Shown one piece after another: positions 1 through 64,000 of a DNA stretch of 64,000 nt. A program made the position numbers and the translations under genes. The DNA lies in the NCBI RefSeq assembly GCF_002277955.1, contig NZ_CP018477.1, positions 1,178,001-1,242,000 of the forward strand, given 5' to 3'. The notes beneath the pieces are model-generated. The model was not told the origin of the DNA. It searched no databases and saw only the letters and a list, made by a program, of their open reading frames with translations. The DNA comes from Thermogutta terrifontis. Lineage in GTDB: Bacteria; Planctomycetota; Planctomycetia; Pirellulales; Thermoguttaceae. The first letter of the stretch is position 1. Each line of letters begins with the position of its first letter.

Positions 1-1
1 G

Positions 2-130
2 ATCCAGGTGGATGTACGGGGAGCGGAACGAATCGATCTTGTAGTCGAATTTAGTGAGCGAGCTGACGAACTGGACTATGCGGATTGGCTGAACGCGCGA
101 CTCATCCGGTCGGTATCCAGCCAGCCGTAA
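2..130 (+). CDS. C-terminal end of an NPCBM-like secreted protein (partial)
   Basis: The gene enters from the left edge; 42 codons precede a TAA stop at 128-130. The frame reads as an ordered beta-sandwich end, with a V-x-G-A-x-x-I-D-L-V-V-E-F strand followed by L-D-Y-A-D-W and a closing A-R-L-I. This pattern is typical of the end of NPCBM (novel putative carbohydrate-binding module) domains, which often close planctomycete extracellular enzymes and cytochrome-type proteins. The catalytic or N-terminal part lies outside the window, so the overall role is unknown. It converges on the phosphoglycerate mutase gene with a 63-bp gap. The domain call rests on pattern recognition over about 40 residues. 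Confidence 0.55.
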   Translation: MQVDVRGAERIDLVVEFSERADELDYADWLNARLIRSVSSQP

Positions 131-193
131 TTCACCCGCCGCAATTCAGGTGAGTGGTGGCATTCGGTCGAGTCACCTACCGGTGCCGGAATC

Positions 194-1405
194 TCAGGCG
201 CCAAACTTGGCGAGTCGGCCTGCATGGGCGAGCGCGAGGGGCATGAGGTACATGGCCTCGAAGTGGCCCAGGCCCCCGTGGAGACACGCTCGTTCGCTGA
301 ATTCCGTGGCCCCATCCGGACGGCAGGTATCTGCCACCAGCAGCGTGGGCACAGGATGCCAACTATGGCTCTTCAACTTGGCCGGAGTGCTGTGATCGCC
401 GGTGACGATGAGGACGTCGGGGCGAAGGGCCTCGACTCTGGGGATGACGGAGTCGAACTGCTCGATCATCTTGACTTTGGCGTCGAAATCACCATCTTCC
501 CCCCGAGAATCCGTGTATTTGAAGTGAACGAAAAAGAAATCGTAGTCGGTTTCTTTCCAGGCCTTTTCTAGCACGTCTATCTCTTCATCGAGAGTGGAGG
601 GCTGGCCCAGCAGATCCATTCCGACCAGGCTTGCCAGCCCCTTGTACATCGGATAGACGGCAATGGCGGCAGCTTTCAGGCCATAGGCTTCCCGATACGA
701 GGGAAGGTCCGGGCGTTTGGAAAATCCGCGCATGGTCAGCCCATTGGCTTTGGGGTGCTGACCGATGATTTTTCGAGCCTCGGTGATGAACTGACGGGCG
801 ATTTGGGCGGTTCTCTGGCTGGGTTCGTCGTGGGCCTGAGGATCAAGCGGAGGGACGCCAACCTGTTGGGGATCGGTGTCGGCTACATTGGCTCCCAGAC
901 CCGGGGCCCGAAACACGACCACAAAACGGTGTTCTTTCACCGGTTCCACGAACACTTCCACCCCGGGGATACGGATGGCCTTGAGCTTTTGAACCAGGGC
1001 GGCGCTTTCTTCGGTAGGAATGCGGCCTGCCCGCCGATCGATAATCCGGCCTTCGCCGTCCAGGGTGCAGAAATTGCAACGGATAGCGATATCATCCGGG
1101 CCAACGGCAAAGCCGATGCCTGTGGCTTCCAGGACGCCACGACCGATCACGTATTTGAGTGGATCGTAACCGAAAAGCCCCAGATGTCCCGGGCCACTCC
1201 CAGGTGTGATTCCCGGCTTGATGGGCGTCATAAGTCCACAAACGCCCCGGCTCGCCAGGCGGTCGAGATTGGGTGTTTTGGCGGCTTCCAGCTCGGTTGG
1301 TCCGCCGGGCTGGAGGGGAAGACCGCCCAGTCCATCGGCCACCATGAGAATGATCCGGCCGCCTTTGTCCTCCTTAAGCTCCGCAACGACTTTTTGAATA
1401 TCCAT
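194..1405 (-). CDS. apgM: 2,3-bisphosphoglycerate-independent phosphoglycerate mutase, archaeal type
   Basis: Interconverts 3- and 2-phosphoglycerate in glycolysis and gluconeogenesis in the cytoplasm. It belongs to the alkaline-phosphatase superfamily and needs divalent metal. The start is the ATG at 1405 (403 aa): a GAGGTAG ribosome binding site lies just upstream, whereas the frame upstream of it (to 1510) looks non-coding. Visible motifs are the first metal-binding Asp in V-A-D-G-L-G-G (about residue 24), T-P-N-L-D near 44-48, and the nucleophile loop P-G-S-G-P-G-H-L (Ser about 70), followed by G-Y-D-P and G-R-G-V-L-E-A. Canonical archaeal enzymes have S-D-T-A-H in the nucleophile loop; here it is S-G-P-G-H, with the Ser retained. 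Length fits the family (about 400 aa). It is divergent from mdh and monocistronic. Confidence 0.93.
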   Translation of the reverse strand: MDIQKVVAELKEDKGGRIILMVADGLGGLPLQPGGPTELEAAKTPNLDRLASRGVCGLMTPIKPGITPGSGPGHLGLFGYDPLKYVIGRGVLEATGIGFAVGPDDIAIRCNFCTLDGEGRIIDRRAGRIPTEESAALVQKLKAIRIPGVEVFVEPVKEHRFVVVFRAPGLGANVADTDPQQVGVPPLDPQAHDEPSQRTAQIARQFITEARKIIGQHPKANGLTMRGFSKRPDLPSYREAYGLKAAAIAVYPMYKGLASLVGMDLLGQPSTLDEEIDVLEKAWKETDYDFFFVHFKYTDSRGEDGDFDAKVKMIEQFDSVIPRVEALRPDVLIVTGDHSTPAKLKSHSWHPVPTLLVADTCRPDGATEFSERACLHGGLGHFEAMYLMPLALAHAGRLAKFGA

Positions 1406-1595
1406 GTCGGCTACCTCGAATGTTCTTTTTGTCCAGTGAAATGGCAACGCCACAGGCCAGCACTTTGTCGCTTCCGAGATGAAACCTCTACAAACAGTTT
1501 TAACTACCACGTTTGACCGCCGTCCGCAAGGGGCTTGGCGTCTGGACCAGCCGCACTTTTGTGAAAACTACAAGATATCGCGGGCACAAGATGTG

Positions 1596-1623
1596 GTAGG
1601 GGCAATTCATGAATTGCCCCTAC
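1596..1623. repeat. 28-bp palindromic repeat, copy 1
   Basis: Perfect inverted repeat whose arm reads GTAGGGGCAATTC, with an AT centre. The other copies are at 5248, 8561, 21547, 23080, 23204, 44264, 46042 and 53357. All lie between genes. Confidence 0.9.
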
Positions 1624-1721
1624 CGTTTAACCAGTAACGGGACCCGGCAGTGGGGGCGCGGCCGACGACATGGATCATCCAAACGTTGGGAATTGGCCCT
1701 GGCAAGGAGGTTCCTTTGAAC

Positions 1722-1794
1722 CGAATTCCGCTCCCACACAAGCCCGTGTGGTGTTCGCGTTTCGATTGGCGGAGGAAAAGTGGCGATGTGTCTG
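1722..1794. repeat. 73-bp dispersed repeat segment, copy A
   Basis: Begins GAATTCC-R-CTCCC and ends in a GGCGGAG-AAAAGTGG-like stretch. It aligns without length change to 8608-8680. Both copies lie downstream of a 28-bp palindrome, though at different distances (about 99 and 20 bp). A more decayed relative may be present near 53480-53556. Confidence 0.6.
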
Positions 1795-2007
1795 GCTTGG
1801 CGGTTCTCCGCGAAGGGTTACAATCATGGGGGCAACTTGTGACATTGCCGAGCCGCTAACCGGCAAAATTTGTAAAGATGGCGTGAACTCGCAAATTGCA
1901 GACACTTGACGCCCTGCGAACAATTTTGAGTTCCTTTGGCAAGGCATGGCATAAAGGCCAGGTGGTGTGTTCATGTGCCATCTGTCCCGATCGGCCCGAG
2001 TGAATGA

Positions 2008-2967
<960 letters not shown>

Positions 2968-3429
2968 TCGCAAGGGGTTGGGGGCCCTTTTGCGGCATCG
3001 TCGGGGTAATGCCGGCTCAAGAGGGAACGGCAATGCCCGTGGCGATCGAATTTTGTCTCTCCGTTGCTGACCGATGCCATGTTGGTGTTGTTAATAGCGC
3101 TACATTGGCGTCTCGGATAACGATGTGATGGGAAAGACGCGTTGACAGGGCGGCATCGCTGCGGTAAAACCCTTGTTTACTTACCGCGTGTGGGGATGCC
3201 GGGTCGGGCGAAAAACATCGTGGAGTACGTCACTTTGGGGGAGTTTTTGTTTTTCGCCAGACTCGGTGGGTTTGCCGTCGCGGGAGCACTGTCAGCCGGC
3301 AAAGCCAGCGGGGAAAGTTTTTCACGTCTTTGACGTTTTTGACGTTAGGGTAACTGCTGGCCCAATGGCTGATGGGGACTCTTTTTGGCACGCGAAACAG
3401 TGACTTCTTCAACCACCGGGAGTCTCGTG
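2968..3429. other. Intergenic region between mdh and the esterase gene
   Basis: No supported gene. It contains a possible mdh terminator (2971-2994) and a short near-tandem CTTTGACGTT / TTTTGACGTT motif at about 3322-3347. A 63-codon frame at 3142-3333 lacks a ribosome binding site and family-like sequence. Confidence 0.5.
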
Positions 3430-4152
3430 ATGGAAGATCGCAACTCTTTCGCGGAGGGAATGTTTGCCGAAGGATCAACTCTGGCAGGCAGCGAACGCAA
3501 AGAGATCACCCGTCGACGTCACAGTTTACCTCGTGCGATTGTTGCGCCTCTTCATTACGAGCCCAACTATGAATATCCGCTCCTGGTGTGGCTTCACGGC
3601 ACGACGGGAGATCACGAGAACGAACTCCTCCATGTCATGCCCCAAATCGATTTGCGGAATTATGTGGCCATTGCTCCACGAGGAGTTGAAGTGGGGGCAG
3701 ATGATAAGGCGTGGGGCTGGCCGCAAACACCTGAAGGCATCGCTGAGGCGGAAGCAAGGGTGTTTGAGCTTATCGAGACGGCGGCCAAACGTTTTTGTAT
3801 CGCCCGACGCAAGATTTTTCTGGTGGGACACAGCACGGGCGGGACGATGGCGCTGAGGCTCGCATGGCGTTGGCCGGAGGTTTTTGCGGGTGTGGTTTCC
3901 CTGGGTGGACCTGTACCGTGTGGGGAGAGACCACTAGCACGCTATCGCGAAGCGCGCCGCCTGCCGATTTTACTCGTTGTGGCGGGGGAAAGTCCGACGT
4001 ATTCACCGGCATCTGCAGCGTGTGATCTTAAGCGGCTCCACATGGCGGGAATGAATGCGGTGTTGCGTCAGTATCCGGGATCGAGCGAACTGAGCCCGCT
4101 TGTTTTGGCGGATGTGAATCGTTGGCTCATGGAACTAGTCCTCACTTTGTAG
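3430..4152 (+). CDS. Alpha/beta hydrolase, esterase/phospholipase-like
   Basis: Predicted cytoplasmic alpha/beta hydrolase of 240 aa, with no signal peptide. The open frame reaches a TTG at 3385, but the ATG at 3430 with CGGGAG eight bases upstream is the better start. The oxyanion region W-L-H-G-T-T-G is at about 54-60. The nucleophile elbow is G-H-S-T-G-G with Ser135, the pattern of carboxylesterases and acyl-protein thioesterases. The C-terminal stretch that normally carries the catalytic His (Y-P-G-x-H) reads Y-P-G-S-S-E-L, so the His is not where expected. Either another His serves or the protein acts differently. Substrate unknown. The gene stands alone between mdh and two small exported proteins. 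Confidence 0.75.
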   Translation: MEDRNSFAEGMFAEGSTLAGSERKEITRRRHSLPRAIVAPLHYEPNYEYPLLVWLHGTTGDHENELLHVMPQIDLRNYVAIAPRGVEVGADDKAWGWPQTPEGIAEAEARVFELIETAAKRFCIARRKIFLVGHSTGGTMALRLAWRWPEVFAGVVSLGGPVPCGERPLARYREARRLPILLVVAGESPTYSPASAACDLKRLHMAGMNAVLRQYPGSSELSPLVLADVNRWLMELVLTL

Positions 4153-4389
4153 CCTGCGCATGTTGGAGAGCTCGATGCCTGGCGCGTCGCGCCGGGTGCG
4201 AGCTTCGGTTCTCGCCTGGGCATTGAGCATCGCTTCTCACAGCCGCACGGTCGCAGACCCGCCCAATTGCACGGCTGACCAATTGGTCTAGACTCCATTC
4301 ACGAAATTTGGTACAGCTTGGTGTCCCGGAGGTTGTGATGAATCGGTCGGAACAAGCAGGAGGATCTCCACTGCCGACGGAGGGGAGTT

Positions 4390-4764
4390 ATGTCTCGACG
4401 TGAATGGAAGATGGCCGTAATCATCGGGCTGGTAGGATGTCTGGTTTCACTTGCGGGGATGGCATGGGCAGCGACTTCGGCACCTTCCAGCCAGCCGGCG
4501 AGTTCCTCTGGGCTGAGTCTCCCCAAGTTGCCCAACCCGTTTGCGGCAATCGGTCAGGGTTTGAAGAAGGTTGGTGACGGCTTGGCCTCGCTCGTTCCGC
4601 ACAAATCGCCTCCGCCTCAGCGGTCACAGTTCTATCCTCCCGGAGCGGTCAAGAAGCAGGAAGAGAAAAAGTCGTTTTTCGACCGCCTTTTCAAACCGAA
4701 GGAACAGCCAAAGAAAATCGATTCGGTTTATGATTGGATGGGGCAGGAGCAGGTGTTGCCGTAG
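4390..4764 (+). CDS. Small exported protein with Pro/Ser-rich linker
   Basis: Hypothetical protein of 124 aa. Residues 1-27 form a signal peptide (basic R-R-E-W-K, hydrophobic core, cleavage after A-W-A). A Ser/Pro-rich linker follows, then an amphipathic stretch near 45-62, a basic Lys-rich segment and a C-terminal S-V-Y-D-W-M-G. GGAGGGG at about 4379-4385 is a strong ribosome binding site for this ATG. It is followed 42 bp later by a second small exported protein, so the two are probably co-transcribed. I recognise no named family. Planctomycete genomes carry many such short exported proteins, and this may be a cell-wall or periplasmic component. Confidence 0.6.
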   Translation: MSRREWKMAVIIGLVGCLVSLAGMAWAATSAPSSQPASSSGLSLPKLPNPFAAIGQGLKKVGDGLASLVPHKSPPPQRSQFYPPGAVKKQEEKKSFFDRLFKPKEQPKKIDSVYDWMGQEQVLP

Positions 4765-4806
4765 GGGACATTTTCGTCGTCGGATGGTTAGGGCCAGGAA
4801 CCGGCC

Positions 4807-5001
4807 ATGGATGGTATTTCCAAAGCAATGTGGCAAGTGATCCTTGTGCTTCTGGTTTGTCTGATAACGAGCTCATGGGGCGCTGGGTGTGCAGCCCTGC
4901 CGTCCGACGGAAAAGCCTTTACCGGGCGAACCGATACCCAATTTAAGCAGCGGGTGGCTTCCGATCCTTTTCCTACCGCCCAGCAGGCCGGGGTCCTCTA
5001 A
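4807..5001 (+). CDS. Small exported protein or lipoprotein
   Basis: Hypothetical protein of 64 aa. Residues 1-28 are a hydrophobic export signal ending in S-S-W-G-A-G-C, which could be a lipobox or a normal signal peptidase site. The mature part is short and ends with V-A-S-D-P-F-P-T-A-Q-Q-A-G, a motif that looks conserved rather than random. An AGGAA ribosome binding site lies at about 4796-4800. It follows the preceding exported protein by 42 bp, suggesting an operon. Function unknown. The small size lowers confidence, but start context and signal peptide support a real gene. Confidence 0.5.
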   Translation: MDGISKAMWQVILVLLVCLITSSWGAGCAALPSDGKAFTGRTDTQFKQRVASDPFPTAQQAGVL

Positions 5002-5534
5002 GTGACAGTCCAGCCGGCGAACCGGTGGAGTGCCCATGCCTTTTTTACGCAATCGCACCATGAGAAAATTGGTGTGACGACTGGGTTTGTCCTGCCCGCC
5101 GTGGGAAAAGGGTGGGATTTTCGGGAAGCCCTTGCCCACGAGTGAGATTCACCGCGGAAGGACCTGCTTGTCAGCCCCGGATTCTGATATTTCACAGTGC
5201 CCTTCCCCAGTCGGGCTCCGTCTGCATGGTTCAATCTTGTTCAAATTGAGGGGCAATTCACAAGTTGTCCCCTACCGGGTATTGGGCCCTGGGCTTGTTG
5301 CAGATCCTACCGAAAAGCGGGACTGAGTCCAGGTGATGGCTTCCTGCGTCCCGTCTTTTCTGCCCGTTTTCCCGACCAACCGGCTCATTGGCCATGACCG
5401 TTTGCTGGTCGTCATCGTGTGTTCGCAAGCAGGCGGGCAAATTTATTGCTCTTTTCTGGCAGTGTAGCCAATAATAAAGGACAGAATTGGTAAAAAGCAT
5501 GCCGTGCTGCCTACCGTTGCGGTTTCGATAAGCG
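5002..5534. other. Intergenic region with repeat remnants
   Basis: No gene. It holds a decayed half of the 85-bp hairpin unit (about 5150-5180, reading GGACCTGCTTGTCAG) and one copy of the 28-bp palindrome at 5248-5275. An A/T-richer stretch at about 5455-5500 probably carries the promoter of the cytochrome gene. Confidence 0.5.
5248..5275. repeat. 28-bp palindromic repeat, copy 2
   Basis: Imperfect copy: the arms are GAGGGGCAATTC and its partial complement. Several changes keep base pairing through G-T wobble, which suggests that pairing matters. Confidence 0.8.
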
Positions 5535-8432
5535 ATGCCTGACCGTCTGGTCCAAAAATTCGGTGGGTTTTTCATTCCGTTTGGAGTGTTGTTTCTCCTG
5601 CTTTGCGGGAATGCCCTGTATTTAGCGGGGATTTCCTGGACGGAGCGCGTGACGGGCTGGAGCCTTCAAAACTATGCTTATCAGTATGCTTTTCTACTCC
5701 ACCTTGTGGGGGGATTTCTCTTTGTCGGGTTGTTTATCGCATTTGCGGTTAGCCACGTGCTCCCAAGGTGGCGGTGGCGCCGTAAGCGGGTGGGAATCTG
5801 GGGACTGGTCCTGCTTCTGGTGCTCACGGTCTTATGTTTGACCGGCGTTCTTCTCAGCCGAATCGGTCCGTTTGTCGTGAAAGCACCACTCCTGCGGAGT
5901 ACCCTCTACTGGGCACATCTCGTCGCACCGCTGCTGGCCGTCGGGATTTACGTGGGCCACCGTTGGGCAGGCGGGGCTTTTTCCTGGCGAAGGCTCGTCC
6001 AAGGTGGGGTTGCCGCTCTGCTCATAGGGATGTTGTTCTTCGGATTTCACTGGTTTGATCCCCGCTTTTTGAGGACAAGGCGTCCTCAGGAAGGGACACG
6101 GTATTTTGAGCCGTCCCTAGCTCGGACGGCATCGGGAGGGTTCATCCCTGCCGGGGTACTGATGGACGAGCACTACTGCAAGGATTGCCATCCTGATGTC
6201 CACAAACAGTGGGCGGAGAGTGCGCACCGCTTCAGTTCCTTCAACAACCCCGTCTATCTGGCGTCGGTTCGGGAGACCCGGCAGTTTTCCTTGTCGCGGG
6301 AAGGAACAGTTCGGCGTGCCCGGTGGTGTGCCGGTTGTCACGATCCGGTGCCGTTTTTCTCTGGGGCATTTGACGATCCGAACTTCGACGACGTGCACGA
6401 TCCGCTGGGGCAGGCCGGTCTGACCTGCACGAGCTGCCACGGCATCGTGGAAATCAACTCGGTGCGGGGAAACGCTGATTACGTGATCGAAGAGCCTCTC
6501 CATTACCCATTCGCGTTCAGTACCAATCCCGTTCTTCGGTGGATCAATCATCAGCTTATCCTGGCCAAGCCGGAATTTCACAAGCGGACGTTCCTCAAGC
6601 CGTTTCACCGCACAGCCGAGTTTTGCTCCGTGTGCCACAAGGTTCACATTCCAGAGGCCCTGAATGATTACAAGTTCTTGCGGGGCCAGAATCATTACGA
6701 CTCATTTTTGCTCAGTGGGGTATCGGGTCATAGCGTGAGAAGTTTCTATTATCCCCCGGTGGCCAAAGAAAACTGTGCGGAATGTCATATGCCACCGGTG
6801 GCGTCGCAGGATTTCGGAGCGAAAACCTACGCGGGAGTAGCGGGATTGGCGGTTAAAAGTCATCTGTTTCCGGGGGCCAACACCGCGCTACCTTATTTGC
6901 GGGGACGGGACGATGTGGTGGCTGAACACCAGGCCTTTTTGAAAGACGTTCTGCGGATTGATCTGTTTGGCCTGCGTTGGGGAGCGACCGTGGACGGGCC
7001 GCAGGCCGCCCCCTTGCGACCTCGGGTGCCACTTCTTGTGCCGGGGCAACCGTATGTGCTGGAGGTTGTCGTGCGGAATCTGAAGACCGGCCACGCCTTC
7101 ACCCAGGGGACAACGGATTCCAATGAAGTTTGGATCAATCTCCGGGTGGAAGTGAATGGCCAACTGATGGCGGAAAGCGGTGCACTGGACGCCAAAGGTG
7201 AGGTCGATCGGGACAGCTATTTCCTCAACGTGTTCATGCTCGATAGAAACGGAAATCGGATCGCACGGCGAAATCCCCAGGACATCTTCGTTCCGTTGTA
7301 CGACCATCAGATTCCTCCCGGTGCCGCGGCCGTGGTGCACTATTTGTTGGATGTCCCCCGTGAGTGGGCGGGAAAGGAAATCCGTGTGGAGGCGAGGGTC
7401 CTTTACCGAAAATTCGACTGGGAGCTGATGCACTTCGTGGTGAGCCAGCGAAAACCGGATGAGCCGCCGATACGTGGCGAGACACCGCAGGGCTACATCA
7501 ATACGTTACCCATCACAGAAATTTGCCGGGACGTGGTGACGTTGCCCGTTGCGGAGCAAGTCCCCGCGACGGAAGATGCCAAAAACAGCATCGCCTGGCA
7601 GGATTCCCGGGAACCGGCTCCGGCGGTGGCGGTTTGGGAACGCTGGAACGATTATGGAATCGGCCTGCTGTTAAAAGGCAAGTCTCAGTTGCGGCAGGCG
7701 CGGGAAGCCTTCGAAGAGGTGGAAAAGTTGGGGGTGGTTCATGGGCCGATCAACCTGGCCCGGGCCTATCAGGTAGAAGGGGAACTGGATGCGGCCACCG
7801 CGGCTTTACAACGGACAGCACGCTGGCCAGCGGACGAGGTACCGTGGTGGACCGTCAACTGGTTGAGCGCAGTCATTAACCGACAGCAAGGCCACATTAA
7901 AGAGGCGGCGGATACGTTGCGGCAGCTTGTCCTGCAGGAACCGCGGGGCGAACTTATCCGTCGCCGATTCGATTTTCGCTGGGATTACGAGGTGATTAAC
8001 CTTCTCGGCGAAACGCTCTTCGACCTGGCGCGGCGCAATCGAAGTCCGGCGCAGCGTGAGCAAAGGGACGAGTTGCTGCGGGAGGCGGTGGGTGTATTCA
8101 AAAGGACCCTCGCGCTGGATCCTGAGAATGTCACCGCGCATTACAATCTGGCGCTCCTCTACCAGATGTTGGGCCAAAATGAGCTGGCCAGCGCTCATCG
8201 AGAGGCTCATCAACGTTACAAACCCGACGACAATGCACGCGATTTCGCGGTGGCCGCGGCCCGGGCCAGGTACCCCTGGGCAAATCGGGCGGCAGAGGCC
8301 GTGGCGGTTTATCGACTGAAATCGCCGCTGGAGCGAAAAACCAGCACCGCCGTGGCAGCCGCGATGAACGATTCTTCCCCCATGGAACGTGCCGGCGAAA
8401 AACAGCCGATTCCAGGAGGGAATCTGCCGTGA
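5535..8432 (+). CDS. Membrane-anchored pentaheme c-type cytochrome with TPR domain
   Basis: Predicted electron-transfer protein of 965 aa. The N-terminus has about five membrane helices (roughly 10-32, 50-74, 88-108, 122-142, 156-174). Histidines at 56, 74, 128 and 142 could bind b-type haem; the 128/142 spacing is typical of a cytochrome b helix. A periplasmic region then carries five CxxCH haem sites at about 215, 265, 298, 364 and 414. From about 430 to 650 comes a beta-rich part, and from about 680 to 900 TPR-like helices with the motif A-x-x-x-Y-N-L-A. The end is Ala/Pro-rich. It is followed by an FG-GAP/ASPIC gene, a pairing I have seen in planctomycetes. Redox partner and substrate are unknown; the domain layout suggests quinol-linked electron transfer to a periplasmic acceptor. 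The start lacks a clear ribosome binding site. Confidence 0.82.
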   Translation: MPDRLVQKFGGFFIPFGVLFLLLCGNALYLAGISWTERVTGWSLQNYAYQYAFLLHLVGGFLFVGLFIAFAVSHVLPRWRWRRKRVGIWGLVLLLVLTVLCLTGVLLSRIGPFVVKAPLLRSTLYWAHLVAPLLAVGIYVGHRWAGGAFSWRRLVQGGVAALLIGMLFFGFHWFDPRFLRTRRPQEGTRYFEPSLARTASGGFIPAGVLMDEHYCKDCHPDVHKQWAESAHRFSSFNNPVYLASVRETRQFSLSREGTVRRARWCAGCHDPVPFFSGAFDDPNFDDVHDPLGQAGLTCTSCHGIVEINSVRGNADYVIEEPLHYPFAFSTNPVLRWINHQLILAKPEFHKRTFLKPFHRTAEFCSVCHKVHIPEALNDYKFLRGQNHYDSFLLSGVSGHSVRSFYYPPVAKENCAECHMPPVASQDFGAKTYAGVAGLAVKSHLFPGANTALPYLRGRDDVVAEHQAFLKDVLRIDLFGLRWGATVDGPQAAPLRPRVPLLVPGQPYVLEVVVRNLKTGHAFTQGTTDSNEVWINLRVEVNGQLMAESGALDAKGEVDRDSYFLNVFMLDRNGNRIARRNPQDIFVPLYDHQIPPGAAAVVHYLLDVPREWAGKEIRVEARVLYRKFDWELMHFVVSQRKPDEPPIRGETPQGYINTLPITEICRDVVTLPVAEQVPATEDAKNSIAWQDSREPAPAVAVWERWNDYGIGLLLKGKSQLRQAREAFEEVEKLGVVHGPINLARAYQVEGELDAATAALQRTARWPADEVPWWTVNWLSAVINRQQGHIKEAADTLRQLVLQEPRGELIRRRFDFRWDYEVINLLGETLFDLARRNRSPAQREQRDELLREAVGVFKRTLALDPENVTAHYNLALLYQMLGQNELASAHREAHQRYKPDDNARDFAVAAARARYPWANRAAEAVAVYRLKSPLERKTSTAVAAAMNDSSPMERAGEKQPIPGGNLP

Positions 8433-8560
8433 GGGTAGCCTTATTAGCCGGCCGGAAGATGCCGGTGTTTGCAACAGGTTGGGGAAGGCAAGGGGAGCAT
8501 GGCGCTGATCCATCCCCACTTTTGCAAAGACCCCCTGAGACGGCATGGACGCAATTTGCT

Positions 8561-8588
8561 TCAGGGGCAATTCACGAATTGTCCCTAC
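8561..8588. repeat. 28-bp palindromic repeat, copy 3
   Basis: Core AGGGGCAATTC ... GAATTGTCCCTAC; outermost pairs partly lost. It lies in the gap between the pentaheme and FG-GAP genes, so the two may not be one simple transcript. Confidence 0.8.
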
Positions 8589-8607
8589 CGTCAGGTGCCG
8601 CCGGGTT

Positions 8608-8680
8608 GAATTCCACTCCCGCGCGAGCCCGCGTGAACGTCCACGTCCCCATCGGCGGAGAAAAGTGGGGATGCGTCAGG
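8608..8680. repeat. 73-bp dispersed repeat segment, copy B
   Basis: Related end to end to 1722-1794, starting GAATTCCACTCCC. Together with the nearby palindrome it may be part of a longer decayed mobile repeat. Confidence 0.6.
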
Positions 8681-8822
8681 AGGATCGCGTGGCGGGATAA
8701 GTGGGTTGGTTTCCATCCCGACGATGGAGTGTGGTGCGTCAGGATTTATGGATCAAAAGCGACGAGCGCTGAAGAAACCACATAAGCAGCTAGCGGGTGA
8801 GCAATCTCCTGCAGAGCGATAG

Positions 8823-10670
8823 ATGTTTGTTAAATATCTGTGGCTTATGGTCAATGATCAGGTAAATCGGAAACTATGGCGAAGTGTACCCTGGGTGAGC
8901 AGTGCGATGGCCGCTGGCGGCCTGGTGCTGGCCGTCGTGCTTTCTCTCTGGAACCCCTTCAGCAAGCCCCCGGAGACGAAACCGCTGGTGAGTATTCCTC
9001 AATTTCGTCCCGCGCCGCCCCGAGAACCACCGGTTGTCATCTTTCATGATGTGACGCAAAAGACCGGTGTGGATTACGTTCACGTAAGCGGGGCATACGG
9101 GGAAAAACTTCTACCGGAAACGATGGGTGGTGGATGTGCGGCCTTTGATTACGATAACGACGGACTTTGCGACATTTTATTCGTGAGTGGGATGCCTTGG
9201 CCCTGGAAACCGGTGCCATCGGCCTATCGGGGCAGCCTCCGCTTATATAAGAATCTGGGAAATTGGCGTTTTCGCGAGGCGACCGAGGAAGCAGGGTTAG
9301 GCGGTGTGCACATCTACGGAATGGGAGTGGCGGTTGGTGATGTGGACAATGATGGTTGGCCCGACCTTTTCATCAGTGCGGTGGGTTCAAACAGGTTCTA
9401 CCGGAACAAAAAGGGACACTTCGTCGATGCGACCGAGGAAGCCGGTCTGGCGGGTACGGACGATGCCTGGAGCACAGCCGCCACTTTTTTCGACTACGAT
9501 CGCGACGGCTATCTGGACCTGTTTGTGGGTAACTACGTCAAGTGGTCGCGGGAACTGGATCTCCAGCAGGGATTCCAACTGGTAGGACTAGGCCGGGCCT
9601 ATGGTCCACCGCTCTCTTTCGGCGCGACTTTTCCCTATCTCTACCATAACCGGGGAGACGGAACCTTCGAGGATGTTTCCGCAAAGGCCGGGATGCACGT
9701 CAGGAATCCCGCAACGGGCGGCCCATTGGCGAAGACGCTCGGAGTGCGGGTCGTGGATGTTAATGACGACGGCTATCCTGACCTCGTGGTGGCCAACGAT
9801 ACGGTGCAGAACCTCCTTTTTCTGAATCAACGGGATGGGACTTTCGCCGAGATGGGGCTGGAAAAAGGGATTGCCTTCGATAGCGATGGTCGTGCGAGAG
9901 GGGCGATGGGGATCGACGCTGCCTTTTACCGCAATGATCCCTGTTTGGGAGTGGTCATCGGCAACTTTGCCAATGAGATGTCGGCCCTCTATGTGCTGGA
10001 TCCTCAGGTGGCACTTTTCACTGACGAGGCCGTTGCGAGTGGAATCGGTCCGTTGACCCGACCCGATCTGACTTTTGCTACGTTCTTCTGGGATTACGAC
10101 CTGGACGGGCGTCTCGACATCCTTTCGGTGAATGGGCACGTGGAGCCTGAGATTTCCCGCGTACAAAGCACGCAACATTTTGCCCAGCCGATGCGGCTCT
10201 TCTGGAATGCAGGGCCAGAGGCGGCAGAAGAGTTTATTCCGGTCACGGCCAGTCAGGTGGGCAAAGATTTTTTGGAACCCCTGGTGGGACGCGGCGCGGC
10301 GTACGCCGATTTCGATAACGACGGAGATCTCGACCTGGTGGTTACCCAAATTGACCGTCCCGCCAGGATTTTTGAAAACTCCCTGGCTTCCAAGCGTTTT
10401 TTGCGACTTCAGCTTGTTGGCACAAAGAGTAATCGTGAGGGCATCGGGGCGTGGGTGGAAGTGCATACGGAGAAAGCCGTTCTCCGCCGAGATGTCACTC
10501 GAACACGGGGGTATCTCTCGCAGGTGGAGCCGGTAGTTACGGTCGGCTTGAATGGATTGGGGAAGGTGGAGAAGATTTTGATCCTTTGGCCAAGCGGCGT
10601 CGTACAGACACTGTCCCACTGGCGCGAAAATGAACCTCTGACCGTTGAGGAACCTTCAGATTCCCAGTGA
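8823..10670 (+). CDS. FG-GAP/VCBS repeat protein with ASPIC/UnbV domain
   Basis: Surface or periplasmic protein of 615 aa. One membrane segment near residues 26-42 anchors it. A beta-propeller of FG-GAP/VCBS repeats follows, each carrying an acidic calcium-type loop such as F-D-Y-D-N-D-G-x-x-D, V-D-N-D-G-W-P-D, F-D-Y-D-R-D-G, V-N-D-D-G-Y-P-D and F-D-N-D-G-D-L-D. The last 90 residues match the ASPIC/UnbV domain (R-E-G-I-G-A-W, S-Q-V-E-P-V-V-T-V-G-L, I-L-W-P-S-G). Such proteins bind ligands or partners at the cell surface. Position after the pentaheme-TPR gene suggests a shared system. An alternative ATG at 8847 is possible because neither start has a strong ribosome binding site. Confidence 0.88.
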   Translation: MFVKYLWLMVNDQVNRKLWRSVPWVSSAMAAGGLVLAVVLSLWNPFSKPPETKPLVSIPQFRPAPPREPPVVIFHDVTQKTGVDYVHVSGAYGEKLLPETMGGGCAAFDYDNDGLCDILFVSGMPWPWKPVPSAYRGSLRLYKNLGNWRFREATEEAGLGGVHIYGMGVAVGDVDNDGWPDLFISAVGSNRFYRNKKGHFVDATEEAGLAGTDDAWSTAATFFDYDRDGYLDLFVGNYVKWSRELDLQQGFQLVGLGRAYGPPLSFGATFPYLYHNRGDGTFEDVSAKAGMHVRNPATGGPLAKTLGVRVVDVNDDGYPDLVVANDTVQNLLFLNQRDGTFAEMGLEKGIAFDSDGRARGAMGIDAAFYRNDPCLGVVIGNFANEMSALYVLDPQVALFTDEAVASGIGPLTRPDLTFATFFWDYDLDGRLDILSVNGHVEPEISRVQSTQHFAQPMRLFWNAGPEAAEEFIPVTASQVGKDFLEPLVGRGAAYADFDNDGDLDLVVTQIDRPARIFENSLASKRFLRLQLVGTKSNREGIGAWVEVHTEKAVLRRDVTRTRGYLSQVEPVVTVGLNGLGKVEKILILWPSGVVQTLSHWRENEPLTVEEPSDSQ

Positions 10671-10965
10671 AGCACATCTCACAGATTGGTGAGACCGGTC
10701 CCCCCAAAGGGCTTGTTTGCCGGGTTCTGAAATCGTATAAATGACAGGTGGGGCAGCTTGGAATTCCGGCACGGACGAGAAGGGTGGGCCAGATTAGTCT
10801 GGCCTGATCCTGTTCTGCACAGTGTTGTTCCCGCCTCCCACTTCCATGGCTTGCCAAATTCCCTCCCTAATGGTCGCCCATTGTTACCTTCCCGCTTGTG
10901 GTCTCCGTTGCCTTAATATCAACCCCCGTTCTCGCGAGTTGTATGCCGTTAAACCCGGATTGCCG

Positions 10966-11898
10966 ATGGTGAGTGGGTGGCTGCCGCTGATTCTCGTACT
11001 GGCCATAGTGTGGGGCGTGGTAACGGCGGCCGTGGCGGAGCAGCCCTCAGCCGCGCCACCTGTCCCGAATGTGCCCCGCCAGATTCATCCCTGGGGGAAG
11101 TTCGAAGTAGGGGCGTGGAAAGTGCTCCGCGCCACCACCGAGAGCATGGAGGATGGCGGACGAACGGTCAGCGTGACCGAGACCCGCTTCACCCTGACAG
11201 AAGTGACTGACACCTCGCTGGCCATTCGGGTGGAAGTGCTCGTGGAGATGGCGGGCAAACGTTTTCGGACGGAACCCCACGTGGTCCGCCAGGGATTTCA
11301 TGGCGAACCCCTCGGCGGCGCATTGCAGGTCAGAGATCTGGGAAGTGCGGAACTCGCCATTGATGGACGCACGATTGAGTGCCGGGTCATGGAAGTCAAT
11401 AACCTGGTTTCCACGGTGCGGACGGTCAGCAAAATCTGGTATTCCACAGTCGTCCCACCCTATGTGGTGAAAAAGGAAGCAACGGCTACGGATACCGCCA
11501 CCGGCAGAATTCTTGAACAAGCCACCACAGAGATTACAGTGCTGGATGTTCCCTGTCGGGTAGGACGTCAATTGTTGAGCACTTCTCAGATGAAGACGGT
11601 GCAACGGTATGACCGCGGCACGGTGACGACATTGTCGCTGGTTTCGCCGGAAGTGCCGGGAGCAATCGTGTGTCAGACTTCGCGGGAGGTAGATCGTGAA
11701 GGCCGATTGGTACGCCGCACGACCGTGGAGCTTATTGACTATGGTTTGCAGCCGACCCTGCGGCATCCCGGCGGACTGCGCTGGCATTTCCTTCCCCGTC
11801 GAGTCTCTGAACTCCCTCCGGAATGGATCAGGCCGGGACTTCTCCCCGAGCTTCAGGGGCTGCAGTGGTCCACCACAGAAGACTCCTCTGACCGATGA
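10966..11898 (+). CDS. Exported protein of unknown function
   Basis: Hypothetical protein of 310 aa. The frame is open from 10822, but only the ATG at 10966 gives a proper signal peptide (residues 1-25, hydrophobic I-L-V-L-A-I-V-W core, cleavage near A-V-A-E). The mature part is beta-rich, without Cys pairs or catalytic motifs that I recognise. Recurrent phrases such as W-K-V-L-R-A-T-T-E-S and T-x-x-L-x-D-V-x-C suggest a single folded periplasmic domain. It precedes guaB by 100 bp on the same strand, but no functional link is evident. Confidence 0.6.
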   Translation: MVSGWLPLILVLAIVWGVVTAAVAEQPSAAPPVPNVPRQIHPWGKFEVGAWKVLRATTESMEDGGRTVSVTETRFTLTEVTDTSLAIRVEVLVEMAGKRFRTEPHVVRQGFHGEPLGGALQVRDLGSAELAIDGRTIECRVMEVNNLVSTVRTVSKIWYSTVVPPYVVKKEATATDTATGRILEQATTEITVLDVPCRVGRQLLSTSQMKTVQRYDRGTVTTLSLVSPEVPGAIVCQTSREVDREGRLVRRTTVELIDYGLQPTLRHPGGLRWHFLPRRVSELPPEWIRPGLLPELQGLQWSTTEDSSDR

Positions 11899-11965
11899 AT
11901 CGCCTTTTGGCTGATCCTTGCCATCCTGCTTCTCATCCCGGATACTAATACAATTCTCACCCTGA

Positions 11966-13489
<1,524 letters not shown>

Positions 13490-13514
13490 GGTTTGCCGGG
13501 CATGGAGGCCTCCG

Positions 13515-14669
13515 ATGACTGCCCGTTCTGCGTTACGTCTGCTGCTCGTCGTACCTGCATTTCTGGGAATTGCCGTTGCGGGCGTTTCGCCATCGGGTTG
13601 TTTTGCTGGTGAATGGCGGAACTCTCGGCCGGTTTATGTGAGCAACCCCACCCGTGGTGAGAACGAACCGGGGCAGAATGCAACGTCAACGGCAGTCTCG
13701 AAAGTGGTGGAGTTACGGTGGCTTCCCCCCGATCGGGGCATGCCCTCGTCGGGCCCTACCGATGACCGCGAAGTGAACAAGGCTTTTTCTCCAGAAGAGG
13801 GGCGAAGTCACCTCGCGAAGGACGCGACGGATTCCGGCACACAAACCGATCGGGCTCTGGCGGTTGCTCTGGAAGTTCCGGTGATCGGGGATGCTGAACC
13901 GACGGATGATCCGCTGGCAGACCCGTTTGGTGATCGGCAAGGCTCTCAATCGGCCAAAACTCCCGCCAACGTCGCCGGGCAGGTCGCACAGGTTCAACCG
14001 CCTCGACCGCTGCAAACTCCGGCGGAATTGATTCCCCCGCCGTTGCCGGCAGGAGGTAATCAGCCGGAATCGCGCTCCCAGAATCCGTCCCAGAGTAGTG
14101 GCGAAACGGGACGAACGCCCGCCCCTGCCGCGCCGCCGGGTCAGCTCTTGGAGACCCTGCCTCAGGGACCGACCGATCAGCGTCCGATGGAAGAACAGCT
14201 TGCGCAGGTGCCGGGCGTGGGCAAAGACGAATGTCCGCCGCCCGATCGGCTTCGGAAAATCACGGAGATCACCAACAATATTGCCCCTCAACCGGGAAAG
14301 TTCCCCGTCGAATGTCCACTTCAGGGCGGTGAGTTTGTGGAGAGAAACTGGCAGCCGATCGTCTTCACCTGGACGGCCTCTGCCCTGTGCCACAAACCCC
14401 TGTACTTTGAGCAGGTGGCCGTGGAACGCTACGGCCATAACCTGGGACCGATCGTCCAGCCCTTCGCGTCAGCGGCGCACTTCTTCCTGACGGTTCCCAT
14501 GCTGCCGTATAAAATGGGGCTGAATCCCCCGAATGAGTGCATCTATCCACTCGGGTACTACCGGCCTGGGAGTTGTGCGCCGTGGATTCTCGATCCTTTC
14601 CCGCTCAGTGTGAGAGCGGCACTGGCTGAAGGTGGCTACTGGACAGCCCTTGCTTTCGCGATACCGTAG
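13515..14669 (+). CDS. Exported protein with Pro-rich linker and conserved C-terminal domain
   Basis: Hypothetical protein of 384 aa. The ATG at 13515 with GGAGG seven bases upstream is chosen over the frame start at 13425, which overlaps guaB. Residues 1-32 form a signal peptide. A long low-complexity region rich in Pro, Gln and Ser runs to about 235. The last 150 residues are a compact Cys-containing domain with D-E-C-P-P-P, N-I-A-P-Q-P-G-K-F-P-V-E-C, C-H-K-P-L-Y-F-E, Y-G-H-N-L-G-P and Y-Y-R-P-G-S-C-A-P. I believe similar domains occur in other planctomycetes, but no function is known to me. The architecture suggests an envelope-facing protein on a flexible tether. Confidence 0.62.
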   Translation: MTARSALRLLLVVPAFLGIAVAGVSPSGCFAGEWRNSRPVYVSNPTRGENEPGQNATSTAVSKVVELRWLPPDRGMPSSGPTDDREVNKAFSPEEGRSHLAKDATDSGTQTDRALAVALEVPVIGDAEPTDDPLADPFGDRQGSQSAKTPANVAGQVAQVQPPRPLQTPAELIPPPLPAGGNQPESRSQNPSQSSGETGRTPAPAAPPGQLLETLPQGPTDQRPMEEQLAQVPGVGKDECPPPDRLRKITEITNNIAPQPGKFPVECPLQGGEFVERNWQPIVFTWTASALCHKPLYFEQVAVERYGHNLGPIVQPFASAAHFFLTVPMLPYKMGLNPPNECIYPLGYYRPGSCAPWILDPFPLSVRAALAEGGYWTALAFAIP

Positions 14670-14724
14670 CAGCCTGTGTCGGGCGGAGATCGGGCTCAGC
14701 TACGTGGAAGCGGGCTAATTCTAA

Positions 14725-14955
14725 CTAATTCTGATCAAAGAGGTTGCAATTTCCGCCGCAGCAGCCGGGCGGCGCGCCACACGGCGGAGTGCTTTCAGCG
14801 GAAGAGCCGCCCATGCTGATTGAGATGGCAGGTTTACTCAATTGCTTCAGCACATCCGTGGTGCCACACTGGGGACACCGTGGCTGTTCGTTGTTCCGAA
14901 TGAGAAGTTCGAAGTGAGCGCCGCATTTCTCGCAGGTGTACTCGTAGATGGGCAT
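14725..14955 (-). CDS. FmdB-type zinc ribbon protein
   Basis: Small protein of 76 aa that opens with M-P-I-Y-E-Y-x-C, the hallmark of the FmdB regulatory protein family. The zinc knuckles are Cys8-x-x-Cys11 and Cys27-x-x-Cys30. The tail is Ser/Gly-rich and ends with extra cysteines (C-G-A-P-P-G-C-C-G-G-N-C), common in this family. Role uncertain: first described near formamidase genes as a possible regulator, but widely distributed and probably a general metal-binding or nucleic-acid-binding factor. It is transcribed in the same direction as tilS, 313 bp downstream of it. Confidence 0.85.
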   Translation of the reverse strand: MPIYEYTCEKCGAHFELLIRNNEQPRCPQCGTTDVLKQLSKPAISISMGGSSAESTPPCGAPPGCCGGNCNLFDQN

Positions 14956-15268
14956 CGCTTCTAAACCCTCCCAAAGACATCAGACTCTGTGAAATTGCCA
15001 TCCATTTTGGAATTGCTGTCGTTCAGCCTTCGCCAGTAGTCAAAAGACACGCTCCTTCCAGCGGATTCAACGCCATTATAACGGCTGATGGCCCTATTTG
15101 GGTCCAACCGCAAGGCGGTAAACCGCCTTAGGAAAACGTGCAGGGCGGTGTTGGGGCGGCAGTCCCCTCGGGGGACGGCCGGAGTGCCCGGTTCCCTTAC
15201 AGGGTAGCATTCTTGTTACGATGCGCCATGACTACGATAGGTGACACGGCTAATCCTGATCCGATCTA
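14956..15268. other. Intergenic region with two perfect hairpins
   Basis: Between tilS and the FmdB gene. It holds inverted repeats at 15112-15129 (AAGGCGGT, AA loop) and 15162-15176 (GTCCCC, TCG loop). Neither is followed by a T run, so they are not clear terminators. Confidence 0.5.
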
Positions 15269-16333
15269 TCAATCGACGTCTCCAAATACATCGTCTTCGC
15301 CGTCATCTAATTGATTCGCCGGGGTCTGATGACCCGCAGGCCGGGTCAAAATGAGGTGATTTCCTGAAACGTGGATTTCCACTCCCCCGGGGAAGTGCTG
15401 GCAACTGGTCGGACTCCCTTGACGAACCAGATCTGCCAGTTGAACGAGGTGCTGGCGAGTCAATTTGCGGAGTGGCCATCGTTGCTGTCGCCAGAGTTCG
15501 AGGACCATCTGTTGCACCAAAAACGGATGCCGGCAGGTGAGAGTATCCCTTCGGATAACAACTTCCGTGGGGGATTGTGATACCAAACAGGCGGAGATAG
15601 CATCATTGACGGCGGTTTCCAGAAAGGCCCAGGCCTCCTGCGCATTGAGCCCCACGCGGAGAACGCCCTTTACGGCGGCCGGGTGAACGCCGCGGACGGC
15701 TTCGGGAAGGATCACGTGGCGAATGCAGTTACGGGCAAAATCTGTGGATTCGTTGGTCCTGTCGGAGCGGTAATTCCAGTTGTGGTCGCGCAGATATTGA
15801 AGCAACTCTTCACGATGGATGCCGAGAAGAGGGCGGACAAGCGCGGCGGGACCAAACGGCCGGGAACGCGGAATACCGCACAGGCCGCGCAATCCGGTGC
15901 CCCGGAAGACGCGGTACAGAATTGTCTCCGCCTGATCGTTGGCAGTGTGGCCGGTTAGGACGTACCGGGCGCCAACATGTTCTGCCGCTTCTCGCAGGGC
16001 GTGATAACGCGAGCGACGGGCAGCCGCTTCCAAGCCCAGGCCGGGGGTGTCTTCTGCTTTGACGGGACATACAAAAAGGCGAAACGCCACCCCTGTCTCA
16101 CGCGCGAGTTCCTCGCAAAAACGGGCATCTTCCTCTGATTCTGCACCTCGTAACTGATGATTGACATGGACCAGGACGAGGGGACCGGCTGTCGAGGGGT
16201 GTGTTCGACGGACAAGATGGAAAAGCGCAACACTATCCGAGCCGCCGGAGACCGCGATCACAATGGGCCAGCTCGCACGGCGCTCGGCGGGAAAGGCTTC
16301 CAGAAATTTTTTCTCAAGCGGATGAAGGGACAT
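15269..16333 (-). CDS. tilS: tRNA(Ile)-lysidine synthase
   Basis: Adds lysine to C34 of the tRNA-Ile CAU anticodon, using ATP, so that it reads AUA and is charged with Ile. The ATG at 16333 gives 354 aa; the frame extends to 16570 but upstream residues look random and run into the structured RNA region. The PP-loop S-G-G-S-D-S is at about 29-34, followed by V-H-V-N-H-Q-L-R-G, R-Y-x-x-L, T-G-H-T-A-N-D-Q-A-E-T and the G-L-x-G-I-P loop. The C-terminal part is shorter than in E. coli TilS. No strong ribosome binding site is visible. It is essential in most bacteria. Confidence 0.94.
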   Translation of the reverse strand: MSLHPLEKKFLEAFPAERRASWPIVIAVSGGSDSVALFHLVRRTHPSTAGPLVLVHVNHQLRGAESEEDARFCEELARETGVAFRLFVCPVKAEDTPGLGLEAAARRSRYHALREAAEHVGARYVLTGHTANDQAETILYRVFRGTGLRGLCGIPRSRPFGPAALVRPLLGIHREELLQYLRDHNWNYRSDRTNESTDFARNCIRHVILPEAVRGVHPAAVKGVLRVGLNAQEAWAFLETAVNDAISACLVSQSPTEVVIRRDTLTCRHPFLVQQMVLELWRQQRWPLRKLTRQHLVQLADLVRQGSPTSCQHFPGGVEIHVSGNHLILTRPAGHQTPANQLDDGEDDVFGDVD

Positions 16334-16392
16334 GGGAAATTCTGCGGTGATGATTGCGTTTACAGAAAATTGACAGCAGGTTGGAACTGGAG

Positions 16393-16421
16393 TTGCGGAG
16401 TGGCCGAACCTCGTATATGAT
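16393..16421 (+). promoter_or_regulatory. Sigma-70-like promoter
   Basis: TTGCGG (16393-16398), a 17-bp spacer and TATGAT (16416-16421). This is the best housekeeping-type promoter seen in the window. Transcription would start near 16428 and read into the structured RNA candidate. Confidence 0.6.
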
Positions 16422-16427
16422 ATCAAT

Positions 16428-16653
16428 GAGTTAAAAGAGCGGTCACAGCCCCGAAGAGGGGTGGGTGAATTGCTCCAGGAGTGGATGGTAAAAGCAGATC
16501 GTCGTAAACCTAGACGGGATGCGAAGGCCTTAGATTTCCTGAGGGTGAGCAAAGGCCGAGAAGACGCCATCCTCTGGGATTTCCCCTGGAGGAATCAGTT
16601 GAGTAACCTTTGACCGGAGTTCCGGTCGTGCAGCGACCGGGGCTTTTTGACGC
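16428..16653 (+). ncRNA. Structured non-coding RNA candidate, possibly 6S RNA
   Basis: About 190-225 nt between a good promoter and a terminator-like hairpin. Long-range pairing is visible: CTCCAGG (16473-16479) with CCTGGAG (16585-16591), GGATGG (16483-16488) with CCATCC (16567-16572), and GGCCTT (16526-16531) with AAGGCC (16552-16557). A side hairpin joins CGTC and GACG near 16500-16516. The 3' end has CCGGTCG-TGCAG-CGACCGG followed by GGCTTTTT. Phrases GGTGAGCA and CCGAGAAG resemble parts of E. coli 6S RNA, and in several lineages 6S RNA sits close to rny/ymdB, as here. Against this, the inner part looks branched rather than a simple rod. Structured RNA is likely; the 6S identity is tentative. 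Confidence 0.45.
16625..16650 (+). terminator. Rho-independent terminator of the RNA candidate
   Basis: Seven-pair stem CCGGTCG/CGACCGG with a five-base loop, followed by GGC and five T. It marks the probable 3' end of the transcript starting near 16428. Confidence 0.55.
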
Positions 16654-16660
16654 ACAGGTT

Positions 16661-17131
16661 ATGGTCGGTATTCTCCTGCTGGTAGTCGTCGTCATTGCGT
16701 GGATCGCCTGGGAAGTCCAGGTGGGCGGTGCGGGAGTGTTGCCTGGCGGACGGGCCGCGCAACTCGGTGCTTGCCCAACTCGGATTCTACCGCACTGCGA
16801 AGTTCCCGGCTTGCTTCCCGTGAAGGAAGAACAGCGGGTCTCGGATTCGCAGCGCCAGGCACAATCTGCTCCCAGCGCCATCGATTCGGCTGTATGGCGA
16901 ACGGGCGTACTTTATGACGAAGGCGAGTTGAGTCACAGATGGGCTGTTCCTCCGCTGGGGTCAGCCGGGAGTGGAGTGGCTCGTCTGCGAATTCAGACAG
17001 GACCGGCCGGGCAGTCTTCTCGCCTTTTCTCTGTGTGGTTCCTTCGGTGCAGGAAAGAGGGACCCGGCTGCATGCCTTGTGCAGGACTGGGGAAATTTCT
17101 CTTGAGTTTTGCTCTTCCTGCCCTCAAGTAA
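16661..17131 (+). CDS. Possible small membrane protein
   Basis: Open frame of 156 codons from an ATG at 16661, with no clear ribosome binding site. The first 16 residues after the start are strongly hydrophobic (G-I-L-L-L-V-V-V-V-I-A-W-I-A-W), as in a membrane anchor. The rest is low in pattern, with several Cys and Gly/Ser. It begins just after the RNA terminator and ends 56 bp before rny. In some bacteria this slot holds ygfA, but nothing here resembles it. It may be non-coding leader of rny. Confidence 0.3.
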   Translation: MVGILLLVVVVIAWIAWEVQVGGAGVLPGGRAAQLGACPTRILPHCEVPGLLPVKEEQRVSDSQRQAQSAPSAIDSAVWRTGVLYDEGELSHRWAVPPLGSAGSGVARLRIQTGPAGQSSRLFSVWFLRCRKEGPGCMPCAGLGKFLLSFALPALK

Positions 17132-17187
17132 GGTTTCGCCACCTCGCTCGGAGTCTCAGGTGATCAAGGCCCTCGCCCCGAAAGAAA

Positions 17188-18765
17188 GTGAGGGCGTTGG
17201 CCGTGTTCGAACCAAACCAGCTTATCTTTCTGGCAGTCGTTTGTGTCCTTGTAGCGGGGTTGACGTTCACTGTCACCAAATTAATCGATTATCTGCGGCG
17301 CAAAGACGCTGAGTCTGAGGCCAAGCGGATTGTCGAGCAGGCCCAGCGAGAGGCGGAGGATCTCAAGCGGCGGACGGAGCTGGAACTCAAGGAGCGGGAT
17401 CTTCAGGAGCGGGCGGCGCGGGAAGCGGAATTTCAGAAAATCCGCGAAGAACTCCATCAACGAGAGCGGGCCCTCGAGAAGCGGGAAGATGCCGTCGAGG
17501 AGCAGGCCGCCCAGCTTCGCCGTCAGGAACAAATCGTGGAGACCACGCAGCGCCGCCTCACAGAGCGGTTGGAGGAGGTCAACCGGCGCAAAGAGGAGCT
17601 TCAGAAGTTGCTTGATCTGCAAAGGCAGGTCCTCCATGAGGTGAGCGGCCTGAGCCGGGAAGAGGCCACCAAGCGACTCCTTGAGCTTCTCGAATCGCAA
17701 CTCCAGCAAGAAGTGGGTGCGCTCGTTCTCAAATACGAGCAAAAGTTGCACGAGATGTGTCAACAGAAAAGCCGAGATATTCTTCTGACGGCCATCCAGC
17801 GCTACGCGGCGGCCCACACTGCGGAGACGACAACCAGCACGGTCGATATTCCCAACGATGAGATGAAGGGGCGGATTATCGGTCGGGAGGGCCGCAACAT
17901 TCGTACATTCGAAAAGCTCACAGGCGTGGATGTCATCATCGATGACACCCCCGGTGTGGTGATTGTCAGCGCATTCGACGCTGTTCGGCGGGAAATTGCA
18001 CGAATTGCCCTCAATAAACTGATTGCGGATGGACGGATTCATCCCTCCCGAATCGAGGAAGTGGTGGCAGAGACCCAGCAAGAGATGGACGAGTTCATTC
18101 GCCAGATGGGGCAGGCGGCGTGTCAGGAAGTCGATATTCGTGGGCTCCATGAGCGTCTTATTTACATGTTAGGAAGGCTCCACTTCCGCACGAGTTACAG
18201 CCAGAATGTGCTTCGCCACTCCATCGAGGTTGCTTTCCTCGCCGGGATGATTGCGGACGAGCTCGGTCTTGACGGAGCCCTGGCCCGGCGGTGCGGTTTG
18301 CTGCACGACATTGGCAAGGCCGCGGACCATGAGGCGGAAGGTGGACATCCGAAAATCGGTGCGGATCTTCTCCGCCGCTATGGCGAACCGCCGGAAGTCA
18401 TCCATGCTGCAGCGGCCCACCATGAGGATTTGCGGGTGGAAAATCCTTACACCGTCATTGTGGCGGCGGCGGATGCCTGCAGCGCTTCCCGACCGGGAGC
18501 CCGTCGAGAAACGCTGGAACGCTACATCAAACGCATGGAAGAGCTGGAGAGCATCGCATCGAGCTTCCCGGGCGTGGAGCAGGCCTACGCCATTCAGGCT
18601 GGGCGAGAGCTCCGTGTCATGGTGAATGCGAAGGAAACCACGGACGAAATTGCGGCGAAAATCTGCCGGGACATTGCCCGGGCCTTCGAGGAAAGACTCA
18701 ATTACCCCGGGGAGATCAAAGTCACGGTACTTCGGGAAACTCGCTGTACAGAAATCGCGCGTTGA
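17188..18765 (+). CDS. rny: Ribonuclease Y
   Basis: Membrane-bound endoribonuclease that starts mRNA decay. The protein is about 525 aa. A membrane helix lies at residues 10-28. A long charged coiled coil follows (about 35-200), then a KH RNA-binding domain with [12 protein letters not shown] (about 228-239), and an HD domain with H-S-I-E-V-A and L-L-H-D-I-G-K-A. Length matches the family. The frame opens with GTG at 17188; GTG at 17203 sits eight bases after GAGGG and may be the real start, while TTG at 17197 is a third option. ymdB follows 100 bp downstream, a conserved pair. Confidence 0.96.
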
Positions 18766-18865
18766 GAATAGGGCCGCCAAAGGCGGGAGATTTGTGGGTC
18801 AGATCGGGAGAGTGGAGCAAGGGTTTGCCAGAGCCTCGTGATCGTCTGCAACGAAAGGCGCTTCC

Positions 18866-19717
18866 GTGCGATTGATGCTGATCGGTGACGTGGTGGGAAA
18901 ACCGGGCCGGCGAATCACATGCCGGGCCCTGCCGCTCCTGCTGCGAATTTTTCGGCTCGATTTCATCGTCGTTAACGCCGAAAATGCCGCCGGCGGATCC
19001 GGATTGACCCCCGAACTTTTTTACGAACTGGTGGAAGCCGGAGCCCATTGCATCACGATGGGCGACCATATTTACGCACGGCGTCAACTGGAACCTGTTC
19101 TGCGGTCGGATTCCCGGATCGTCCGGCCTGCGAATTACCCAGCAGAAGCACCTGGTCGGGAATACACCATTCTATCAGCGGTTAACGGGGAGCCTGTGGC
19201 GGTCATCAGTCTTCTGGGGCGGGTGTTCATGCGCCCGGTGGACTGTTACCTGGCGGCTGCCGACCGGGTCCTCAGTCGCTTGTCCAGTTCGGTCAAGGTG
19301 ATTTTGGTGGATTTTCACGCTGAGGCCACCAGCGACAAGCAGACGCTGGCCCGGTATCTGGATGGGCGGGTCTCCGCCGTGCTGGGAACCCACACCCATG
19401 TTCCCACGGCCGATGAACAGATCCTTCCCGGCGGGACGGCCTTTCAGTGCGATGTGGGCATGACGGGGCCTCACGAGAGTATCATTGGACGGCGGATTGA
19501 CCGGGTGCTCCACACCACCCGAACGTTTGAGCCGACGCCGTTCGACGTGGCCACGGATGACGTCCGCCTCAATGGCGCTATCGTGGAAGTGGACCCGACC
19601 ACCGGTAAGGCGCAGGCAATTTGGCGCGTTTGTTTGCGTGAGGACGATCTAAGGGAACCGACCTTGTCTCAAATCGCTTCTCGCGTTATGCTTCGCCCCA
19701 GCCAACAGTTGTCATGA
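18866..19717 (+). CDS. ymdB: YmdB-type metallophosphoesterase (TIGR00282 family)
   Basis: Phosphodiesterase of 283 aa; in Bacillus the homologue cleaves cyclic nucleotides and affects RNase Y-linked behaviour. GTG start at 18866 with AAAGG eight bases upstream. Metal ligands visible are Asp8 (G-D-V-V-G), Glu39-Asn40 (N-A-E-N-A-A-G-G), His151 and His176/His178 (G-T-H-T-H-V-P). The active-site Asn of the usual G-N-H-x-W-D motif is Asp67 here (M-G-D-H-I-Y). Length fits the family. It overlaps the next gene by four bases (ATGA), indicating translational coupling. Confidence 0.93.
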   Translation: MRLMLIGDVVGKPGRRITCRALPLLLRIFRLDFIVVNAENAAGGSGLTPELFYELVEAGAHCITMGDHIYARRQLEPVLRSDSRIVRPANYPAEAPGREYTILSAVNGEPVAVISLLGRVFMRPVDCYLAAADRVLSRLSSSVKVILVDFHAEATSDKQTLARYLDGRVSAVLGTHTHVPTADEQILPGGTAFQCDVGMTGPHESIIGRRIDRVLHTTRTFEPTPFDVATDDVRLNGAIVEVDPTTGKAQAIWRVCLREDDLREPTLSQIASRVMLRPSQQLS

Positions 19718-20205
19718 CCGAGTTACTGAAAACCGGTAACGGATGCAATCCGTCAACAGCAAAGTGTCGTAACCGTCGTGATGACCGGCGGCTGAGACCC
19801 CTGGAGCGGATAGCTCGTTTAACGTTTGGCTTTGTGGTGCTGGGAGTTTTGGGGACGGCCTGGCCCCTACAGCCCTCCCCCAGCGGCTTTGGAACGCATG
19901 AGCAACTGGGATTACCCCCGTGCGCGATGGTGCGGTGGTTCGGATTGCGGTGTCCGACTTGCGGGATGACCACGGCGTGGTCGCACTGCGTGCGGGGTCA
20001 GTGGCGACAGGCGCTGCGGGCCAGTGTCAGCGGCACGATGTTGGCGGTGGCGGCGGCTGTCGTGGGGCTGGCGGCTGTGGTTTCCGGCTTGACCGGCATC
20101 AGCGGACCGAAAATCTCAATGGCAGCTTTCAATCAAACCCTCCTCACTGTACTGGGGGTGATTGTGGGGGAATGGGTGATCCGGATGGTGTTCCGGTTGT
20201 GGTAA
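19714..20205 (+). CDS. DUF2752 membrane protein
   Basis: Membrane protein of 163 aa. The DUF2752 signature is clear: a helix near 37-55, then G-L-R-C-P-T-C-G-M-T-T-A-W (Cys about 89 and 92), the polar loop G-Q-W-R-Q-A-L-R-A-S, and two more helices to the end. Function of the family is unknown; the C-P-x-C-G-x-T motif suggests a metal or redox site at the membrane. Its ATG overlaps the ymdB stop, so it is translated from the same transcript. The basic N-terminus has an R-N-R-R-D-D-R-R cluster that probably stays cytoplasmic. Confidence 0.85.
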   Translation: MTELLKTGNGCNPSTAKCRNRRDDRRLRPLERIARLTFGFVVLGVLGTAWPLQPSPSGFGTHEQLGLPPCAMVRWFGLRCPTCGMTTAWSHCVRGQWRQALRASVSGTMLAVAAAVVGLAAVVSGLTGISGPKISMAAFNQTLLTVLGVIVGEWVIRMVFRLW

Positions 20206-20274
20206 CGTGGTGAGGGTACCAAGCGCAACCGCCGGCGGCAGGTTTGATCTTTCCTCGTTGTGCAAAGGATGGCC

Positions 20275-20931
20275 ATGAACAGGTTGGGTTGGATTGGTAA
20301 TCGGCAAGCCGCATGGATGACGGTTTGTCTTGTGGTGATACTGGCGAGTGGTGGTTGCAGTGCCCTGGCAACCGCACTTTGGGTCACAGGTCAATCCGAT
20401 GTGAAGCCGGAGTTCGCAGGACTGAAGGACAAGAAAGTGGCCATCGTGGCCCGACCGGTGATCAGCCTCAGTTATCGGGACGCCCATGTGGATAAGGCGC
20501 TGGCCCGGCGGATCCACGCCATTCTGGTGCAGCGAGTCCCGAAGGCCCAGTGGATCGATCCACAGAAGGTCGAGCAGTGGATGGACGAACACGACTGGGA
20601 GAGCTATGTCGAGGTGGGACGCGGGGTCGGGGCGGATATGGTGATCGGAGTCGATATCGAGGCCTTCAGCCTGTACAAAGGACAGACGGTCTACCAGGGG
20701 ACGGCAACCCTCCGGGTGACTGTCCACGATTGTGCCACCAATCAGCAGGTCTTTGAGAAGACACTTGACCAGATCAATTATCCCCCCAACAGCGTCATAC
20801 CAACCTCTGAACTGCCGGAATCGGATTTTCGCAAAGAGTTTGTCTCTGTGCTGGCAACTGCTGTCGCGCGGCTGTTCCACTCTTACGATCCCCGCGAGTT
20901 CTGGGCACTGGACGCCAAGGCGATTCGTTAG
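20275..20931 (+). CDS. Lipoprotein of unknown function
   Basis: Predicted lipoprotein of 218 aa. The frame also has GTG at 20260 and ATG at 20269, but AAAGGA at 20264-20269 is correctly spaced only for the ATG at 20275. The signal peptide ends in the lipobox L-A-S-G-G-C. The mature part has an alpha/beta pattern (K-V-A-I-V-A-R-P-V, then an amphipathic helix, then D-M-V-I-G-V-D-I-E-A-F) that recalls CsgG/FlgO-like periplasmic lipoproteins, but the likeness is weak. It follows the DUF2752 gene by 69 bp on the same strand and may end the rny-ymdB transcript. Confidence 0.7.
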   Translation: MNRLGWIGNRQAAWMTVCLVVILASGGCSALATALWVTGQSDVKPEFAGLKDKKVAIVARPVISLSYRDAHVDKALARRIHAILVQRVPKAQWIDPQKVEQWMDEHDWESYVEVGRGVGADMVIGVDIEAFSLYKGQTVYQGTATLRVTVHDCATNQQVFEKTLDQINYPPNSVIPTSELPESDFRKEFVSVLATAVARLFHSYDPREFWALDAKAIR

Positions 20932-21045
20932 ATCTCTTGGGTCGCTTTGCCCAGAGAGGGCAGGTCTGAGTCATACCCGCTTTGGCTCGCCCGCCAGCCA
21001 GTAGCCCGAACCTCGCCGAAGCCTTCCGCGGGAGCGAAAATCGCC

Positions 21046-21130
21046 TCGGAGGGACCTGCTTGTTAGGTCCGTCGCTCGATGTCGGATCATCCATTCCTTT
21101 TCCCCGGGCACGACAAGCGTGCCCCTCCGA
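21046..21130. repeat. 85-bp two-hairpin repeat unit, copy 1
   Basis: Bounded by TCGGAGGG and CCCTCCGA. It contains hairpin 1 (GGACCTG, loop CTTGT, arm partner TAGGTCC) and hairpin 2 (GGGCACG, loop ACAAG, arm partner CGTGCCC). The two loops are reverse complements. Confidence 0.85.
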
Positions 21131-21198
21131 AAAGATTTTGGAGGGATGCGCCTGTTGGGTCGGCGATGTGAGGTTCGATGATGGATCGGTGTTTACCG

Positions 21199-21296
21199 GG
21201 GACTGAAGTCCCGCGATGAAAGCGGGGCTAAAGCCCCGCACTCCATGGAGTGCGGCGATTCATCGCCGCTTTTCGGTGAAGGCTTCAGCCTTCACC
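21199..21296. repeat. Array of five abutting perfect hairpins
   Basis: Inverted repeats at 21199-21212, 21222-21239, 21238-21253, 21252-21269 and 21275-21296. Most have stems of 6-10 pairs and tiny loops (GA, AA, TC). The middle three share boundary bases, so neighbouring stems cannot all be full at once. Confidence 0.85.
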
Positions 21297-21358
21297 CACC
21301 TTGGCGATTTCAGATGTTTTGCCGGGAGCACGACAAGCGTGCGCCTGCGAACGATTTC

Positions 21359-21443
21359 TCGGAGGGACCCGCTTGTCAGGTCCGTCGCTCGATGTCGGAT
21401 CATCCATTCCTTTTCCCCGGGCACGACAAGCGTGCCCCTCCGA
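21359..21443. repeat. 85-bp two-hairpin repeat unit, copy 2
   Basis: Nearly identical to copy 1. Hairpin 1 has loop CTTGT, hairpin 2 has loop ACAAG, with the same TCGGAGGG/CCCTCCGA ends. Confidence 0.88.
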
Positions 21444-21454
21444 TTTCTTTTTTG

Positions 21455-21539
21455 CTGGAGGGATGCGCCTGTCGGGTCCGCCGTTCAGGCTTCGATCGTC
21501 CATTCCGCCTCCGGGGGCACGACAAGCGTGCCCCTCCGA
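21455..21539. repeat. 85-bp two-hairpin repeat unit, copy 3 (diverged)
   Basis: Same length and layout as copies 1 and 2. Hairpin 1 has diverged (GGATGCG ... CGGGTCC); hairpin 2 keeps GGGCACG-ACAAG-CGTGCCC. Confidence 0.75.
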
Positions 21540-21546
21540 TCCGAAG

Positions 21547-21574
21547 GTAGGGGCAAATCATGAATTGCCCTTAC
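21547..21574. repeat. 28-bp palindromic repeat, copy 4
   Basis: GTAGGGGCAAATC arm with two mismatches to the complement. It sits directly after the 85-bp cluster. Confidence 0.8.
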
Positions 21575-21788
21575 GAGACGCGGCGCCCGTTTTATCGCAT
21601 CGATTTTTTCGAAACTGGCGATGCTTCAAACAGTCGGCGCGTTGACGGTTTCCCCTCAAACTGGGTACGATTGGGGAAGGATCTAAGGGCTCTGGAACAA
21701 GGGAAATGCACGATTCGTCCAAGATAGGGCAGGGTACGTGGAATAGCCCGGCGTAAAGCCTGGCGTGCGAGCACGGGGAGATCGTCTG

Positions 21789-22871
21789 ATGCGCCGAAAA
21801 AGAGTTGTCGCGGCAGTGGTTTGGGCGTCGGTGCTGGTTTGGTTGATGGGCACATGCGGACTGAATACATGTGCAATTGCGCAGGTTCGCCCTCAGGCAC
21901 CTGCAGCGAACCAGGCTCCTCGCCAGGTGCAACCGCCTGCTCCGCCCTCACAACCGGCGCCGCAACGGCCGGTTCCACCGGCTGCGGCGCCTGCTCCCAA
22001 GCCGCCAGCTCCTCCCACCACATCGCAGCGACTTCCCGCTCCGGTGGAGGTGAGCGGGACGGACCTCTTGACCAAGGATGGGGTGCAGCTTCAGGCGACA
22101 TATTACCCCAGCAATAAAGGAAAGGATGCCGCGGTTGTGATGCTCATCCACGGCTGGAAAGGGAGCCGGAGAGATTTCGATCGGCTGGCGCCGTTCCTCC
22201 AGCAGCAGGGTTATGCGGTGTTTGTGCCCGATTTGCGTGGTCACGGTGCTAGCACGCAGCGGCTTCTGCCCACGCCGACCACAATCACCGTGGACAAGAT
22301 GCCGCCCACGGAAGTTGCCCGGATGGTGGATATGGACCTCGAGACGTGCAAGCGGTTTTTGCTCCAGAAGAATAATGCGGGGGAACTCAATATTGAAAAG
22401 CTTTGTCTTTTAGGACTGGACGTGGGCGCGACTGTGGCCTTGGATTGGGCTCGCCTGGATTGGAGCTGGCCGGTGTACCCCGGACTCAAACAGGGCCAGG
22501 ATGTGAAGGCGCTGATTCTCGTTTCTCCGAAGTGGTCGGTGCCCGGTCTGAATGTCCAGGCCGCCATGTCACATCCAGGTGTAACCAAGGCCCTCTCGAT
22601 CTTCCTGATTGTGGGAAAGGACTCGAGCAAAGATTTGGCTGACGCCCAGCGGATGTACAACATTTTTTCGCGATTTCATCCGACCCCAAAAGAGGAGAAC
22701 CCGGAACTGCAGGATCTCTACTTTGCAAAGCTTCCAAGCACGGCGCAGGGGAAGGATCTCTTACTCCGCTTTGAACAGCCGCTCTTTCAATCGATTGCCT
22801 ACTTCGTCGAGCACCGGGTAGCTAAGCAGCCATTCCCGTGGCAGGACCGGTCTAAGCGAAAAGACCAGTGA
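21789..22871 (+). CDS. Exported alpha/beta hydrolase-fold protein with Asp at the nucleophile elbow
   Basis: Exported protein of 360 aa. ATG at 21789 with GGGGAG eight bases upstream is preferred to the GTG at 21765. Signal peptide 1-31, then a Pro/Ala/Gln-rich linker to about 85. The hydrolase domain has the oxyanion loop L-I-H-G-W-K-G-S (about 119-126) and P-D-L-R-G-H-G-A-S (about 148-156). At the nucleophile elbow, where G-x-S-x-G is usual, the sequence is G-L-D-V-G with Asp211. An Asp nucleophile occurs in epoxide hydrolases and haloalkane dehalogenases, but a non-catalytic fold is also possible. It is flanked on both sides by repeat clusters. Confidence 0.75.
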   Translation: MRRKRVVAAVVWASVLVWLMGTCGLNTCAIAQVRPQAPAANQAPRQVQPPAPPSQPAPQRPVPPAAAPAPKPPAPPTTSQRLPAPVEVSGTDLLTKDGVQLQATYYPSNKGKDAAVVMLIHGWKGSRRDFDRLAPFLQQQGYAVFVPDLRGHGASTQRLLPTPTTITVDKMPPTEVARMVDMDLETCKRFLLQKNNAGELNIEKLCLLGLDVGATVALDWARLDWSWPVYPGLKQGQDVKALILVSPKWSVPGLNVQAAMSHPGVTKALSIFLIVGKDSSKDLADAQRMYNIFSRFHPTPKEENPELQDLYFAKLPSTAQGKDLLLRFEQPLFQSIAYFVEHRVAKQPFPWQDRSKRKDQ

Positions 22872-23079
22872 TCAAGCCGTTGAGTCCATCGGCCATGATC
22901 GTTCTGCCATAGTGCTGACTCGTTTCCACTTTTCCTCTGCCGATAGAGAACGGGCGTCCACAGGGGGTTGCGACGGAGCGAGATCCAGCCCGGAGGGGCC
23001 TATTGTCACGTCCGTTTCCCAACGGCAGAGCAAACTTGCCTTGCGGTGGGCACGACAAGCGTGCCGCTGCGATTTGACG

Positions 23080-23107
23080 GTAGGGGCAATTCGTGAATTG
23101 CCCCTAC
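23080..23107. repeat. 28-bp palindromic repeat, copy 5
   Basis: Perfect palindrome, centre GT/AC variant (GCAATTCGTGAATTGC core). It abuts the 85-bp unit starting at 23112. Confidence 0.88.
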
Positions 23108-23111
23108 ATTG

Positions 23112-23196
23112 TCGGAGGGACCTGTTTGTCAGGTCCGTCGCTCGATGTTGGATCATCCATTTCTTTTCACCGGGCACGACAAGCGTGCCGCTCCGA
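23112..23196. repeat. 85-bp two-hairpin repeat unit, copy 4
   Basis: TCGGAGGG start, hairpin 1 with TTTGT loop, hairpin 2 with ACAAG loop, and a GCTCCGA end. It is enclosed between two 28-bp palindromes, seven to four bases away on each side. Confidence 0.85.
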
Positions 23197-23203
23197 TCTG
23201 AAG

Positions 23204-23231
23204 GTGAGGGCAATTCGTGAATTGCCCCTAC
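23204..23231. repeat. 28-bp palindromic repeat, copy 6
   Basis: GTGAGGGCAATTC arm paired with GAATTGCCCCTAC. It flanks the 85-bp unit on its right side. Confidence 0.82.
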
Positions 23232-23280
23232 CCCTGTACACAGCGGCCCGGTTCCACCCGGGGCCCGTCGCTGAATCTGA

Positions 23281-23952
23281 CTAATCTGTGCTCTGAGGTT
23301 GGAGGGCCGGTAGAACGATTTCCGTGCCGATGGGGAGCAGGTCCGGGTCTGGGATTATTGACCGGTTTGCTTCGAAGATGACCCGCCATCGGCCTGGGTC
23401 GCCGTAGAATCGCCGGGCAAGGTCCGGGAGGGTATCGCCGTCCTGAATGCGGTAGCGGAGGGTCTCTCGCCCGACCGTCTTGCGACTTTCAGACGTTTGC
23501 AGAGATTCTCGTGAACTCCCCAGCAACCGTGAATCGTTGGCAGAGGGAACCTGTTTTCCACTTCCATCATGGAGAGTATTCTCGGCGAGAGACTCGCGGC
23601 CGGTTCCGTTTCTCTCGTTGTGAGCCACGAATTGACCGGCAGGATACCGCTCGGGAATCGCCGGGGGCTTTTGATTGCTGAGTGACAACAGAAGGTGGGT
23701 TTCCGGAGCCGCTATGATCTCCGGTGGAATGGACGTATCGGCATCGGAAGAGGGGAGCGTTTGGCTGGTTGTGCTGAGCGGCGAATTCGGGGGGGAGGGG
23801 AACGGCGTCGATGTCAGGGAGGGGGGTGCGGAGCTGTTAAACGTTGCGGAAAAAGAGTGGGCCCGTGGTGGGCGGGAAAGCAATCCCCACACAGCACCCA
23901 CCGAGAGCGCTGCAAGGAGGATAAAAACAACGAGTCCGCGGTCCACTCCCAT
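23281..23952 (-). CDS. Membrane-anchored LysM-domain protein
   Basis: Protein of 223 aa. Residues 7-24 form a membrane anchor or uncleaved signal. A long Ser/Thr/Pro-rich linker runs to about 165. The C-terminal 50 residues are a LysM domain (Y-R-I-Q-D-G-D-T-L, A-R-R-F-Y-G-D, I-F-E-A-N, L-L-P-I-G-T-E-I-V-L-P), which binds peptidoglycan or similar glycans. The layout suggests an envelope protein that reaches from the inner membrane to the wall. It lies 256 bp downstream of secDF on the same strand, separated from it by a terminator. Confidence 0.82.
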   Translation of the reverse strand: MGVDRGLVVFILLAALSVGAVWGLLSRPPRAHSFSATFNSSAPPSLTSTPFPSPPNSPLSTTSQTLPSSDADTSIPPEIIAAPETHLLLSLSNQKPPAIPERYPAGQFVAHNERNGTGRESLAENTLHDGSGKQVPSANDSRLLGSSRESLQTSESRKTVGRETLRYRIQDGDTLPDLARRFYGDPGRWRVIFEANRSIIPDPDLLPIGTEIVLPALQPQSTD

Positions 23953-24133
23953 GTTGCGTGAACGCCATGGCTACTCTGGACCTCCCTGTCTGGGGCGTGA
24001 ACCTCCCTGGTGCGATTCAAAAAAGCGCCTCTCTTGCGCGAGGCAATCCTGTTAGCAAAGATCGGCCGGTGGGCGAGTGTTCTGTGAGCTGGGAAGTGAG
24101 AAGACGTTCTGTCGGTACAATGGGTGCAATCAG

Positions 24134-24176
24134 AAAAAAATGCCCAGGAGCGGACATCCGTTATCCCCCTGGGCAT
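24134..24176 (-). terminator. Rho-independent terminator after secDF
   Basis: On the minus strand, stem ATGCCCAGG/CCTGGGCAT (24140-24176) is followed by seven T. The nine-pair stem and T run are textbook. Confidence 0.85.
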
Positions 24177-24208
24177 GGGTTTCTTAAACCTGATCGATTA
24201 TCACAATC

Positions 24209-27200
24209 CTATGAAACGTACTGAAGAGATCGGACCTGCGAGGCAGGGCCGGTGGGACGCGGCGACAGCCACAAAAGTATCGGCGAGGCGATGAATATTG
24301 AGCTGTAGGTCCCGGTAATCACGCCTACCAAGAGCGTAAAGCTGAAGGCGTGAATTCCTGCCCCGCCCCCAATGTACAGGACGACGATGACGAAAAGCGT
24401 GGTGAGCGAAGTGATGAGCGTTCGGCTCAGCGTTTGGTTGACGCTTGTGTTGATGATTTGCGGGGTCAAGAAGGGTGTCTTTCCTTTCACCTCGCGAATC
24501 CGGTCAAAGATGATGATCGTGTCATTGACAGAATACCCGATGATCGTGAGCAAGGCCGCAAGCACGGCGAGACCGATCTTGAATTCGTCGATGAGGAGGA
24601 AACTCAGCAGGTTGGCCACGTAAGCACTGAGCGCAATCATGCCCACTGTGATGAGGACGTCGTGAACGAGGGCGATAGCGGCCGCCACGCCGAAGCTCAC
24701 CCGGGTGAACCGTACCCAAAGGTAGATAATCATACCGGCCACCGAAAGTACTAGGGCATAAAGAGCGCGGATTCTGGTGCTTCCGGCGACCTTTCCTCCG
24801 ATCGTGTTGGAAGACGGGAAGTAAACCGTCTTTTCCAGTTCGGCTTTGACCTGTTGGGCTACCTGCATTCCTTTTTCTGGCGGAAGTGTCAGCCGCAGTT
24901 CCCACTGGTTGTAGCCGGTGGTGTCGCCCCGGCGGTAATGTTCGTTGTACAGCTCGAAGTCCGCATCGCGATCAGGCTCTGGTAACTTTGCAAGAACATT
25001 CTTGACCAGTCCTTCAAGCGTTTCGTAATTGAGCTTGTGCTCGAATTTCAAAAGAACCCTGGTGGGGAAACGCTGGGCGCCTGTTTTCGCAGGCGTTGAC
25101 GACTTTTCTCCGTGGTCAGCCGTTGTTCCAGGGGCACCGGTCGATTCACTGGGCTGGCTCGGTGCCGACGAAGTGGCTGGTGCGGACGGTGGAGCGGCAG
25201 TCTCCTGGGCAGAAGAAGCCGGTGCATTGCCAGTTTGGGGGGGAGCTTGCGAGGGTGCATTTTCACCCCAGAGGAGCCCCGCAATCGCCGATGGCCAGCC
25301 GGACAATGGACCAGCAGCCAGATGTGTGCCCGGAGTATCTCGCCAGAAGCTGGTTTGTGTGATCGGCTCGATGTCCACCCTGTAATGGACGAGCTCGTCG
25401 CCGAATACTTGCGTGATTTTCTGTTTGACCTGCTTGAGATATTCTTCCGCTTCCATGCCGGGCGGGCTCGACGTGTTGATCATATAGCGCCGTCCTGGCT
25501 CTTCGCCTTCGATGCGGACGTCACTCACCGCTAGGTCCCGGAGTTCGCTCAGTCGATTCCGCACTTCAGCGATATCCTTGGGTTTGTTGAACAGAACCTC
25601 CACCGCCACCCCGCCCGTGAAATCGATATCCAGCACGCCCTGGCCACGCATGCCCAGGGCCACAAGCCCCAGCAGAATGAGGGCGGCGCTGCCAGCGATG
25701 CAGTAGTTTTTAACGCCCATGAAGTCAAAGTTGGTAGCGCCAATGACCTGCATCATGGAAAGCTTCTTGATCCACCGGCGACGCTCGCCGATTTCAAAGA
25801 TCACGCGGGCGATAAACACGGCCGTGTAGAGGTTCAAAACGAGCCCCAGAAACAGCGTCACCGCGAAACCCCGTACCTGGTCGGTTCCCACGAAGTAAAG
25901 GACGACGGCCGTAAGTATCGTGGTCAGGTTGGAGTCGATGATCGCGCTCATCGCCTTTTCGAAGCCGTTACGAATGGCCATCCGCAACGTCGCTTTGCGG
26001 GAGAGTTCCTCGCGGATACGCTCGTAGATGAGGACGTTGGCGTCCACGGCCATACCGACTGTCAACGTCAAACCTGCCAGGCCGGGCAGGGTGAACGCCG
26101 CCTTAAGTAAAATCATCAAAGCCACCAGCATGAGAAGGTTGAGGATCACAGCCAGGCAGGCCACCACACCGGCGAACCGATAATAGGCGATCATGAAAGC
26201 AAACACGATGATGGCCGCCAGAATCATGGCGATAACGCTCTGGCGGATTATATCTCGGCCAAGTTGGGGGCCGGTGACAAGTCGGCTGACGGGAGTGGGG
26301 CTGAGGACGGCGGGCAGGCTTCCCGCCTGCAGCACCTGAATGAGGGCCTGCACCTCTTCCCGCGAGGGTATTCCCGTGATCTGACCACGGTCGAAAATGG
26401 GGCTTCTGATCTGCGGGGCCGAATAGAGGTAACCATCAAGGATGATGCCCAGCCGGCGAGTGAAACCGGTGGTGGGATCCGGGCGATTGTCGCTCGTCAA
26501 AGCGCCGAACCGCTGCTGCGCACTCCCTGCCTTGAGAATGAATTCCACACAGGGTTGCATCTGTTCGTCCACCCCTTCCCGCACCCGGAATAGGTCGGCG
26601 CCGGTGACGTTGTAGCGATCCTTGACGACGAGAATCTCCAGCCAATCCTCGTTTCGATACCGGCCTTTCCGGACGGCGATTTCGCCGAAGTTACCGATGG
26701 CCTCTTCCTGGCCCTTGGCGACCGGAACCCACCATGCCAAGAGATTCCCACGGTCGTCGTAGAGTTCGTGTTCGTCGGGGGGAAGGGTCAGAGCCCGCTC
26801 GATGAGCCGCCGGTGGTCCCGCATATTGGCCAGGATGCGGAACTCCAGCGTACCGACGCTGCTGATGACGCGTTCCAGCTGGGCGACTTCTTCCTCGTCC
26901 ACCTCGGGGACAATAATTTCGATCTGTTGCGGACCAAACCGGCGAATCGTCACTTCCTTTACACCGCTGGGGTTAACCCGGCGGTTGAGGGCTGCGATGA
27001 GCTGATCCATATCAATCTGATCGGTAGCCCCTTGTGCCCGTGCTCCCGGTTGCCGTACCGCACCTTCGATTTCGTACACCATGATGACACCGCCGCTGAG
27101 GTCGATTCCCAGCTTCGGCGGCCAGCGCGTCAAGAGAATGACAACCGCAAGCACGATGGTGAACAGAATAAAGGAAATTCGGCCAAAATATTCTCGCGCC

Positions 27201-27736
27201 CGCCACCATTCGCAAAGGAAGTAGGCAACAATGACCGGCACGCCAAAGATGATGAAGAGAAACACCAGATAAGTGACGATGTTGAGAACGCGGGAGAGGA
27301 ATGTGGGGCTGGCCGCTTTGGGTTGTTGGGAAGGAGGCTGCCCAGGTTGAGATTCTTTCCCTTCAGCGGGGGCCTTTGTCGCCTGTTGAGGGCTCGCTGG
27401 AGCGGGGGGAGCCGTTTCGGCCTGACCGGTCGCCTGGGGTTGGGTGCCTGCACCCGCCGTAGCGGGCGGGGCGTTTGGCTGTTCCTGGTCCGGTTTGGCG
27501 ACCGGAGCAGGGGCCTGTGACGTGGCCTTTTCTGATTGAGCCGGAGCTTCGGTCTTCGGCGGAGCTGCTTGTGCCACGGGCGACGGCTGGCTGGCCGAAT
27601 CAGCGACTGCTTCCACGGCCATCGCCAGGGGCGTTATGGCGGTAAAACTCCCACCGCCCACCACTGCGGCAAAGACCAGAGCCGAGGCAATTCCGACTAT
27701 CCAACCAAAACGGCAACGAGTAGAACGGCGTTCCAT
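24209..27736 (-). CDS. secDF: SecDF fusion, protein translocase subunits
   Basis: Proton-driven Sec accessory that completes export across the inner membrane. Single chain of 1175 aa. The ATG at 27736 gives a basic N-terminus and helix (about 10-38); a TTG at 27808 overlapping the yajC stop is less likely. A Pro/Ala/Gln-rich stretch of roughly 120 residues separates this helix from a second helix pair. SecD follows (G-I-D-L-S-G-G-V, large periplasmic P1 region, six-helix block), then SecF (D-I-D-F-T-G-G-V, helix block with Y-S-V-N-D-T). A second Pro/Ala/Ser-rich insert lies in the SecF periplasmic loop. The natural fusion is known in Bacillus and planctomycetes, but the two linkers and extra N-terminal helix are unusual. 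Transcribed after yajC. Confidence 0.94.
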   Translation of the reverse strand: MERRSTRCRFGWIVGIASALVFAAVVGGGSFTAITPLAMAVEAVADSASQPSPVAQAAPPKTEAPAQSEKATSQAPAPVAKPDQEQPNAPPATAGAGTQPQATGQAETAPPAPASPQQATKAPAEGKESQPGQPPSQQPKAASPTFLSRVLNIVTYLVFLFIIFGVPVIVAYFLCEWWRAREYFGRISFILFTIVLAVVILLTRWPPKLGIDLSGGVIMVYEIEGAVRQPGARAQGATDQIDMDQLIAALNRRVNPSGVKEVTIRRFGPQQIEIIVPEVDEEEVAQLERVISSVGTLEFRILANMRDHRRLIERALTLPPDEHELYDDRGNLLAWWVPVAKGQEEAIGNFGEIAVRKGRYRNEDWLEILVVKDRYNVTGADLFRVREGVDEQMQPCVEFILKAGSAQQRFGALTSDNRPDPTTGFTRRLGIILDGYLYSAPQIRSPIFDRGQITGIPSREEVQALIQVLQAGSLPAVLSPTPVSRLVTGPQLGRDIIRQSVIAMILAAIIVFAFMIAYYRFAGVVACLAVILNLLMLVALMILLKAAFTLPGLAGLTLTVGMAVDANVLIYERIREELSRKATLRMAIRNGFEKAMSAIIDSNLTTILTAVVLYFVGTDQVRGFAVTLFLGLVLNLYTAVFIARVIFEIGERRRWIKKLSMMQVIGATNFDFMGVKNYCIAGSAALILLGLVALGMRGQGVLDIDFTGGVAVEVLFNKPKDIAEVRNRLSELRDLAVSDVRIEGEEPGRRYMINTSSPPGMEAEEYLKQVKQKITQVFGDELVHYRVDIEPITQTSFWRDTPGTHLAAGPLSGWPSAIAGLLWGENAPSQAPPQTGNAPASSAQETAAPPSAPATSSAPSQPSESTGAPGTTADHGEKSSTPAKTGAQRFPTRVLLKFEHKLNYETLEGLVKNVLAKLPEPDRDADFELYNEHYRRGDTTGYNQWELRLTLPPEKGMQVAQQVKAELEKTVYFPSSNTIGGKVAGSTRIRALYALVLSVAGMIIYLWVRFTRVSFGVAAAIALVHDVLITVGMIALSAYVANLLSFLLIDEFKIGLAVLAALLTIIGYSVNDTIIIFDRIREVKGKTPFLTPQIINTSVNQTLSRTLITSLTTLFVIVVLYIGGGAGIHAFSFTLLVGVITGTYSSIFIASPILLWLSPRPTGPASQVRSLQYVS

Positions 27737-27804
27737 CGTTAAAGATCTCGCACCTGAGAATCCCTGAAGTGACTCGACTTGAGATTGATCTTTCAGGACC
27801 TGGC

Positions 27805-28170
27805 TCAACCTTCTTTTTGCTTTTCAGAGGGTGTTTCTTCACCCAGAACCTGAGCGATAGCGCTCAGCGTGCAGCGAATTCGCGTGTTGTTCGCGTCGTC
27901 GACACGAATGGTTACCTCGTTGGCTTCTCGGTGGACGTTTGTCACCACCCCGTAGATTCCGCCAATCGTAAGGACTCGGTCGTTTTTCTTCAAGGCGTTG
28001 AGCATGGCCTGGCGTCGGGCACGCTCCTTCCGCTCCGGACGGATGAGCAGGAAGTAAAACACGATGATCAGCGGGATCCAGAGCGTCAACATCATGATGA
28101 GACCGCCCGAGGAACCACCAGCGTTCCCGGCACCGGCTTCGGCCAAGAGAGGCATGAACGAGATCAACAT
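27805..28170 (-). CDS. yajC: Preprotein translocase subunit YajC
   Basis: Small inner-membrane protein that joins SecDF. ATG at 28170 (121 aa) with AAGG eight bases upstream; the frame to 28377 has no coding character. One membrane helix at about 20-40 (M-L-T-L-W-I-P-L-I-I-V-F-Y-F), then R-P-E-R-K-E-R and the conserved soluble part with K-K-N-D-R-V-L-T-I-G-G-I-Y-G-V-V. The stop is 68 bp before the secDF ATG, and the pair forms the usual yajC-secD-secF operon. Confidence 0.94.
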   Translation of the reverse strand: MLISFMPLLAEAGAGNAGGSSGGLIMMLTLWIPLIIVFYFLLIRPERKERARRQAMLNALKKNDRVLTIGGIYGVVTNVHREANEVTIRVDDANNTRIRCTLSAIAQVLGEETPSEKQKEG

Positions 28171-28660
28171 GGAATGGACCTTTTTAATCTTCCGTAGTCC
28201 AGAAAACAACAATCGCATTTCGCGACGGCCCGCCGGATCCGCGATGAGTTGTCTCCACAACCGCGAATCCTTACGCGAGCAAGCCGCCTGGAAAGAAACG
28301 GCTGAAACCAGATGGGCTTCCGCTTTGCCACGGGCATTGATCACCAGCAACTCGCCCGGTATTCCTGCCAAGCCCATGCAGGATGTCTGAATTAAGCATC
28401 TTAAAGCGCCGTGCGGGTGGCTACAAGGGGCAAAACGGCGGGAAGCCGGTGAGATGGGCTTGCGATATCGCGTGCCTGAATCGGACAGGTCTCGCCTGGA
28501 GTGCTGTCTTCTCCTTGTGGAGGGCAGCGTGATTGTGATTGATTGTGCCGCAAAGCTCTATTTTGGGTAAAATAGAAAAGGAAGCGGGATAAAAAGCCTG
28601 CGTTGACAGCCACGGCGGCGCGGCAAGGTTGGGTGAGGCAACATCGGGCGGTGATTGAAA
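28171..28660. other. Divergent intergenic region yajC / TPR gene
   Basis: No gene or repeat seen. An A/T-rich stretch at about 28545-28590 with TAAAAT near 28570 is the likely promoter zone for the TPR gene; no precise promoter is claimed. Confidence 0.4.
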
Positions 28661-29191
28661 ATGACCGCGGGAAAGTTCGACCTTATCCGATCGAAGCACC
28701 TGTTGAGGGAGGCCGAGGGTTACCTTGAGCTGGGGCTCGCCCAGCAAGCCTTGGAGACGCTGGAGCGGCTCCCGGATCCATATTGCGACAATCCAGTGGC
28801 GCTGCTACTCCGCGCGGAGGCCCTCCGCGAGCTGGAGCGATACGAGGAGGCGCTCGGTGTCTTCCAACGCTTGGAAGAGCTCGACCCGGATGATGTGCGT
28901 GTTTATCTTGCCAAGGGCTGGTGTCACAAGCGGGTGGGGCGCATTGATCTGGCGTGTGCCGATTTGGAGAAAGCCGCTGAGCTGGAACCCGACAATCCGC
29001 TCGTCTGTTACAACCTCGCGTGTTACTACAGTCTCGCCGGGAACAAGGATAAGGCCCTGTCTCTTCTCAAAAAGGCACTCACGTTGGAGCCAGACTACCG
29101 GAAGCTGGTTCCCGCCGAAACCGATTTTGATCCCATTCGTTCCGATCCCGAATTCAACCGCCTGCTTGAAGCCGCCGGGGAAACCGCGTAA
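28661..29191 (+). CDS. TPR-repeat protein
   Basis: Cytoplasmic protein of 176 aa without signal peptide. About four tetratricopeptide repeats are visible, each with the pattern A-x-x-L-x-x-x-x-R-Y-x-E-A-L and closing Pro (for example D-D-V-R-V-Y-L-A-K-G-W-C and N-P-L-V-C-Y-N-L-A-C-Y-Y). The last repeat ends with F-D-P-I-R-S-D-P-E-F-N-R-L-L, a common end of bacterial TPR proteins. These repeats mediate protein contacts; the partner is unknown. ATG at 28661 is used instead of the TTG two codons upstream. It is followed by the sialidase-like gene after 228 bp. Confidence 0.8.
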   Translation: MTAGKFDLIRSKHLLREAEGYLELGLAQQALETLERLPDPYCDNPVALLLRAEALRELERYEEALGVFQRLEELDPDDVRVYLAKGWCHKRVGRIDLACADLEKAAELEPDNPLVCYNLACYYSLAGNKDKALSLLKKALTLEPDYRKLVPAETDFDPIRSDPEFNRLLEAAGETA

Positions 29192-29419
29192 ACTCGCGGG
29201 CGGTTGATGGAGAATGGGAACCGGCCCATCCCGCGGGCGCTCGTTCCTCCCGGGCTGATACTGGACTCTGACGGTAGAGCGAGCCTTTTTCGAAATGCGG
29301 TCGGGACCAGATAGATCGACCGAATGGGGAGATTGTCGATTCGAGTGGTTCCATATCCCCCAAAGGTGCAATTTAGCGGTTCTTTGCAGTTCAGAAGTTT
29401 GATTTGACAGGAGCCTGGC

Positions 29420-30652
29420 ATGTCTTCGACGATTTGTCCGCAGCGGGGTGGTCGATCTGCCCTTCGTGATAATTCGAAGGGGGCCCGGGTAAATCGGCGA
29501 CAATTGCTTCTCGCCTTGGCGGGGACGATGGCCGTGCCCGCCGTCGTTCGAGCAGCACGCCTTTTTGGAAGTGAGACGCCCCGTTTCGAGGTTCAGGAAG
29601 TGAAAACGATCAGCCGGCTTCCCCACCGTTATCACGGTTGGCCTACAGTGACGCGACGAAAGAACGGCCAGCTTGTCCTGGTGTATTCGGGCGGGCGCGA
29701 GGCCCACGTGTGTCCATTTGGCCGGGTGGAAATGATGACCTCCAACAACGACGGCCACTGGTGGACTTACCCGCGGGTTTTGTGGGATAGTGCGATCGAC
29801 GATCGTGATTCTGGCGTCCTTGAGACAGTGCGGGGGACTCTCCTTGTGACCACGTTCACCTCGCTGGCGTACGTTCCCCTGTTGACACGAGCCCTGGGGG
29901 CGGAAGGGAAAGGAAGTGATTGGCCTGCCGAAAAACTGGACCGCTGGCGGGCGGCCCACGAGCGCCTCTCCGAAGATGAGCGTCAAAAGCAGCTGGGCGT
30001 GTGGATGATGCGCTCGGAGGATGGGGGTGTCACCTGGTCAGCCCCGTACGATTGCCTGGTGAACAGTCCTCATGGTCCGATTCAGCTTCAGGATGGACGG
30101 CTGCTCTATGCCGGCAAGGACCTCTGGCGAACAAAGAGAGTCGGCGTGTGTGTTTCGCAGGATGACGGTCGAACCTGGGAGTGGCTGGCCACGCTGCCGG
30201 TCCGACAGGGCGATGATCCGAATCAATACCACGAACTGCATGCTGTGGAGACGACCGAGGGCCGATTGGTGCTACAGCTCCGGAATCACAATCCCCAGAA
30301 TGCGGGAGAGACGTTGCAGTGCGAGTCCGATGATGGGGGAAAAACCTGGTCAACTCCACATTCCATCGGGGTGTGGGGATTGCCCTCTCATCTTATTCGA
30401 CTGCGGGACGGACGGCTGCTGATGAGCTACGGCCATCGCCGTGAACCTTTTGGGTGTCAGGCCCGATTGAGCAGCGACGGTGGCCGAACGTGGTCCGAGC
30501 CGCTCGTGATCTATGGAGAGGGAGCGGGCGGCGATTTGGGTTATCCTTCCACTGTAGAACTGGCTGACGGCGGCCTGCTGACGATCTGGTACGAACTGCT
30601 CCGCGAGTCTCCCTACGCTGTGTTGCGGCAGGCCCGCTGGCGGCTCCTCTGA
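29420..30652 (+). CDS. Exported sialidase-like (BNR/Asp-box) protein
   Basis: Predicted exported glycosidase-like protein of 410 aa. AGGAG sits seven bases before the ATG. The N-terminus contains N-R-R-Q-L-L-L-A-L-A-G-T, a Tat-like signal with twin Arg. The body is a six-bladed propeller with four Asp boxes: S-E-D-G-G-V-T-W, S-Q-D-D-G-R-T-W, S-D-D-G-G-K-T-W and S-S-D-G-G-R-T-W. Arg residues in R-R-K-N-G and R-L-R-D-G could form the Arg triad of sialidases, but I cannot confirm it. Planctomycetes carry many such proteins, few tested. It could act on sulfated or sialylated glycans together with sulfatases encoded elsewhere. Confidence 0.82.
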   Translation: MSSTICPQRGGRSALRDNSKGARVNRRQLLLALAGTMAVPAVVRAARLFGSETPRFEVQEVKTISRLPHRYHGWPTVTRRKNGQLVLVYSGGREAHVCPFGRVEMMTSNNDGHWWTYPRVLWDSAIDDRDSGVLETVRGTLLVTTFTSLAYVPLLTRALGAEGKGSDWPAEKLDRWRAAHERLSEDERQKQLGVWMMRSEDGGVTWSAPYDCLVNSPHGPIQLQDGRLLYAGKDLWRTKRVGVCVSQDDGRTWEWLATLPVRQGDDPNQYHELHAVETTEGRLVLQLRNHNPQNAGETLQCESDDGGKTWSTPHSIGVWGLPSHLIRLRDGRLLMSYGHRREPFGCQARLSSDGGRTWSEPLVIYGEGAGGDLGYPSTVELADGGLLTIWYELLRESPYAVLRQARWRLL

Positions 30653-31264
30653 TTTGTTCAGATCGTCTCTCTGTTGGCGGAAAAGCGACTACATGGTGGG
30701 GACGAGGAGCGTGTTTTGCCATCTTGAGGGGGATCCTCCCGGAAGATGGTGCCTGTCAGGTCCGTATCGGCGGAAGCCCATGCTTGCGAGAACCGCTTTT
30801 TGACCGCGGATGCACTTATGAAGGTCTATTTCCGATATGGGGACAGTATTTTCAAGAATTCGTCAAAAGAACTGTGCGCGGCGCAGCCGAACGAATAAAA
30901 CTTGGTACGCGAGGAATTGTTGCTGTGAAAAATGGCACAAATAAGCAGACCTTACAACTACCCTTTTTAGACAAAGCTTTCTGTTAATACACATGTTGGA
31001 TTTTTTGATAAAGAACTCGCTGGCAAGGTTCAAATGTTTTTGCTTTAGTTTTTCATGTATCGCAAGCCATTCAGGAAAAAACTCCGTCTGAACTGTGCGT
31101 TTTAGGTGAACTGAACTATACTAAGAGATAGAGAAGGGCCACGGGCCAATCAATCTGTTACCCGCCAGCTTAAAGACTGCCCGCAGAATACGATCCGTTT
31201 CAAACAGTCGCCATTCGTTATCGTTGAGGTTCTCGCAAGATCTCTTTGTGAGAGGGAGTTTGCT
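30653..31264. other. A/T-rich upstream region of the DUF1559 gene
   Basis: About 600 bp without a gene, richer in A/T than its neighbours from about 30890 to 31130. A TATACT box at 31117-31122 could be the -10 of the DUF1559 promoter, giving a leader of about 135 nt that ends in GAGGGAG just before the ATG at 31265. A frame at 30724-30987 is not gene-like. Confidence 0.5.
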
Positions 31265-31275
31265 ATGCACGTCTA
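31265..31275 (+). pseudogene. Original start of the DUF1559 gene, cut off by IS630
   Basis: ATG at 31265 follows GAGGGAG with six-base spacing. It reads M-H-V and then the T-A of a Tyr codon, where the IS630 begins. Rejoining at 32517 gives T-A-C and stays in frame with the DUF1559 body, so this is the natural N-terminus (M-H-V-Y-A-R-F-N). Confidence 0.8.
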
Positions 31276-31283
31276 CTGCTCCG

Positions 31284-32075
31284 TCACAGGATAATTTTGG
31301 GATAAACAGACTTCAGTTTGCAGCGGGCATCTTCCGCGGTCATTTGCCAGTCGACACCCCGCTGCCGAGCGTTTAGGTCTCCCGACCACGCCGCAATTTC
31401 CTCCTGAAGAAGACGTAACTCTCCCACACGACGCCCCGCTAGACACTGCCGGGTCAAACAGCTCAACTCGCACTCCGCCACGTTCAGCCAACTGCCGTGT
31501 TTCGGCGTGTAAACAAACTCAATGCGACGAACGTACTGACGAGCCCGCTCCGCTGGGAACACCTCGTAAAACGCCCCTTTCGTGTGCGTGTTCAGGTTGT
31601 CGCAGATCAGCGTGATCCGCTCACAGTCCGCGTAACGCCCGTCCAAAAGCGCCGCCACCTCCGTGGCCCAGTCACTCTTCGTCCGACGTTCCCGCGCCGT
31701 TGCCTGACGCCAACCGACCAAGGGCTCGCAAAACAGGAAGATCGCCGCCGTCCCCGCTCGTTCATACTCGTAATCCACTCGCCGGGGATGCCCTCTCGTC
31801 GCCGGAATCGGACGCCGCACTTCCTTCACCAACTGCACCGGCTGCTCATCCATGCAAACGACCGGATGCAACGGATCATATGGCCGACAATACACCTCCA
31901 GCACCTCTTCCATCTGAGCGGCAAACTCCGCATCCGCCTCCGGCGGTATCACCCAGTACTGAATCTTCCGCGCCGTGATCTCGTTTTTTTTAGCGCCCGG
32001 CGTACTGTCTCGTGGCTGATCGATTCCACCACTTTCAGCTCCACCAACCGACGGGCCAGGAGGCGAAGCGTCCAC
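31284..32075 (-). CDS. IS630 transposase, orfB part (DDE domain)
   Basis: Catalytic half of the transposase. The frame is open to 32075, but translation should enter from orfA by a -1 slip on eight A at 31984-31991, because codons before that belong to the wrong frame. The fused protein would be about 378 aa. Catalytic residues are visible as D in V-C-M-D-E-Q-P, D in C-D-N-L-N-T-H and E in N-V-A-E-C-E-L, the DDE triad of the Tc1/mariner-IS630 superfamily. S-W-L-N precedes the Glu as usual. The stop lies eight bases from the left end of the element. Confidence 0.9.
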   Translation of the reverse strand: MDASPPGPSVGGAESGGIDQPRDSTPGAKKNEITARKIQYWVIPPEADAEFAAQMEEVLEVYCRPYDPLHPVVCMDEQPVQLVKEVRRPIPATRGHPRRVDYEYERAGTAAIFLFCEPLVGWRQATARERRTKSDWATEVAALLDGRYADCERITLICDNLNTHTKGAFYEVFPAERARQYVRRIEFVYTPKHGSWLNVAECELSCLTRQCLAGRRVGELRLLQEEIAAWSGDLNARQRGVDWQMTAEDARCKLKSVYPKIIL

Positions 32076-32419
32076 TGACCGTAACCCGCAGGCGGCGGCC
32101 CCAAACGGGTGGCAATGATTTTCGCTTCCACCTCCCCATCCAGAATCTTGTTCGCTGGTGGCCCCGACCGGCTCTTCCCTTCCAGCGTCTCCTCAAAACC
32201 CCGTTCCACAAAACGCTGACGAATCTTCTCCACCGTCTGTCGCCGACACCCGAACGCTTCGGCAATCTGTTGGTCCGTCCAGGCCGGACCGTCCGCGTCC
32301 GCCTTCAGCAGAATCTGAGCGCGACGGACCTTCTGGCTGGTCCCCTTCAGCTTGCGAATGACCTCCTGGCATTTCTGACGTTCTTCCTCGGTCAGCCGGA
32401 CAATATACTTCTTTCGCAT
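31949..32419 (-). CDS. IS630 transposase, orfA part (helix-turn-helix)
   Basis: DNA-binding half of 156 aa from ATG at 32419. It starts [15 protein letters not shown] helix-turn-helix lies near 45-75 ([17 protein letters not shown]). A second helix-rich DNA-binding part follows, ending with [11 protein letters not shown]. The A8 run within A-L-K-K-T allows a -1 shift into orfB; without it, translation stops after 18 more codons. Start ATG at 32419 with AGGAGGGTTGCC just upstream is strong. Confidence 0.9.
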
Positions 32420-33575
32420 GGCAACCCTCCTTGGCAAAAGGGAACGGAAACGACCACCCATCCTATCCCATCCCACCCACCCAAGACAATCCCAAAATTT
32501 TCCTGTGACGGAGCACTACGCCAGGTTCAATCGCAGTAGTATTAGAAGCCTTATTAGGGGTTTCACACTAGTGGAACTTCTTGTGGTCATTGCCATTATT
32601 GGGATCCTTATTGCTTTGTTGCTCCCCGCTGTACAGGCGGCGCGGGAAGCCGCTCGACGGAGCCAGTGCACCAACAACCTCAAGCAGCTTGCTCTGGCCA
32701 TGCACAACTACCACGATGTGTATAACACACTTCCGCGGTCGGGGTATGGCGGGAACGATGCGGGGCGGCCATGGAACAACTGGGAGCGATTCGGGGTCAA
32801 TGTGTGCCTCCTGCCATTCATTGAGCAGAAGGCCCTGGCGGACCAGTTCGTGTATGTGTCGGGAACTCCCTTCGGGACGTATTTCAATGGACCGATGCAG
32901 GTGAAGGTTCCGGCCTTCCTGTGCCCCTCTGCACGACCCTATCGCAATGCCAATAATACGGCGGGTTGGAATGGGCCGGGCTGCAATTATGCATGGTGTT
33001 CAGGGAGCACAACCTACACCGCATGGGGCGCCAACGTGAATTCGTTCAATGGCATGTTTCAGGTACGCATTGAAAAGCCTTTTGCGGCGGTGACGGACGG
33101 CCTTTCGCAGACCGCGATGGTGTCAGAAATCCTTTCCGGCGATGGGGATAGCTCGAAGGCCACGTACCCGTTTGACATTTTCTATCCGCAGGGCGGCGAT
33201 AGCGTGTACAACAATATTGCCAACCAGGATTTCCCCACTCCCGCGGAGTTGCAAACGATTGGTGTGGCGTGCCAAAATCCAGCCGGTGAACGGAGCAACA
33301 ATGGGACTCTCTGGGCGTGGTATCCGCACGCTCAGGTGCTGTTCAACACGGCGGCTCCCCCCAACTGGCAATACCCCAGTTGCGGTGGCAACTGCTGCCC
33401 GGGTGGCGCGCACGACTGGGGCCGGGGTATCATTCCCCCGCGAAGCCTTCATCCTGGTGGGGTGAACGTGGGACTGGGAGACGGTTCTGTCCGCTTTATC
33501 ACGAGCACAATCGACACACTGACCTTCCAGCGGTTGGGACACGCTTCAGACGGCCAGCCAATCCCCGAGTTCTGA
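32418..33575 (+). CDS. DUF1559 pseudopilin-like protein, 5' end displaced by IS630
   Basis: Body of a planctomycete DUF1559 protein: type IV pilin-like N-terminus [15 protein letters not shown] (cleavage after Gly, Glu at +5), then [12 protein letters not shown] and a C-terminal domain closing with [10 protein letters not shown]. The native protein (ATG 31265 joined to 32517) would be 355 aa. The present open frame reaches an ATG at 32418 inside the insertion sequence, without a ribosome binding site and with about 34 foreign codons before the leader. It is probably silenced or poorly expressed. The downstream lipoprotein gene may be affected as well. Confidence 0.88.
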
Positions 33576-33706
33576 TGTCGCTGGACCGGCGCTCGTAGCC
33601 ACTTAGTGCGAACAACCGGGCTTTTTGGGTGATGGGGGCGGCCCAGAGTCGGTCTGAAGTTTTTGGTTCCCCGTGGAAGTCTAAAAAACTGGTGAGGGTT
33701 ACGCCA

Positions 33707-34048
33707 ATGAATATTCGAAAACTCCAACAGATGATTGCGTGCCTGATGGTGGCAGTAGCGGTTGTTGTGCTGGGAGGTTGTGGCAAGAGCGGTGTGCCTG
33801 CTCCCAAGACGTATCAGATACCGATGAAAGGACCGCTCGACGAGGCGAAATCCCTGCTTGAAAACTATGCGAGCGGTGCGCCCTTGGGAAGTGAGGCCTC
33901 TCGATTCCAGGACCTCGTCGATGCCGTCCGGAAGACGGACCCCGCCAAGGCCGACATTTTGGAAAAAGGTTTTGCCGAACTCCAGAAAACGCCTCCGCAA
34001 GGTTTGGCTGGGAAGGCCAAAGAGATTTTGAACGCTCTCAACAAGTAA
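33707..34048 (+). CDS. Small lipoprotein downstream of the DUF1559 gene
   Basis: Lipoprotein of 113 aa. ATG at 33707 with GAGGG eight bases upstream; the frame to 33629 is not used. Signal peptide with lipobox V-L-G-G-C. The mature part is mostly helical (G-P-L-D-E-A-K-S-L-L-E-N-Y, then E-A-S-R-F-Q-D-L-V-D-A-V-R, then a Lys-rich end). Short exported or lipoproteins often follow DUF1559 genes in planctomycetes, so the two are probably partners and an operon. A strong terminator follows at 34128-34154. Function unknown. Confidence 0.75.
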   Translation: MNIRKLQQMIACLMVAVAVVVLGGCGKSGVPAPKTYQIPMKGPLDEAKSLLENYASGAPLGSEASRFQDLVDAVRKTDPAKADILEKGFAELQKTPPQGLAGKAKEILNALNK

Positions 34049-34127
34049 CCGCGATATTGGGAACACAGGGGCTTTGCCGGCTTTTGCCAGCCAGTCCTTG
34101 CTGACCTCCAGAGCGAGATTTTCGTCG

Positions 34128-34154
34128 GGCCTGCCAGACTGACAGGCCTTTTTT
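34128..34154 (+). terminator. Rho-independent terminator after the DUF1559-lipoprotein unit
   Basis: GGCCTG/CAGGCC stem with a nine-base loop region, followed by six T. It closes the transcript 80 bp after the lipoprotein gene. Confidence 0.8.
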
Positions 34155-34329
34155 GTTGCGCGCGACAAGCGCAAGTTATTTTCTGTTAACAAGTTAGAAT
34201 GTTATTTTGCTGGCGGGCATGATATTTGCAACCATTGGCGGGTGTGGTGGTTTTCCCGGCGTGTTCGACCCGCCGGGTGGGAGTTCGGATCGGTTGGCTG
34301 AACAGGCACAAGCAGAAAGGAGACAGGTC

Positions 34330-34776
34330 ATGGCAGTCCCTCCCTTTGGTCCGCAATCTCTGGAACAACTCCGTCGTGAGATGGATCGGTTGTTTAACAG
34401 CTTTCTCGGTGAGTTGCCGGAAGCTCCCTGGCCGTTGCAAGGGCGAGAACGCCTGCCGGTGAACATGTGGGAAACGTCGGATGCCTTTTATGTGGAGGCG
34501 GAAGTTCCCGGCGTGACACAGGATCAAATTGACATCTCCGTGACCGGCAACGAGCTGACCATCAAGGTGCGGCGGCCGCAACCTGCCGAGGAAGGTGTCA
34601 CCTACCATCGACGGGAGCGCGCGACAGGGGAAGCCACGCGGGTGATCCGGTTGCCCGGTGAGGTGGATCACGACCGAGTTCAGGCTGATCTCCAGCTCGG
34701 TGTGCTGACGATCACGCTGCCGAAGGCCGAAGCAACCCGGCCAAGGAAGATCCCCGTGAACGTGCGCACCGGCTGA
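34330..34776 (+). CDS. Hsp20 small heat-shock protein 1
   Basis: ATP-independent holdase of 148 aa. ATG at 34330 with AAAGGAGA about seven bases upstream; earlier in-frame starts (34207) are unlikely. N-terminal arm with L-R-R-E-M-D-R-L-F, typical of Hsp20. The alpha-crystallin domain spans about 40-140 (W-E-T-S-D-A-F-Y-V-E-A-E-V-P-G-V to L-G-V-L-T-I-T-L-P-K). The C-terminal I-x-I/V motif appears as K-I-P-V. A second Hsp20 follows 94 bp later, and both sit near groESL. No CIRCE element was found; A/T-rich sequence at 34170-34205 probably holds the promoter. Confidence 0.93.
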   Translation: MAVPPFGPQSLEQLRREMDRLFNSFLGELPEAPWPLQGRERLPVNMWETSDAFYVEAEVPGVTQDQIDISVTGNELTIKVRRPQPAEEGVTYHRRERATGEATRVIRLPGEVDHDRVQADLQLGVLTITLPKAEATRPRKIPVNVRTG

Positions 34777-34870
34777 GTCGAACGGTGGAACCTCTTTTCT
34801 GCAAGGCTTTGAGGGCAGCAAATCCAAGTGATCAGGATGACTCTTCGTAAATAGGAAAGGAGGGTGAACC

Positions 34871-35266
34871 ATGAGACATCAACACGGTGGGAAACGCGCA
34901 GCCCAGGCGGCTCCGGAACATCTTCGAGGAGATCGGTTTTACAGCCCTGCCGTCGATATCGTGGAAAAGTCCGATGAGATTCTCCTTATCGCCGATGTGC
35001 CGGGGGCTAAACCAGAAGATATTGATGTTCAATTCGAGGATGGCACGCTGACGCTGCATGCCCGGGTAGCGCCGCGATATGGCGAGGGAGTGGAATTTCT
35101 GCGGCAAGAATACGGTGTGGGCGATTTTCTGCGGGTGTTCCATGTGAGTGAAGCCATTGACGCGGCCAAGATCTCGGCAGAATATGCCAATGGGGTTCTC
35201 ACGCTTCATTTGCCGAAATCTGCGGGTCTGCGTCCGCGGAAGATCGAGGTTGCCGTCAAGAGTTGA
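34871..35266 (+). CDS. Hsp20 small heat-shock protein 2
   Basis: Second small heat-shock protein, 131 aa, with the strongest ribosome binding site nearby (AAAGGAGGGTG, about 34855-34865). The N-terminal arm is short and basic (R-H-Q-H-G-G-K-R). The alpha-crystallin domain runs from S-P-A-V-D-I-V-E-K to N-G-V-L-T-L-H-L-P-K, followed by R-K-I-E-V. It differs enough from its neighbour that the pair is an old duplication or separate recruitment. Hetero-oligomers of the two are plausible. Confidence 0.93.
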   Translation: MRHQHGGKRAAQAAPEHLRGDRFYSPAVDIVEKSDEILLIADVPGAKPEDIDVQFEDGTLTLHARVAPRYGEGVEFLRQEYGVGDFLRVFHVSEAIDAAKISAEYANGVLTLHLPKSAGLRPRKIEVAVKS

Positions 35267-35372
35267 GCGGAATCGCGCCATCCCGCCAATGGCAGACGCA
35301 ACGGGCGTCGAGCCTCCGGTGTTTGGGCGGCTGCGACCGCCCATGATTCTTTATCGTGGCGGCAATTGAAAT

Positions 35373-37415
35373 TCAGTCTGCAAGAATGAGTGTTTGGTAA
35401 GGGGCCAGCTCCAGGTTGAGCGCGTTGTTCTGCGGTGTCACCGTCTGTTTGTCGCCTGTGGCGGGATCGAGTTGCGTCCAGGCATGCCCGGCGACTCCCC
35501 GGAGGCTGCCGTGATAGGTCTCTTGGCCGACATTCACCAGCACCAGGATCGTGTGATCGTCGCGTGAAAAGCGGCCTAAAACGATGCGGTCGTTGGGCGG
35601 TTGGATCGACAAATCGGGCTGAATCCAGGCCACGGCATTATTGACGTTGAGGGTCTTTTCCGGACTGTCGTAGATCACGCGCCCTTTTTGATTGGCGAAT
35701 TGCTCGACGACTTTCCGCGCTTCCGGGGGTAGCTCAACTCCCATTGGAAATACAAGTGTAGCGATTTCCGCGTTCCCTGCGCGAAGCGTGCCGTTGGGGG
35801 TGACCGCTGCCTGGGCGAGATGTTCGTGGTCGATCAGGATGAACGGGATCTGCCTGCGCTGGAGTGTCTGGCCGATCCGCACGAAGGAGGAAATGATCTG
35901 CTGGGCCCGCGGCGGGGCGGGCGATTGATGAAGCGGCCCGGCAACCGGACGATACTCGGCCCACAAATCGTAAATGGGATAATACAGGGCCACCTGCGGT
36001 CGGGGCATGGCAGGTTTGAGGAGCGTATTCAAACGTCCAACAAATTGCCCGTACTGCCAGTTTTCGTCGGGCGTTCTGTCTTCCGGGCTGTAATACAGTG
36101 TGAATTCCGTGACCCCCCAGGCGGCCTGCCAACCGGCGGTGGCCTGCATCTGCTGAAGGTTTACAGGCCCGGCGCCGGACATCTTCTGGGCAAAGTCGCT
36201 CACTTCTGTCATGACCCGGCGATGACCTTCCAAAAGAGCACCGGACAAAGGCATCGCTGCCGTCATCCAGCCCATGTGAATGACCGACTCCGGATTCGAA
36301 GTGAGCATGTCCAGGCCGGGAATATCCATCCGTGAAATAGCCTTCAACCCATTTCCGTACAGGGGAACATGATGGTAGATGGATTCTTCATGGAGATTGT
36401 GACCGGAAGAGGCCACCCCGTGCGCCTGGCACCATCGCTGAATCTGTCCGAAGTACCGATCGGCTACCAGATCAGCCACAGTGCTCCAGAATTGGCGTCG
36501 GATGCGGTGGTCTTCTGACGAATCGCCCTCGAAAAGGCTCTTCCACTGCGACTGGATGTCCTCGCCCCAGCGGCGCCGGTAAACCTCGGCGAAATCGTGG
36601 CACCACGGTAGGGTGGGAAGCGGTTTGACGTTCGGATCAACCGGGTCTTCGACGGGGACTTTGCTGCGGGCGGGTTCAGGGATCGGCCCTAAATCCACCG
36701 CCATCAGGGATGGTTCATCGGTGAAGAAAGCGACAATGGTTTTTCCAAAGTATTGGCCCACCCTCTGGTGGTAGGCTTCATGGGTTACCTCGATGAAGCG
36801 TGCGGTCGCACGTTCGTCCATGAGATTGATATATCGCCGCAGCGCATGATAGTTGTTTGAAGCATGTGTGTGCTCGTAAGCCCGACGGAAGAAGTATTCA
36901 GGATTCCCCTGCGGATCACGCGCCAGAACGAGGGCTTCCAATTCAGGATGCCCATGTAGAACAAGCCCGCCGGCGGTGCCGCTGGGATAACCTTTCTCGT
37001 CGTAAATCCACACGGGCATACCCAGTTGCGCACACATCTGGACGCCGACCACAAAGGATTTCCAGTGCTCTTCCGATTCCAGGTAGCGATCAAACATCAC
37101 ATTGCACACGATGCCACCACGGCCGCGTCGCAGATAATAGGCCAGGCCTTCGTCCGATTGGGGCTGGGCTGCAGGCTGCTGGAGGATCTGTGCCACGGCG
37201 TCGGCCACAAGCATTCGGGGCGAAAGTCCGTGAACAATCTGCAGAGGTCTGTCGGCGAGAGTTGGCGTTTGCCAGTGGACAAGCCATTCGGATGGCACTT
37301 CACCATGGATCCGCGCTGCTGTCGCGGCAAAAGCCAGAAGGACTGCGACACAGGTGAGAAGCAAAACTCGTAAGGCTTGCATCCTTCCCCAAGCGCGATG
37401 TAAGCGTTGGCACAT
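35373..37415 (-). CDS. Exported GH106-like glycoside hydrolase
   Basis: Exported protein of 680 aa. ATG at 37415 with AAAGGG about nine bases upstream; signal peptide to about residue 38. The motif W-I-Y-D-E-K-G-Y-P-S-G-T-A-G-G near 136-150 matches the start of GH106 (alpha-L-rhamnosidase) and related barrel proteins. F-F-T-D-E-P-S and M-T-E-V-S-D-F could carry acidic catalytic residues. It is shorter than full GH106 enzymes (about 1000 aa) because C-terminal beta domains are reduced. Likely a rhamnose- or related-polysaccharide hydrolase; substrate is inferred only. It lies downstream of groEL but behind a terminator. Confidence 0.7.
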   Translation of the reverse strand: MCQRLHRAWGRMQALRVLLLTCVAVLLAFAATAARIHGEVPSEWLVHWQTPTLADRPLQIVHGLSPRMLVADAVAQILQQPAAQPQSDEGLAYYLRRGRGGIVCNVMFDRYLESEEHWKSFVVGVQMCAQLGMPVWIYDEKGYPSGTAGGLVLHGHPELEALVLARDPQGNPEYFFRRAYEHTHASNNYHALRRYINLMDERATARFIEVTHEAYHQRVGQYFGKTIVAFFTDEPSLMAVDLGPIPEPARSKVPVEDPVDPNVKPLPTLPWCHDFAEVYRRRWGEDIQSQWKSLFEGDSSEDHRIRRQFWSTVADLVADRYFGQIQRWCQAHGVASSGHNLHEESIYHHVPLYGNGLKAISRMDIPGLDMLTSNPESVIHMGWMTAAMPLSGALLEGHRRVMTEVSDFAQKMSGAGPVNLQQMQATAGWQAAWGVTEFTLYYSPEDRTPDENWQYGQFVGRLNTLLKPAMPRPQVALYYPIYDLWAEYRPVAGPLHQSPAPPRAQQIISSFVRIGQTLQRRQIPFILIDHEHLAQAAVTPNGTLRAGNAEIATLVFPMGVELPPEARKVVEQFANQKGRVIYDSPEKTLNVNNAVAWIQPDLSIQPPNDRIVLGRFSRDDHTILVLVNVGQETYHGSLRGVAGHAWTQLDPATGDKQTVTPQNNALNLELAPYQTLILAD

Positions 37416-37555
37416 GAGAACAACCCTTTGCTCATCAAGATTGTGTTTGATTGCTGAAGGTCCCCGTGAAGAAGCCCTGAACTGTTGGGAGGTTTTTCCG
37501 CTCCGCCCAAAGCTGTGCAGCGCGGTTGCCCTCCAAGGATACGGTGTTCGGGCGC

Positions 37556-37591
37556 AAAAATCGAGCGCCCCCAGCGGGGATGGGGGCGCTC
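37556..37591 (-). terminator. Rho-independent terminator after groEL
   Basis: On the minus strand a ten-pair stem GAGCGCCCCC/GGGGGCGCTC (37563-37591) is followed by GATTTTTG. It separates groESL from the glycosidase gene. Confidence 0.85.
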
Positions 37592-37696
37592 ATGAAAGGG
37601 GAGGGGAAGGGGGCGACTTCTCCAAATCAGGCACCCTGGGCTACATGCCAGGGCCTCCATCGTTTACAACTCGGCCTTCCGGCCGGAACTATTCCA

Positions 37697-39328
<1,632 letters not shown>

Positions 39329-39367
39329 CTACGTGTTTCTTCAATTCCCTGCGGCGAGAATGTGGTG

Positions 39368-39691
39368 TCACTCGATAACCGCCAAAATGTCCTCTTCCCG
39401 CAACAGCACGTATTCCTGTTCTCCCATCCGAAATTCATCACCGGCATAGGAGCTGAACAGGACACGATCACCAACCTTCACCTGAAGGGGTGCCCGTGTC
39501 CCATCATCCAGCAAACGTCCTGGTCCCACGCTCACGACAACTCCCCGTGAGGGCTTCTTTTTGGCGGTGTCCGGCAACAGGATGCCACCGGGTGTCTTTT
39601 CCTCGGACTCCTCGCGCTCGACCACGACCCGATCTGCCAGTGGCTGCAACTGGAGCTTGCTGTCTCCCTGTTCGGTTTTCTTCTTGGCCAT
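39368..39691 (-). CDS. groS: Co-chaperonin GroES
   Basis: Lid of the GroEL chamber, 107 aa. ATG at 39691 with GAGGAGGG about eleven bases upstream. Core motifs L-Q-P-L-A-D-R-V-V-V, G-G-I-L-L-P-D-T, V-G-P-G-R and V-G-D-R-V-L-F-S-S-Y-A-G-D-E-F are present. An N-terminal extension of about 13 residues (A-K-K-K-T-E-Q-G-D) is longer than usual. Operon groS-groL, with only 60 bp between them. Confidence 0.96.
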   Translation of the reverse strand: MAKKKTEQGDSKLQLQPLADRVVVEREESEEKTPGGILLPDTAKKKPSRGVVVSVGPGRLLDDGTRAPLQVKVGDRVLFSSYAGDEFRMGEQEYVLLREEDILAVIE

Positions 39692-40200
39692 TTGTTCAAT
39701 ACCCTCCTCGAGTGAGTTGCAAAATCCACACGAAACGATCAACGGCACACCAAGACGCAGCTCAAAAGCGACCTGCCGCAGACGCCCGACCAGGTCACCG
39801 GAGAGCAAACAATAAATTGGGCTGGCATGCCAGAATGCAATTAGCGCGCCAAATTCCGGCTGACATCAGAAAGTAGTGGCGGCAACGTCACTTACAAATC
39901 GTTGGCGAATCCTCCTCGGACACGCGGCGGCCAGCACGTGTGCCAAAAGGTGATGTCCCACAAACCGGATCGCTGCCAATTTGGCAGAGTTATTTCCCGG
40001 ATTTACCACCGGCAAACGATCCCTCTTATGTGGGGGGTCGCTCATGTTCACCGTTTGCCGCTGGCGCTGGGCTGGTCACAATAAAGACAAATCGCTGACC
40101 TGTGGACTCTCTGCCTGTGTCGATTGACGTCTCCACGGATCGCGGGTGGCCGCACGGATGACGTTCCTGCATTGAGCTCGAGGAATGAGGGATCTTTCCG
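39692..40200. other. Divergent control region of groESL
   Basis: No gene. CTGGCATGCCAG (39822-39833), a perfect 12-bp palindrome, lies upstream of groS. On the minus strand it is preceded by TTGCAT and followed by A/T-rich sequence, so it could be an operator inside the promoter. No CIRCE element is present. Confidence 0.45.
39822..39833. promoter_or_regulatory. Palindromic operator candidate upstream of groESL
   Basis: Perfect CTGGCATGCCAG palindrome placed between a possible -35 (TTGCAT) and an A/T-rich -10 zone read toward groS. It may bind a heat-shock repressor other than HrcA. Confidence 0.3.
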
Positions 40201-41538
40201 ATGTTGCCCTGTTCGCGTTTTTGGTCGTGCTGGCAACTCCTGGATGTTTCGCTGCGTGGGCGTGGAATGCGCCTTTGGGCGGTCTTCTTTGCCGTGTCAT
40301 TCGTCGTTCTTTGCAACGAAATCCGTTATGGCCCCCTGGCCGCGGAGCAGGATCTCCGCGAGCAAATTGCCCGGCTCGTGGCAGCTCTGGATGCCCCTCA
40401 GCGCTCAGTCCGGGACTCGGCAGAAAAAGAGTTGGAGGCACTGGGGTGGCGGATTCTTCCGGAGTTGTCGGAGGTGGTTCCGAGCTCGCCGGAAGTTGCG
40501 CAGCGATTGGCACGGATTCGAGAGCGGCTCATTGCCCAGCGGGTTCATCAGGAAGCCATGGAATCCCGTGTCACGTTACAGGTTGAACAGACATCGCTGG
40601 AAGCAATCCTGAGTGCCATTCAGTCACAAACAGGCAACACCGTGACAGCGCGGGGCGAACTGGCGCGAGAGCGAATCTCGGTAAGTTATCACGACGCACC
40701 ATTTTGGAAAGTCATTGACGGCCTTGCCGAGCAAACCCGCGCGGAAGTGACACTGGAAAGCGACGGAGGCGTGGAACTCCTCAGAAATGAGAATTCGGGT
40801 AAGTTTTTCACCCAGCGGCAGGTGACTTACGCGGGGCCCGTTCGTATAACCGTGGAAAAGGCGTCCAATGAGCAGCAGAACCAGACGCTGGCACCGCGCT
40901 CCGCGGAACGGATGGTGCTGAACGTCACTTTGGCGTGGGAGCCGCGACTGCGGCCTGCCGTGCTGTGGTGGGGCCCGGTAGAGCTTGTGACCGCGAGTGA
41001 AGTCCACCACGTGTTGCTGCCGTCCCGGCGAGAGATTCCCATCATGGGACCGCGCTGCGGGGTTGAAACGGCGGTGGTTGTGGACGGTGAGTTGGGCAAA
41101 GGACAGGGGGCGACGATCCGAGGGGCTTTCGAGCTGGTTCTTCCGGTTTGTTCGGAAACGTTCCGTTTTGCGAGGCCCGGTGAAAAATCGATTCCGGCGA
41201 GGAAGCGGGTCGGGGATGTGACCGTCACACTCACCTCGTGGAGTGAAAAACCTGGGATGGTAGCGGTGGGATTACGAGCTCAATATGGAGAGCCTCACGA
41301 TGCCTTTGCTTCCCACCGGGGATGGTTCTACCGATGGCAGGCCGAAATCGAGGGCAACGGCTACCGGAAGACGTTCGATCGACTGGAAGCCTTGTGGCTG
41401 GGTGATGACGGTGTTGAGTTGGTGTATCGGTTCTCGGGCCTGCCAGGGCCCGCCACCGCCGTTCGGTGGACAGTGCCCCTGGCCATAGTGAAAATTCCCG
41501 CGGAATTTGATATTGCGCTGGAAAAACTTATCCAATGA
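40201..41538 (+). CDS. Exported protein of unknown function
   Basis: Hypothetical exported protein of up to 445 aa. GAGGGA lies nine bases before the ATG at 40201; ATG at 40267 gives a more standard signal peptide (M-R-L-W-A-V-F-F-A-V), so both starts are possible. After the signal there is a helical region (about 50-120; L-V-A-A-L-D-A-P-Q-R-S-V-R) like the HEAT-type start seen in other planctomycete proteins. A beta-rich domain follows with V-T-L-Q-V-E-Q-T-S-L-E-A-I-L, resembling the secretin/TonB N-terminal (STN) pattern. No enzyme motif found. Confidence 0.65.
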   Translation: MLPCSRFWSCWQLLDVSLRGRGMRLWAVFFAVSFVVLCNEIRYGPLAAEQDLREQIARLVAALDAPQRSVRDSAEKELEALGWRILPELSEVVPSSPEVAQRLARIRERLIAQRVHQEAMESRVTLQVEQTSLEAILSAIQSQTGNTVTARGELARERISVSYHDAPFWKVIDGLAEQTRAEVTLESDGGVELLRNENSGKFFTQRQVTYAGPVRITVEKASNEQQNQTLAPRSAERMVLNVTLAWEPRLRPAVLWWGPVELVTASEVHHVLLPSRREIPIMGPRCGVETAVVVDGELGKGQGATIRGAFELVLPVCSETFRFARPGEKSIPARKRVGDVTVTLTSWSEKPGMVAVGLRAQYGEPHDAFASHRGWFYRWQAEIEGNGYRKTFDRLEALWLGDDGVELVYRFSGLPGPATAVRWTVPLAIVKIPAEFDIALEKLIQ

Positions 41539-41611
41539 AATTGCAGAGCGTGCCGGTGGAAACGGTAGCGGATGACATACTTCAGATATAACGAACACCG
41601 AAGGAACGTCT

Positions 41612-42424
41612 ATGCCGAAAAAGTATCACGCTGACGAGAGCGGGAATGGTCCGGGCTCGGAAAGGCACCGGGCGGAGGATGGGCAGGCGGAGAATCGTTG
41701 TGAGAAAAGATTCCGTGGAAAAAAGCGGGGCAGTCAACGCACTCGCAATTTGAAATTACCTGGCCAGAGAATCAGTGTCCGCGAAATCTCGCCAGGGATC
41801 TTCGAATTGGTTTATCCTCCGCGAATTCGTCAGTTCAAAGAGGATATTGAGGAAGTCTACGACATCATCGCCCATGAGGAATGGGATCTGGCGGTTGACG
41901 AGCTCTTATGGCTCCTTCAGCAATGTCGAGATCTGCTGGAAGCCCATCAGCTTCTGGGCCGAATTGCCCTTTATCGCAATAAGCTCGAGCTTGCGCGTGG
42001 CCATTTGGGATACGCCTTTGAATTGGGATTGAAAGCGTTGGGAAAGAATTTTAAGGGGCGTTTGCCGCTCAATCGACCGACCAACCAACCGTTTCTTCAG
42101 GCGGGACGCGATCTGGTGGAATGCCTTGCTCGACTGGGAGAACGGGCCCTTGCTCAATCGGTGGCGGAGCAACTCCTCACATGGACGCCGGAGGATCCTC
42201 TGGGAGTGCGGAAGATCCTGGAGCGGTTGCAAGGTGAAGCGATTGAAGAAAAACAAATTGAAGAAAAGGAAATTGCTGACCGGGAATTGAACCAGGCGGC
42301 GGAATCTGACCTTGCGCGTGATGAGGAGTCCAGTGGATCGTCGTCGAATGCTTTATTACCCGGGTCTGCGCAGGAGAGTGAGAATCCGCCGGGAAATTGT
42401 GGCGGAAAGGATGGGAAGGCATGA
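41612..42424 (+). CDS. TPR-like protein, first gene of amidohydrolase operon
   Basis: Cytoplasmic protein of 270 aa. The N-terminal 45 residues are basic and disordered (K-K-Y-H-A-D, R-G-K-K-R-G). The middle (75-205) is helical and TPR-like: W-D-L-A-V-D-E-L-L-W-L-L, A-H-Q-L-L-G-R-I-A-L-Y, then L-P-L-N-R-P-T-N-Q-P-F-L-Q-A-G-R-D-L-V. The C-terminus is acidic and low in complexity. Its TGA overlaps the next ATG (ATGA at 42421), so translation is coupled to the amidohydrolase gene. It is probably an adaptor for that protein. Confidence 0.7.
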   Translation: MPKKYHADESGNGPGSERHRAEDGQAENRCEKRFRGKKRGSQRTRNLKLPGQRISVREISPGIFELVYPPRIRQFKEDIEEVYDIIAHEEWDLAVDELLWLLQQCRDLLEAHQLLGRIALYRNKLELARGHLGYAFELGLKALGKNFKGRLPLNRPTNQPFLQAGRDLVECLARLGERALAQSVAEQLLTWTPEDPLGVRKILERLQGEAIEEKQIEEKEIADRELNQAAESDLARDEESSGSSSNALLPGSAQESENPPGNCGGKDGKA

Positions 42425-43227
42425 GTCGGGAAGAATCGGCGTTTGAGATCTGGGATGTGCATGTGCACCTTGCCGGTATAGCAGGCCAGACACCGGCGGA
42501 TCGTCTGGAGAAATTACTGGAGTATGCAGACCGCCTGGGAATCCGCCGCGTGTGCGTTTTTATGGGGACGACTTTTCAGTATGACCCCAGCCCAGAAGAG
42601 ATGGCCCAGGCCAACCGGGAAGTGCGGCAAGCCATTGAGCGGTTTCCCGATCGTGCGTTCGGCTTTGTCTATTTGAATCCCAATCATCTTTCGGCCAGCC
42701 TGGACGAATTGAATCGCCACGTCGCCGACGGACCGATGGTGGGCGTGAAGCTTTGGGTGGCGAAGCGATGCGCCGACCCGGCTCTGGATCCTCTGGTGGA
42801 GCGCGCCACGGAGCTGAAAGCGGTAGTCCTTCAGCACACCTGGCTGAAAACGACGGGCAATCTTCCCGGGGAATCGACACCACAGGATCTCGCCGTTCTG
42901 GCCGGACGGCATCCTGAGACGACATTTATCGCAGCCCATAGCGGTGGCAATTGGGAGTACGGTCTTCGGGCAGTTCGCCCGTATGGGAATATCCTGGTGG
43001 ATCTGTGTGGGTTTGATCCCACAGCGGGTGTAACGGAGATGGCGGTGCGGACGCTCGGCGCCGAACGCGTCCTTTTCGGCAGCGACGCACCCGGCAGAAG
43101 TTTCGCCACTCAACTGGGCAAAGTGCTGGGGGCCGATATTCCCGCGGACGCCAAACGTCTGATCCTCGGCGAGAATCTGCGGCGTATTCTTCGACCGATC
43201 TTGCAGCAGAAGGGTATCCGCCTATGA
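42421..43227 (+). CDS. Amidohydrolase-2 family metal-dependent hydrolase
   Basis: Hydrolase or decarboxylase of 268 aa with a TIM-barrel. D-V-H-V-H at residues 12-16 supplies the first metal ligands, H in Q-H-T-W-L-K and A-A-H-S-G-G-N-W-E supply further ones, and F-G-S-D-A-P-G gives the catalytic Asp. Length matches Amidohydro_2 (PF04909). The ATG at 42421 overlaps the upstream stop; GGGAAGG precedes it. The substrate is unknown. The next gene encodes a related protein that has lost these residues, overlapping by four bases. Confidence 0.87.
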   Translation: MSREESAFEIWDVHVHLAGIAGQTPADRLEKLLEYADRLGIRRVCVFMGTTFQYDPSPEEMAQANREVRQAIERFPDRAFGFVYLNPNHLSASLDELNRHVADGPMVGVKLWVAKRCADPALDPLVERATELKAVVLQHTWLKTTGNLPGESTPQDLAVLAGRHPETTFIAAHSGGNWEYGLRAVRPYGNILVDLCGFDPTAGVTEMAVRTLGAERVLFGSDAPGRSFATQLGKVLGADIPADAKRLILGENLRRILRPILQQKGIRL

Positions 43228-44156
43228 CTGGCAGTGAGAACACATGGACACTGGATCGCCGGGCGTTTCTCATTTCAACCGGAATCATGGGTTTAGCCCA
43301 AGGTGGAATTGCTCTTGCGAATATGTGCCAGGAGCAGGAAACCTGTGTCGGAGGCCTTGAAGCAGGTGGTATTCAGTCCATCGTGGACACCAATGTTTAT
43401 TTATTCAGATGGCCCTTTCGCCGGGTCTCCGACGACTCGACAGAAAAACTCGTGGCCAGGCTGAGGCGTTATGGAGTCGTCGAGGCCTGGGCGGGAAGTT
43501 TGGAGGGGGTGTTTCACGCGGATATGAGAGGTGTCAATCAGCGGCTGGTGGAGGAGTGTGCCCGCTGGTCTGACCTGTTGCGTCCCTGTGGTACGATCCA
43601 TCCCGGGTTGCCCGATTGGGAGGAGGATTTTCGTCACTGCGTGGACGACTGCGGAATGAAGGTTCTGCGTTTGTTTCCCAATTATCACGGATATTCGCTG
43701 GACAGCCCGGAAGTGGAAGCCTTGCTGCTTATGGCGGCCAAGCGGGGAGTGCTCATCCAAATTGTGGTGGAGATGGAAGATTCGCGGACGCAGCCGTACT
43801 TGTTCCGCGTGCCACCGGTGGATCTGGCTCCTTTGGAACGACTTCTCAAGAGAATCCCAGATGTCACCATCATGCTGCTCAACGCTCACCGGACGTGCTC
43901 GCCGACACAACTGAGGCGATGGATGGAAAGCGGACGCGTGTTTGTGGACCTGAACATGCTGGAAGGTGTAGGTGGGATCGAACGGCTTGTGGAGACTGTT
44001 CCTGTCGAGCGGGTGTGTTTCGGGTCATTCATACCGTTGTTCTATTTCGCGGCAGCATGGCTGAAAATGAGGGAGTCGCGGCTGGCACCTGAGGTCCAAC
44101 AGGCCATCGCCACTGATAACGCACGGCATTTGTTGGAAGGCGTGCTTACTGGCTGA
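43224..44156 (+). CDS. Degenerate amidohydrolase-like protein with Tat-type signal
   Basis: Protein of 310 aa related to the preceding amidohydrolase. It starts with L-D-R-R-A-F-L-I-S-T-G-I-M-G, a Tat-like signal. The first metal motif is V-D-T-N-V-Y-L instead of D-x-H-x-H, and the catalytic G-S-D is G-S-F (V-C-F-G-S-F-I-P). One His remains in L-N-A-H-R-T. It is therefore unlikely to use the standard metal chemistry. Translational coupling (ATGA overlap) suggests it works with the active paralogue, perhaps as a binding or scaffold subunit, though export would separate them. Alternatively it has a different catalytic mode. Confidence 0.72.
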   Translation: MTGSENTWTLDRRAFLISTGIMGLAQGGIALANMCQEQETCVGGLEAGGIQSIVDTNVYLFRWPFRRVSDDSTEKLVARLRRYGVVEAWAGSLEGVFHADMRGVNQRLVEECARWSDLLRPCGTIHPGLPDWEEDFRHCVDDCGMKVLRLFPNYHGYSLDSPEVEALLLMAAKRGVLIQIVVEMEDSRTQPYLFRVPPVDLAPLERLLKRIPDVTIMLLNAHRTCSPTQLRRWMESGRVFVDLNMLEGVGGIERLVETVPVERVCFGSFIPLFYFAAAWLKMRESRLAPEVQQAIATDNARHLLEGVLTG

Positions 44157-44948
44157 TCCTGGCTCGGGGAATCTCCCCTGCAGCCGGCTTTGGGGCATGG
44201 GTCTGGTTGTTGAAACACCCCAGGATCTGCAAGACTCTTTGACCAGCCGAAGGCTCGACTGATAGGAGGGGCAATTCAGGCGTTGTCCCTAAAGAAGATT
44301 ACGCCCGTGGTATCTTTCTGGTCATTGCAAAAGTGGGGGTAGAACGGGTTTGAGGCTCCTCATGATCGTTCCTCAATTGTCATTCATTCAGTAGAGAAAA
44401 CGGCTCGGTGGAATTAATGTTTGCGCACCTGCTCGGTAATGGATCGGCGGGCTGAAAGAATGTTACGGCTTTTCGTCAGGCTTTTCGTAAGAGTCTGCGG
44501 TGAATTGTAAATTCACGGTTGTGGCACTGTTATTAGGGGGCCACGGGTCGAAGGGAATCACGTGCGGTGGACCGGCCACGAAACTCAAGCAGAACTGATA
44601 ACGAGCAAGGACAAACCGCCGATTCACCGGAAGAGCCAGCGGCCGCTCGCGCGTGAATTCCAATCAATTGCTCGCGTTGTTTCTTCACTCCAAAGTCGCA
44701 TCCCTCAGGAGGGTGGCGCGCAAGTGAGTGCACCCGATCGGGTGGATCGTTTCCGTTTATCCGTTCTCGACGTAAACTGAAATTGTGGTGGAGAAAAGGA
44801 GGCCTAAGTTGGTTGTTTTTTTAAAAGAAGACAAGACATATACCTGCGCAGGCGTTGCCCGGCGGGCGCTGGCGCCATGCTCGGCTCTCGGGAAGCAGCG
44901 GGTCGGCTTGGCGGCCGTTGAATAGAGCCTTTGGAAACGGGGGTGGAT
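44157..44948. other. Gene-poor region with palindrome and ORF remnants
   Basis: Contains 28-bp palindrome copy 7 (44264-44291). Short minus-strand frames at 44463-44733 contain coherent protein-like phrases (for example G-P-P-H-V-I-P-F-D-P-W-P-P-N-N-S), possibly a decayed gene. A run of eight T followed by AAAAGAAG at about 44815 is another local feature. No intact gene is claimed. Confidence 0.4.
44264..44291. repeat. 28-bp palindromic repeat, copy 7 (degenerate)
   Basis: Reads AGGAGGGGCAATTC then GGCGTTGTCCCTA; the right arm has several changes. It is the most decayed copy. Confidence 0.6.
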
Positions 44949-45707
44949 ATGGCAGGCACCATTGAGTTTTTGTGTCCCAACGGTCACCGCATCCGGTGTG
45001 GAGAAGATAGGGCAGGCAAGCCGGCCAAGTGTCCCAAGTGCAATGTGAAATTCCTCATCCCGACGCTGGAAGAAATTCGCGCTGCGCAGGGGGGCGAAAA
45101 CAGCGGGGCAGCCACGTACTCACGGGACCGCACGCGGATTCAATTCCTTTGCCCCAACGGGCACCGCCTGTTTGGCTCGGCGGATTTGCAGGGTCGGCCG
45201 GGACAGTGTCCCGAATGCGGCGCCCGCTTCCGTATTCCAGTGGTGGAGGAACTTTCGGGGAACGAAGCGGAGGAAGCGATCCCGCTCAGTCTCGCGCCGG
45301 AGCCTTCACCGCATCTTGTGACGGGAACGGGATTGGGCGATTCCGCAGTTGTTCCCGACAGCGGTATTCATCTCGAGTTGTTTCCCAGTCGGTCGCCCGG
45401 GGACAGTCGATTGGAAATGCGGGGTGACTCTTCCCGTGGCGATCAACTTGCCGGGCAGAGTTTTGGCGAGCTATTTCAGAAGGTGTGGGCCAGTCGACCC
45501 ATTGCCAGCACCGTGCAAATCAGGCTGGAAGATGGGCAGATCATGACGGTGCTGAAATTCCGGCCGTTCGGTCGCAATGGCGAGTATGCAGCCTTCATCG
45601 TGGAGGATTCAGCTCTTGGAGCAGGATTGGTTGTGATCCCCTGGCAGGCCGTGCGGATGATTCACATCAGCGGTCTGAAGGAGTTCCCCTCCCAAATCTT
45701 CGGCTGA
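44949..45707 (+). CDS. Double zinc-ribbon protein
   Basis: Cytoplasmic protein of 252 aa. ATG at 44949 follows a GGGGGTGG stretch; the TTG at 44931 is less likely. Two similar zinc ribbons at about 4-40 and 62-100 each read F-L-C-P-N-G-H-R ... C-P-x-C-x-x-x-F-x-I-P, with four Cys/His ligands (C-P-N-G-H plus C-P-x-C). The middle is acidic and low in complexity. A C-terminal beta-barrel-like domain (about 175-252) has I-R-L-E-D-G-Q-I-M-T-V and V-V-I-P-W-Q-A-V-R-M-I, like a small SH3/PilZ-type fold. Function unknown; it looks like a nucleic-acid or protein adaptor. Confidence 0.7.
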   Translation: MAGTIEFLCPNGHRIRCGEDRAGKPAKCPKCNVKFLIPTLEEIRAAQGGENSGAATYSRDRTRIQFLCPNGHRLFGSADLQGRPGQCPECGARFRIPVVEELSGNEAEEAIPLSLAPEPSPHLVTGTGLGDSAVVPDSGIHLELFPSRSPGDSRLEMRGDSSRGDQLAGQSFGELFQKVWASRPIASTVQIRLEDGQIMTVLKFRPFGRNGEYAAFIVEDSALGAGLVVIPWQAVRMIHISGLKEFPSQIFG

Positions 45708-46454
45708 GGCCAATCATATCGGGCAATTCCGTAATTTCTCAGAGGGAATTGGCCTGAAAAGCCGTGTTTCCTGCTTGGGACTTCCGCTATTTCCAGACGC
45801 GATGTGGGGAGCGCTGGAGAGATTGTTTTCCCTCGTCTGAAAGCGGCTTCCCATTTGGCCCGAACCTCTCCGCACATTTCCGCGCCGAACGCCGCTCAAA
45901 ACGCTCATTCCCGCTACTTGGATCAGACCAGGCGAGCGTCTTGGGTGTCAACAAAAAAGAGGTTTTCGAGCTGACCGGGCCGTGCTCCACCCATCACCGC
46001 TTCTTGCAAGCACCTGTGAGAGTGCAAAAGCGCAATGTGGTGGAGGGGCAATTCATGAATTGCCCCTACGTGCAAAGGGGAGATGAACAAAGCAGGCAGA
46101 GCCCGGTCAATCAATTGGATTGCCGAATGTCGGGACGTGGATCCGACGCACAGGTCACTCCGGGCTGGATTGCCCTGCTGTGGAAGGGCTTGTCGAGGTT
46201 CTCGCCCCATTCCAGCATCGGACGAAAAGTGGCAATGAGTGGGGTCCACAGTTGTGGAATTTGCTGGTGCGCGAGGTCAAAATAAAAGGCTGGGCCTAAA
46301 CGGTTTGCCGTTGTCGCGGGCTTGCCCGAGATATGAGGATGGGAAAGGCGACGGGTGGAGAAAAGGGAGTTTTCTGAACGTAATGAATGCGCAATTGGGA
46401 GGTCCAAAATCTTACGCGACTTGGTATGATGGGCCTGAGCATTTAATCCTTTGA
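45708..46454. other. Intergenic region before the polysaccharide gene
   Basis: No gene. It carries 28-bp palindrome copy 8 (46042-46069) and decayed sequence beyond it (46100-46160) similar to 53410-53475. A 173-codon frame at 45764-46285 runs through the repeat and is rejected. Confidence 0.55.
46042..46069. repeat. 28-bp palindromic repeat, copy 8
   Basis: Near-perfect: GGAGGGGCAATTCATG paired with GAATTGCCCCTAC. The centre is identical to copy 1. Confidence 0.88.
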
Positions 46455-46463
46455 GTGGCCAAT

Positions 46464-48761
46464 ATGTCCGATCTTGTGCGGGTACTGGGAACATCCCCTC
46501 CATCAACGCTCGCCTCGGGAAATTCCGTGGCGCCGACTCCCCTTCAACGGGAAACACTCCACGGGCCGCCGAAACCCTCGGACGTTCTGCACGCGGTGCG
46601 GCGGCGATGGTGGCTGATCCTGATTATGGGAGTGCTGGCGAGCGCGGGGGTCATGGTCTTCGCCTGGCGGACAATTCCCGTTGAATACACGGCCACGGCG
46701 TGGTTGCAGGTTTCCCTCGAGAGGCCGCGCGTCCTTTTTGACACGAAAGATGATGATCCGCTGCTTCGGAACCGTCAAACGCAGACAACGCTTGTCACGA
46801 GCAATCGGGTGCTCACGGCGGCACTGCAGAGGCCGGGCATCAGTCAGCTCCCCTATATTCGCAACCAGGTCGATCCCATCATGTGGTTGCGACGCAATCT
46901 GCGGGTACGATTTGCCGATCAGGCGGAGATTCTGGAAATTAGCATGACGGGCGGTGATCCGGAGCAAATCGCGGCGATCGTCAACGCCGTAAAAGACGCT
47001 TACATGAGCGAAGTGGGAGACGTCAGTCGTAACTATGCCTTGGAGCGGAAAAAATTGCTGGAGGCCAATTACGCACAGACTCTCGAACTCGTCAAAAAAC
47101 GGGACCAGCGCTACCGCGAACTGGCCAATGCAGTGGGAAGCGCCGATTCGGAGGTTGCCCGCAAGAAAGCTCTCACCGCGCTGGAGACGCTGGCGGACCA
47201 TCGTAAACATGTCAACGAATTACGGCAGCAAATCAGTGGTTTGGAACGGCGGATTGCCATTTTGCAGAGTCGGCTCCGTTATATGGAAGAACACCGGCCA
47301 CAGACTTCGGAAGAAGAGCGGCGTCAGCGGGATGAGGCAGTCATTCAGCAGATCGTGGAAAACGCCCTGCGAGCGGATCCCTGGATAGCAGCGGCGCAGG
47401 CCCGTTTGAGTTATCTGGAGACACGCTGGTTTGAAGAGCGGCAAAGGGCGGCGCAGGGGGAAAAAGCCCCCAGTGCGCAGCGAATCCAGGAAGAAATGGA
47501 GACCCTGCGAAAAGGTCTCGAGCAGCGTCGGGCGGAATTGACGCCGCAACTCGTGGAATTTGCGCGAGAGCAACTGGCCAAAGGGCGGGCGGTGGCGCCG
47601 CCGACCGAAACGGAACAGATTCAGGCCGAGATTGCCCAGGCAGAATTGGAAAAAGCGGTCCTCGAAGACGAGCTGAAGGTGGCCCTGGAGCAGTTTGAAA
47701 AGGAAGCGGCGGAGGCCGAGCAACTCGGCAAGTACTCTGCCGATCTGGAGGCGGAACGGGCGGAAGTGGAGCGACTCAAAGCCATTGCTGCCCGCATGGG
47801 GGACGAGCTGGAGCGCTGGAATATCGAACTGGCGGCCCCTCCGCGGGTAAGGGTTTTGGAGGAAGCCAGCACGCCCCGGATCAGTAACATCAACGACAAG
47901 TATCGGTTGGTGTCATTCCTGGGACTGATGGCATTTCTCGGAACCGGGGCCGCCGTGGTGCTTCTCGATTTTTTCCTCAGACCGGTGAGCTCAGCCTATC
48001 AGATTTCCTACGGTTTGGGATTACCGGTGCTTGGAGACTTGCCGCTCATTGAACGGCCTATCATGCGGTGGATGAGCCGCAACGGGCACATGCCCGAGAC
48101 GATGCGGTCTGTCCTGATTGAGTCAGTGGACCAGTTGCGGACGATTCTGCTCCATCGCGCGGAGCGTCAGGGGCTAAAGGTGGTGCTGGTGACAAGTGCG
48201 CTGGCGCGGGAGGGAAAGACGACGTTGGTCGCGCAGCTTGCGACGAGTCTGGCGCGGGCGGGACGCCGCGTGGTGGTGGTGGATGGGGATCTCCGCCGCC
48301 CACGGCTCCACCGACTGTTTCGCTGTCCGCTCTCGCCCGGCTTGAGTGAATTGGCGAAAAATCTGGCCCGGCCGGAGGAGATTGTTCGGAACGCAGAAAT
48401 TGAAAATCTGTACGTTGTGACGGCCGGACACTGCGACGGTGAGGTCCTGGAAGCGGTGTCGCAGGGGAAGCTGGACCGCTTTTTGCAGTCGCTCCGCGAT
48501 CAATGCGACCTCGTGCTGGTGGATTCCAGCCCGATTTTGACCACCGCTGACGCCCTCATTCTGGCCCATGTGGCGGACAGTGTGGTCCTCTCGGTTATTC
48601 AGGATAAGAGCCGGCTCCCGCGGGTATTCGAGGCCGTGCAGCGATTGCGCAGCGTCGATCTTCCCCTTTTGGGAATCGTTCTCCACGGGACGGCTCCCAG
48701 CAGATATCGCAGCTACTACCGTTCCTACACGATCGACGTAGAATCACGGGCGGCCGAGTGA
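46464..48761 (+). CDS. Wzc-like polysaccharide co-polymerase with tyrosine-kinase domain
   Basis: Inner-membrane protein of about 765 aa that sets polysaccharide chain length and export. ATG at 46464; GTG at 46455 is an alternative. Two membrane helices flank a long periplasmic coiled coil: helix 1 near 47-65 (W-W-L-I-L-I-M-G-V-L-A) and helix 2 near 490-510 (L-V-S-F-L-G-L-M-A-F-L). The cytoplasmic kinase has Walker A (R-E-G-K-T-T-L), Walker A' (V-V-V-D-G-D-L-R-R-P) and Walker B (L-V-L-V-D-S-S-P). The C-terminal Tyr cluster is R-Y-R-S-Y-Y-R-S-Y. It belongs to the bacterial BY-kinase type. Sulfatases and an EpsI-like gene follow. Confidence 0.9.
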   Translation: MSDLVRVLGTSPPSTLASGNSVAPTPLQRETLHGPPKPSDVLHAVRRRWWLILIMGVLASAGVMVFAWRTIPVEYTATAWLQVSLERPRVLFDTKDDDPLLRNRQTQTTLVTSNRVLTAALQRPGISQLPYIRNQVDPIMWLRRNLRVRFADQAEILEISMTGGDPEQIAAIVNAVKDAYMSEVGDVSRNYALERKKLLEANYAQTLELVKKRDQRYRELANAVGSADSEVARKKALTALETLADHRKHVNELRQQISGLERRIAILQSRLRYMEEHRPQTSEEERRQRDEAVIQQIVENALRADPWIAAAQARLSYLETRWFEERQRAAQGEKAPSAQRIQEEMETLRKGLEQRRAELTPQLVEFAREQLAKGRAVAPPTETEQIQAEIAQAELEKAVLEDELKVALEQFEKEAAEAEQLGKYSADLEAERAEVERLKAIAARMGDELERWNIELAAPPRVRVLEEASTPRISNINDKYRLVSFLGLMAFLGTGAAVVLLDFFLRPVSSAYQISYGLGLPVLGDLPLIERPIMRWMSRNGHMPETMRSVLIESVDQLRTILLHRAERQGLKVVLVTSALAREGKTTLVAQLATSLARAGRRVVVVDGDLRRPRLHRLFRCPLSPGLSELAKNLARPEEIVRNAEIENLYVVTAGHCDGEVLEAVSQGKLDRFLQSLRDQCDLVLVDSSPILTTADALILAHVADSVVLSVIQDKSRLPRVFEAVQRLRSVDLPLLGIVLHGTAPSRYRSYYRSYTIDVESRAAE

Positions 48762-48909
48762 TCTCGCGGGCGGATTTTGGATACTGCGTTGTTCCGGCAG
48801 CGTTCGAATCAATGGGCGTTGAGCGAGATCGTTTGAAACACCAGCCGAAGTGATGGTCTCGGTCAGGAAAAAGAGAGAATCACTAGCGCGACGGTAGGGG
48901 AGGCGCCTT

Positions 48910-50394
48910 ATGATGCGGAATTGGTCCATCCTGGTGGGATCGTTGCTCGCCCTGGTGTGCGGGGGGAATGCGTACCTGGCTAACGCAGGGGAGGATGCTC
49001 GCTGGAATGTCGTGCTCTTTGTGGTGGACGATCTGGGTTGGGCCGATTTGGGCTGTTACGGCAGCCAGTTTTACGAAACGCCTCACGTGGATCGACTGGC
49101 AGCGGAAGGCATGCGGTTTCTCGATGCCTACGCCGCGTGCCAGGTGTGCTCGCCGACCCGGGCGGCGATCATGACCGGCAAATGGCCGCAGCGCGTGGGA
49201 ATCACGGATTACATCGGCGCTCCACAGCCGGAGGCCTGGAAACGGAACACGCGGCTTTTGCCCGCGCCCTACGAAACAGCGCTGGCCCTGGAAGAAGTGA
49301 CATTTGCGGAGGTCCTTAAACAGCGAGGATATGCCACTTTTTTTGCAGGTAAGTGGCATCTTGGGCCGGAAGGTTACTGGCCGGAAAATCAGGGTTTCGA
49401 CATCAACATGGGTGGCACGGGGCAGGGCGGGCCATATGGCGGAAACAAATACTTTTCCCCTTATGGCAATCCGCGGCTCCCCGATGGCCCACCGGGAGAG
49501 CATTTGCCGGATCGGCTGGCCACCGAAACGGCGAAGTTCATTGAGCAGCATAAAGAGGGGCCATTTCTGGCAGTCCTCTGCTTTTACTCGGTGCACACGC
49601 CGTTGATGGCGCGGGAGGACCTCCGCCAAAAGTATGAAGAGAAAAGAAAGCGGCTCGGGCTCGTGGAAAAATTCGGGCAGGAAGGCCCACGCGAAGTACG
49701 ACTGGTCCAGGAACATCCTGTTTATGCCGCGATGGTGGAGGCCATGGACCAGGCGGTGGGGAAGGTCCTCCGGAAGCTCGACGAACTTGGGCTGGCGGAA
49801 AAGACGGTTGTTATGTTCACCAGCGATAACGGAGGGCTTTCCACCAGCGAGGGGTGGCCAACATCCAATCTTCCCTTGCGGGCAGGCAAAGGATGGATCT
49901 ACGAAGGGGGGATTCGCGTTCCTTTCATTGTGCGGTGGCCAGGGGTGGTTCCCGCCGGCACGATTTGCACCACTCCCGTGTGCAGCGTGGATATTTTCCC
50001 GACGATTGTTGAGCTTTCCGGGGAAGATCCCGCCAGGTATAAGGTGGATGGTCTGAGCTTGGTGCCTCTTTTCCGCAATCGGACGTTTCCTGCGGACCGG
50101 CCGCTGTTCTGGCACTATCCCCATTATGGCAATCAGGGCGGAGCCCCCAGCGCGGCGGTGCGGAGGGGTCCCTGGAAGCTCATTCACTGGTATGAAGACG
50201 ATTCCTGGGAACTGTATAACTTGGAAGACGATATCGGGGAGAATCGCAATCTGGCCGGTCAGTATCCAGAAAAAGTCGCAGAACTGAAAAAGCTCCTGCA
50301 AGACTGGCTGGTCGATGTGGGAGCGCGATATCCCACGGCCAATCCGAATTATGATCCCACAAAACCCGACGGGCGGGTGGCCCACCGTCGCTGA
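48910..50394 (+). CDS. Exported sulfatase (arylsulfatase A-like)
   Basis: Periplasmic sulfatase of 494 aa. Signal peptide 1-26. The metal site begins V-V-D-D-L-G-W-A-D-L-G. The formylglycine motif C-S-P-T-R (Cys converted to formylglycine by anSME/FGE) lies near residue 80. G-K-W-H-L-G, D-N-G-G and D-I-F-P-T are all in place. Planctomycetes use such enzymes on sulfated algal or extracellular polysaccharides. Placement directly after the Wzc-like gene and before EpsI suggests it may act on the exported polymer, but this is inferred. GGGGAGGCGCC precedes the ATG. Confidence 0.93.
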   Translation: MMRNWSILVGSLLALVCGGNAYLANAGEDARWNVVLFVVDDLGWADLGCYGSQFYETPHVDRLAAEGMRFLDAYAACQVCSPTRAAIMTGKWPQRVGITDYIGAPQPEAWKRNTRLLPAPYETALALEEVTFAEVLKQRGYATFFAGKWHLGPEGYWPENQGFDINMGGTGQGGPYGGNKYFSPYGNPRLPDGPPGEHLPDRLATETAKFIEQHKEGPFLAVLCFYSVHTPLMAREDLRQKYEEKRKRLGLVEKFGQEGPREVRLVQEHPVYAAMVEAMDQAVGKVLRKLDELGLAEKTVVMFTSDNGGLSTSEGWPTSNLPLRAGKGWIYEGGIRVPFIVRWPGVVPAGTICTTPVCSVDIFPTIVELSGEDPARYKVDGLSLVPLFRNRTFPADRPLFWHYPHYGNQGGAPSAAVRRGPWKLIHWYEDDSWELYNLEDDIGENRNLAGQYPEKVAELKKLLQDWLVDVGARYPTANPNYDPTKPDGRVAHRR

Positions 50395-50409
50395 TGGGAA
50401 TCGCCGGAT

Positions 50410-51219
50410 ATGCCTCGACTGACCAAGTCTCAAGCTGATGAAAAAATGATGATGCCCGACTGGGGAATAACACGGGGATATAAGGTCCTTTCCATACTGC
50501 GTGGCCTGGGTGGTTTTTGGATTGCCGCCTTTATTGTGGTGGTAGGGGCCATTGTCGAGGGGTACTGGAGTTTTCGATGGCAATCCAGCGATGCCGAACT
50601 GGCCCTCAATCCCCTGGCCCAGGCTGTGGAACAGGTTCCCCTATCCATCGACGTCTGGAAGGCCAGCGAATTGGTTCCGCCAGACCCGCGGGTGGTCGAA
50701 ATCAGCGGAGCCCGAGCGCTATTCAACACCACCTATCGCGATCAAACGCAGGGGGATTCCGTGACCGTCTATCTCCTTGCGGGGTGGTCTCGGGATATTG
50801 CGGTCCACACTCCGGACGCGTGTTATCCCGGCGCCGGGTTCGTAATGGAAACATCTCCCCAGCCATTCACGATCACCTATTCCGCGCAAGAGTCCGGGGG
50901 GGCAACTCACCAGGCTGAATTCATGACCGCGGTTTTCACCAAAAGCGAGCCCACCGGGGTGACGCGGTTGCGGGTGTTCTGGAGCTGGAATGATGGGCGT
51001 GGTTGGCGGGCGCCCCGTTTTCCGCGATGGACTTACGGCGGACGCCGTCCGCTCGTCAAGCTCTACCTGGTGGCGGAATCGCCACTGGGGCGATTACCCC
51101 ATGAGAGTCCGGCCCTGCGATTTGGTGCGGTCCTGTTACCGGTTCTCGATGCCCGACTGCAGGCGGCCTTTTCCAGCGGGATGCTCGCGCACAACGTTGG
51201 CAACGCCAAACCACAATAA
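50410..51219 (+). CDS. EpsI-like exosortase-associated protein
   Basis: Membrane-anchored protein of 269 aa. One helix near 33-55 (G-F-W-I-A-A-F-I-V-V-V-G-A-I). The periplasmic part has V-H-T-P-D-A-C-Y-P-G-A-G-F, the signature of the EpsI/DUF3485 family, which accompanies exosortase in extracellular polysaccharide systems. A W-S-R-D stretch precedes the signature. No exosortase or PEP-CTERM protein is in the window, so its partner is elsewhere. It starts 15 bp after the sulfatase stop, indicating one transcript from 46464 to 51219. Confidence 0.82.
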   Translation: MPRLTKSQADEKMMMPDWGITRGYKVLSILRGLGGFWIAAFIVVVGAIVEGYWSFRWQSSDAELALNPLAQAVEQVPLSIDVWKASELVPPDPRVVEISGARALFNTTYRDQTQGDSVTVYLLAGWSRDIAVHTPDACYPGAGFVMETSPQPFTITYSAQESGGATHQAEFMTAVFTKSEPTGVTRLRVFWSWNDGRGWRAPRFPRWTYGGRRPLVKLYLVAESPLGRLPHESPALRFGAVLLPVLDARLQAAFSSGMLAHNVGNAKPQ

Positions 51220-51261
51220 TTGGCAGAGTTCCGCCGCGGGATCCCGTTGCTTGCGGACAGC

Positions 51262-53193
51262 TCAAAAGTCGAAGCGCTTTTTCTGACCTTGCCAGGTGAG
51301 TTCGATCCAGTCCACCTCGGCTTCTCGACAGCCCTCCGGCAGGTAGATTCGCACAATACCGATGAATTGTGTCCAGGGAACTTCCGCGACCACAGTTTGC
51401 GGTCCCGCGGAGGTCATCTCATATGGCACGGGAGCCGGCCGTTCTCCGGAGGGAGGAAGCCACTCCACTTTGCCCGCACTTTTATCCTGGTGGGTGCCGT
51501 CGGTTCGCAGGACTTTGAGGTGAAACGCGACCTGCAATGGGCCATGCTGCCGCCCGACCGAGAATCCCAGAAACGGTGAACCGGCCGTGGCAGACAAATG
51601 GAGCTTTCCATCACGGATTTCCGCCTGGCAGTTGCGGGCCTTCCAGCCGAGGAGCGGGTCCTGGGTGGGCACGTCTCCGCGATAGTCCGGGTTCTGGCGC
51701 GGAATAACCGCCTCGGTATCCGCCAGGTACTTTTCGAGTTTGACGCGGAGAGCGGCAACGCGTTCCGGATACTTGTCGGCCAGATTGTGACTTTCCCCAA
51801 TATCGTCGGCCAGATTGTACAGCTCAAATCGATCGGTTCCGTCAGAATTTGCGGCAAAGAACCGAATGAGTTTCCAATCCCCCTCTCTCAGATAGGCGGA
51901 TGGCAGAAAACCGGGGATGTTTCGGGCCTGATTTTCACTGCCATGGGGAAAGTGGCAAAAGACTTCCTTGCGCGGGGAGCCTTTACCCTCCAGAGCGGCA
52001 ACCTGCGAGATTCCATCCACGCGGTAACCGGAGTGATCAATACCACACATTTCCAGGATGGTGGGGAAGAAATCGACGCTGCTGAAGAGACTGTCGGTGA
52101 CGGTGCCGGGTTGGGTGTGGCCGGGCCAGATTACAATGAGTGGTACGCGGGTGCCGCCTTCATAAATGGAGGCTTTTCCGCTTCGCAGCGGCAGGTTGCT
52201 GGTTGCCGGGATATCAGCGTATCCCGGTGGTTGGGTTTCCACACCACGGTTGTTCTCCCGACGCGGAGGATAGGCGAAGCGGCCGTTATCGGAGAAGAAT
52301 ATGACGATCGTTTGGTCGGCCAGCCCGCATTCGTCAATGGCTGCCACAATCCGTCCCACTGCATCATCGAGACTCTTCACCATCGCCGCATACACCGGAT
52401 TGCGCTGGGAAGAATTGGGATCGGCTTTCTGCCGAAAATATTCCACAAGTTCTGGTTTGGCGCTCCAGGGACTGTGGACGGAGAAACACCAGTAATTGAG
52501 GTAAAACGGGCGGTCTTTGTTGTTGCGGATGAATCGGGCGGCTTCTGTGGACATGCGATCCTCGATGTGTTCTCCAGGCGCGCCCTGAATAGTGGGGTCT
52601 TTGATGAATTTCCACGGGGCGAGATAACCACCACCCGGGCCGGGAACCTGCGGCGTATGCGGAAAATCAAATTGAAACCCCTGATCCTTGGGCTCGTATG
52701 GTCCGCTGTGGCCAAGATGCCATTTGCCAAAATGCGCCGTCACGTAGCCAGCGTCGCGAAGCACCTCTGCCAGGGTGGTGTACTCCGGCTTCAGCCGGGT
52801 GAGGCTGTTTGCCACCTGCACACGAACATGGGGTTGTGGTGCAGTGAGACCTTTCTCAAGAATCTCTTGGGGCAGGTGGCACACCGGTGCCGTGATCCCG
52901 ATTCGGGCGGGGTAGAGACCGGTAAGAATGCTGGCGCGAGTGGGCGAACAGAGCGGGTTGGCAGCATACGCCTGGGTGAAACGCAGTCCCCGCGCAGCCA
53001 GACGGTCGACGTTCGGCGTTTCGTGGTAGGTGCTCCCATAAACCCCGAGATCACGCCAGCCCAGATCATCGGCGAGAATGAACACCACGTTGGGACGACG
53101 AGAACTGGGCGGTGGTGTTGGGCTTTCAGCACTTGCCGCCAGTAAGTGGCTAATGCTCAACAGGGTCACAGAAAAAATCAGTATGCGATTCAT
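51262..53193 (-). CDS. Exported sulfatase with C-terminal accessory domain
   Basis: Second sulfatase, 643 aa, on the opposite strand. Signal peptide 1-22. A-D-D-L-G-W-R-D-L-G opens the metal site and C-S-P-T-R carries the formylglycine Cys near residue 82. H-F-G-K-W-H-L-G-H and F-S-D-N-G follow. After the catalytic part (to about 500), a beta-rich extension of roughly 130 residues (W-K-A-R-N-C-Q-A-E-I-R-D to W-I-E-L-T-W) resembles a carbohydrate-binding or domain-of-unknown-function module. GGGGAGG ten bases upstream supports the start. Confidence 0.93.
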   Translation of the reverse strand: MNRILIFSVTLLSISHLLAASAESPTPPPSSRRPNVVFILADDLGWRDLGVYGSTYHETPNVDRLAARGLRFTQAYAANPLCSPTRASILTGLYPARIGITAPVCHLPQEILEKGLTAPQPHVRVQVANSLTRLKPEYTTLAEVLRDAGYVTAHFGKWHLGHSGPYEPKDQGFQFDFPHTPQVPGPGGGYLAPWKFIKDPTIQGAPGEHIEDRMSTEAARFIRNNKDRPFYLNYWCFSVHSPWSAKPELVEYFRQKADPNSSQRNPVYAAMVKSLDDAVGRIVAAIDECGLADQTIVIFFSDNGRFAYPPRRENNRGVETQPPGYADIPATSNLPLRSGKASIYEGGTRVPLIVIWPGHTQPGTVTDSLFSSVDFFPTILEMCGIDHSGYRVDGISQVAALEGKGSPRKEVFCHFPHGSENQARNIPGFLPSAYLREGDWKLIRFFAANSDGTDRFELYNLADDIGESHNLADKYPERVAALRVKLEKYLADTEAVIPRQNPDYRGDVPTQDPLLGWKARNCQAEIRDGKLHLSATAGSPFLGFSVGRQHGPLQVAFHLKVLRTDGTHQDKSAGKVEWLPPSGERPAPVPYEMTSAGPQTVVAEVPWTQFIGIVRIYLPEGCREAEVDWIELTWQGQKKRFDF

Positions 53194-53615
53194 AATGGTG
53201 CCTCCCCAAGATGGACGTTGCCTTCCAATTGCCCTCGGCGAGAGGTCCTGTGCATCTCCCCCGGTAAAATACTTTAAACCGACGTGCGTTGCCAGCAGGC
53301 GTGACCGATTTCCACTTTCTGGATGGGCCTGTTAGAAGCCAAACGGTCGATGCGTGGTAGGGGCAATTCACGAATTGCCCCAAGGTTAAACGGGAATTGG
53401 ACCGAGCAAACCAAGATCGGTCCGTGAATTGGACTACCCAACGTGGGAATGCGGACCTGACAGGCAGGTCGCTCCGAGCTGAATTTGACTTCCGCCGAAG
53501 GTCGCGGCGAGGTCCGAGGGCCTCACTCGCGGCAAAGCAAAAGCGGGGATGACTCAGCCGGGAGCGCGCTGTCGAATGGTTCTTCGCATTTCCATCAATG
53601 AGCAGAAGGGAACCC
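53194..53615. other. Intergenic region with palindrome
   Basis: Carries 28-bp palindrome copy 9 (53357-53384), then sequence similar to 46090-46160 and a hairpin reading GACCTG-ACAGG-CAGGTC (about 53454-53471) that resembles half of the 85-bp unit. No gene. Confidence 0.55.
53357..53384. repeat. 28-bp palindromic repeat, copy 9
   Basis: GTAGGGGCAATTC arm intact; the right arm ends in CCCCAAG rather than CCCCTAC. Confidence 0.8.
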
Positions 53616-54623
53616 ATGTTATCATCTTACGATGCCATTTTGCTCGTCTCTTTTGGCGGGCCGGAACGTGCTGAGGACGTGATGCCGTTTTTAAGAAACG
53701 TCGCCCAGGGAAGGAACATTCCCGAGGCCCGTTTGCAAGAGGTTGCCGAGCATTATTATCACTTTGGCGGCCGAAGTCCCATCAACGACCATTGTCGGGC
53801 CCTCAAGAAGGCCCTGGAGGACGAACTCAGTCGGCGGGGTTATCGGCTGCCGGTTTACTGGGGCAACCGGAACTGGCATCCGTTTTTGAAGGATGTGATC
53901 GATGAGATGGTAAGAAACGGCGTCCGGCGGGCCCTGGCGGTGGTTACCTCGGTATTTGGTTCATACTCCAGTTGTCGGCGATACCTGGAGGATCTGACTA
54001 AAGCGCGGGAAGCCTGTGGCGCTGCCACGCTAGAAATTGATCGCCTGCGGTTGCCGTTCAATCATCCTGGCTTTGTGGCGGCGATGACGGATCGAGTTCA
54101 GGAGGCACGCGAAGCGGCGAAAAACGCGGGATTTGCATCAGTCCGCCTCGTTTTTACTGCCCACAGTATCCCGATGGCGATGGCCGCCGGGGCCCCTTAC
54201 GTCACGCAATTTGAGGAAGCGAGCCGTCTGGTGGCCGAGGCCGCCGGCTTCACCACTTGGCAGCTTGCGTACCAGAGTCGGAGTGGACCGCCGCACGTTC
54301 CCTGGTTGGAGCCTGATATCCTCGATGTGCTTCGTTCGATGGCTAAGACGGAGCGAGATGGCGCCGTCCTGGTGGCCCCCATCGGATTTCTTTCCGATCA
54401 TGTGGAGGTGCTGTACGACCTCGATGTGGAGGCAGCCGCCCTGGCCAGGGAATTGGGGATCGGTTTTTTCCGTGCTGGAACGGTGGGAACCCATCCCGCT
54501 TTTGTGGCCGGTCTTTGCGAGATGATTGAAGAGCGTTTGAACGGACGGCCGGAAAGGCGGGCTATCGGGCGATTGCCTGCCTGTGCGGATGTGTGTCCGG
54601 TGGACTGTTGCCCTCCAAGTTGA
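53616..54623 (+). CDS. hemH: Ferrochelatase
   Basis: Inserts Fe2+ into a porphyrin at the end of haem synthesis, which supplies the multiheme cytochromes. ATG at 53616 (335 aa) with AGAAGGG upstream is preferred to ATG at 53598, which has no ribosome binding site. Family features are L-L-V-S-F-G-G-P-E near the start, Y-W-G-N-R-N-W-H-P, F-T-A-H-S-I-P-M (with the catalytic His) and A-P-I-G-F-L-S-D-H-V-E-V-L-Y-D-L-D. A Cys-rich end (C-A-D-V-C-P-V-D-C-C-P) is extra and could bind metal; some bacterial ferrochelatases carry a C-terminal [2Fe-2S] cluster, but this one is too short to call. Whether the substrate is protoporphyrin or coproporphyrin cannot be told. Confidence 0.94.
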   Translation: MLSSYDAILLVSFGGPERAEDVMPFLRNVAQGRNIPEARLQEVAEHYYHFGGRSPINDHCRALKKALEDELSRRGYRLPVYWGNRNWHPFLKDVIDEMVRNGVRRALAVVTSVFGSYSSCRRYLEDLTKAREACGAATLEIDRLRLPFNHPGFVAAMTDRVQEAREAAKNAGFASVRLVFTAHSIPMAMAAGAPYVTQFEEASRLVAEAAGFTTWQLAYQSRSGPPHVPWLEPDILDVLRSMAKTERDGAVLVAPIGFLSDHVEVLYDLDVEAAALARELGIGFFRAGTVGTHPAFVAGLCEMIEERLNGRPERRAIGRLPACADVCPVDCCPPS

Positions 54624-54662
54624 AGCGTCAGGAACGCCATCACCCGTGCATGGGGCTGGGAA

Positions 54663-55505
54663 TTATCGCTTGATGAGCTCAGGGTGTTCGCGGTAGAACG
54701 CCAGCACCTCTCTTCGCACATCGGCAAGATAGCGTGCATTCTTCTCCATGAGCGCGGCAATGAATTGTCGGAAAAGTTCAAAAACAGGGCTGGCGAACCA
54801 GGCGGCAAGATTGTCACTGGTAGTCGCCTGAGTTTCGGTGCCGTTTTCGGGCGAACGCACGAGGAACTTGTCTGCCAGGGGGTCCCACTCGAAACGGAAA
54901 CTCTTCGGGACAAACGGAGCGCGACATTCAAGCCTGGCCACCCGGCGACGGACGCGGTAACCCCTGTGCGCGCTGAAATCCACGTGGATGAATGCCAGAA
55001 GTCCCACCCGATCGAGATCATCCCGGGCGACACCCAGCGGTGGGTGCAAGAGGATTTCTGTCAGTTCTTGAAGTGTATCCGCGTGAAGGCAGGAAGCGAT
55101 TCTGCGCTGGCTGCCGATGAGCCGGAAATAATCGGCCACAGGTCGCCCCCAAAGATAGCCGTACCAATTTCCGTCGCCGATCTCGTGGACGAGAAAGCAC
55201 TCGGGCGTTGCGGGAGAGACCTGGAGGGCCTGCCGAACGACGCTCGGGCTGTCAACGGTGATAATCTTTACCCCCGGGGGCAGAAGATTGAGAAAGGCGG
55301 CCAAGAGCGTGGTTTTCCCCGCACCGCCAGGTCGGGCTGCCGTCAGTAGCGAGGCCCCCTGTGCCAGCGCGTACATGACGGTGGCCGCCATATCCGCGGA
55401 CAGCGTTTCCGCCTCAATCAAATCGACCACGGTGAGCATCCGCCCACCCCGCTGATTGAGGTCCTCAAGTTGCTGGACGTTCCGTTGTTCCAGGTCCGGG
55501 AGCAT
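54663..55505 (-). CDS. Secretion-type P-loop ATPase, divergent
   Basis: ATPase of 280 aa distantly like TadA/VirB11/GspE. Walker A is R-P-G-G-A-G-K-T-T-L-L (about 58-68). The Walker B-like stretch ends H-E-I-G-D-G, and the His box appears as S-C-L-H-A-D-T. It lacks the N-terminal domain of the usual pilus ATPases. The C-terminal 80 residues are helical and unlike known families. It is encoded on the strand opposite to the Tad-like locus, about 1.2 kb away, with a thioredoxin-like gene between. It may power a related system or be a regulator. ATG at 55505. Confidence 0.65.
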   Translation of the reverse strand: MLPDLEQRNVQQLEDLNQRGGRMLTVVDLIEAETLSADMAATVMYALAQGASLLTAARPGGAGKTTLLAAFLNLLPPGVKIITVDSPSVVRQALQVSPATPECFLVHEIGDGNWYGYLWGRPVADYFRLIGSQRRIASCLHADTLQELTEILLHPPLGVARDDLDRVGLLAFIHVDFSAHRGYRVRRRVARLECRAPFVPKSFRFEWDPLADKFLVRSPENGTETQATTSDNLAAWFASPVFELFRQFIAALMEKNARYLADVRREVLAFYREHPELIKR

Positions 55506-55583
55506 CGAATCGTGCGTTGGTGAGATCCTCCGTGCCAGTCGAGCCAGGGGCCCGGAATGCGGGCCGTGTGGTTTTACTTTCCA

Positions 55584-56087
55584 TTATCGGCCGAAGGTAG
55601 CCTGCTGGTTCGATGGGGAGGTGGGGGTGGGTGCGCCCTGGGCCTTGTTGGTGTCTCTTTTCCCCTCTTCTTTTTTGAGAGCGGCAGCAACAAAATTGAT
55701 CACCGCCTGTCGGGAAGGATACCCCACCATCCTCTGCCCCTGAAAGCCATTTTCCGTGGGATGGAACACAAAAAGCTGCGGAATGGGCCCGCCTTCAGTA
55801 AGTTTCTGCGCAAGCTCTGGCTCTTCGTCATAGTCAACAAGGGCCAGCACGGCCTTTTTGAAAATTCCCGCCTGCTGTAAACCGGGAACGCCCTCTTTTT
55901 CCAACCTCTGGCAGGCCGGGCACCACTTGGCTCCCACCACGACGACAAGAGGTCGGTTGGATTGCCGAGCCTCGTGGTACGCGGTGGCGTAGGCCTGCGG
56001 CTGGACGCTATTCTGAGTGGCTGGAGAAGTGGCGTCGGAAGCCAACACGGCAAGCGTCAGCAGGCAGAACAGGTAGGAAATCGCCAT
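55584..56087 (-). CDS. Exported thioredoxin-like protein
   Basis: Protein of 167 aa. Signal peptide 1-17. The thioredoxin-fold part has A-K-W-C-P-A-C-Q-R-L-E (C-P-A-C) near 52-62 and the cis-Pro region G-P-I-P-Q-L-F-V-F. The rest (K-K-E-E-G-K-R-D) is a charged Pro-rich tail. AAGGAGTG lies eight bases before the ATG. It could keep periplasmic cytochromes or pilin-like proteins reduced. It reads toward the ATPase gene, with 78 bp between them, so they may be one transcript. Confidence 0.85.
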   Translation of the reverse strand: MAISYLFCLLTLAVLASDATSPATQNSVQPQAYATAYHEARQSNRPLVVVVGAKWCPACQRLEKEGVPGLQQAGIFKKAVLALVDYDEEPELAQKLTEGGPIPQLFVFHPTENGFQGQRMVGYPSRQAVINFVAAALKKEEGKRDTNKAQGAPTPTSPSNQQATFGR

Positions 56088-56682
56088 GGGTCACTCCTTC
56101 CCTAGCTGAAAAAACGGAAACGGTTGTCCTCGGGGCGACAAAGGCATGGCACAATGCGCCTTCACGCCCGCGTGCCGATAGAACCCCTCCCGGAGAATGG
56201 CCCCGAGGGGGCGGAAAGCCTCAGCACGGGAGAAATCCGTTTCGGAGGGAAATGGTCAGGTGGGCTCCTTGCCTTTCCGCGTGCCCGCGGCCTTGACCCG
56301 GGCAAAGATTGCGAAAGTCGTCAGTGTAATCGCTAAAGCTTGTGCAACAAGTAGACCCTTCGTGATTTAGCTAAATTTTTAAAATTTTTCCGCTCTCGAG
56401 CGGGGGTCAATGGTGATCAGAAGGGGAGACAGAGAAACGGCAAAAGGAGTGGCCCAAATCTTTTCCGGAGAGAGCCCAGGCGTTTGACAAAGCCGGGTAA
56501 GGCTGCCTCGTCGCGGGGTTGTGCACAGTGCTGTCAGGGAGGCCAGCGAAAGCAAGAGCGTGGTCGTGCCGACGCGGCGTAATCCTGGCTTGCGTGTTGT
56601 TTCGGTCTGGCTGCGTTCCGGGTAAAATAAAAGTGGGGTGAAAGAGTATCCGAAAGGAGGAATAGTTCCGGAGGATAGCCCC
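56088..56682. other. Control region before the Tad-like locus
   Basis: About 600 bp without a gene. A very A/T-rich island at 56363-56390 stands out against the G/C-rich background and probably carries the promoter for the pilus locus. CTTGTGCAACAAG is an imperfect palindrome at about 56339-56351. Confidence 0.5.
56363..56390. promoter_or_regulatory. A/T-rich island upstream of the Tad-like locus
   Basis: Runs of A and T (for example AAATTTTTAAAATTTTT) about 290 bp before the first pilin-like gene. Such tracts bend DNA and often hold promoters or bind nucleoid proteins. Confidence 0.35.
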
Positions 56683-56877
56683 ATGAACCGCGCTGCCCAG
56701 TTGCGAGAAAGACTTTTTATGCGCCGACTTCGGCGCGGGGCGGCTGCTACTTTGGACTATGTCCTTCTCATAGGGGTGATTTTGCCGGCGGCGGCATTTA
56801 CAATGTGGGCAGGACCGCGGATCATTCGGCTGGCCTACGAAATGGTCTATGTCCTCCTTGTGTGGCCTTTCATGTGA
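56683..56877 (+). CDS. Small Flp-type pilin-like protein 1
   Basis: Protein of 64 aa. GGAGGA eight bases upstream marks the ATG at 56683. The N-terminus is basic (R-L-R-R-G) followed by A-A-A-T-L-D-Y-V-L-L-I-G-V-I-L-P-A-A, which looks like a type IVb pilin leader and hydrophobic core. An acidic residue (Asp) stands where Flp pilins have Glu. The C-terminus is short and hydrophobic. First gene of the locus. Confidence 0.7.
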   Translation: MNRAAQLRERLFMRRLRRGAAATLDYVLLIGVILPAAAFTMWAGPRIIRLAYEMVYVLLVWPFM

Positions 56878-56954
56878 CTTGTCGATACGGGGATGGTAGC
56901 GCCTCACGGCGTTTTCGGTAACAGAGAAGAGTTGAGTAAGGGAGAGGTGACGAG

Positions 56955-57161
56955 ATGAGCAAGGCGAGCCTGTGGCAACTGCTGAAACGGATCCACTCCG
57001 ATGATCGCGGAGCGGTGAGCCTGGAGACCATCTTAATCATCGGCGCGATCGCTCTGCCGATCCTGATCTTCCTGATTCGAGTGGGTTGGCCGAGAATCAA
57101 GGGCTACTTCAATCAGGGACTTCAGGACCTTGAGGCGGAGCGGGCAAATGCGATCCAGTGA
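56955..57161 (+). CDS. Flp-type pilin 2
   Basis: Protein of 68 aa. Leader I-H-S-D-D-R-G, then A-V-S-L-E-T-I-L-I-I-G-A-I-A-L-P-I-L with Glu at +5 after the cleavage Gly, which is the type IVb pattern. The mature subunit would be about 49 residues, close to the size of Flp pilins. GAGGTGACGAG precedes the ATG. Likely the structural subunit of the Tad pilus. Confidence 0.82.
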   Translation: MSKASLWQLLKRIHSDDRGAVSLETILIIGAIALPILIFLIRVGWPRIKGYFNQGLQDLEAERANAIQ

Positions 57162-57217
57162 GGCGTTTGCCGGAGTTGCGAGGACTGCCTGCCGCGGGTG
57201 AGTGAGGGACGCTGAGA

Positions 57218-57793
57218 GTGGTGTATATCCTTTTACTGTTCCTCACGGCGGCGGTTGTCTCAGACGTCCGGACGAGAAGGATTTTCAACTGGATCACGTA
57301 CCCCGGCATATTGGCAGGGTTGCTTTTGAACGGCCTGGGCGATCTGGCCGTGATGGCCGGTTGGGCGAGTTCGAGCTGGATGCAAACGTGGGGCGTGATC
57401 GGGCTGGGGCAGGCCGTGACAGGATTTTTGGCCTGTGGCCTGGTGATGGTGGCCTGCTACGTCTTCTTCCGAATCGGCGGGGGAGACGTCAAGCTGATAG
57501 CGATGATCGGGGCTTATTTGGGACCCGAGGACGGGATCATCGCCATGCTTTGGACGTTTGTGCTTGGTGCGTGTGTCGCGCTGAGTGTCCTGGTGTGGCG
57601 GGTCGGGCCCGTCCGATTTGTGATGCACCTGGGACGCAGGCTGATGGGATGGTTGCGGGTGGGGTATTGGGGGGCATTGACGCCGGAAGAGCAGAAGGCC
57701 TTAGAACCCACTCTGTTTTTGGCCCCAAACGCCTGGTTGGCCGTCGTCATCGTGCATTTCAGGGTGGTGGAGCGGCTGCTTGGCCAGCCATGA
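57218..57793 (+). CDS. cpaA: Prepilin peptidase, TadV/CpaA type
   Basis: Aspartic membrane protease that cleaves pilin leaders, 191 aa. GTG start. Membrane helices span most of the chain. The catalytic Asp residues sit in V-V-S-D-V-R-T-R-R-I and G-G-G-D-V-K-L, the two conserved sites of A24 proteases. It is shorter than PilD and lacks the Cys motif, as CpaA types do. Downstream of two pilins as in Tad loci. Confidence 0.92.
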   Translation: MVYILLLFLTAAVVSDVRTRRIFNWITYPGILAGLLLNGLGDLAVMAGWASSSWMQTWGVIGLGQAVTGFLACGLVMVACYVFFRIGGGDVKLIAMIGAYLGPEDGIIAMLWTFVLGACVALSVLVWRVGPVRFVMHLGRRLMGWLRVGYWGALTPEEQKALEPTLFLAPNAWLAVVIVHFRVVERLLGQP

Positions 57794-57858
57794 CATAAAA
57801 GGACGAAACAAACGGCGGGCGGTCGCTTCTTCCCCCGTGGAACAGAGAGAGGCGCACC

Positions 57859-58863
57859 ATGTGGCGTGCGGTTGTGCTTGCGTCCTGGCCGTGGGCGCTG
57901 ACGCTGGTCGGAGCGATCTTGGCGGCGGTTGTGCTGCTCCGCTGGAGCGGATCCGGCAGGATCTCCTTTCGCTGGACCCGATTTGCTGACCTTGTCCGCG
58001 ATGATGCGGGCGCCGTGCAGAGCCTCAGTTTTGTGCTCACTCTGCCGATTTTTGTTCTCCTCATGCTTTTTATCGTGCAGGTGAGCCAGATCATGATCGG
58101 GACCGTCGTCGTCCATTATGCGGCGTTTGCCGCGGCGCGGGCGGCGCAGGTCTGGATTCCAGCTCGGGTGGGCGATATCGAGTTGGAAAACTGCATTGGA
58201 CCGGGCTATTACCCAGATCCCACGGCAGAACAGATTTTGCCTATTGTAGATCCTTCTGACCCCAACTATGGGCCGACGTCGGGAGGCATGACGTTCATCA
58301 TCCCGTACGATCCTGACAGTCCCAAGTGGCAGAAGATCGTGACCGCCGCGGTCCTCGCATTAATGCCCATCTGCCCCTCCCGGGACCTTGGGCTCTCCGT
58401 GCCGCCCTCTACCGCTGCCGCGGCACAACTGGTGCGGCAGGCGTATTTGCAGAATGTTCCCAGCGCCAGCGGTATTCCCCGGGTTCCGCAACGGCTGGAA
58501 AACAAGCTCGCCTATGCGCTCATCGCCACTGAAATCGAGTTGCGATTCTTCCACTCCAATCAGGAACCGCCGCTCGTTCCCTATTTTTTGGAAGATGATA
58601 TTTACCAGTTTCGGCCCAACGAACTGGGATTTCAGGATACAGTTACCGTGACGGTCACGCACCACATGGCACTGCTCCCTGGACCGGGCAAGTTTTTGGC
58701 CCGGGCGGTGCGGCGTTCCGACGGCTTGCCTGACAAAGTGGCTCAGGAGATCGAGGTGCGCAATGGCATTGCCACCTATCCGCTGCGGGCGTCAATCACC
58801 CTGGGACATGAAGGCGAAAAATCGGTCGTTCCTTACACATATTGGCTTTCGAGCATATTTTGA
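57859..58863 (+). CDS. TadE-like pseudopilin 1
   Basis: Protein of 334 aa. A membrane helix near 8-27 precedes the class III-like leader R-D-D-A-G and the hydrophobic A-V-Q-S-L-S-F-V-L-T-L-P-I-F-V-L-L. The long soluble part has no motif known to me. Its D-D-x-G-A leader matches the Flp pilin and the TadG-like protein in this locus, so a shared peptidase is likely. It is larger than typical TadE (about 150-200 aa), with the first helix as an extra. Confidence 0.72.
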   Translation: MWRAVVLASWPWALTLVGAILAAVVLLRWSGSGRISFRWTRFADLVRDDAGAVQSLSFVLTLPIFVLLMLFIVQVSQIMIGTVVVHYAAFAAARAAQVWIPARVGDIELENCIGPGYYPDPTAEQILPIVDPSDPNYGPTSGGMTFIIPYDPDSPKWQKIVTAAVLALMPICPSRDLGLSVPPSTAAAAQLVRQAYLQNVPSASGIPRVPQRLENKLAYALIATEIELRFFHSNQEPPLVPYFLEDDIYQFRPNELGFQDTVTVTVTHHMALLPGPGKFLARAVRRSDGLPDKVAQEIEVRNGIATYPLRASITLGHEGEKSVVPYTYWLSSIF

Positions 58864-58999
58864 AAAGATTCTCCAGGCTGTTTGATGCTCCGATTGATTT
58901 GAGAGTACGAAACCCCGGGCAGGAGGACAGAAAAATCGGTGCTTGCGGACTGAGGAGGGAGTTTCGCGGCGGGGGCGTGAGTCGGGGGAGAGGCCAGCT

Positions 59000-60430
59000 A
59001 TGCGAGTGATTGCGGAGAGATTGAGGCGAATTCCGAGTGACGACTCCGGCGCGATGAGCGTCGTGGCCGTCTTTGCGGTTCTTCTGTTGACCATTCTGCT
59101 GGGAATGGTCATGAACGTGGGGCGGGCAGTGGATCACAAGGTGCGGCTGCAAAATGCAGCGGATGCTGTGGCCTATGCGGGGGGAGTGGTTATTGCCCGG
59201 GGAATGAATGCGCTCGCCTTTAGTAATCATCTCCTGTGTGATGTGTTTGCCTTGACCGCATTCATGCGGGAGGCTCGCGATCGCAATGCGGAACAGTTTG
59301 TACCTGCCATTCTCGAGACGTGGAATCAGGAAGCCCCGGTTTTTGCTCAGTCGAATTTTCCCAAGTTCGTACCCCTGGCGACGGCCATCCCCGCGAAAAC
59401 GCCATTGGAGCAGGCCCTTGTGACGGCCTACAGCGAATGGGCTGCCGCTGCCAGCCAGCAGATTCTGCCCACCCTGGAATTCATTCTCAGTCAGGAACTC
59501 ATTCCGGAGTATGAGCGAGCCGTTGTGGCCGCGTTCCCAGATATCGCCCAGCAGGCCGCCATGGAGGTGGCGCGGCGCAACGGCCGGCCGGACTTTGGTC
59601 GGGGTGAAATGCTGGGTGTCCTCTGGCGGACAAATGTGACTCCCGTGGGCGGGGCGGGTGAGCTTTATGAGCGAACGCTACCGGTCGTGGATCCGGTCAT
59701 GGACCAGTATCCCAACCAGGCTGATTACTTCAATACGGCGCGAAATCAGCGGCAGCGACTCGCTCGGCACTATCTGGACATGTGGAACGATCGAGCAATG
59801 CTGTTTTTCGACCGAGAAGCCAAGATGAGCCAGTTTAGTAGGCTCTGGCGCAACTTCACATGTGGGCAGTTGGAACGGCTGCTGGCCGAGTATCCTGCCA
59901 GCAATCTGCCGTTTGTGATTCGCACACCCGGTGATGAAATTGTGGATCCAAACGCCCATTTGGATCAGTACTTCACGTTCGTGGGGGTGGCCTACTGGCG
60001 CCCCATGCGTTCCCTCCTGCCGGGGCTGTTTGGTCATCCCCTGAGCAGCGACACGATCGCGTTTGCTCAGGTGCGGGTGTTTGTTCCCCGGCCGCGGTTG
60101 GTGTGGGAGTATTTCGTTCCGGGAAGGGACACCGATCCCCTGGGAGGTGTGCCGGGCGATTTTGCCGAATTGCCGGTGGAGGATACTCCCTCACCTGGGG
60201 AAGAGGGTAATGTTGCGGGAACCTGGCAGGTCGTCCGCGAGGATGTGCCCACCCACTGGGACCTTCTCAATCAACACTGGACGTGTACCTTGCAGCCGGC
60301 GACGGTGTGGAGTCTGCCGGCCATTTTGCAGACGCGCCCTCCTTTACCTGAATTTGCCGGCTGGAATGTGCGCCTGCCTTCGCTGCCGGGTTGGACCGCC
60401 GCTGATATCCAAAGGATTAGTCCGCACTGA
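59000..60430 (+). CDS. TadG-like pilus assembly protein
   Basis: Protein of 476 aa. ATG at 59000 with GGGGAGAGG about six bases upstream is preferred to 58943. Leader P-S-D-D-S-G, then A-M-S-V-V-A-V-F-A-V-L-L-L-T-I-L-L, and N-A-A-D-A-V-A-Y-A-G-G-V, which is the N-terminal pattern of TadG/TadE-like Flp assembly proteins (Q-N-A-A-D-A-A-A-L-A). The large periplasmic part has no known fold. Usual TadG carries a von Willebrand domain; none is evident. Confidence 0.75.
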   Translation: MRVIAERLRRIPSDDSGAMSVVAVFAVLLLTILLGMVMNVGRAVDHKVRLQNAADAVAYAGGVVIARGMNALAFSNHLLCDVFALTAFMREARDRNAEQFVPAILETWNQEAPVFAQSNFPKFVPLATAIPAKTPLEQALVTAYSEWAAAASQQILPTLEFILSQELIPEYERAVVAAFPDIAQQAAMEVARRNGRPDFGRGEMLGVLWRTNVTPVGGAGELYERTLPVVDPVMDQYPNQADYFNTARNQRQRLARHYLDMWNDRAMLFFDREAKMSQFSRLWRNFTCGQLERLLAEYPASNLPFVIRTPGDEIVDPNAHLDQYFTFVGVAYWRPMRSLLPGLFGHPLSSDTIAFAQVRVFVPRPRLVWEYFVPGRDTDPLGGVPGDFAELPVEDTPSPGEEGNVAGTWQVVREDVPTHWDLLNQHWTCTLQPATVWSLPAILQTRPPLPEFAGWNVRLPSLPGWTAADIQRISPH

Positions 60431-60447
60431 GAAGTAGCCGCTGGTTC

Positions 60448-61578
60448 ATGCTTTTTGCCCCTGGACAATACGGTACGCGTATGCGAGACGATTCAAGAAA
60501 GCCCCGAACACAAGCCGGGAACGGTTCTTGGCCCGATGCCTCGCTGATCTCGCGCCGTCTGTCAAGGATGAAGCGGTTTGGGTCAGACCGGCCTGGGCTG
60601 GCCCCGCTGGAGCTGGTGATCGCAGTTCCCCTTTTTCTCTTCATTATGGCTTTAATGATCAATTTTGGGACGGTGGCGGCATGGCGGGTACGGGCTTTGG
60701 CCGTGGCTCGGCATACCGTATGGGCGAGCCGTCATCCACGTAATCTCGCACTTGCGCCGCGGCCGGAGTACTGGCCCGCAAACGCCGGTCTGGGGAGTGG
60801 AGGGGACGCCGATGCTCCGATCCTGGACGATCCGCGTGTCGATCTTCCGGTGGCGCGGGGTCCCAGATTGGGCAGTTTCGTGGTGAATTCCGAGCTTCTC
60901 GACCCTGCACGGGGTTTTCGCCGGGGATCTTCCGAGTTAACACGGGATTTTCCGCTGCTTCCCACACTCGGGCCTTACGAGCTTCGGTCCAGGGCTCCGT
61001 TGCTGGACAATTGCTGGCAGTACCATCAGATGTCGCTTCCCCGGTACTGGCACGACCGCTGGGCCCACCGCGTGACGGCCCTCTATCAGTTGCCCACGGC
61101 AGGGGGAAACTATCTGGCGATGTACGTTCAGGCGGCCCTGGCGATTCTCAACATGCCGGAACGTCCCGCCCTATTGATTCTTGACCGAGATCCGGAATTT
61201 CCCGCTTATGCCCAGAGATTTGGTTGGCGGGGAGGTGGCTCGCCCGACTTCCACCCCAGTTTGACTTCTTTCTGTACCACTGATCTTTCCGTGGCCCACG
61301 ATGAGGTGGAAAGGCTCCTGGATCGCATCGGAGGTGTCCGTCCCCAGCAGGGGCCACCTCGTGTCAACCATGTGCCTTCCCTGGCCGAGCGGATGGCCTC
61401 CGCATATATCAACCTTTACCAGAGTGTCATTCAGGAATTGAACAGCCAGCTCAATGCCGTTCCTCCGCCTCCCCCCGGTCAGATCGCGGCCATCCAGGCG
61501 GAGATAGCTCAATTGCAGCAGTGGGTCGGCATTCTCAGTAACTTTCGTCAGAGTTTGCAGAACCATGGCCGCCGATGA
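60448..61578 (+). CDS. TadE-like pseudopilin 2
   Basis: Protein of 376 aa. Leader D-R-P-G, then L-A-P-L-E-L-V-I-A-V-P-L-F-L-F-I, with Glu at +5 as in TadE and pilins. Soluble domain with R-Y-W-H-D-R-W-A-H-R and a helical Gln-rich C-terminus (I-A-A-I-Q-A-E-I-A-Q-L-Q-Q). It follows the TadG-like gene closely. The start may lie at an internal ATG near residue 41, as the first 40 residues are Arg-rich and unlike a leader. Confidence 0.68.
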   Translation: MLFAPGQYGTRMRDDSRKPRTQAGNGSWPDASLISRRLSRMKRFGSDRPGLAPLELVIAVPLFLFIMALMINFGTVAAWRVRALAVARHTVWASRHPRNLALAPRPEYWPANAGLGSGGDADAPILDDPRVDLPVARGPRLGSFVVNSELLDPARGFRRGSSELTRDFPLLPTLGPYELRSRAPLLDNCWQYHQMSLPRYWHDRWAHRVTALYQLPTAGGNYLAMYVQAALAILNMPERPALLILDRDPEFPAYAQRFGWRGGGSPDFHPSLTSFCTTDLSVAHDEVERLLDRIGGVRPQQGPPRVNHVPSLAERMASAYINLYQSVIQELNSQLNAVPPPPPGQIAAIQAEIAQLQQWVGILSNFRQSLQNHGRR

Positions 61579-62734
61579 TCCCCGGGCTGGACTTCCTGCT
61601 GAATCGACTGCCGGTCGGGATGCCGGGCAGGGGGAGCGAAAGCAAACTTCGTTTGGCGGGGGATCATCGAAGTCGCGTCGGATCAAAACATTTGGCGAGC
61701 TGGCGCGGCAGATCACCGATTGGACTTCGCGGCTCCTGGTGACTTTGCTAATCCTGGCTGCCGGGTTGAGTTTCGGTCTGCAAGTATTGCAATGGTGGAG
61801 GGAGTCGCCCTCACCGGCACCTTCCGCGACAACCGGTGACTTCGCAATAACGCCGGAGGCAATGTCTATCGGACAGGACGGCGAAGGCCTCCGGGTGAGC
61901 ACGGAGCAGGGTCATCTGTCGGTCATCACCATTACGGGAAGCGAGCCGGAAGCCTGCCGAAAAGCGGAAGAGTTCTGTCTTGCCGCGGCGGAAAAGCTCG
62001 CGCTGCCCCAGACGTCGCTCAGTATCGAAGAACAGCGCCTTCTGGACCGGCTGGCCACTGCAGTGCCGGTGCGGTCGCTGCCCGACGGCACGCGCGTTTT
62101 CCGCTACCCGGGTGATTTTCCCATGTGGGCAATCATAAAGCCGGCAACTTCGCCGAAGCCAGGGCCGGTGGAGAATCATAAGGACACGCCGCGGGAGGCG
62201 CACCACGGGAATTCCACAGCGGGAATTAATTCCGTTTTCACGAGTGGCACAGGTCGTTCGCATGTGTCCCAGCGCGTGATCGGGTGGGCGGTGCTGATGC
62301 GGGCGGGTGGAAATCTCTGGTCGCTGTACGTTCTTACTCCAGAACAATCCAAGAAAATTTCGGACACTGCTAAAAGAACGTCTTCCGGAGAAGGCGTTGA
62401 GCGGGGACCTTTGAAAGAGCCTCCCTTGGGGGCCCGGTGGGTGGCCCGGTTTGCATTTTCTTCGGAAAACTGGGTGGGAATTTTCGAGGAGACGGTTTCC
62501 GGGAATGCAGCCGCCTGGCCCCTGTGGATTGATCAACAGTTATCGCGCGATGGGTGGAAAGCAGTCGGCGGTTGGAACAGCTCCAGCCATGAGAGTTGGA
62601 AGAGGTACGTGCGAAGCGGTGATGTTTCGGGAGGGGAACATTTAACGGTACGGCTTCGCACCATCCCTGGGGAAAAGCCTCGTGGAGTGGTGGTTTACCT
62701 GCGCCACATTGCTACACCACCGGACGGCGACTGA
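61565..62734 (+). CDS. Membrane-anchored protein of the pilus locus
   Basis: Protein of 389 aa, overlapping the previous gene by 14 bp. Basic N-terminus, then one membrane helix near 58-75 (L-L-V-T-L-L-I-L-A-A-G-L-S-F-G). The periplasmic part has no named domain: a beta/alpha-rich stretch, then a Ser/Gly-rich middle and a C-terminal region with W-V-G-I-F-E-E-T. Its position suggests a planctomycete-specific Tad component. No catalytic motif. Confidence 0.62.
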   Translation: MAADDPRAGLPAESTAGRDAGQGERKQTSFGGGSSKSRRIKTFGELARQITDWTSRLLVTLLILAAGLSFGLQVLQWWRESPSPAPSATTGDFAITPEAMSIGQDGEGLRVSTEQGHLSVITITGSEPEACRKAEEFCLAAAEKLALPQTSLSIEEQRLLDRLATAVPVRSLPDGTRVFRYPGDFPMWAIIKPATSPKPGPVENHKDTPREAHHGNSTAGINSVFTSGTGRSHVSQRVIGWAVLMRAGGNLWSLYVLTPEQSKKISDTAKRTSSGEGVERGPLKEPPLGARWVARFAFSSENWVGIFEETVSGNAAAWPLWIDQQLSRDGWKAVGGWNSSSHESWKRYVRSGDVSGGEHLTVRLRTIPGEKPRGVVVYLRHIATPPDGD

Positions 62735-62918
62735 ACAGATTTTTTGAGAACTCTCTAGTGAAAGATTCTTTGAAAAGAAAACCGGCGCAACGAACCTTTG
62801 TGGCTGGGCGTCATAGCGGGTGGAGCCGACATCAAACGGGGCATTACAATAAAGTGGCAGGGCCGTGTCCATCGTCAGGATTTGTGGTGCGAGGACTCCC
62901 GGAGAAAGACGCGCTTCC

Positions 62919-63680
62919 ATGAAAGGTATCCAAGGACTCATTCTCGGTTTGGGTGTTGGGTTGGCTGCGGCTCTTTTCAACTGGGCGTATATGACCCGGG
63001 CAACGGGTGATATCGAGGCTGTCGCTTTTGTTGGAATTGCCCCCAACAAGGACCTGGATATTGGCCATGTCCTGGCCGAGGAGGACCTGGTACCGGTCGC
63101 GATTCCTCCTCTTCCCGCGCGACGGCTCAAGGATTTTGCTTATCTTTACGCGGACCGGGCAAGTATCATCGGGCTGCGTGTGACACGTCCCGTGCCCGGC
63201 GGGTCGCTTTTGCTTCAGGATGACCTTCGCCCTCCGCCACCCCGTCTTCGGTTCGGCGGTCAGCCCGCCGGGAACACCGAAGAGATTGCGATGTTCATTC
63301 CCATCGATACCCGGACAATTGTGCCGAGTTTGATCGAGCCGGGGGATACGGTGTCTTTCATCGTTTCGGCACCCACCCCTGTTCCTGGTGGGAATCCCCT
63401 TTCCGGTGAAAATCCCACAGCACCGGCGAGCGATGGAGCGGGCGGCCCGCAGGTCATTGGCAAATTCAAAGTGCTGGCAGTGGGTAATCGGCTGACGAGC
63501 GTGGAAGCCCATCGGGCCTATCAACTCCCGCAATCCCAGGAAAACATTTTGACCATCAGTGTTAAGCTCGAAAATGGGCGTCTTGAACCCAAGGCGGAGC
63601 GTCTGTGGAAAATGCTTGAGGCTACGAATTTTCGGCAGGTGGGGGTGATTCTCCATTCACGGGATACTTCCCAGAACTGA
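62919..63680 (+). CDS. cpaB: CpaB/RcpC-type pilus assembly protein
   Basis: Periplasmic pilus assembly protein of 253 aa. ATG at 62919 is used because it gives a short signal helix (I-Q-G-L-I-L-G-L-G-V-G-L-A-A-A-L-F). The SAF-like domain is seen in D-I-G-H-V-L-A-E-E-D-L-V and T-R-P-V-P-G-G-S-L-L-L, followed by V-A-I/M-F-I-P-I-D-T-R and the beta-clip end V-G-D/P-G-D-T-V-S-F-I-V. CpaB forms the periplasmic part of the Tad secretin channel. 184 bp separates it from the preceding gene. Confidence 0.8.
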   Translation: MKGIQGLILGLGVGLAAALFNWAYMTRATGDIEAVAFVGIAPNKDLDIGHVLAEEDLVPVAIPPLPARRLKDFAYLYADRASIIGLRVTRPVPGGSLLLQDDLRPPPPRLRFGGQPAGNTEEIAMFIPIDTRTIVPSLIEPGDTVSFIVSAPTPVPGGNPLSGENPTAPASDGAGGPQVIGKFKVLAVGNRLTSVEAHRAYQLPQSQENILTISVKLENGRLEPKAERLWKMLEATNFRQVGVILHSRDTSQN

Positions 63681-63713
63681 ACGTTCGCTGAGGAAAATCA
63701 CAGTGGGGGACAC

Positions 63714-64000
63714 ATGAAGATCTGGTACAACCGCATCAATGAAAGCCGACGGACCATGATCGAGGTCGATGCCACGGAAGTGTGGATCGGCCGGGACAGC
63801 TCCAACACGGTGGTGCTTCCCAGTCCCCTGGTGTCGCGACGGCATGCGGTGGTGCGGCTGCTGGAGGATGGGCGTTTGCAGTTGGAAAACCTCGGGCTCA
63901 ACAGTTGCCTGGTGGGGGAGGAGGAGGTCCTGGGTGGGCAAACGGTCGTTTTCACGCCAGGGACGAAGGTGCGGATCTGGCCTTTCACCCTGACCTTTGA
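63714..64000 (+). CDS. FHA-domain protein (partial, runs off right edge)
   Basis: The gene continues past the window; 95 complete codons and two bases are visible from ATG at 63714, with GGGGGA just upstream. The FHA phosphothreonine-binding motif is clear: I-G-R-D-S-S-N-T-V-V-L, P-S-P-L-V-S-R-R-H-A-V-V and L-E-N-L-G-L-N-S. In planctomycete and some other Tad loci an FHA domain is fused to or next to the CpaF/TadA ATPase, so the ATPase may follow. I cannot see it here. Confidence 0.82.
   Translation, partial: MKIWYNRINESRRTMIEVDATEVWIGRDSSNTVVLPSPLVSRRHAVVRLLEDGRLQLENLGLNSCLVGEEEVLGGQTVVFTPGTKVRIWPFTLTF

Follow-up and report, generated by a model that had tools for sequence, protein, structure and literature searches.

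The window, a 64,000-nucleotide stretch of the Thermogutta terrifontis genome, contains four copies of an 85-bp repeat with two hairpins whose loops are complementary. What kind of element is this, and what could have distributed it?

Structure of the repeat unit

The four copies first recognized at 21046, 21359, 21455 and 23112 are all present, and each is 85 bp long. They lie on the forward strand and consist of a hairpin A (+), a spacer and a hairpin B (-). Unit 1 occupies 21046-21130 (A 21048-21070, B 21106-21128), unit 2 occupies 21359-21443 (A 21361-21383, B 21419-21441), the diverged unit 3 occupies 21455-21539 (A 21457-21479, B 21515-21537) and unit 4 occupies 23112-23196 (A 23114-23136, B 23172-23194). 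Compared as an 86-nt family, the copies at 21359, 21455 and 23112 are 98%, 73% and 92% identical to that at 21046, respectively. The initial annotation gave all of them the same ends, from which the copy at 21455 (starting with CTGGAGGG) and the copy at 23112 (ending with CGCTCCGA) depart. Its second loop, ACAAG, was found in the four copies, but its first, CTTGT, in only two, being CCTGT at 21455 and TTTGT at 23112.

Around these units are remnants of the same family. The hairpin scan detected a decayed single A hairpin at 21140-21162 (+), with the GGAG tag, the loop CCTGT and two mismatches, a single B hairpin at 21326-21348 (-), with the tag GCAG and one stem mismatch, and, far from the array, an isolated A-type hairpin at 53453-53475 (-), with the loop CCTGT and one mismatch. 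A decayed fifth unit spans 22990-23072 (+) with limits set by eye, and from it the scan recovers the B hairpin alone (23048-23070, -). The array is shared, at 21222-21269, with two copies of a second REP family, placed by eye: GGAGT-GCGGGGC-TTTA-GCCCCGC at 21222-21244 (-), of the type that flanks the RAYT of this genome, and GGAGT-GCGGCGA-TTCA-TCGCCGC at 21247-21269 (+).

The 85-bp unit holds one type of REP twice, in inverted orientation. This REP is composed of GGAG, a 7-bp stem strand, the loop CTTGT and the complementary 7-bp strand. Hairpins A and B, with stems GGAC... and GGGCACG respectively, both have the 5' GGAG tag and the CTTGT loop and are separated by a spacer of about 35 bp. The earlier suggestion that a single hairpin is present as an inverted pair, in the manner of REP/BIME elements, was right. 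Among 84 full units, gathered by BLAST matches over at least 70 of the 85 bases (a procedure that favours conserved ends), conservation is 0.98 to 1.00 in the tags, 0.90 to 0.98 in stems and loops, and 0.72 in the spacer, with a mean pairwise divergence of 8% in the hairpins and 40% in the spacers. The length, at first taken to be exactly 85 bp, is near-fixed rather than exact across the genome stretches examined: 57 of the 84 units measure 85 bp, 13 measure 86, seven 84 and five 87, with single units of 82 and 90 bp at the extremes.

A scan allowing one mismatch found 243 hairpins in the stretches examined, 225 of them with the GGAG tag. Six of seven decoy patterns gave 6 to 13 matches; the seventh (tag GTAG) gave 233, since one mismatch converts it to GGAG, and hence is no true decoy. 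The GTAG tag of a described REP superfamily was present in a single hairpin of the 243. The CGTC superfamily tag was not encountered, the ends of the aligned units being GGAG/CTCC at 0.98 to 1.00 (the scan itself sought GGAG with one mismatch). Fully canonical hairpins made up 59% of the 138 in doublets and 45% of the 105 singlets, a comparison subject to bias from the limit of the scan and from the selection of regions.

Abundance and arrangement in the genome

The family amounts to a few hundred copies of a small paired-hairpin element, or REP doublet, in T. terrifontis, a hot-spring planctomycete. A genome-wide search with the unit returned at least 100 BLAST matches (E values down to 1e-38), far beyond chance, and the core motif GGAGGGNCNNGCTTGTCNNGNCC occurs exactly 508 times, while its reversed control does not occur at all. 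The hairpins are extragenic: five of the 243 fall inside predicted genes, though these make up 74% of the stretches examined. Tandem, divergent and convergent gene gaps carry them at about equal density in these stretches. No recurring gene was found beside them, the 91 adjoining genes giving five pairwise matches at E <1e-6, and Rfam has no family on the units up to an E value of 1 in the segment 20900-23400 of the window (the sole match, at E 0.92, is below the gathering score and lies off the units).

Neighbouring hairpins (less than 150 bp apart in the scan) were sorted by orientation and type. All 73 typed pairs with their tags outward are A/B (a further pair was untyped), with a gap of 34 to 37 bp in 67 of the 73. 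Those with tags inward are A/B in 63 cases and B/B in one (two untyped), the gap being 7 to 13 bp in 52 of the 63 A/B pairs. Same-direction neighbours are A/A in 29 cases and B/B in one (one untyped). These alternating A/B heterodimers with long and short gaps constitute a BIME/REPIN architecture. By the scan, 105 of the 243 hairpins lie outside any tags-out doublet, 69 of them with the loop CTTGT exactly, though a decayed partner may escape detection.

Loop complementarity and stem pairing

It had been proposed that the two loops, being reverse complements, could kiss. We consider a functional RNA or DNA element under selection for loop-loop pairing to be hardly credible. Of the 84 units, 47 have loops that are reverse complements (59 if G-T pairs are allowed), and the predicted RNA fold pairs the loops in 68, yet within one long stem. 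However, shuffling loop partners 5000 times gave 47.7 +/- 2.4 perfectly complementary pairs (p 0.68), so the loop states of the two hairpins are independent. Both loops are changed in five units and match in one of these. Many hairpins have no doublet partner in the scan, the about equal density among gap types in the stretches examined points to no single kind of transcript, and the Rfam search of 20900-23400 was negative. We therefore rejected kissing loops; the complementarity of the loops is a by-product of the inversion that relates the two hairpins. With DNA parameters, the one long hairpin is predicted for 31 of the 84 units and two separate hairpins for 48.

The stems behave differently from the loops. 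Stem 1 is perfect in 60 units against 24.3 +/- 3.9 expected, a value reached in none of 2000 shuffles. The initial annotation noted that pairing is sometimes kept by G-T pairs, which do contribute a minor part; most changes are two-sided, with G-C replacing C-G in 16 of the 84 units and C-G replacing T-A in 24 (8 and 9 of 46, respectively, once units with near-identical spacers are removed). A near-fixed tag and loop together with a stem free in sequence but kept paired is what would be expected of an enzyme that recognizes the first two and requires the stem to be paired.

RAYTs and REPs in T. terrifontis and other genomes

As annotated, no RAYT is visible in the window. Nor was a RAYT with matching ends found elsewhere in the genome. 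The one open RAYT, and the only one detected over the family cut-off, is located at G000:C1:896451-897032, and its flanks carry the second REP family (GGAGT tag, TTTA loop), which has 196 pattern matches genome-wide (control, 0). We rejected it as the 85-bp family's own enzyme because of this other REP and since no CTTGT-type hairpin was found in the 13 kb around the gene. A second RAYT-like gene (3676418-3676786) reaches 51 bits where the cut-off is 80, appears frame-disrupted (its first part lies in another frame, as judged by eye) and contains a GTAG-type palindrome; it was also discarded as a partner, the surrounding 3.2 kb having shown no GGAG-CTTGT hairpin. The two REP families of this genome share a GGAG-containing tag, a short perfect stem and inverted copies. 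They differ in stems and loop. In addition, GGAGT-TTTA repeats flank their RAYT both here and in another genome (G023), but no RAYT neighbouring the 85-bp family was found in T. terrifontis.

REPs of the 85-bp type do adjoin RAYTs elsewhere. GGAG-CTTG(T/C) hairpins lie to either side of one RAYT in Lentisphaerae GWF2_50_93 and of another in a Victivallis vadensis metagenome-assembled genome, the two RAYTs being 54% identical. In the former genome, three of the four flanking hairpins have the loop CTTGC instead of CTTGT and one has a stem mismatch; the latter has imperfect inverted B partners, identified by eye. Both RAYTs form one clade (support 100/99) with that of another planctomycete, G490, whose gene is flanked on both sides by GGAGGG-tagged inverted hairpins with the loop TCCT and an imperfect stem (by eye) and whose genome yielded no CTTGT motif. 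The GGAGGG tag is found in all three clade members and the CTTG(T/C) loop in two. Of the 81 PF01797 matches in motif-bearing genomes, many of them weak or partial, 80 loci were examined, and these two were the only ones with such REPs on both sides. At the RAYT loci of relatives, a strict scan covering 30 of 94 PF01797 matches gave no GGAG-CTTGT hairpin. In the survey of the CTTGT motif across 28 genomes, the reversed control gave 4 matches in 3 genomes (none in T. terrifontis or in G001), including two in G416 against four real ones.

Dispersal and origin of the family

Units 361267 (+) and 369607 (-) are identical over 85 of 85 positions, while their flanks match at 21 and 33 of 110. Similarly, units 805289 and 1400159 share 78 of 85 positions, with flanks matching at 34 and 26 of 110. 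In these comparisons (the five most similar distant pairs were used), identity stops at the unit ends between unrelated sites, for which gene conversion is the other possible source. Such close matches suggest that the family spread fairly recently. In the G001 ortholog of the 361267 site, the gap contains other repeats and a run of N rather than being a clean empty site, and no fixed cleavage site was clear by eye in the flanks of the 84 units.

These observations bear on how the copies arose. Arrays built by recombination without any transposition would explain why units less than 1 kb apart are closer in their spacers (28% divergence against 40%; below 10% in 34% of 59 such pairs against 0.4% of 3427 pairs) and why three full units of the window correspond to a single one in the orthologous locus of G001, at the place of unit 1. 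Yet copies are found chromosome-wide, and near-identical units lie far apart in unrelated flanks; recombination is contradicted as the sole cause, an account we regard as very unlikely, and is still a contributor to the arrays. The presence of whole units in unrelated flanks, together with the inverted repeats at the unit ends, would also fit a MITE of a classical (DDE) transposon with terminal repeats TCGGAGGG...CCCTCCGA. Against this stand the lack of a general target-site duplication among the 84 units (abutting direct repeats of 3, 4, 5 and 6 bp in 4, 2, 0 and 1 units, compared with shuffled means of 1.7, 0.7, 0.2 and 0.2, a slight excess confined to few units), the many hairpins that are solitary or in direct tandem, the absence of a recurring gene among the 91 compared, and the same hairpin type flanking RAYT genes in other genomes. 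A DDE origin is thus highly improbable.

The lone open RAYT of T. terrifontis, of GGAGT type, might instead move the GGAG-CTTGT doublets as well. No other RAYT above the cut-off was detected in the genome, GGAG precedes the hairpin in both REP families, and the close similarity of dispersed units suggests that their spread was fairly recent. However, no CTTGT-type hairpin was found in the 13 kb around this RAYT; G023, with a RAYT 58% identical to it and 78 matches to its REP pattern, yielded no CTTGT motif; and G001, with 281 CTTGT motifs, has no detected RAYT, though this genome is a fragmented draft and keeps 58 matches of the GGAGT family. On balance, such cross-mobilization seems rather doubtful.

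We consider it likely that the repeats are a GGAG-tagged REP/BIME doublet family moved by an enzyme of the RAYT kind and orphaned, in Thermogutta, from its likely RAYT. The observed basis is the structure of the unit, its copy number and arrangement, the identity that ends with the unit, and the REP type adjoining the RAYT clade elsewhere. For T. terrifontis the enzyme link is weakened because no RAYT of the GGAG-CTTG(T/C)-flanked clade was found there. The most probable agent is a single-strand (HUH/Y1) transposase of RAYT type. On single-stranded DNA it would recognize the tag (GGAG), the loop (CTTGT) and the pairing of the stem, cleave at that point, and move or copy the doublet to other intergenic sites; local recombination would later expand and contract the arrays. 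The matching RAYT would have been lost from Thermogutta, or may never have been present, and the orphan family would persist, perhaps aided by the one remaining RAYT. A more tentative reading, which we judge possible but not probable, is that more than 500 orphan hairpins have persisted after the RAYT of their own disappeared and still spread in trans through a distantly related RAYT, the REP of which has the same GGAG in its tag, within a GGAG superfamily that extends across several PVC phyla and in which the tag extension (GGAGT or GGAGGG) tracks the RAYT clade.

Relation to known REP systems and implications

In E. coli BIMEs, REPs alternate in orientation with one long and one short spacer, and the 85-bp family has the same layout. 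According to the accessible part of the report on Pseudomonas fluorescens (Bertels and Rainey 2011, PMC3116915), REPINs are inverted REP doublets with a less conserved spacer, extragenic, and taken as the unit of spread. The 85-bp family resembles them in these structural features and in its possible long single-strand hairpin, but differs in having distinct A and B stems in every typed tags-out pair, the GGAG tag, and no matching RAYT found in the genome. As far as the accessible part of Di Nocera 2013 (PMC3733652) goes, enterobacterial GTAG-3 REPs form heterodimers only, as do the tags-out pairs here, and GTAG REP dimers are found mainly in unidirectional and convergent gaps, whereas the 85-bp family does not avoid divergent gaps in the stretches examined. 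The Stenotrophomonas and Marinomonas TnpA-REP systems, in the portion of PMC8266576 at hand, have perfect-palindrome REPs with GTAG tags and loops GCT or TTTA; they share with our family the succession of tag, short perfect stem and loop, the stem being freer than the tag and loop. Loop positions matter in those REPs; the 85-bp family has the tag GGAG and the loop CTTGT instead. The word GGAG is absent from the accessible text, figures aside, of PMC2817692, PMC3733652 and PMC8266576, and literature searches brought up no paper describing this kind of family for Thermogutta or Lentisphaerae, subscription papers being mostly beyond reach.

Although REP repeats are abundant, the enzyme that moves a given repeat has been established in few systems. 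In the accessible part of PMC3733652, the superfamilies described are tagged GTAG and CGTC; the tag of the 85-bp family differs from both, and its loop recurs in several PVC phyla. Its position links this family to a RAYT clade in some genomes, while in another it is orphaned. The contrast provides a natural experiment on the extent to which a RAYT recognizes the tag, the loop or the stem, and on how long a REP population can persist in the absence of its enzyme.

Structure and distribution of the REP doublets

The 85-bp element is a family of GGAG-tagged REP doublets with a BIME/REPIN build, of which we met no earlier description in the literature searched. We confirmed its four copies at window positions 21046-21130, 21359-21443, 21455-21539, and 23112-23196, with decayed or single hairpins of the same family between them. 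Each end of the unit is one REP, made up from the outside inwards of GGAG, a 7-bp stem, the loop CTTGT, and the 7-bp complement; because the two REPs face each other, the CTTGT loop of the first appears as ACAAG in the second, and the unit can indeed be read as an inverted pair of one hairpin, as the initial annotation offered. The loop sequences that it gave for these copies held for loop 2 (ACAAG in 4/4) but for loop 1 in only two (CTTGT), the others being CCTGT and TTTGT. Nor is the proposed length of exactly 85 bp general, being found in only 57 of 84 full units (range, 82 to 90 bp) gathered by sequence similarity, independently of pairing.

The genome-wide search proposed by the initial annotation found the core motif 508 times in T. 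terrifontis (a single contig of 4,810,751 bases) and 265 times in its relative G001, a fragmented draft, with no match to the reversed control in either genome. G001 is probably Thermogutta sp. MAG-77, as both motif positions on its contig C216 coincide with those on a MAG-77 contig. The exact motif is missing from the other 394 of the 396 genomes searched in the order, among them both other genomes of the genus. A hairpin scan allowing one mismatch each for tag, loop, and stem found 243 hairpins (tag GGAG in 225, loop CTTGT in 173) in 290,080 bases, comprising the window and 30 fetched stretches picked around BLAST matches and the RAYT (REP-associated transposase), so that hairpin densities are not genome averages. 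Six decoy patterns gave 6 to 13 matches each in the same DNA; a seventh, which overlaps the true tag, gave 233.

The hairpins fall into types A (GGAC..., 142) and B (GGGC..., 92), with nine untyped. Among scan neighbors less than 150 bp apart, pairs with the tags facing outward are A/B in all 73 typed cases (one further pair is untyped), and the gap is 34 to 37 bp in 67 of the 73. Pairs with the tags facing inward are A/B in 63 cases (gap of 7 to 13 bp in 52), B/B in one, and untyped in two, while same-direction pairs are A/A in 29, B/B in one, and untyped in one. This alternating layout, with one long and one short spacer, is the BIME plan, and bears out the suspected resemblance to REP/BIME elements.

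Only 5 of the 243 hairpins lie inside predicted genes, versus 74% of the scanned DNA called coding by a crude, purpose-made gene caller. The 226 intergenic hairpins with two called neighbors (12 others are omitted) lie in tandem (111), divergent (87), and convergent (28) gaps. Density is about 3.3 to 3.4 per kb of gap in all three classes, figures valid only for comparing classes since the stretches were picked for holding units; therefore, divergent gaps are not avoided.

A third palindromic family (D2), around GGGGCAATTC..GAATTGCCCC and with GTAG/CTAC ends in some copies, emerged from the repeat-family analysis of the window (1584-1623, 8549-8588, 21535-21574, 23068-23107, 23192-23231, 44253-44292, 46030-46069, and 53345-53384). 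It lies at most 30 bp before 14 of the 84 units, and also ends the 79-nt repeats (D5) that the same analysis placed at 8510-8588, 45991-46069, and 53306-53384.

Stem pairing and dispersal

Stem 1 is perfectly paired in 60/84 units versus 24.3 ± 3.9 with the 3' arms reshuffled (0/2,000 shuffles reached 60), although these shuffles take no account of unit relatedness. Pair 11:21 is C-G in 64 units, G-C in 16, and G-G in 3, and pair 12:20 is T-A in 48, C-G in 24, C-A in 6, and T-G in 3; removing units at most 15% apart in the spacer leaves 46, with two-sided stem-1 changes remaining in 8 and 9. Palindrome repair by template switching could produce such compensation without selection. Stem 2 varies little and carries little information (66 perfectly paired versus 63.1 shuffled). 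The suggestion that the loops kiss was not borne out, perfectly complementary loops occurring in 47 units versus 47.7 ± 2.4 under independence. Predicted RNA folds pair the loops within one long stem in 68/84 units, and folds predicted with DNA parameters give two hairpins in 48/84 and the long stem in 31/84.

Flanks were compared for five of the most similar distant unit pairs. The units at 361267 and 369607 lie on opposite strands and agree at 85/85 bp, although their flanks match at only 21 and 33 of 110 positions; those at 805289 and 1400159 match at 78/85 with unrelated flanks. The window also carries three full units at a place where its ortholog in G001 carries one, so the data show both dispersal and local change in the arrays. 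Gene conversion could mimic the dispersal signal; a single empty-site comparison gave no clean empty site, and no general target-site duplication was found at the units.

RAYTs and their REPs

T. terrifontis encodes one RAYT above the family cutoff (NF047646, 83 bits; cutoff, 80; open frame of 195 aa), but its flanking hairpins are of another REP type (tag GGAGT, loop TTTA or TTCA), and no CTTGT-type hairpin was found around it in the 13 kb fetched. Five RAYTs of its clade (support 99/98) all have GGAGT-tagged hairpins about 350 bp or less from the gene's matched core, as read from the listings. A RAYT from genome G023, 58% identical to that of T. terrifontis, has GGAGT-type REPs on both flanks, in a genome with 78 matches to the GGAGT pattern and the CTTGT motif absent. 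RAYTs of the T. terrifontis clade in GWF2_50_93 and a Victivallis MAG (L303, L334, and L337) also have GGAGT-tagged hairpins; a correspondence between REP tag and RAYT clade may therefore extend across phyla. Within the array of 85-bp units, window positions 21222-21269 hold a doublet of this second family (GGAGT tag, loop TTTA/TTCA), the one that flanks the T. terrifontis RAYT and the 58% identical RAYT of another genus. A weaker RAYT-like gene under the cutoff (G000:C1:3676418-3676786, L257), apparently split over two frames, contains a GTAG-type palindrome, GTAGGGGCACGGCATGCCGTGCCCCTACC, within its open frame. In two other genomes (G397 and G412; L326 and L316), RAYTs of another clade have GTAG-tagged flanking hairpins, whose stems include GGCGCTTTC and GGCGCGTT.

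Scanning a one-genome-per-species collection for the CTTGT motif gave at least 117 stretches, 80 of which were assessed for pairing. Among these listed matches, 53 of the 69 outside Thermogutta are fully paired (G-T allowed), versus an estimated 5% or so by chance, three stem pairs being unconstrained in the pattern. The named groups in this list are chiefly Verrucomicrobia, Spartobacteria, Lentisphaerae, and Kiritimatiellae, with two rumen genomes holding 32 of the 69 and other groups giving six single matches, two of them pairing. A looser pattern found 1 to 108 copies per genome in 22 genomes selected for a motif match (G397-G418); genomes with few copies are not secure, because the reversed control matched four times in 3/28 genomes searched.

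A PF01797 search of these 22 genomes and MAG-77 gave 81 matches, many weak or partial, of which 80 were examined (one small contig was left out). GGAG-CTTG(T/C) REPs lie on both sides of two, and more than 1 kb distant from two more. In the Lentisphaerae genome GWF2_50_93 (L214, reached via the motif itself), a RAYT gene at 154-675 lies between doublets at 59-119 and 774-835, and the loop is CTTGT in one of their four hairpins and CTTGC in three. In a Victivallis vadensis MAG (L327; genome picked by motif, gene detected by domain), a RAYT gene at about 1153-1635 is surrounded by A hairpins at 819, 936, 1052, and 1727; these have the loop CTTGT and perfectly paired stems, and their inverted partners are imperfect by eye. 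The two RAYTs are 54% identical, and each is 17 to 21% identical to that of T. terrifontis. A protein-only search of 245 genomes of the phylum added one RAYT (G490, 45% identical), with inverted GGAGGG-tagged hairpins on both sides (loop TCCT, stem imperfect). The three form one clade (support 100/99), beside whose members the predicted tag occurs in 3/3 and the predicted loop in 2/3.

The element behaves like a RAYT-moved repeat, and a RAYT-type enzyme would have moved the doublets. In Thermogutta, the GGAG-CTTGT family appears orphaned from its likely RAYT.
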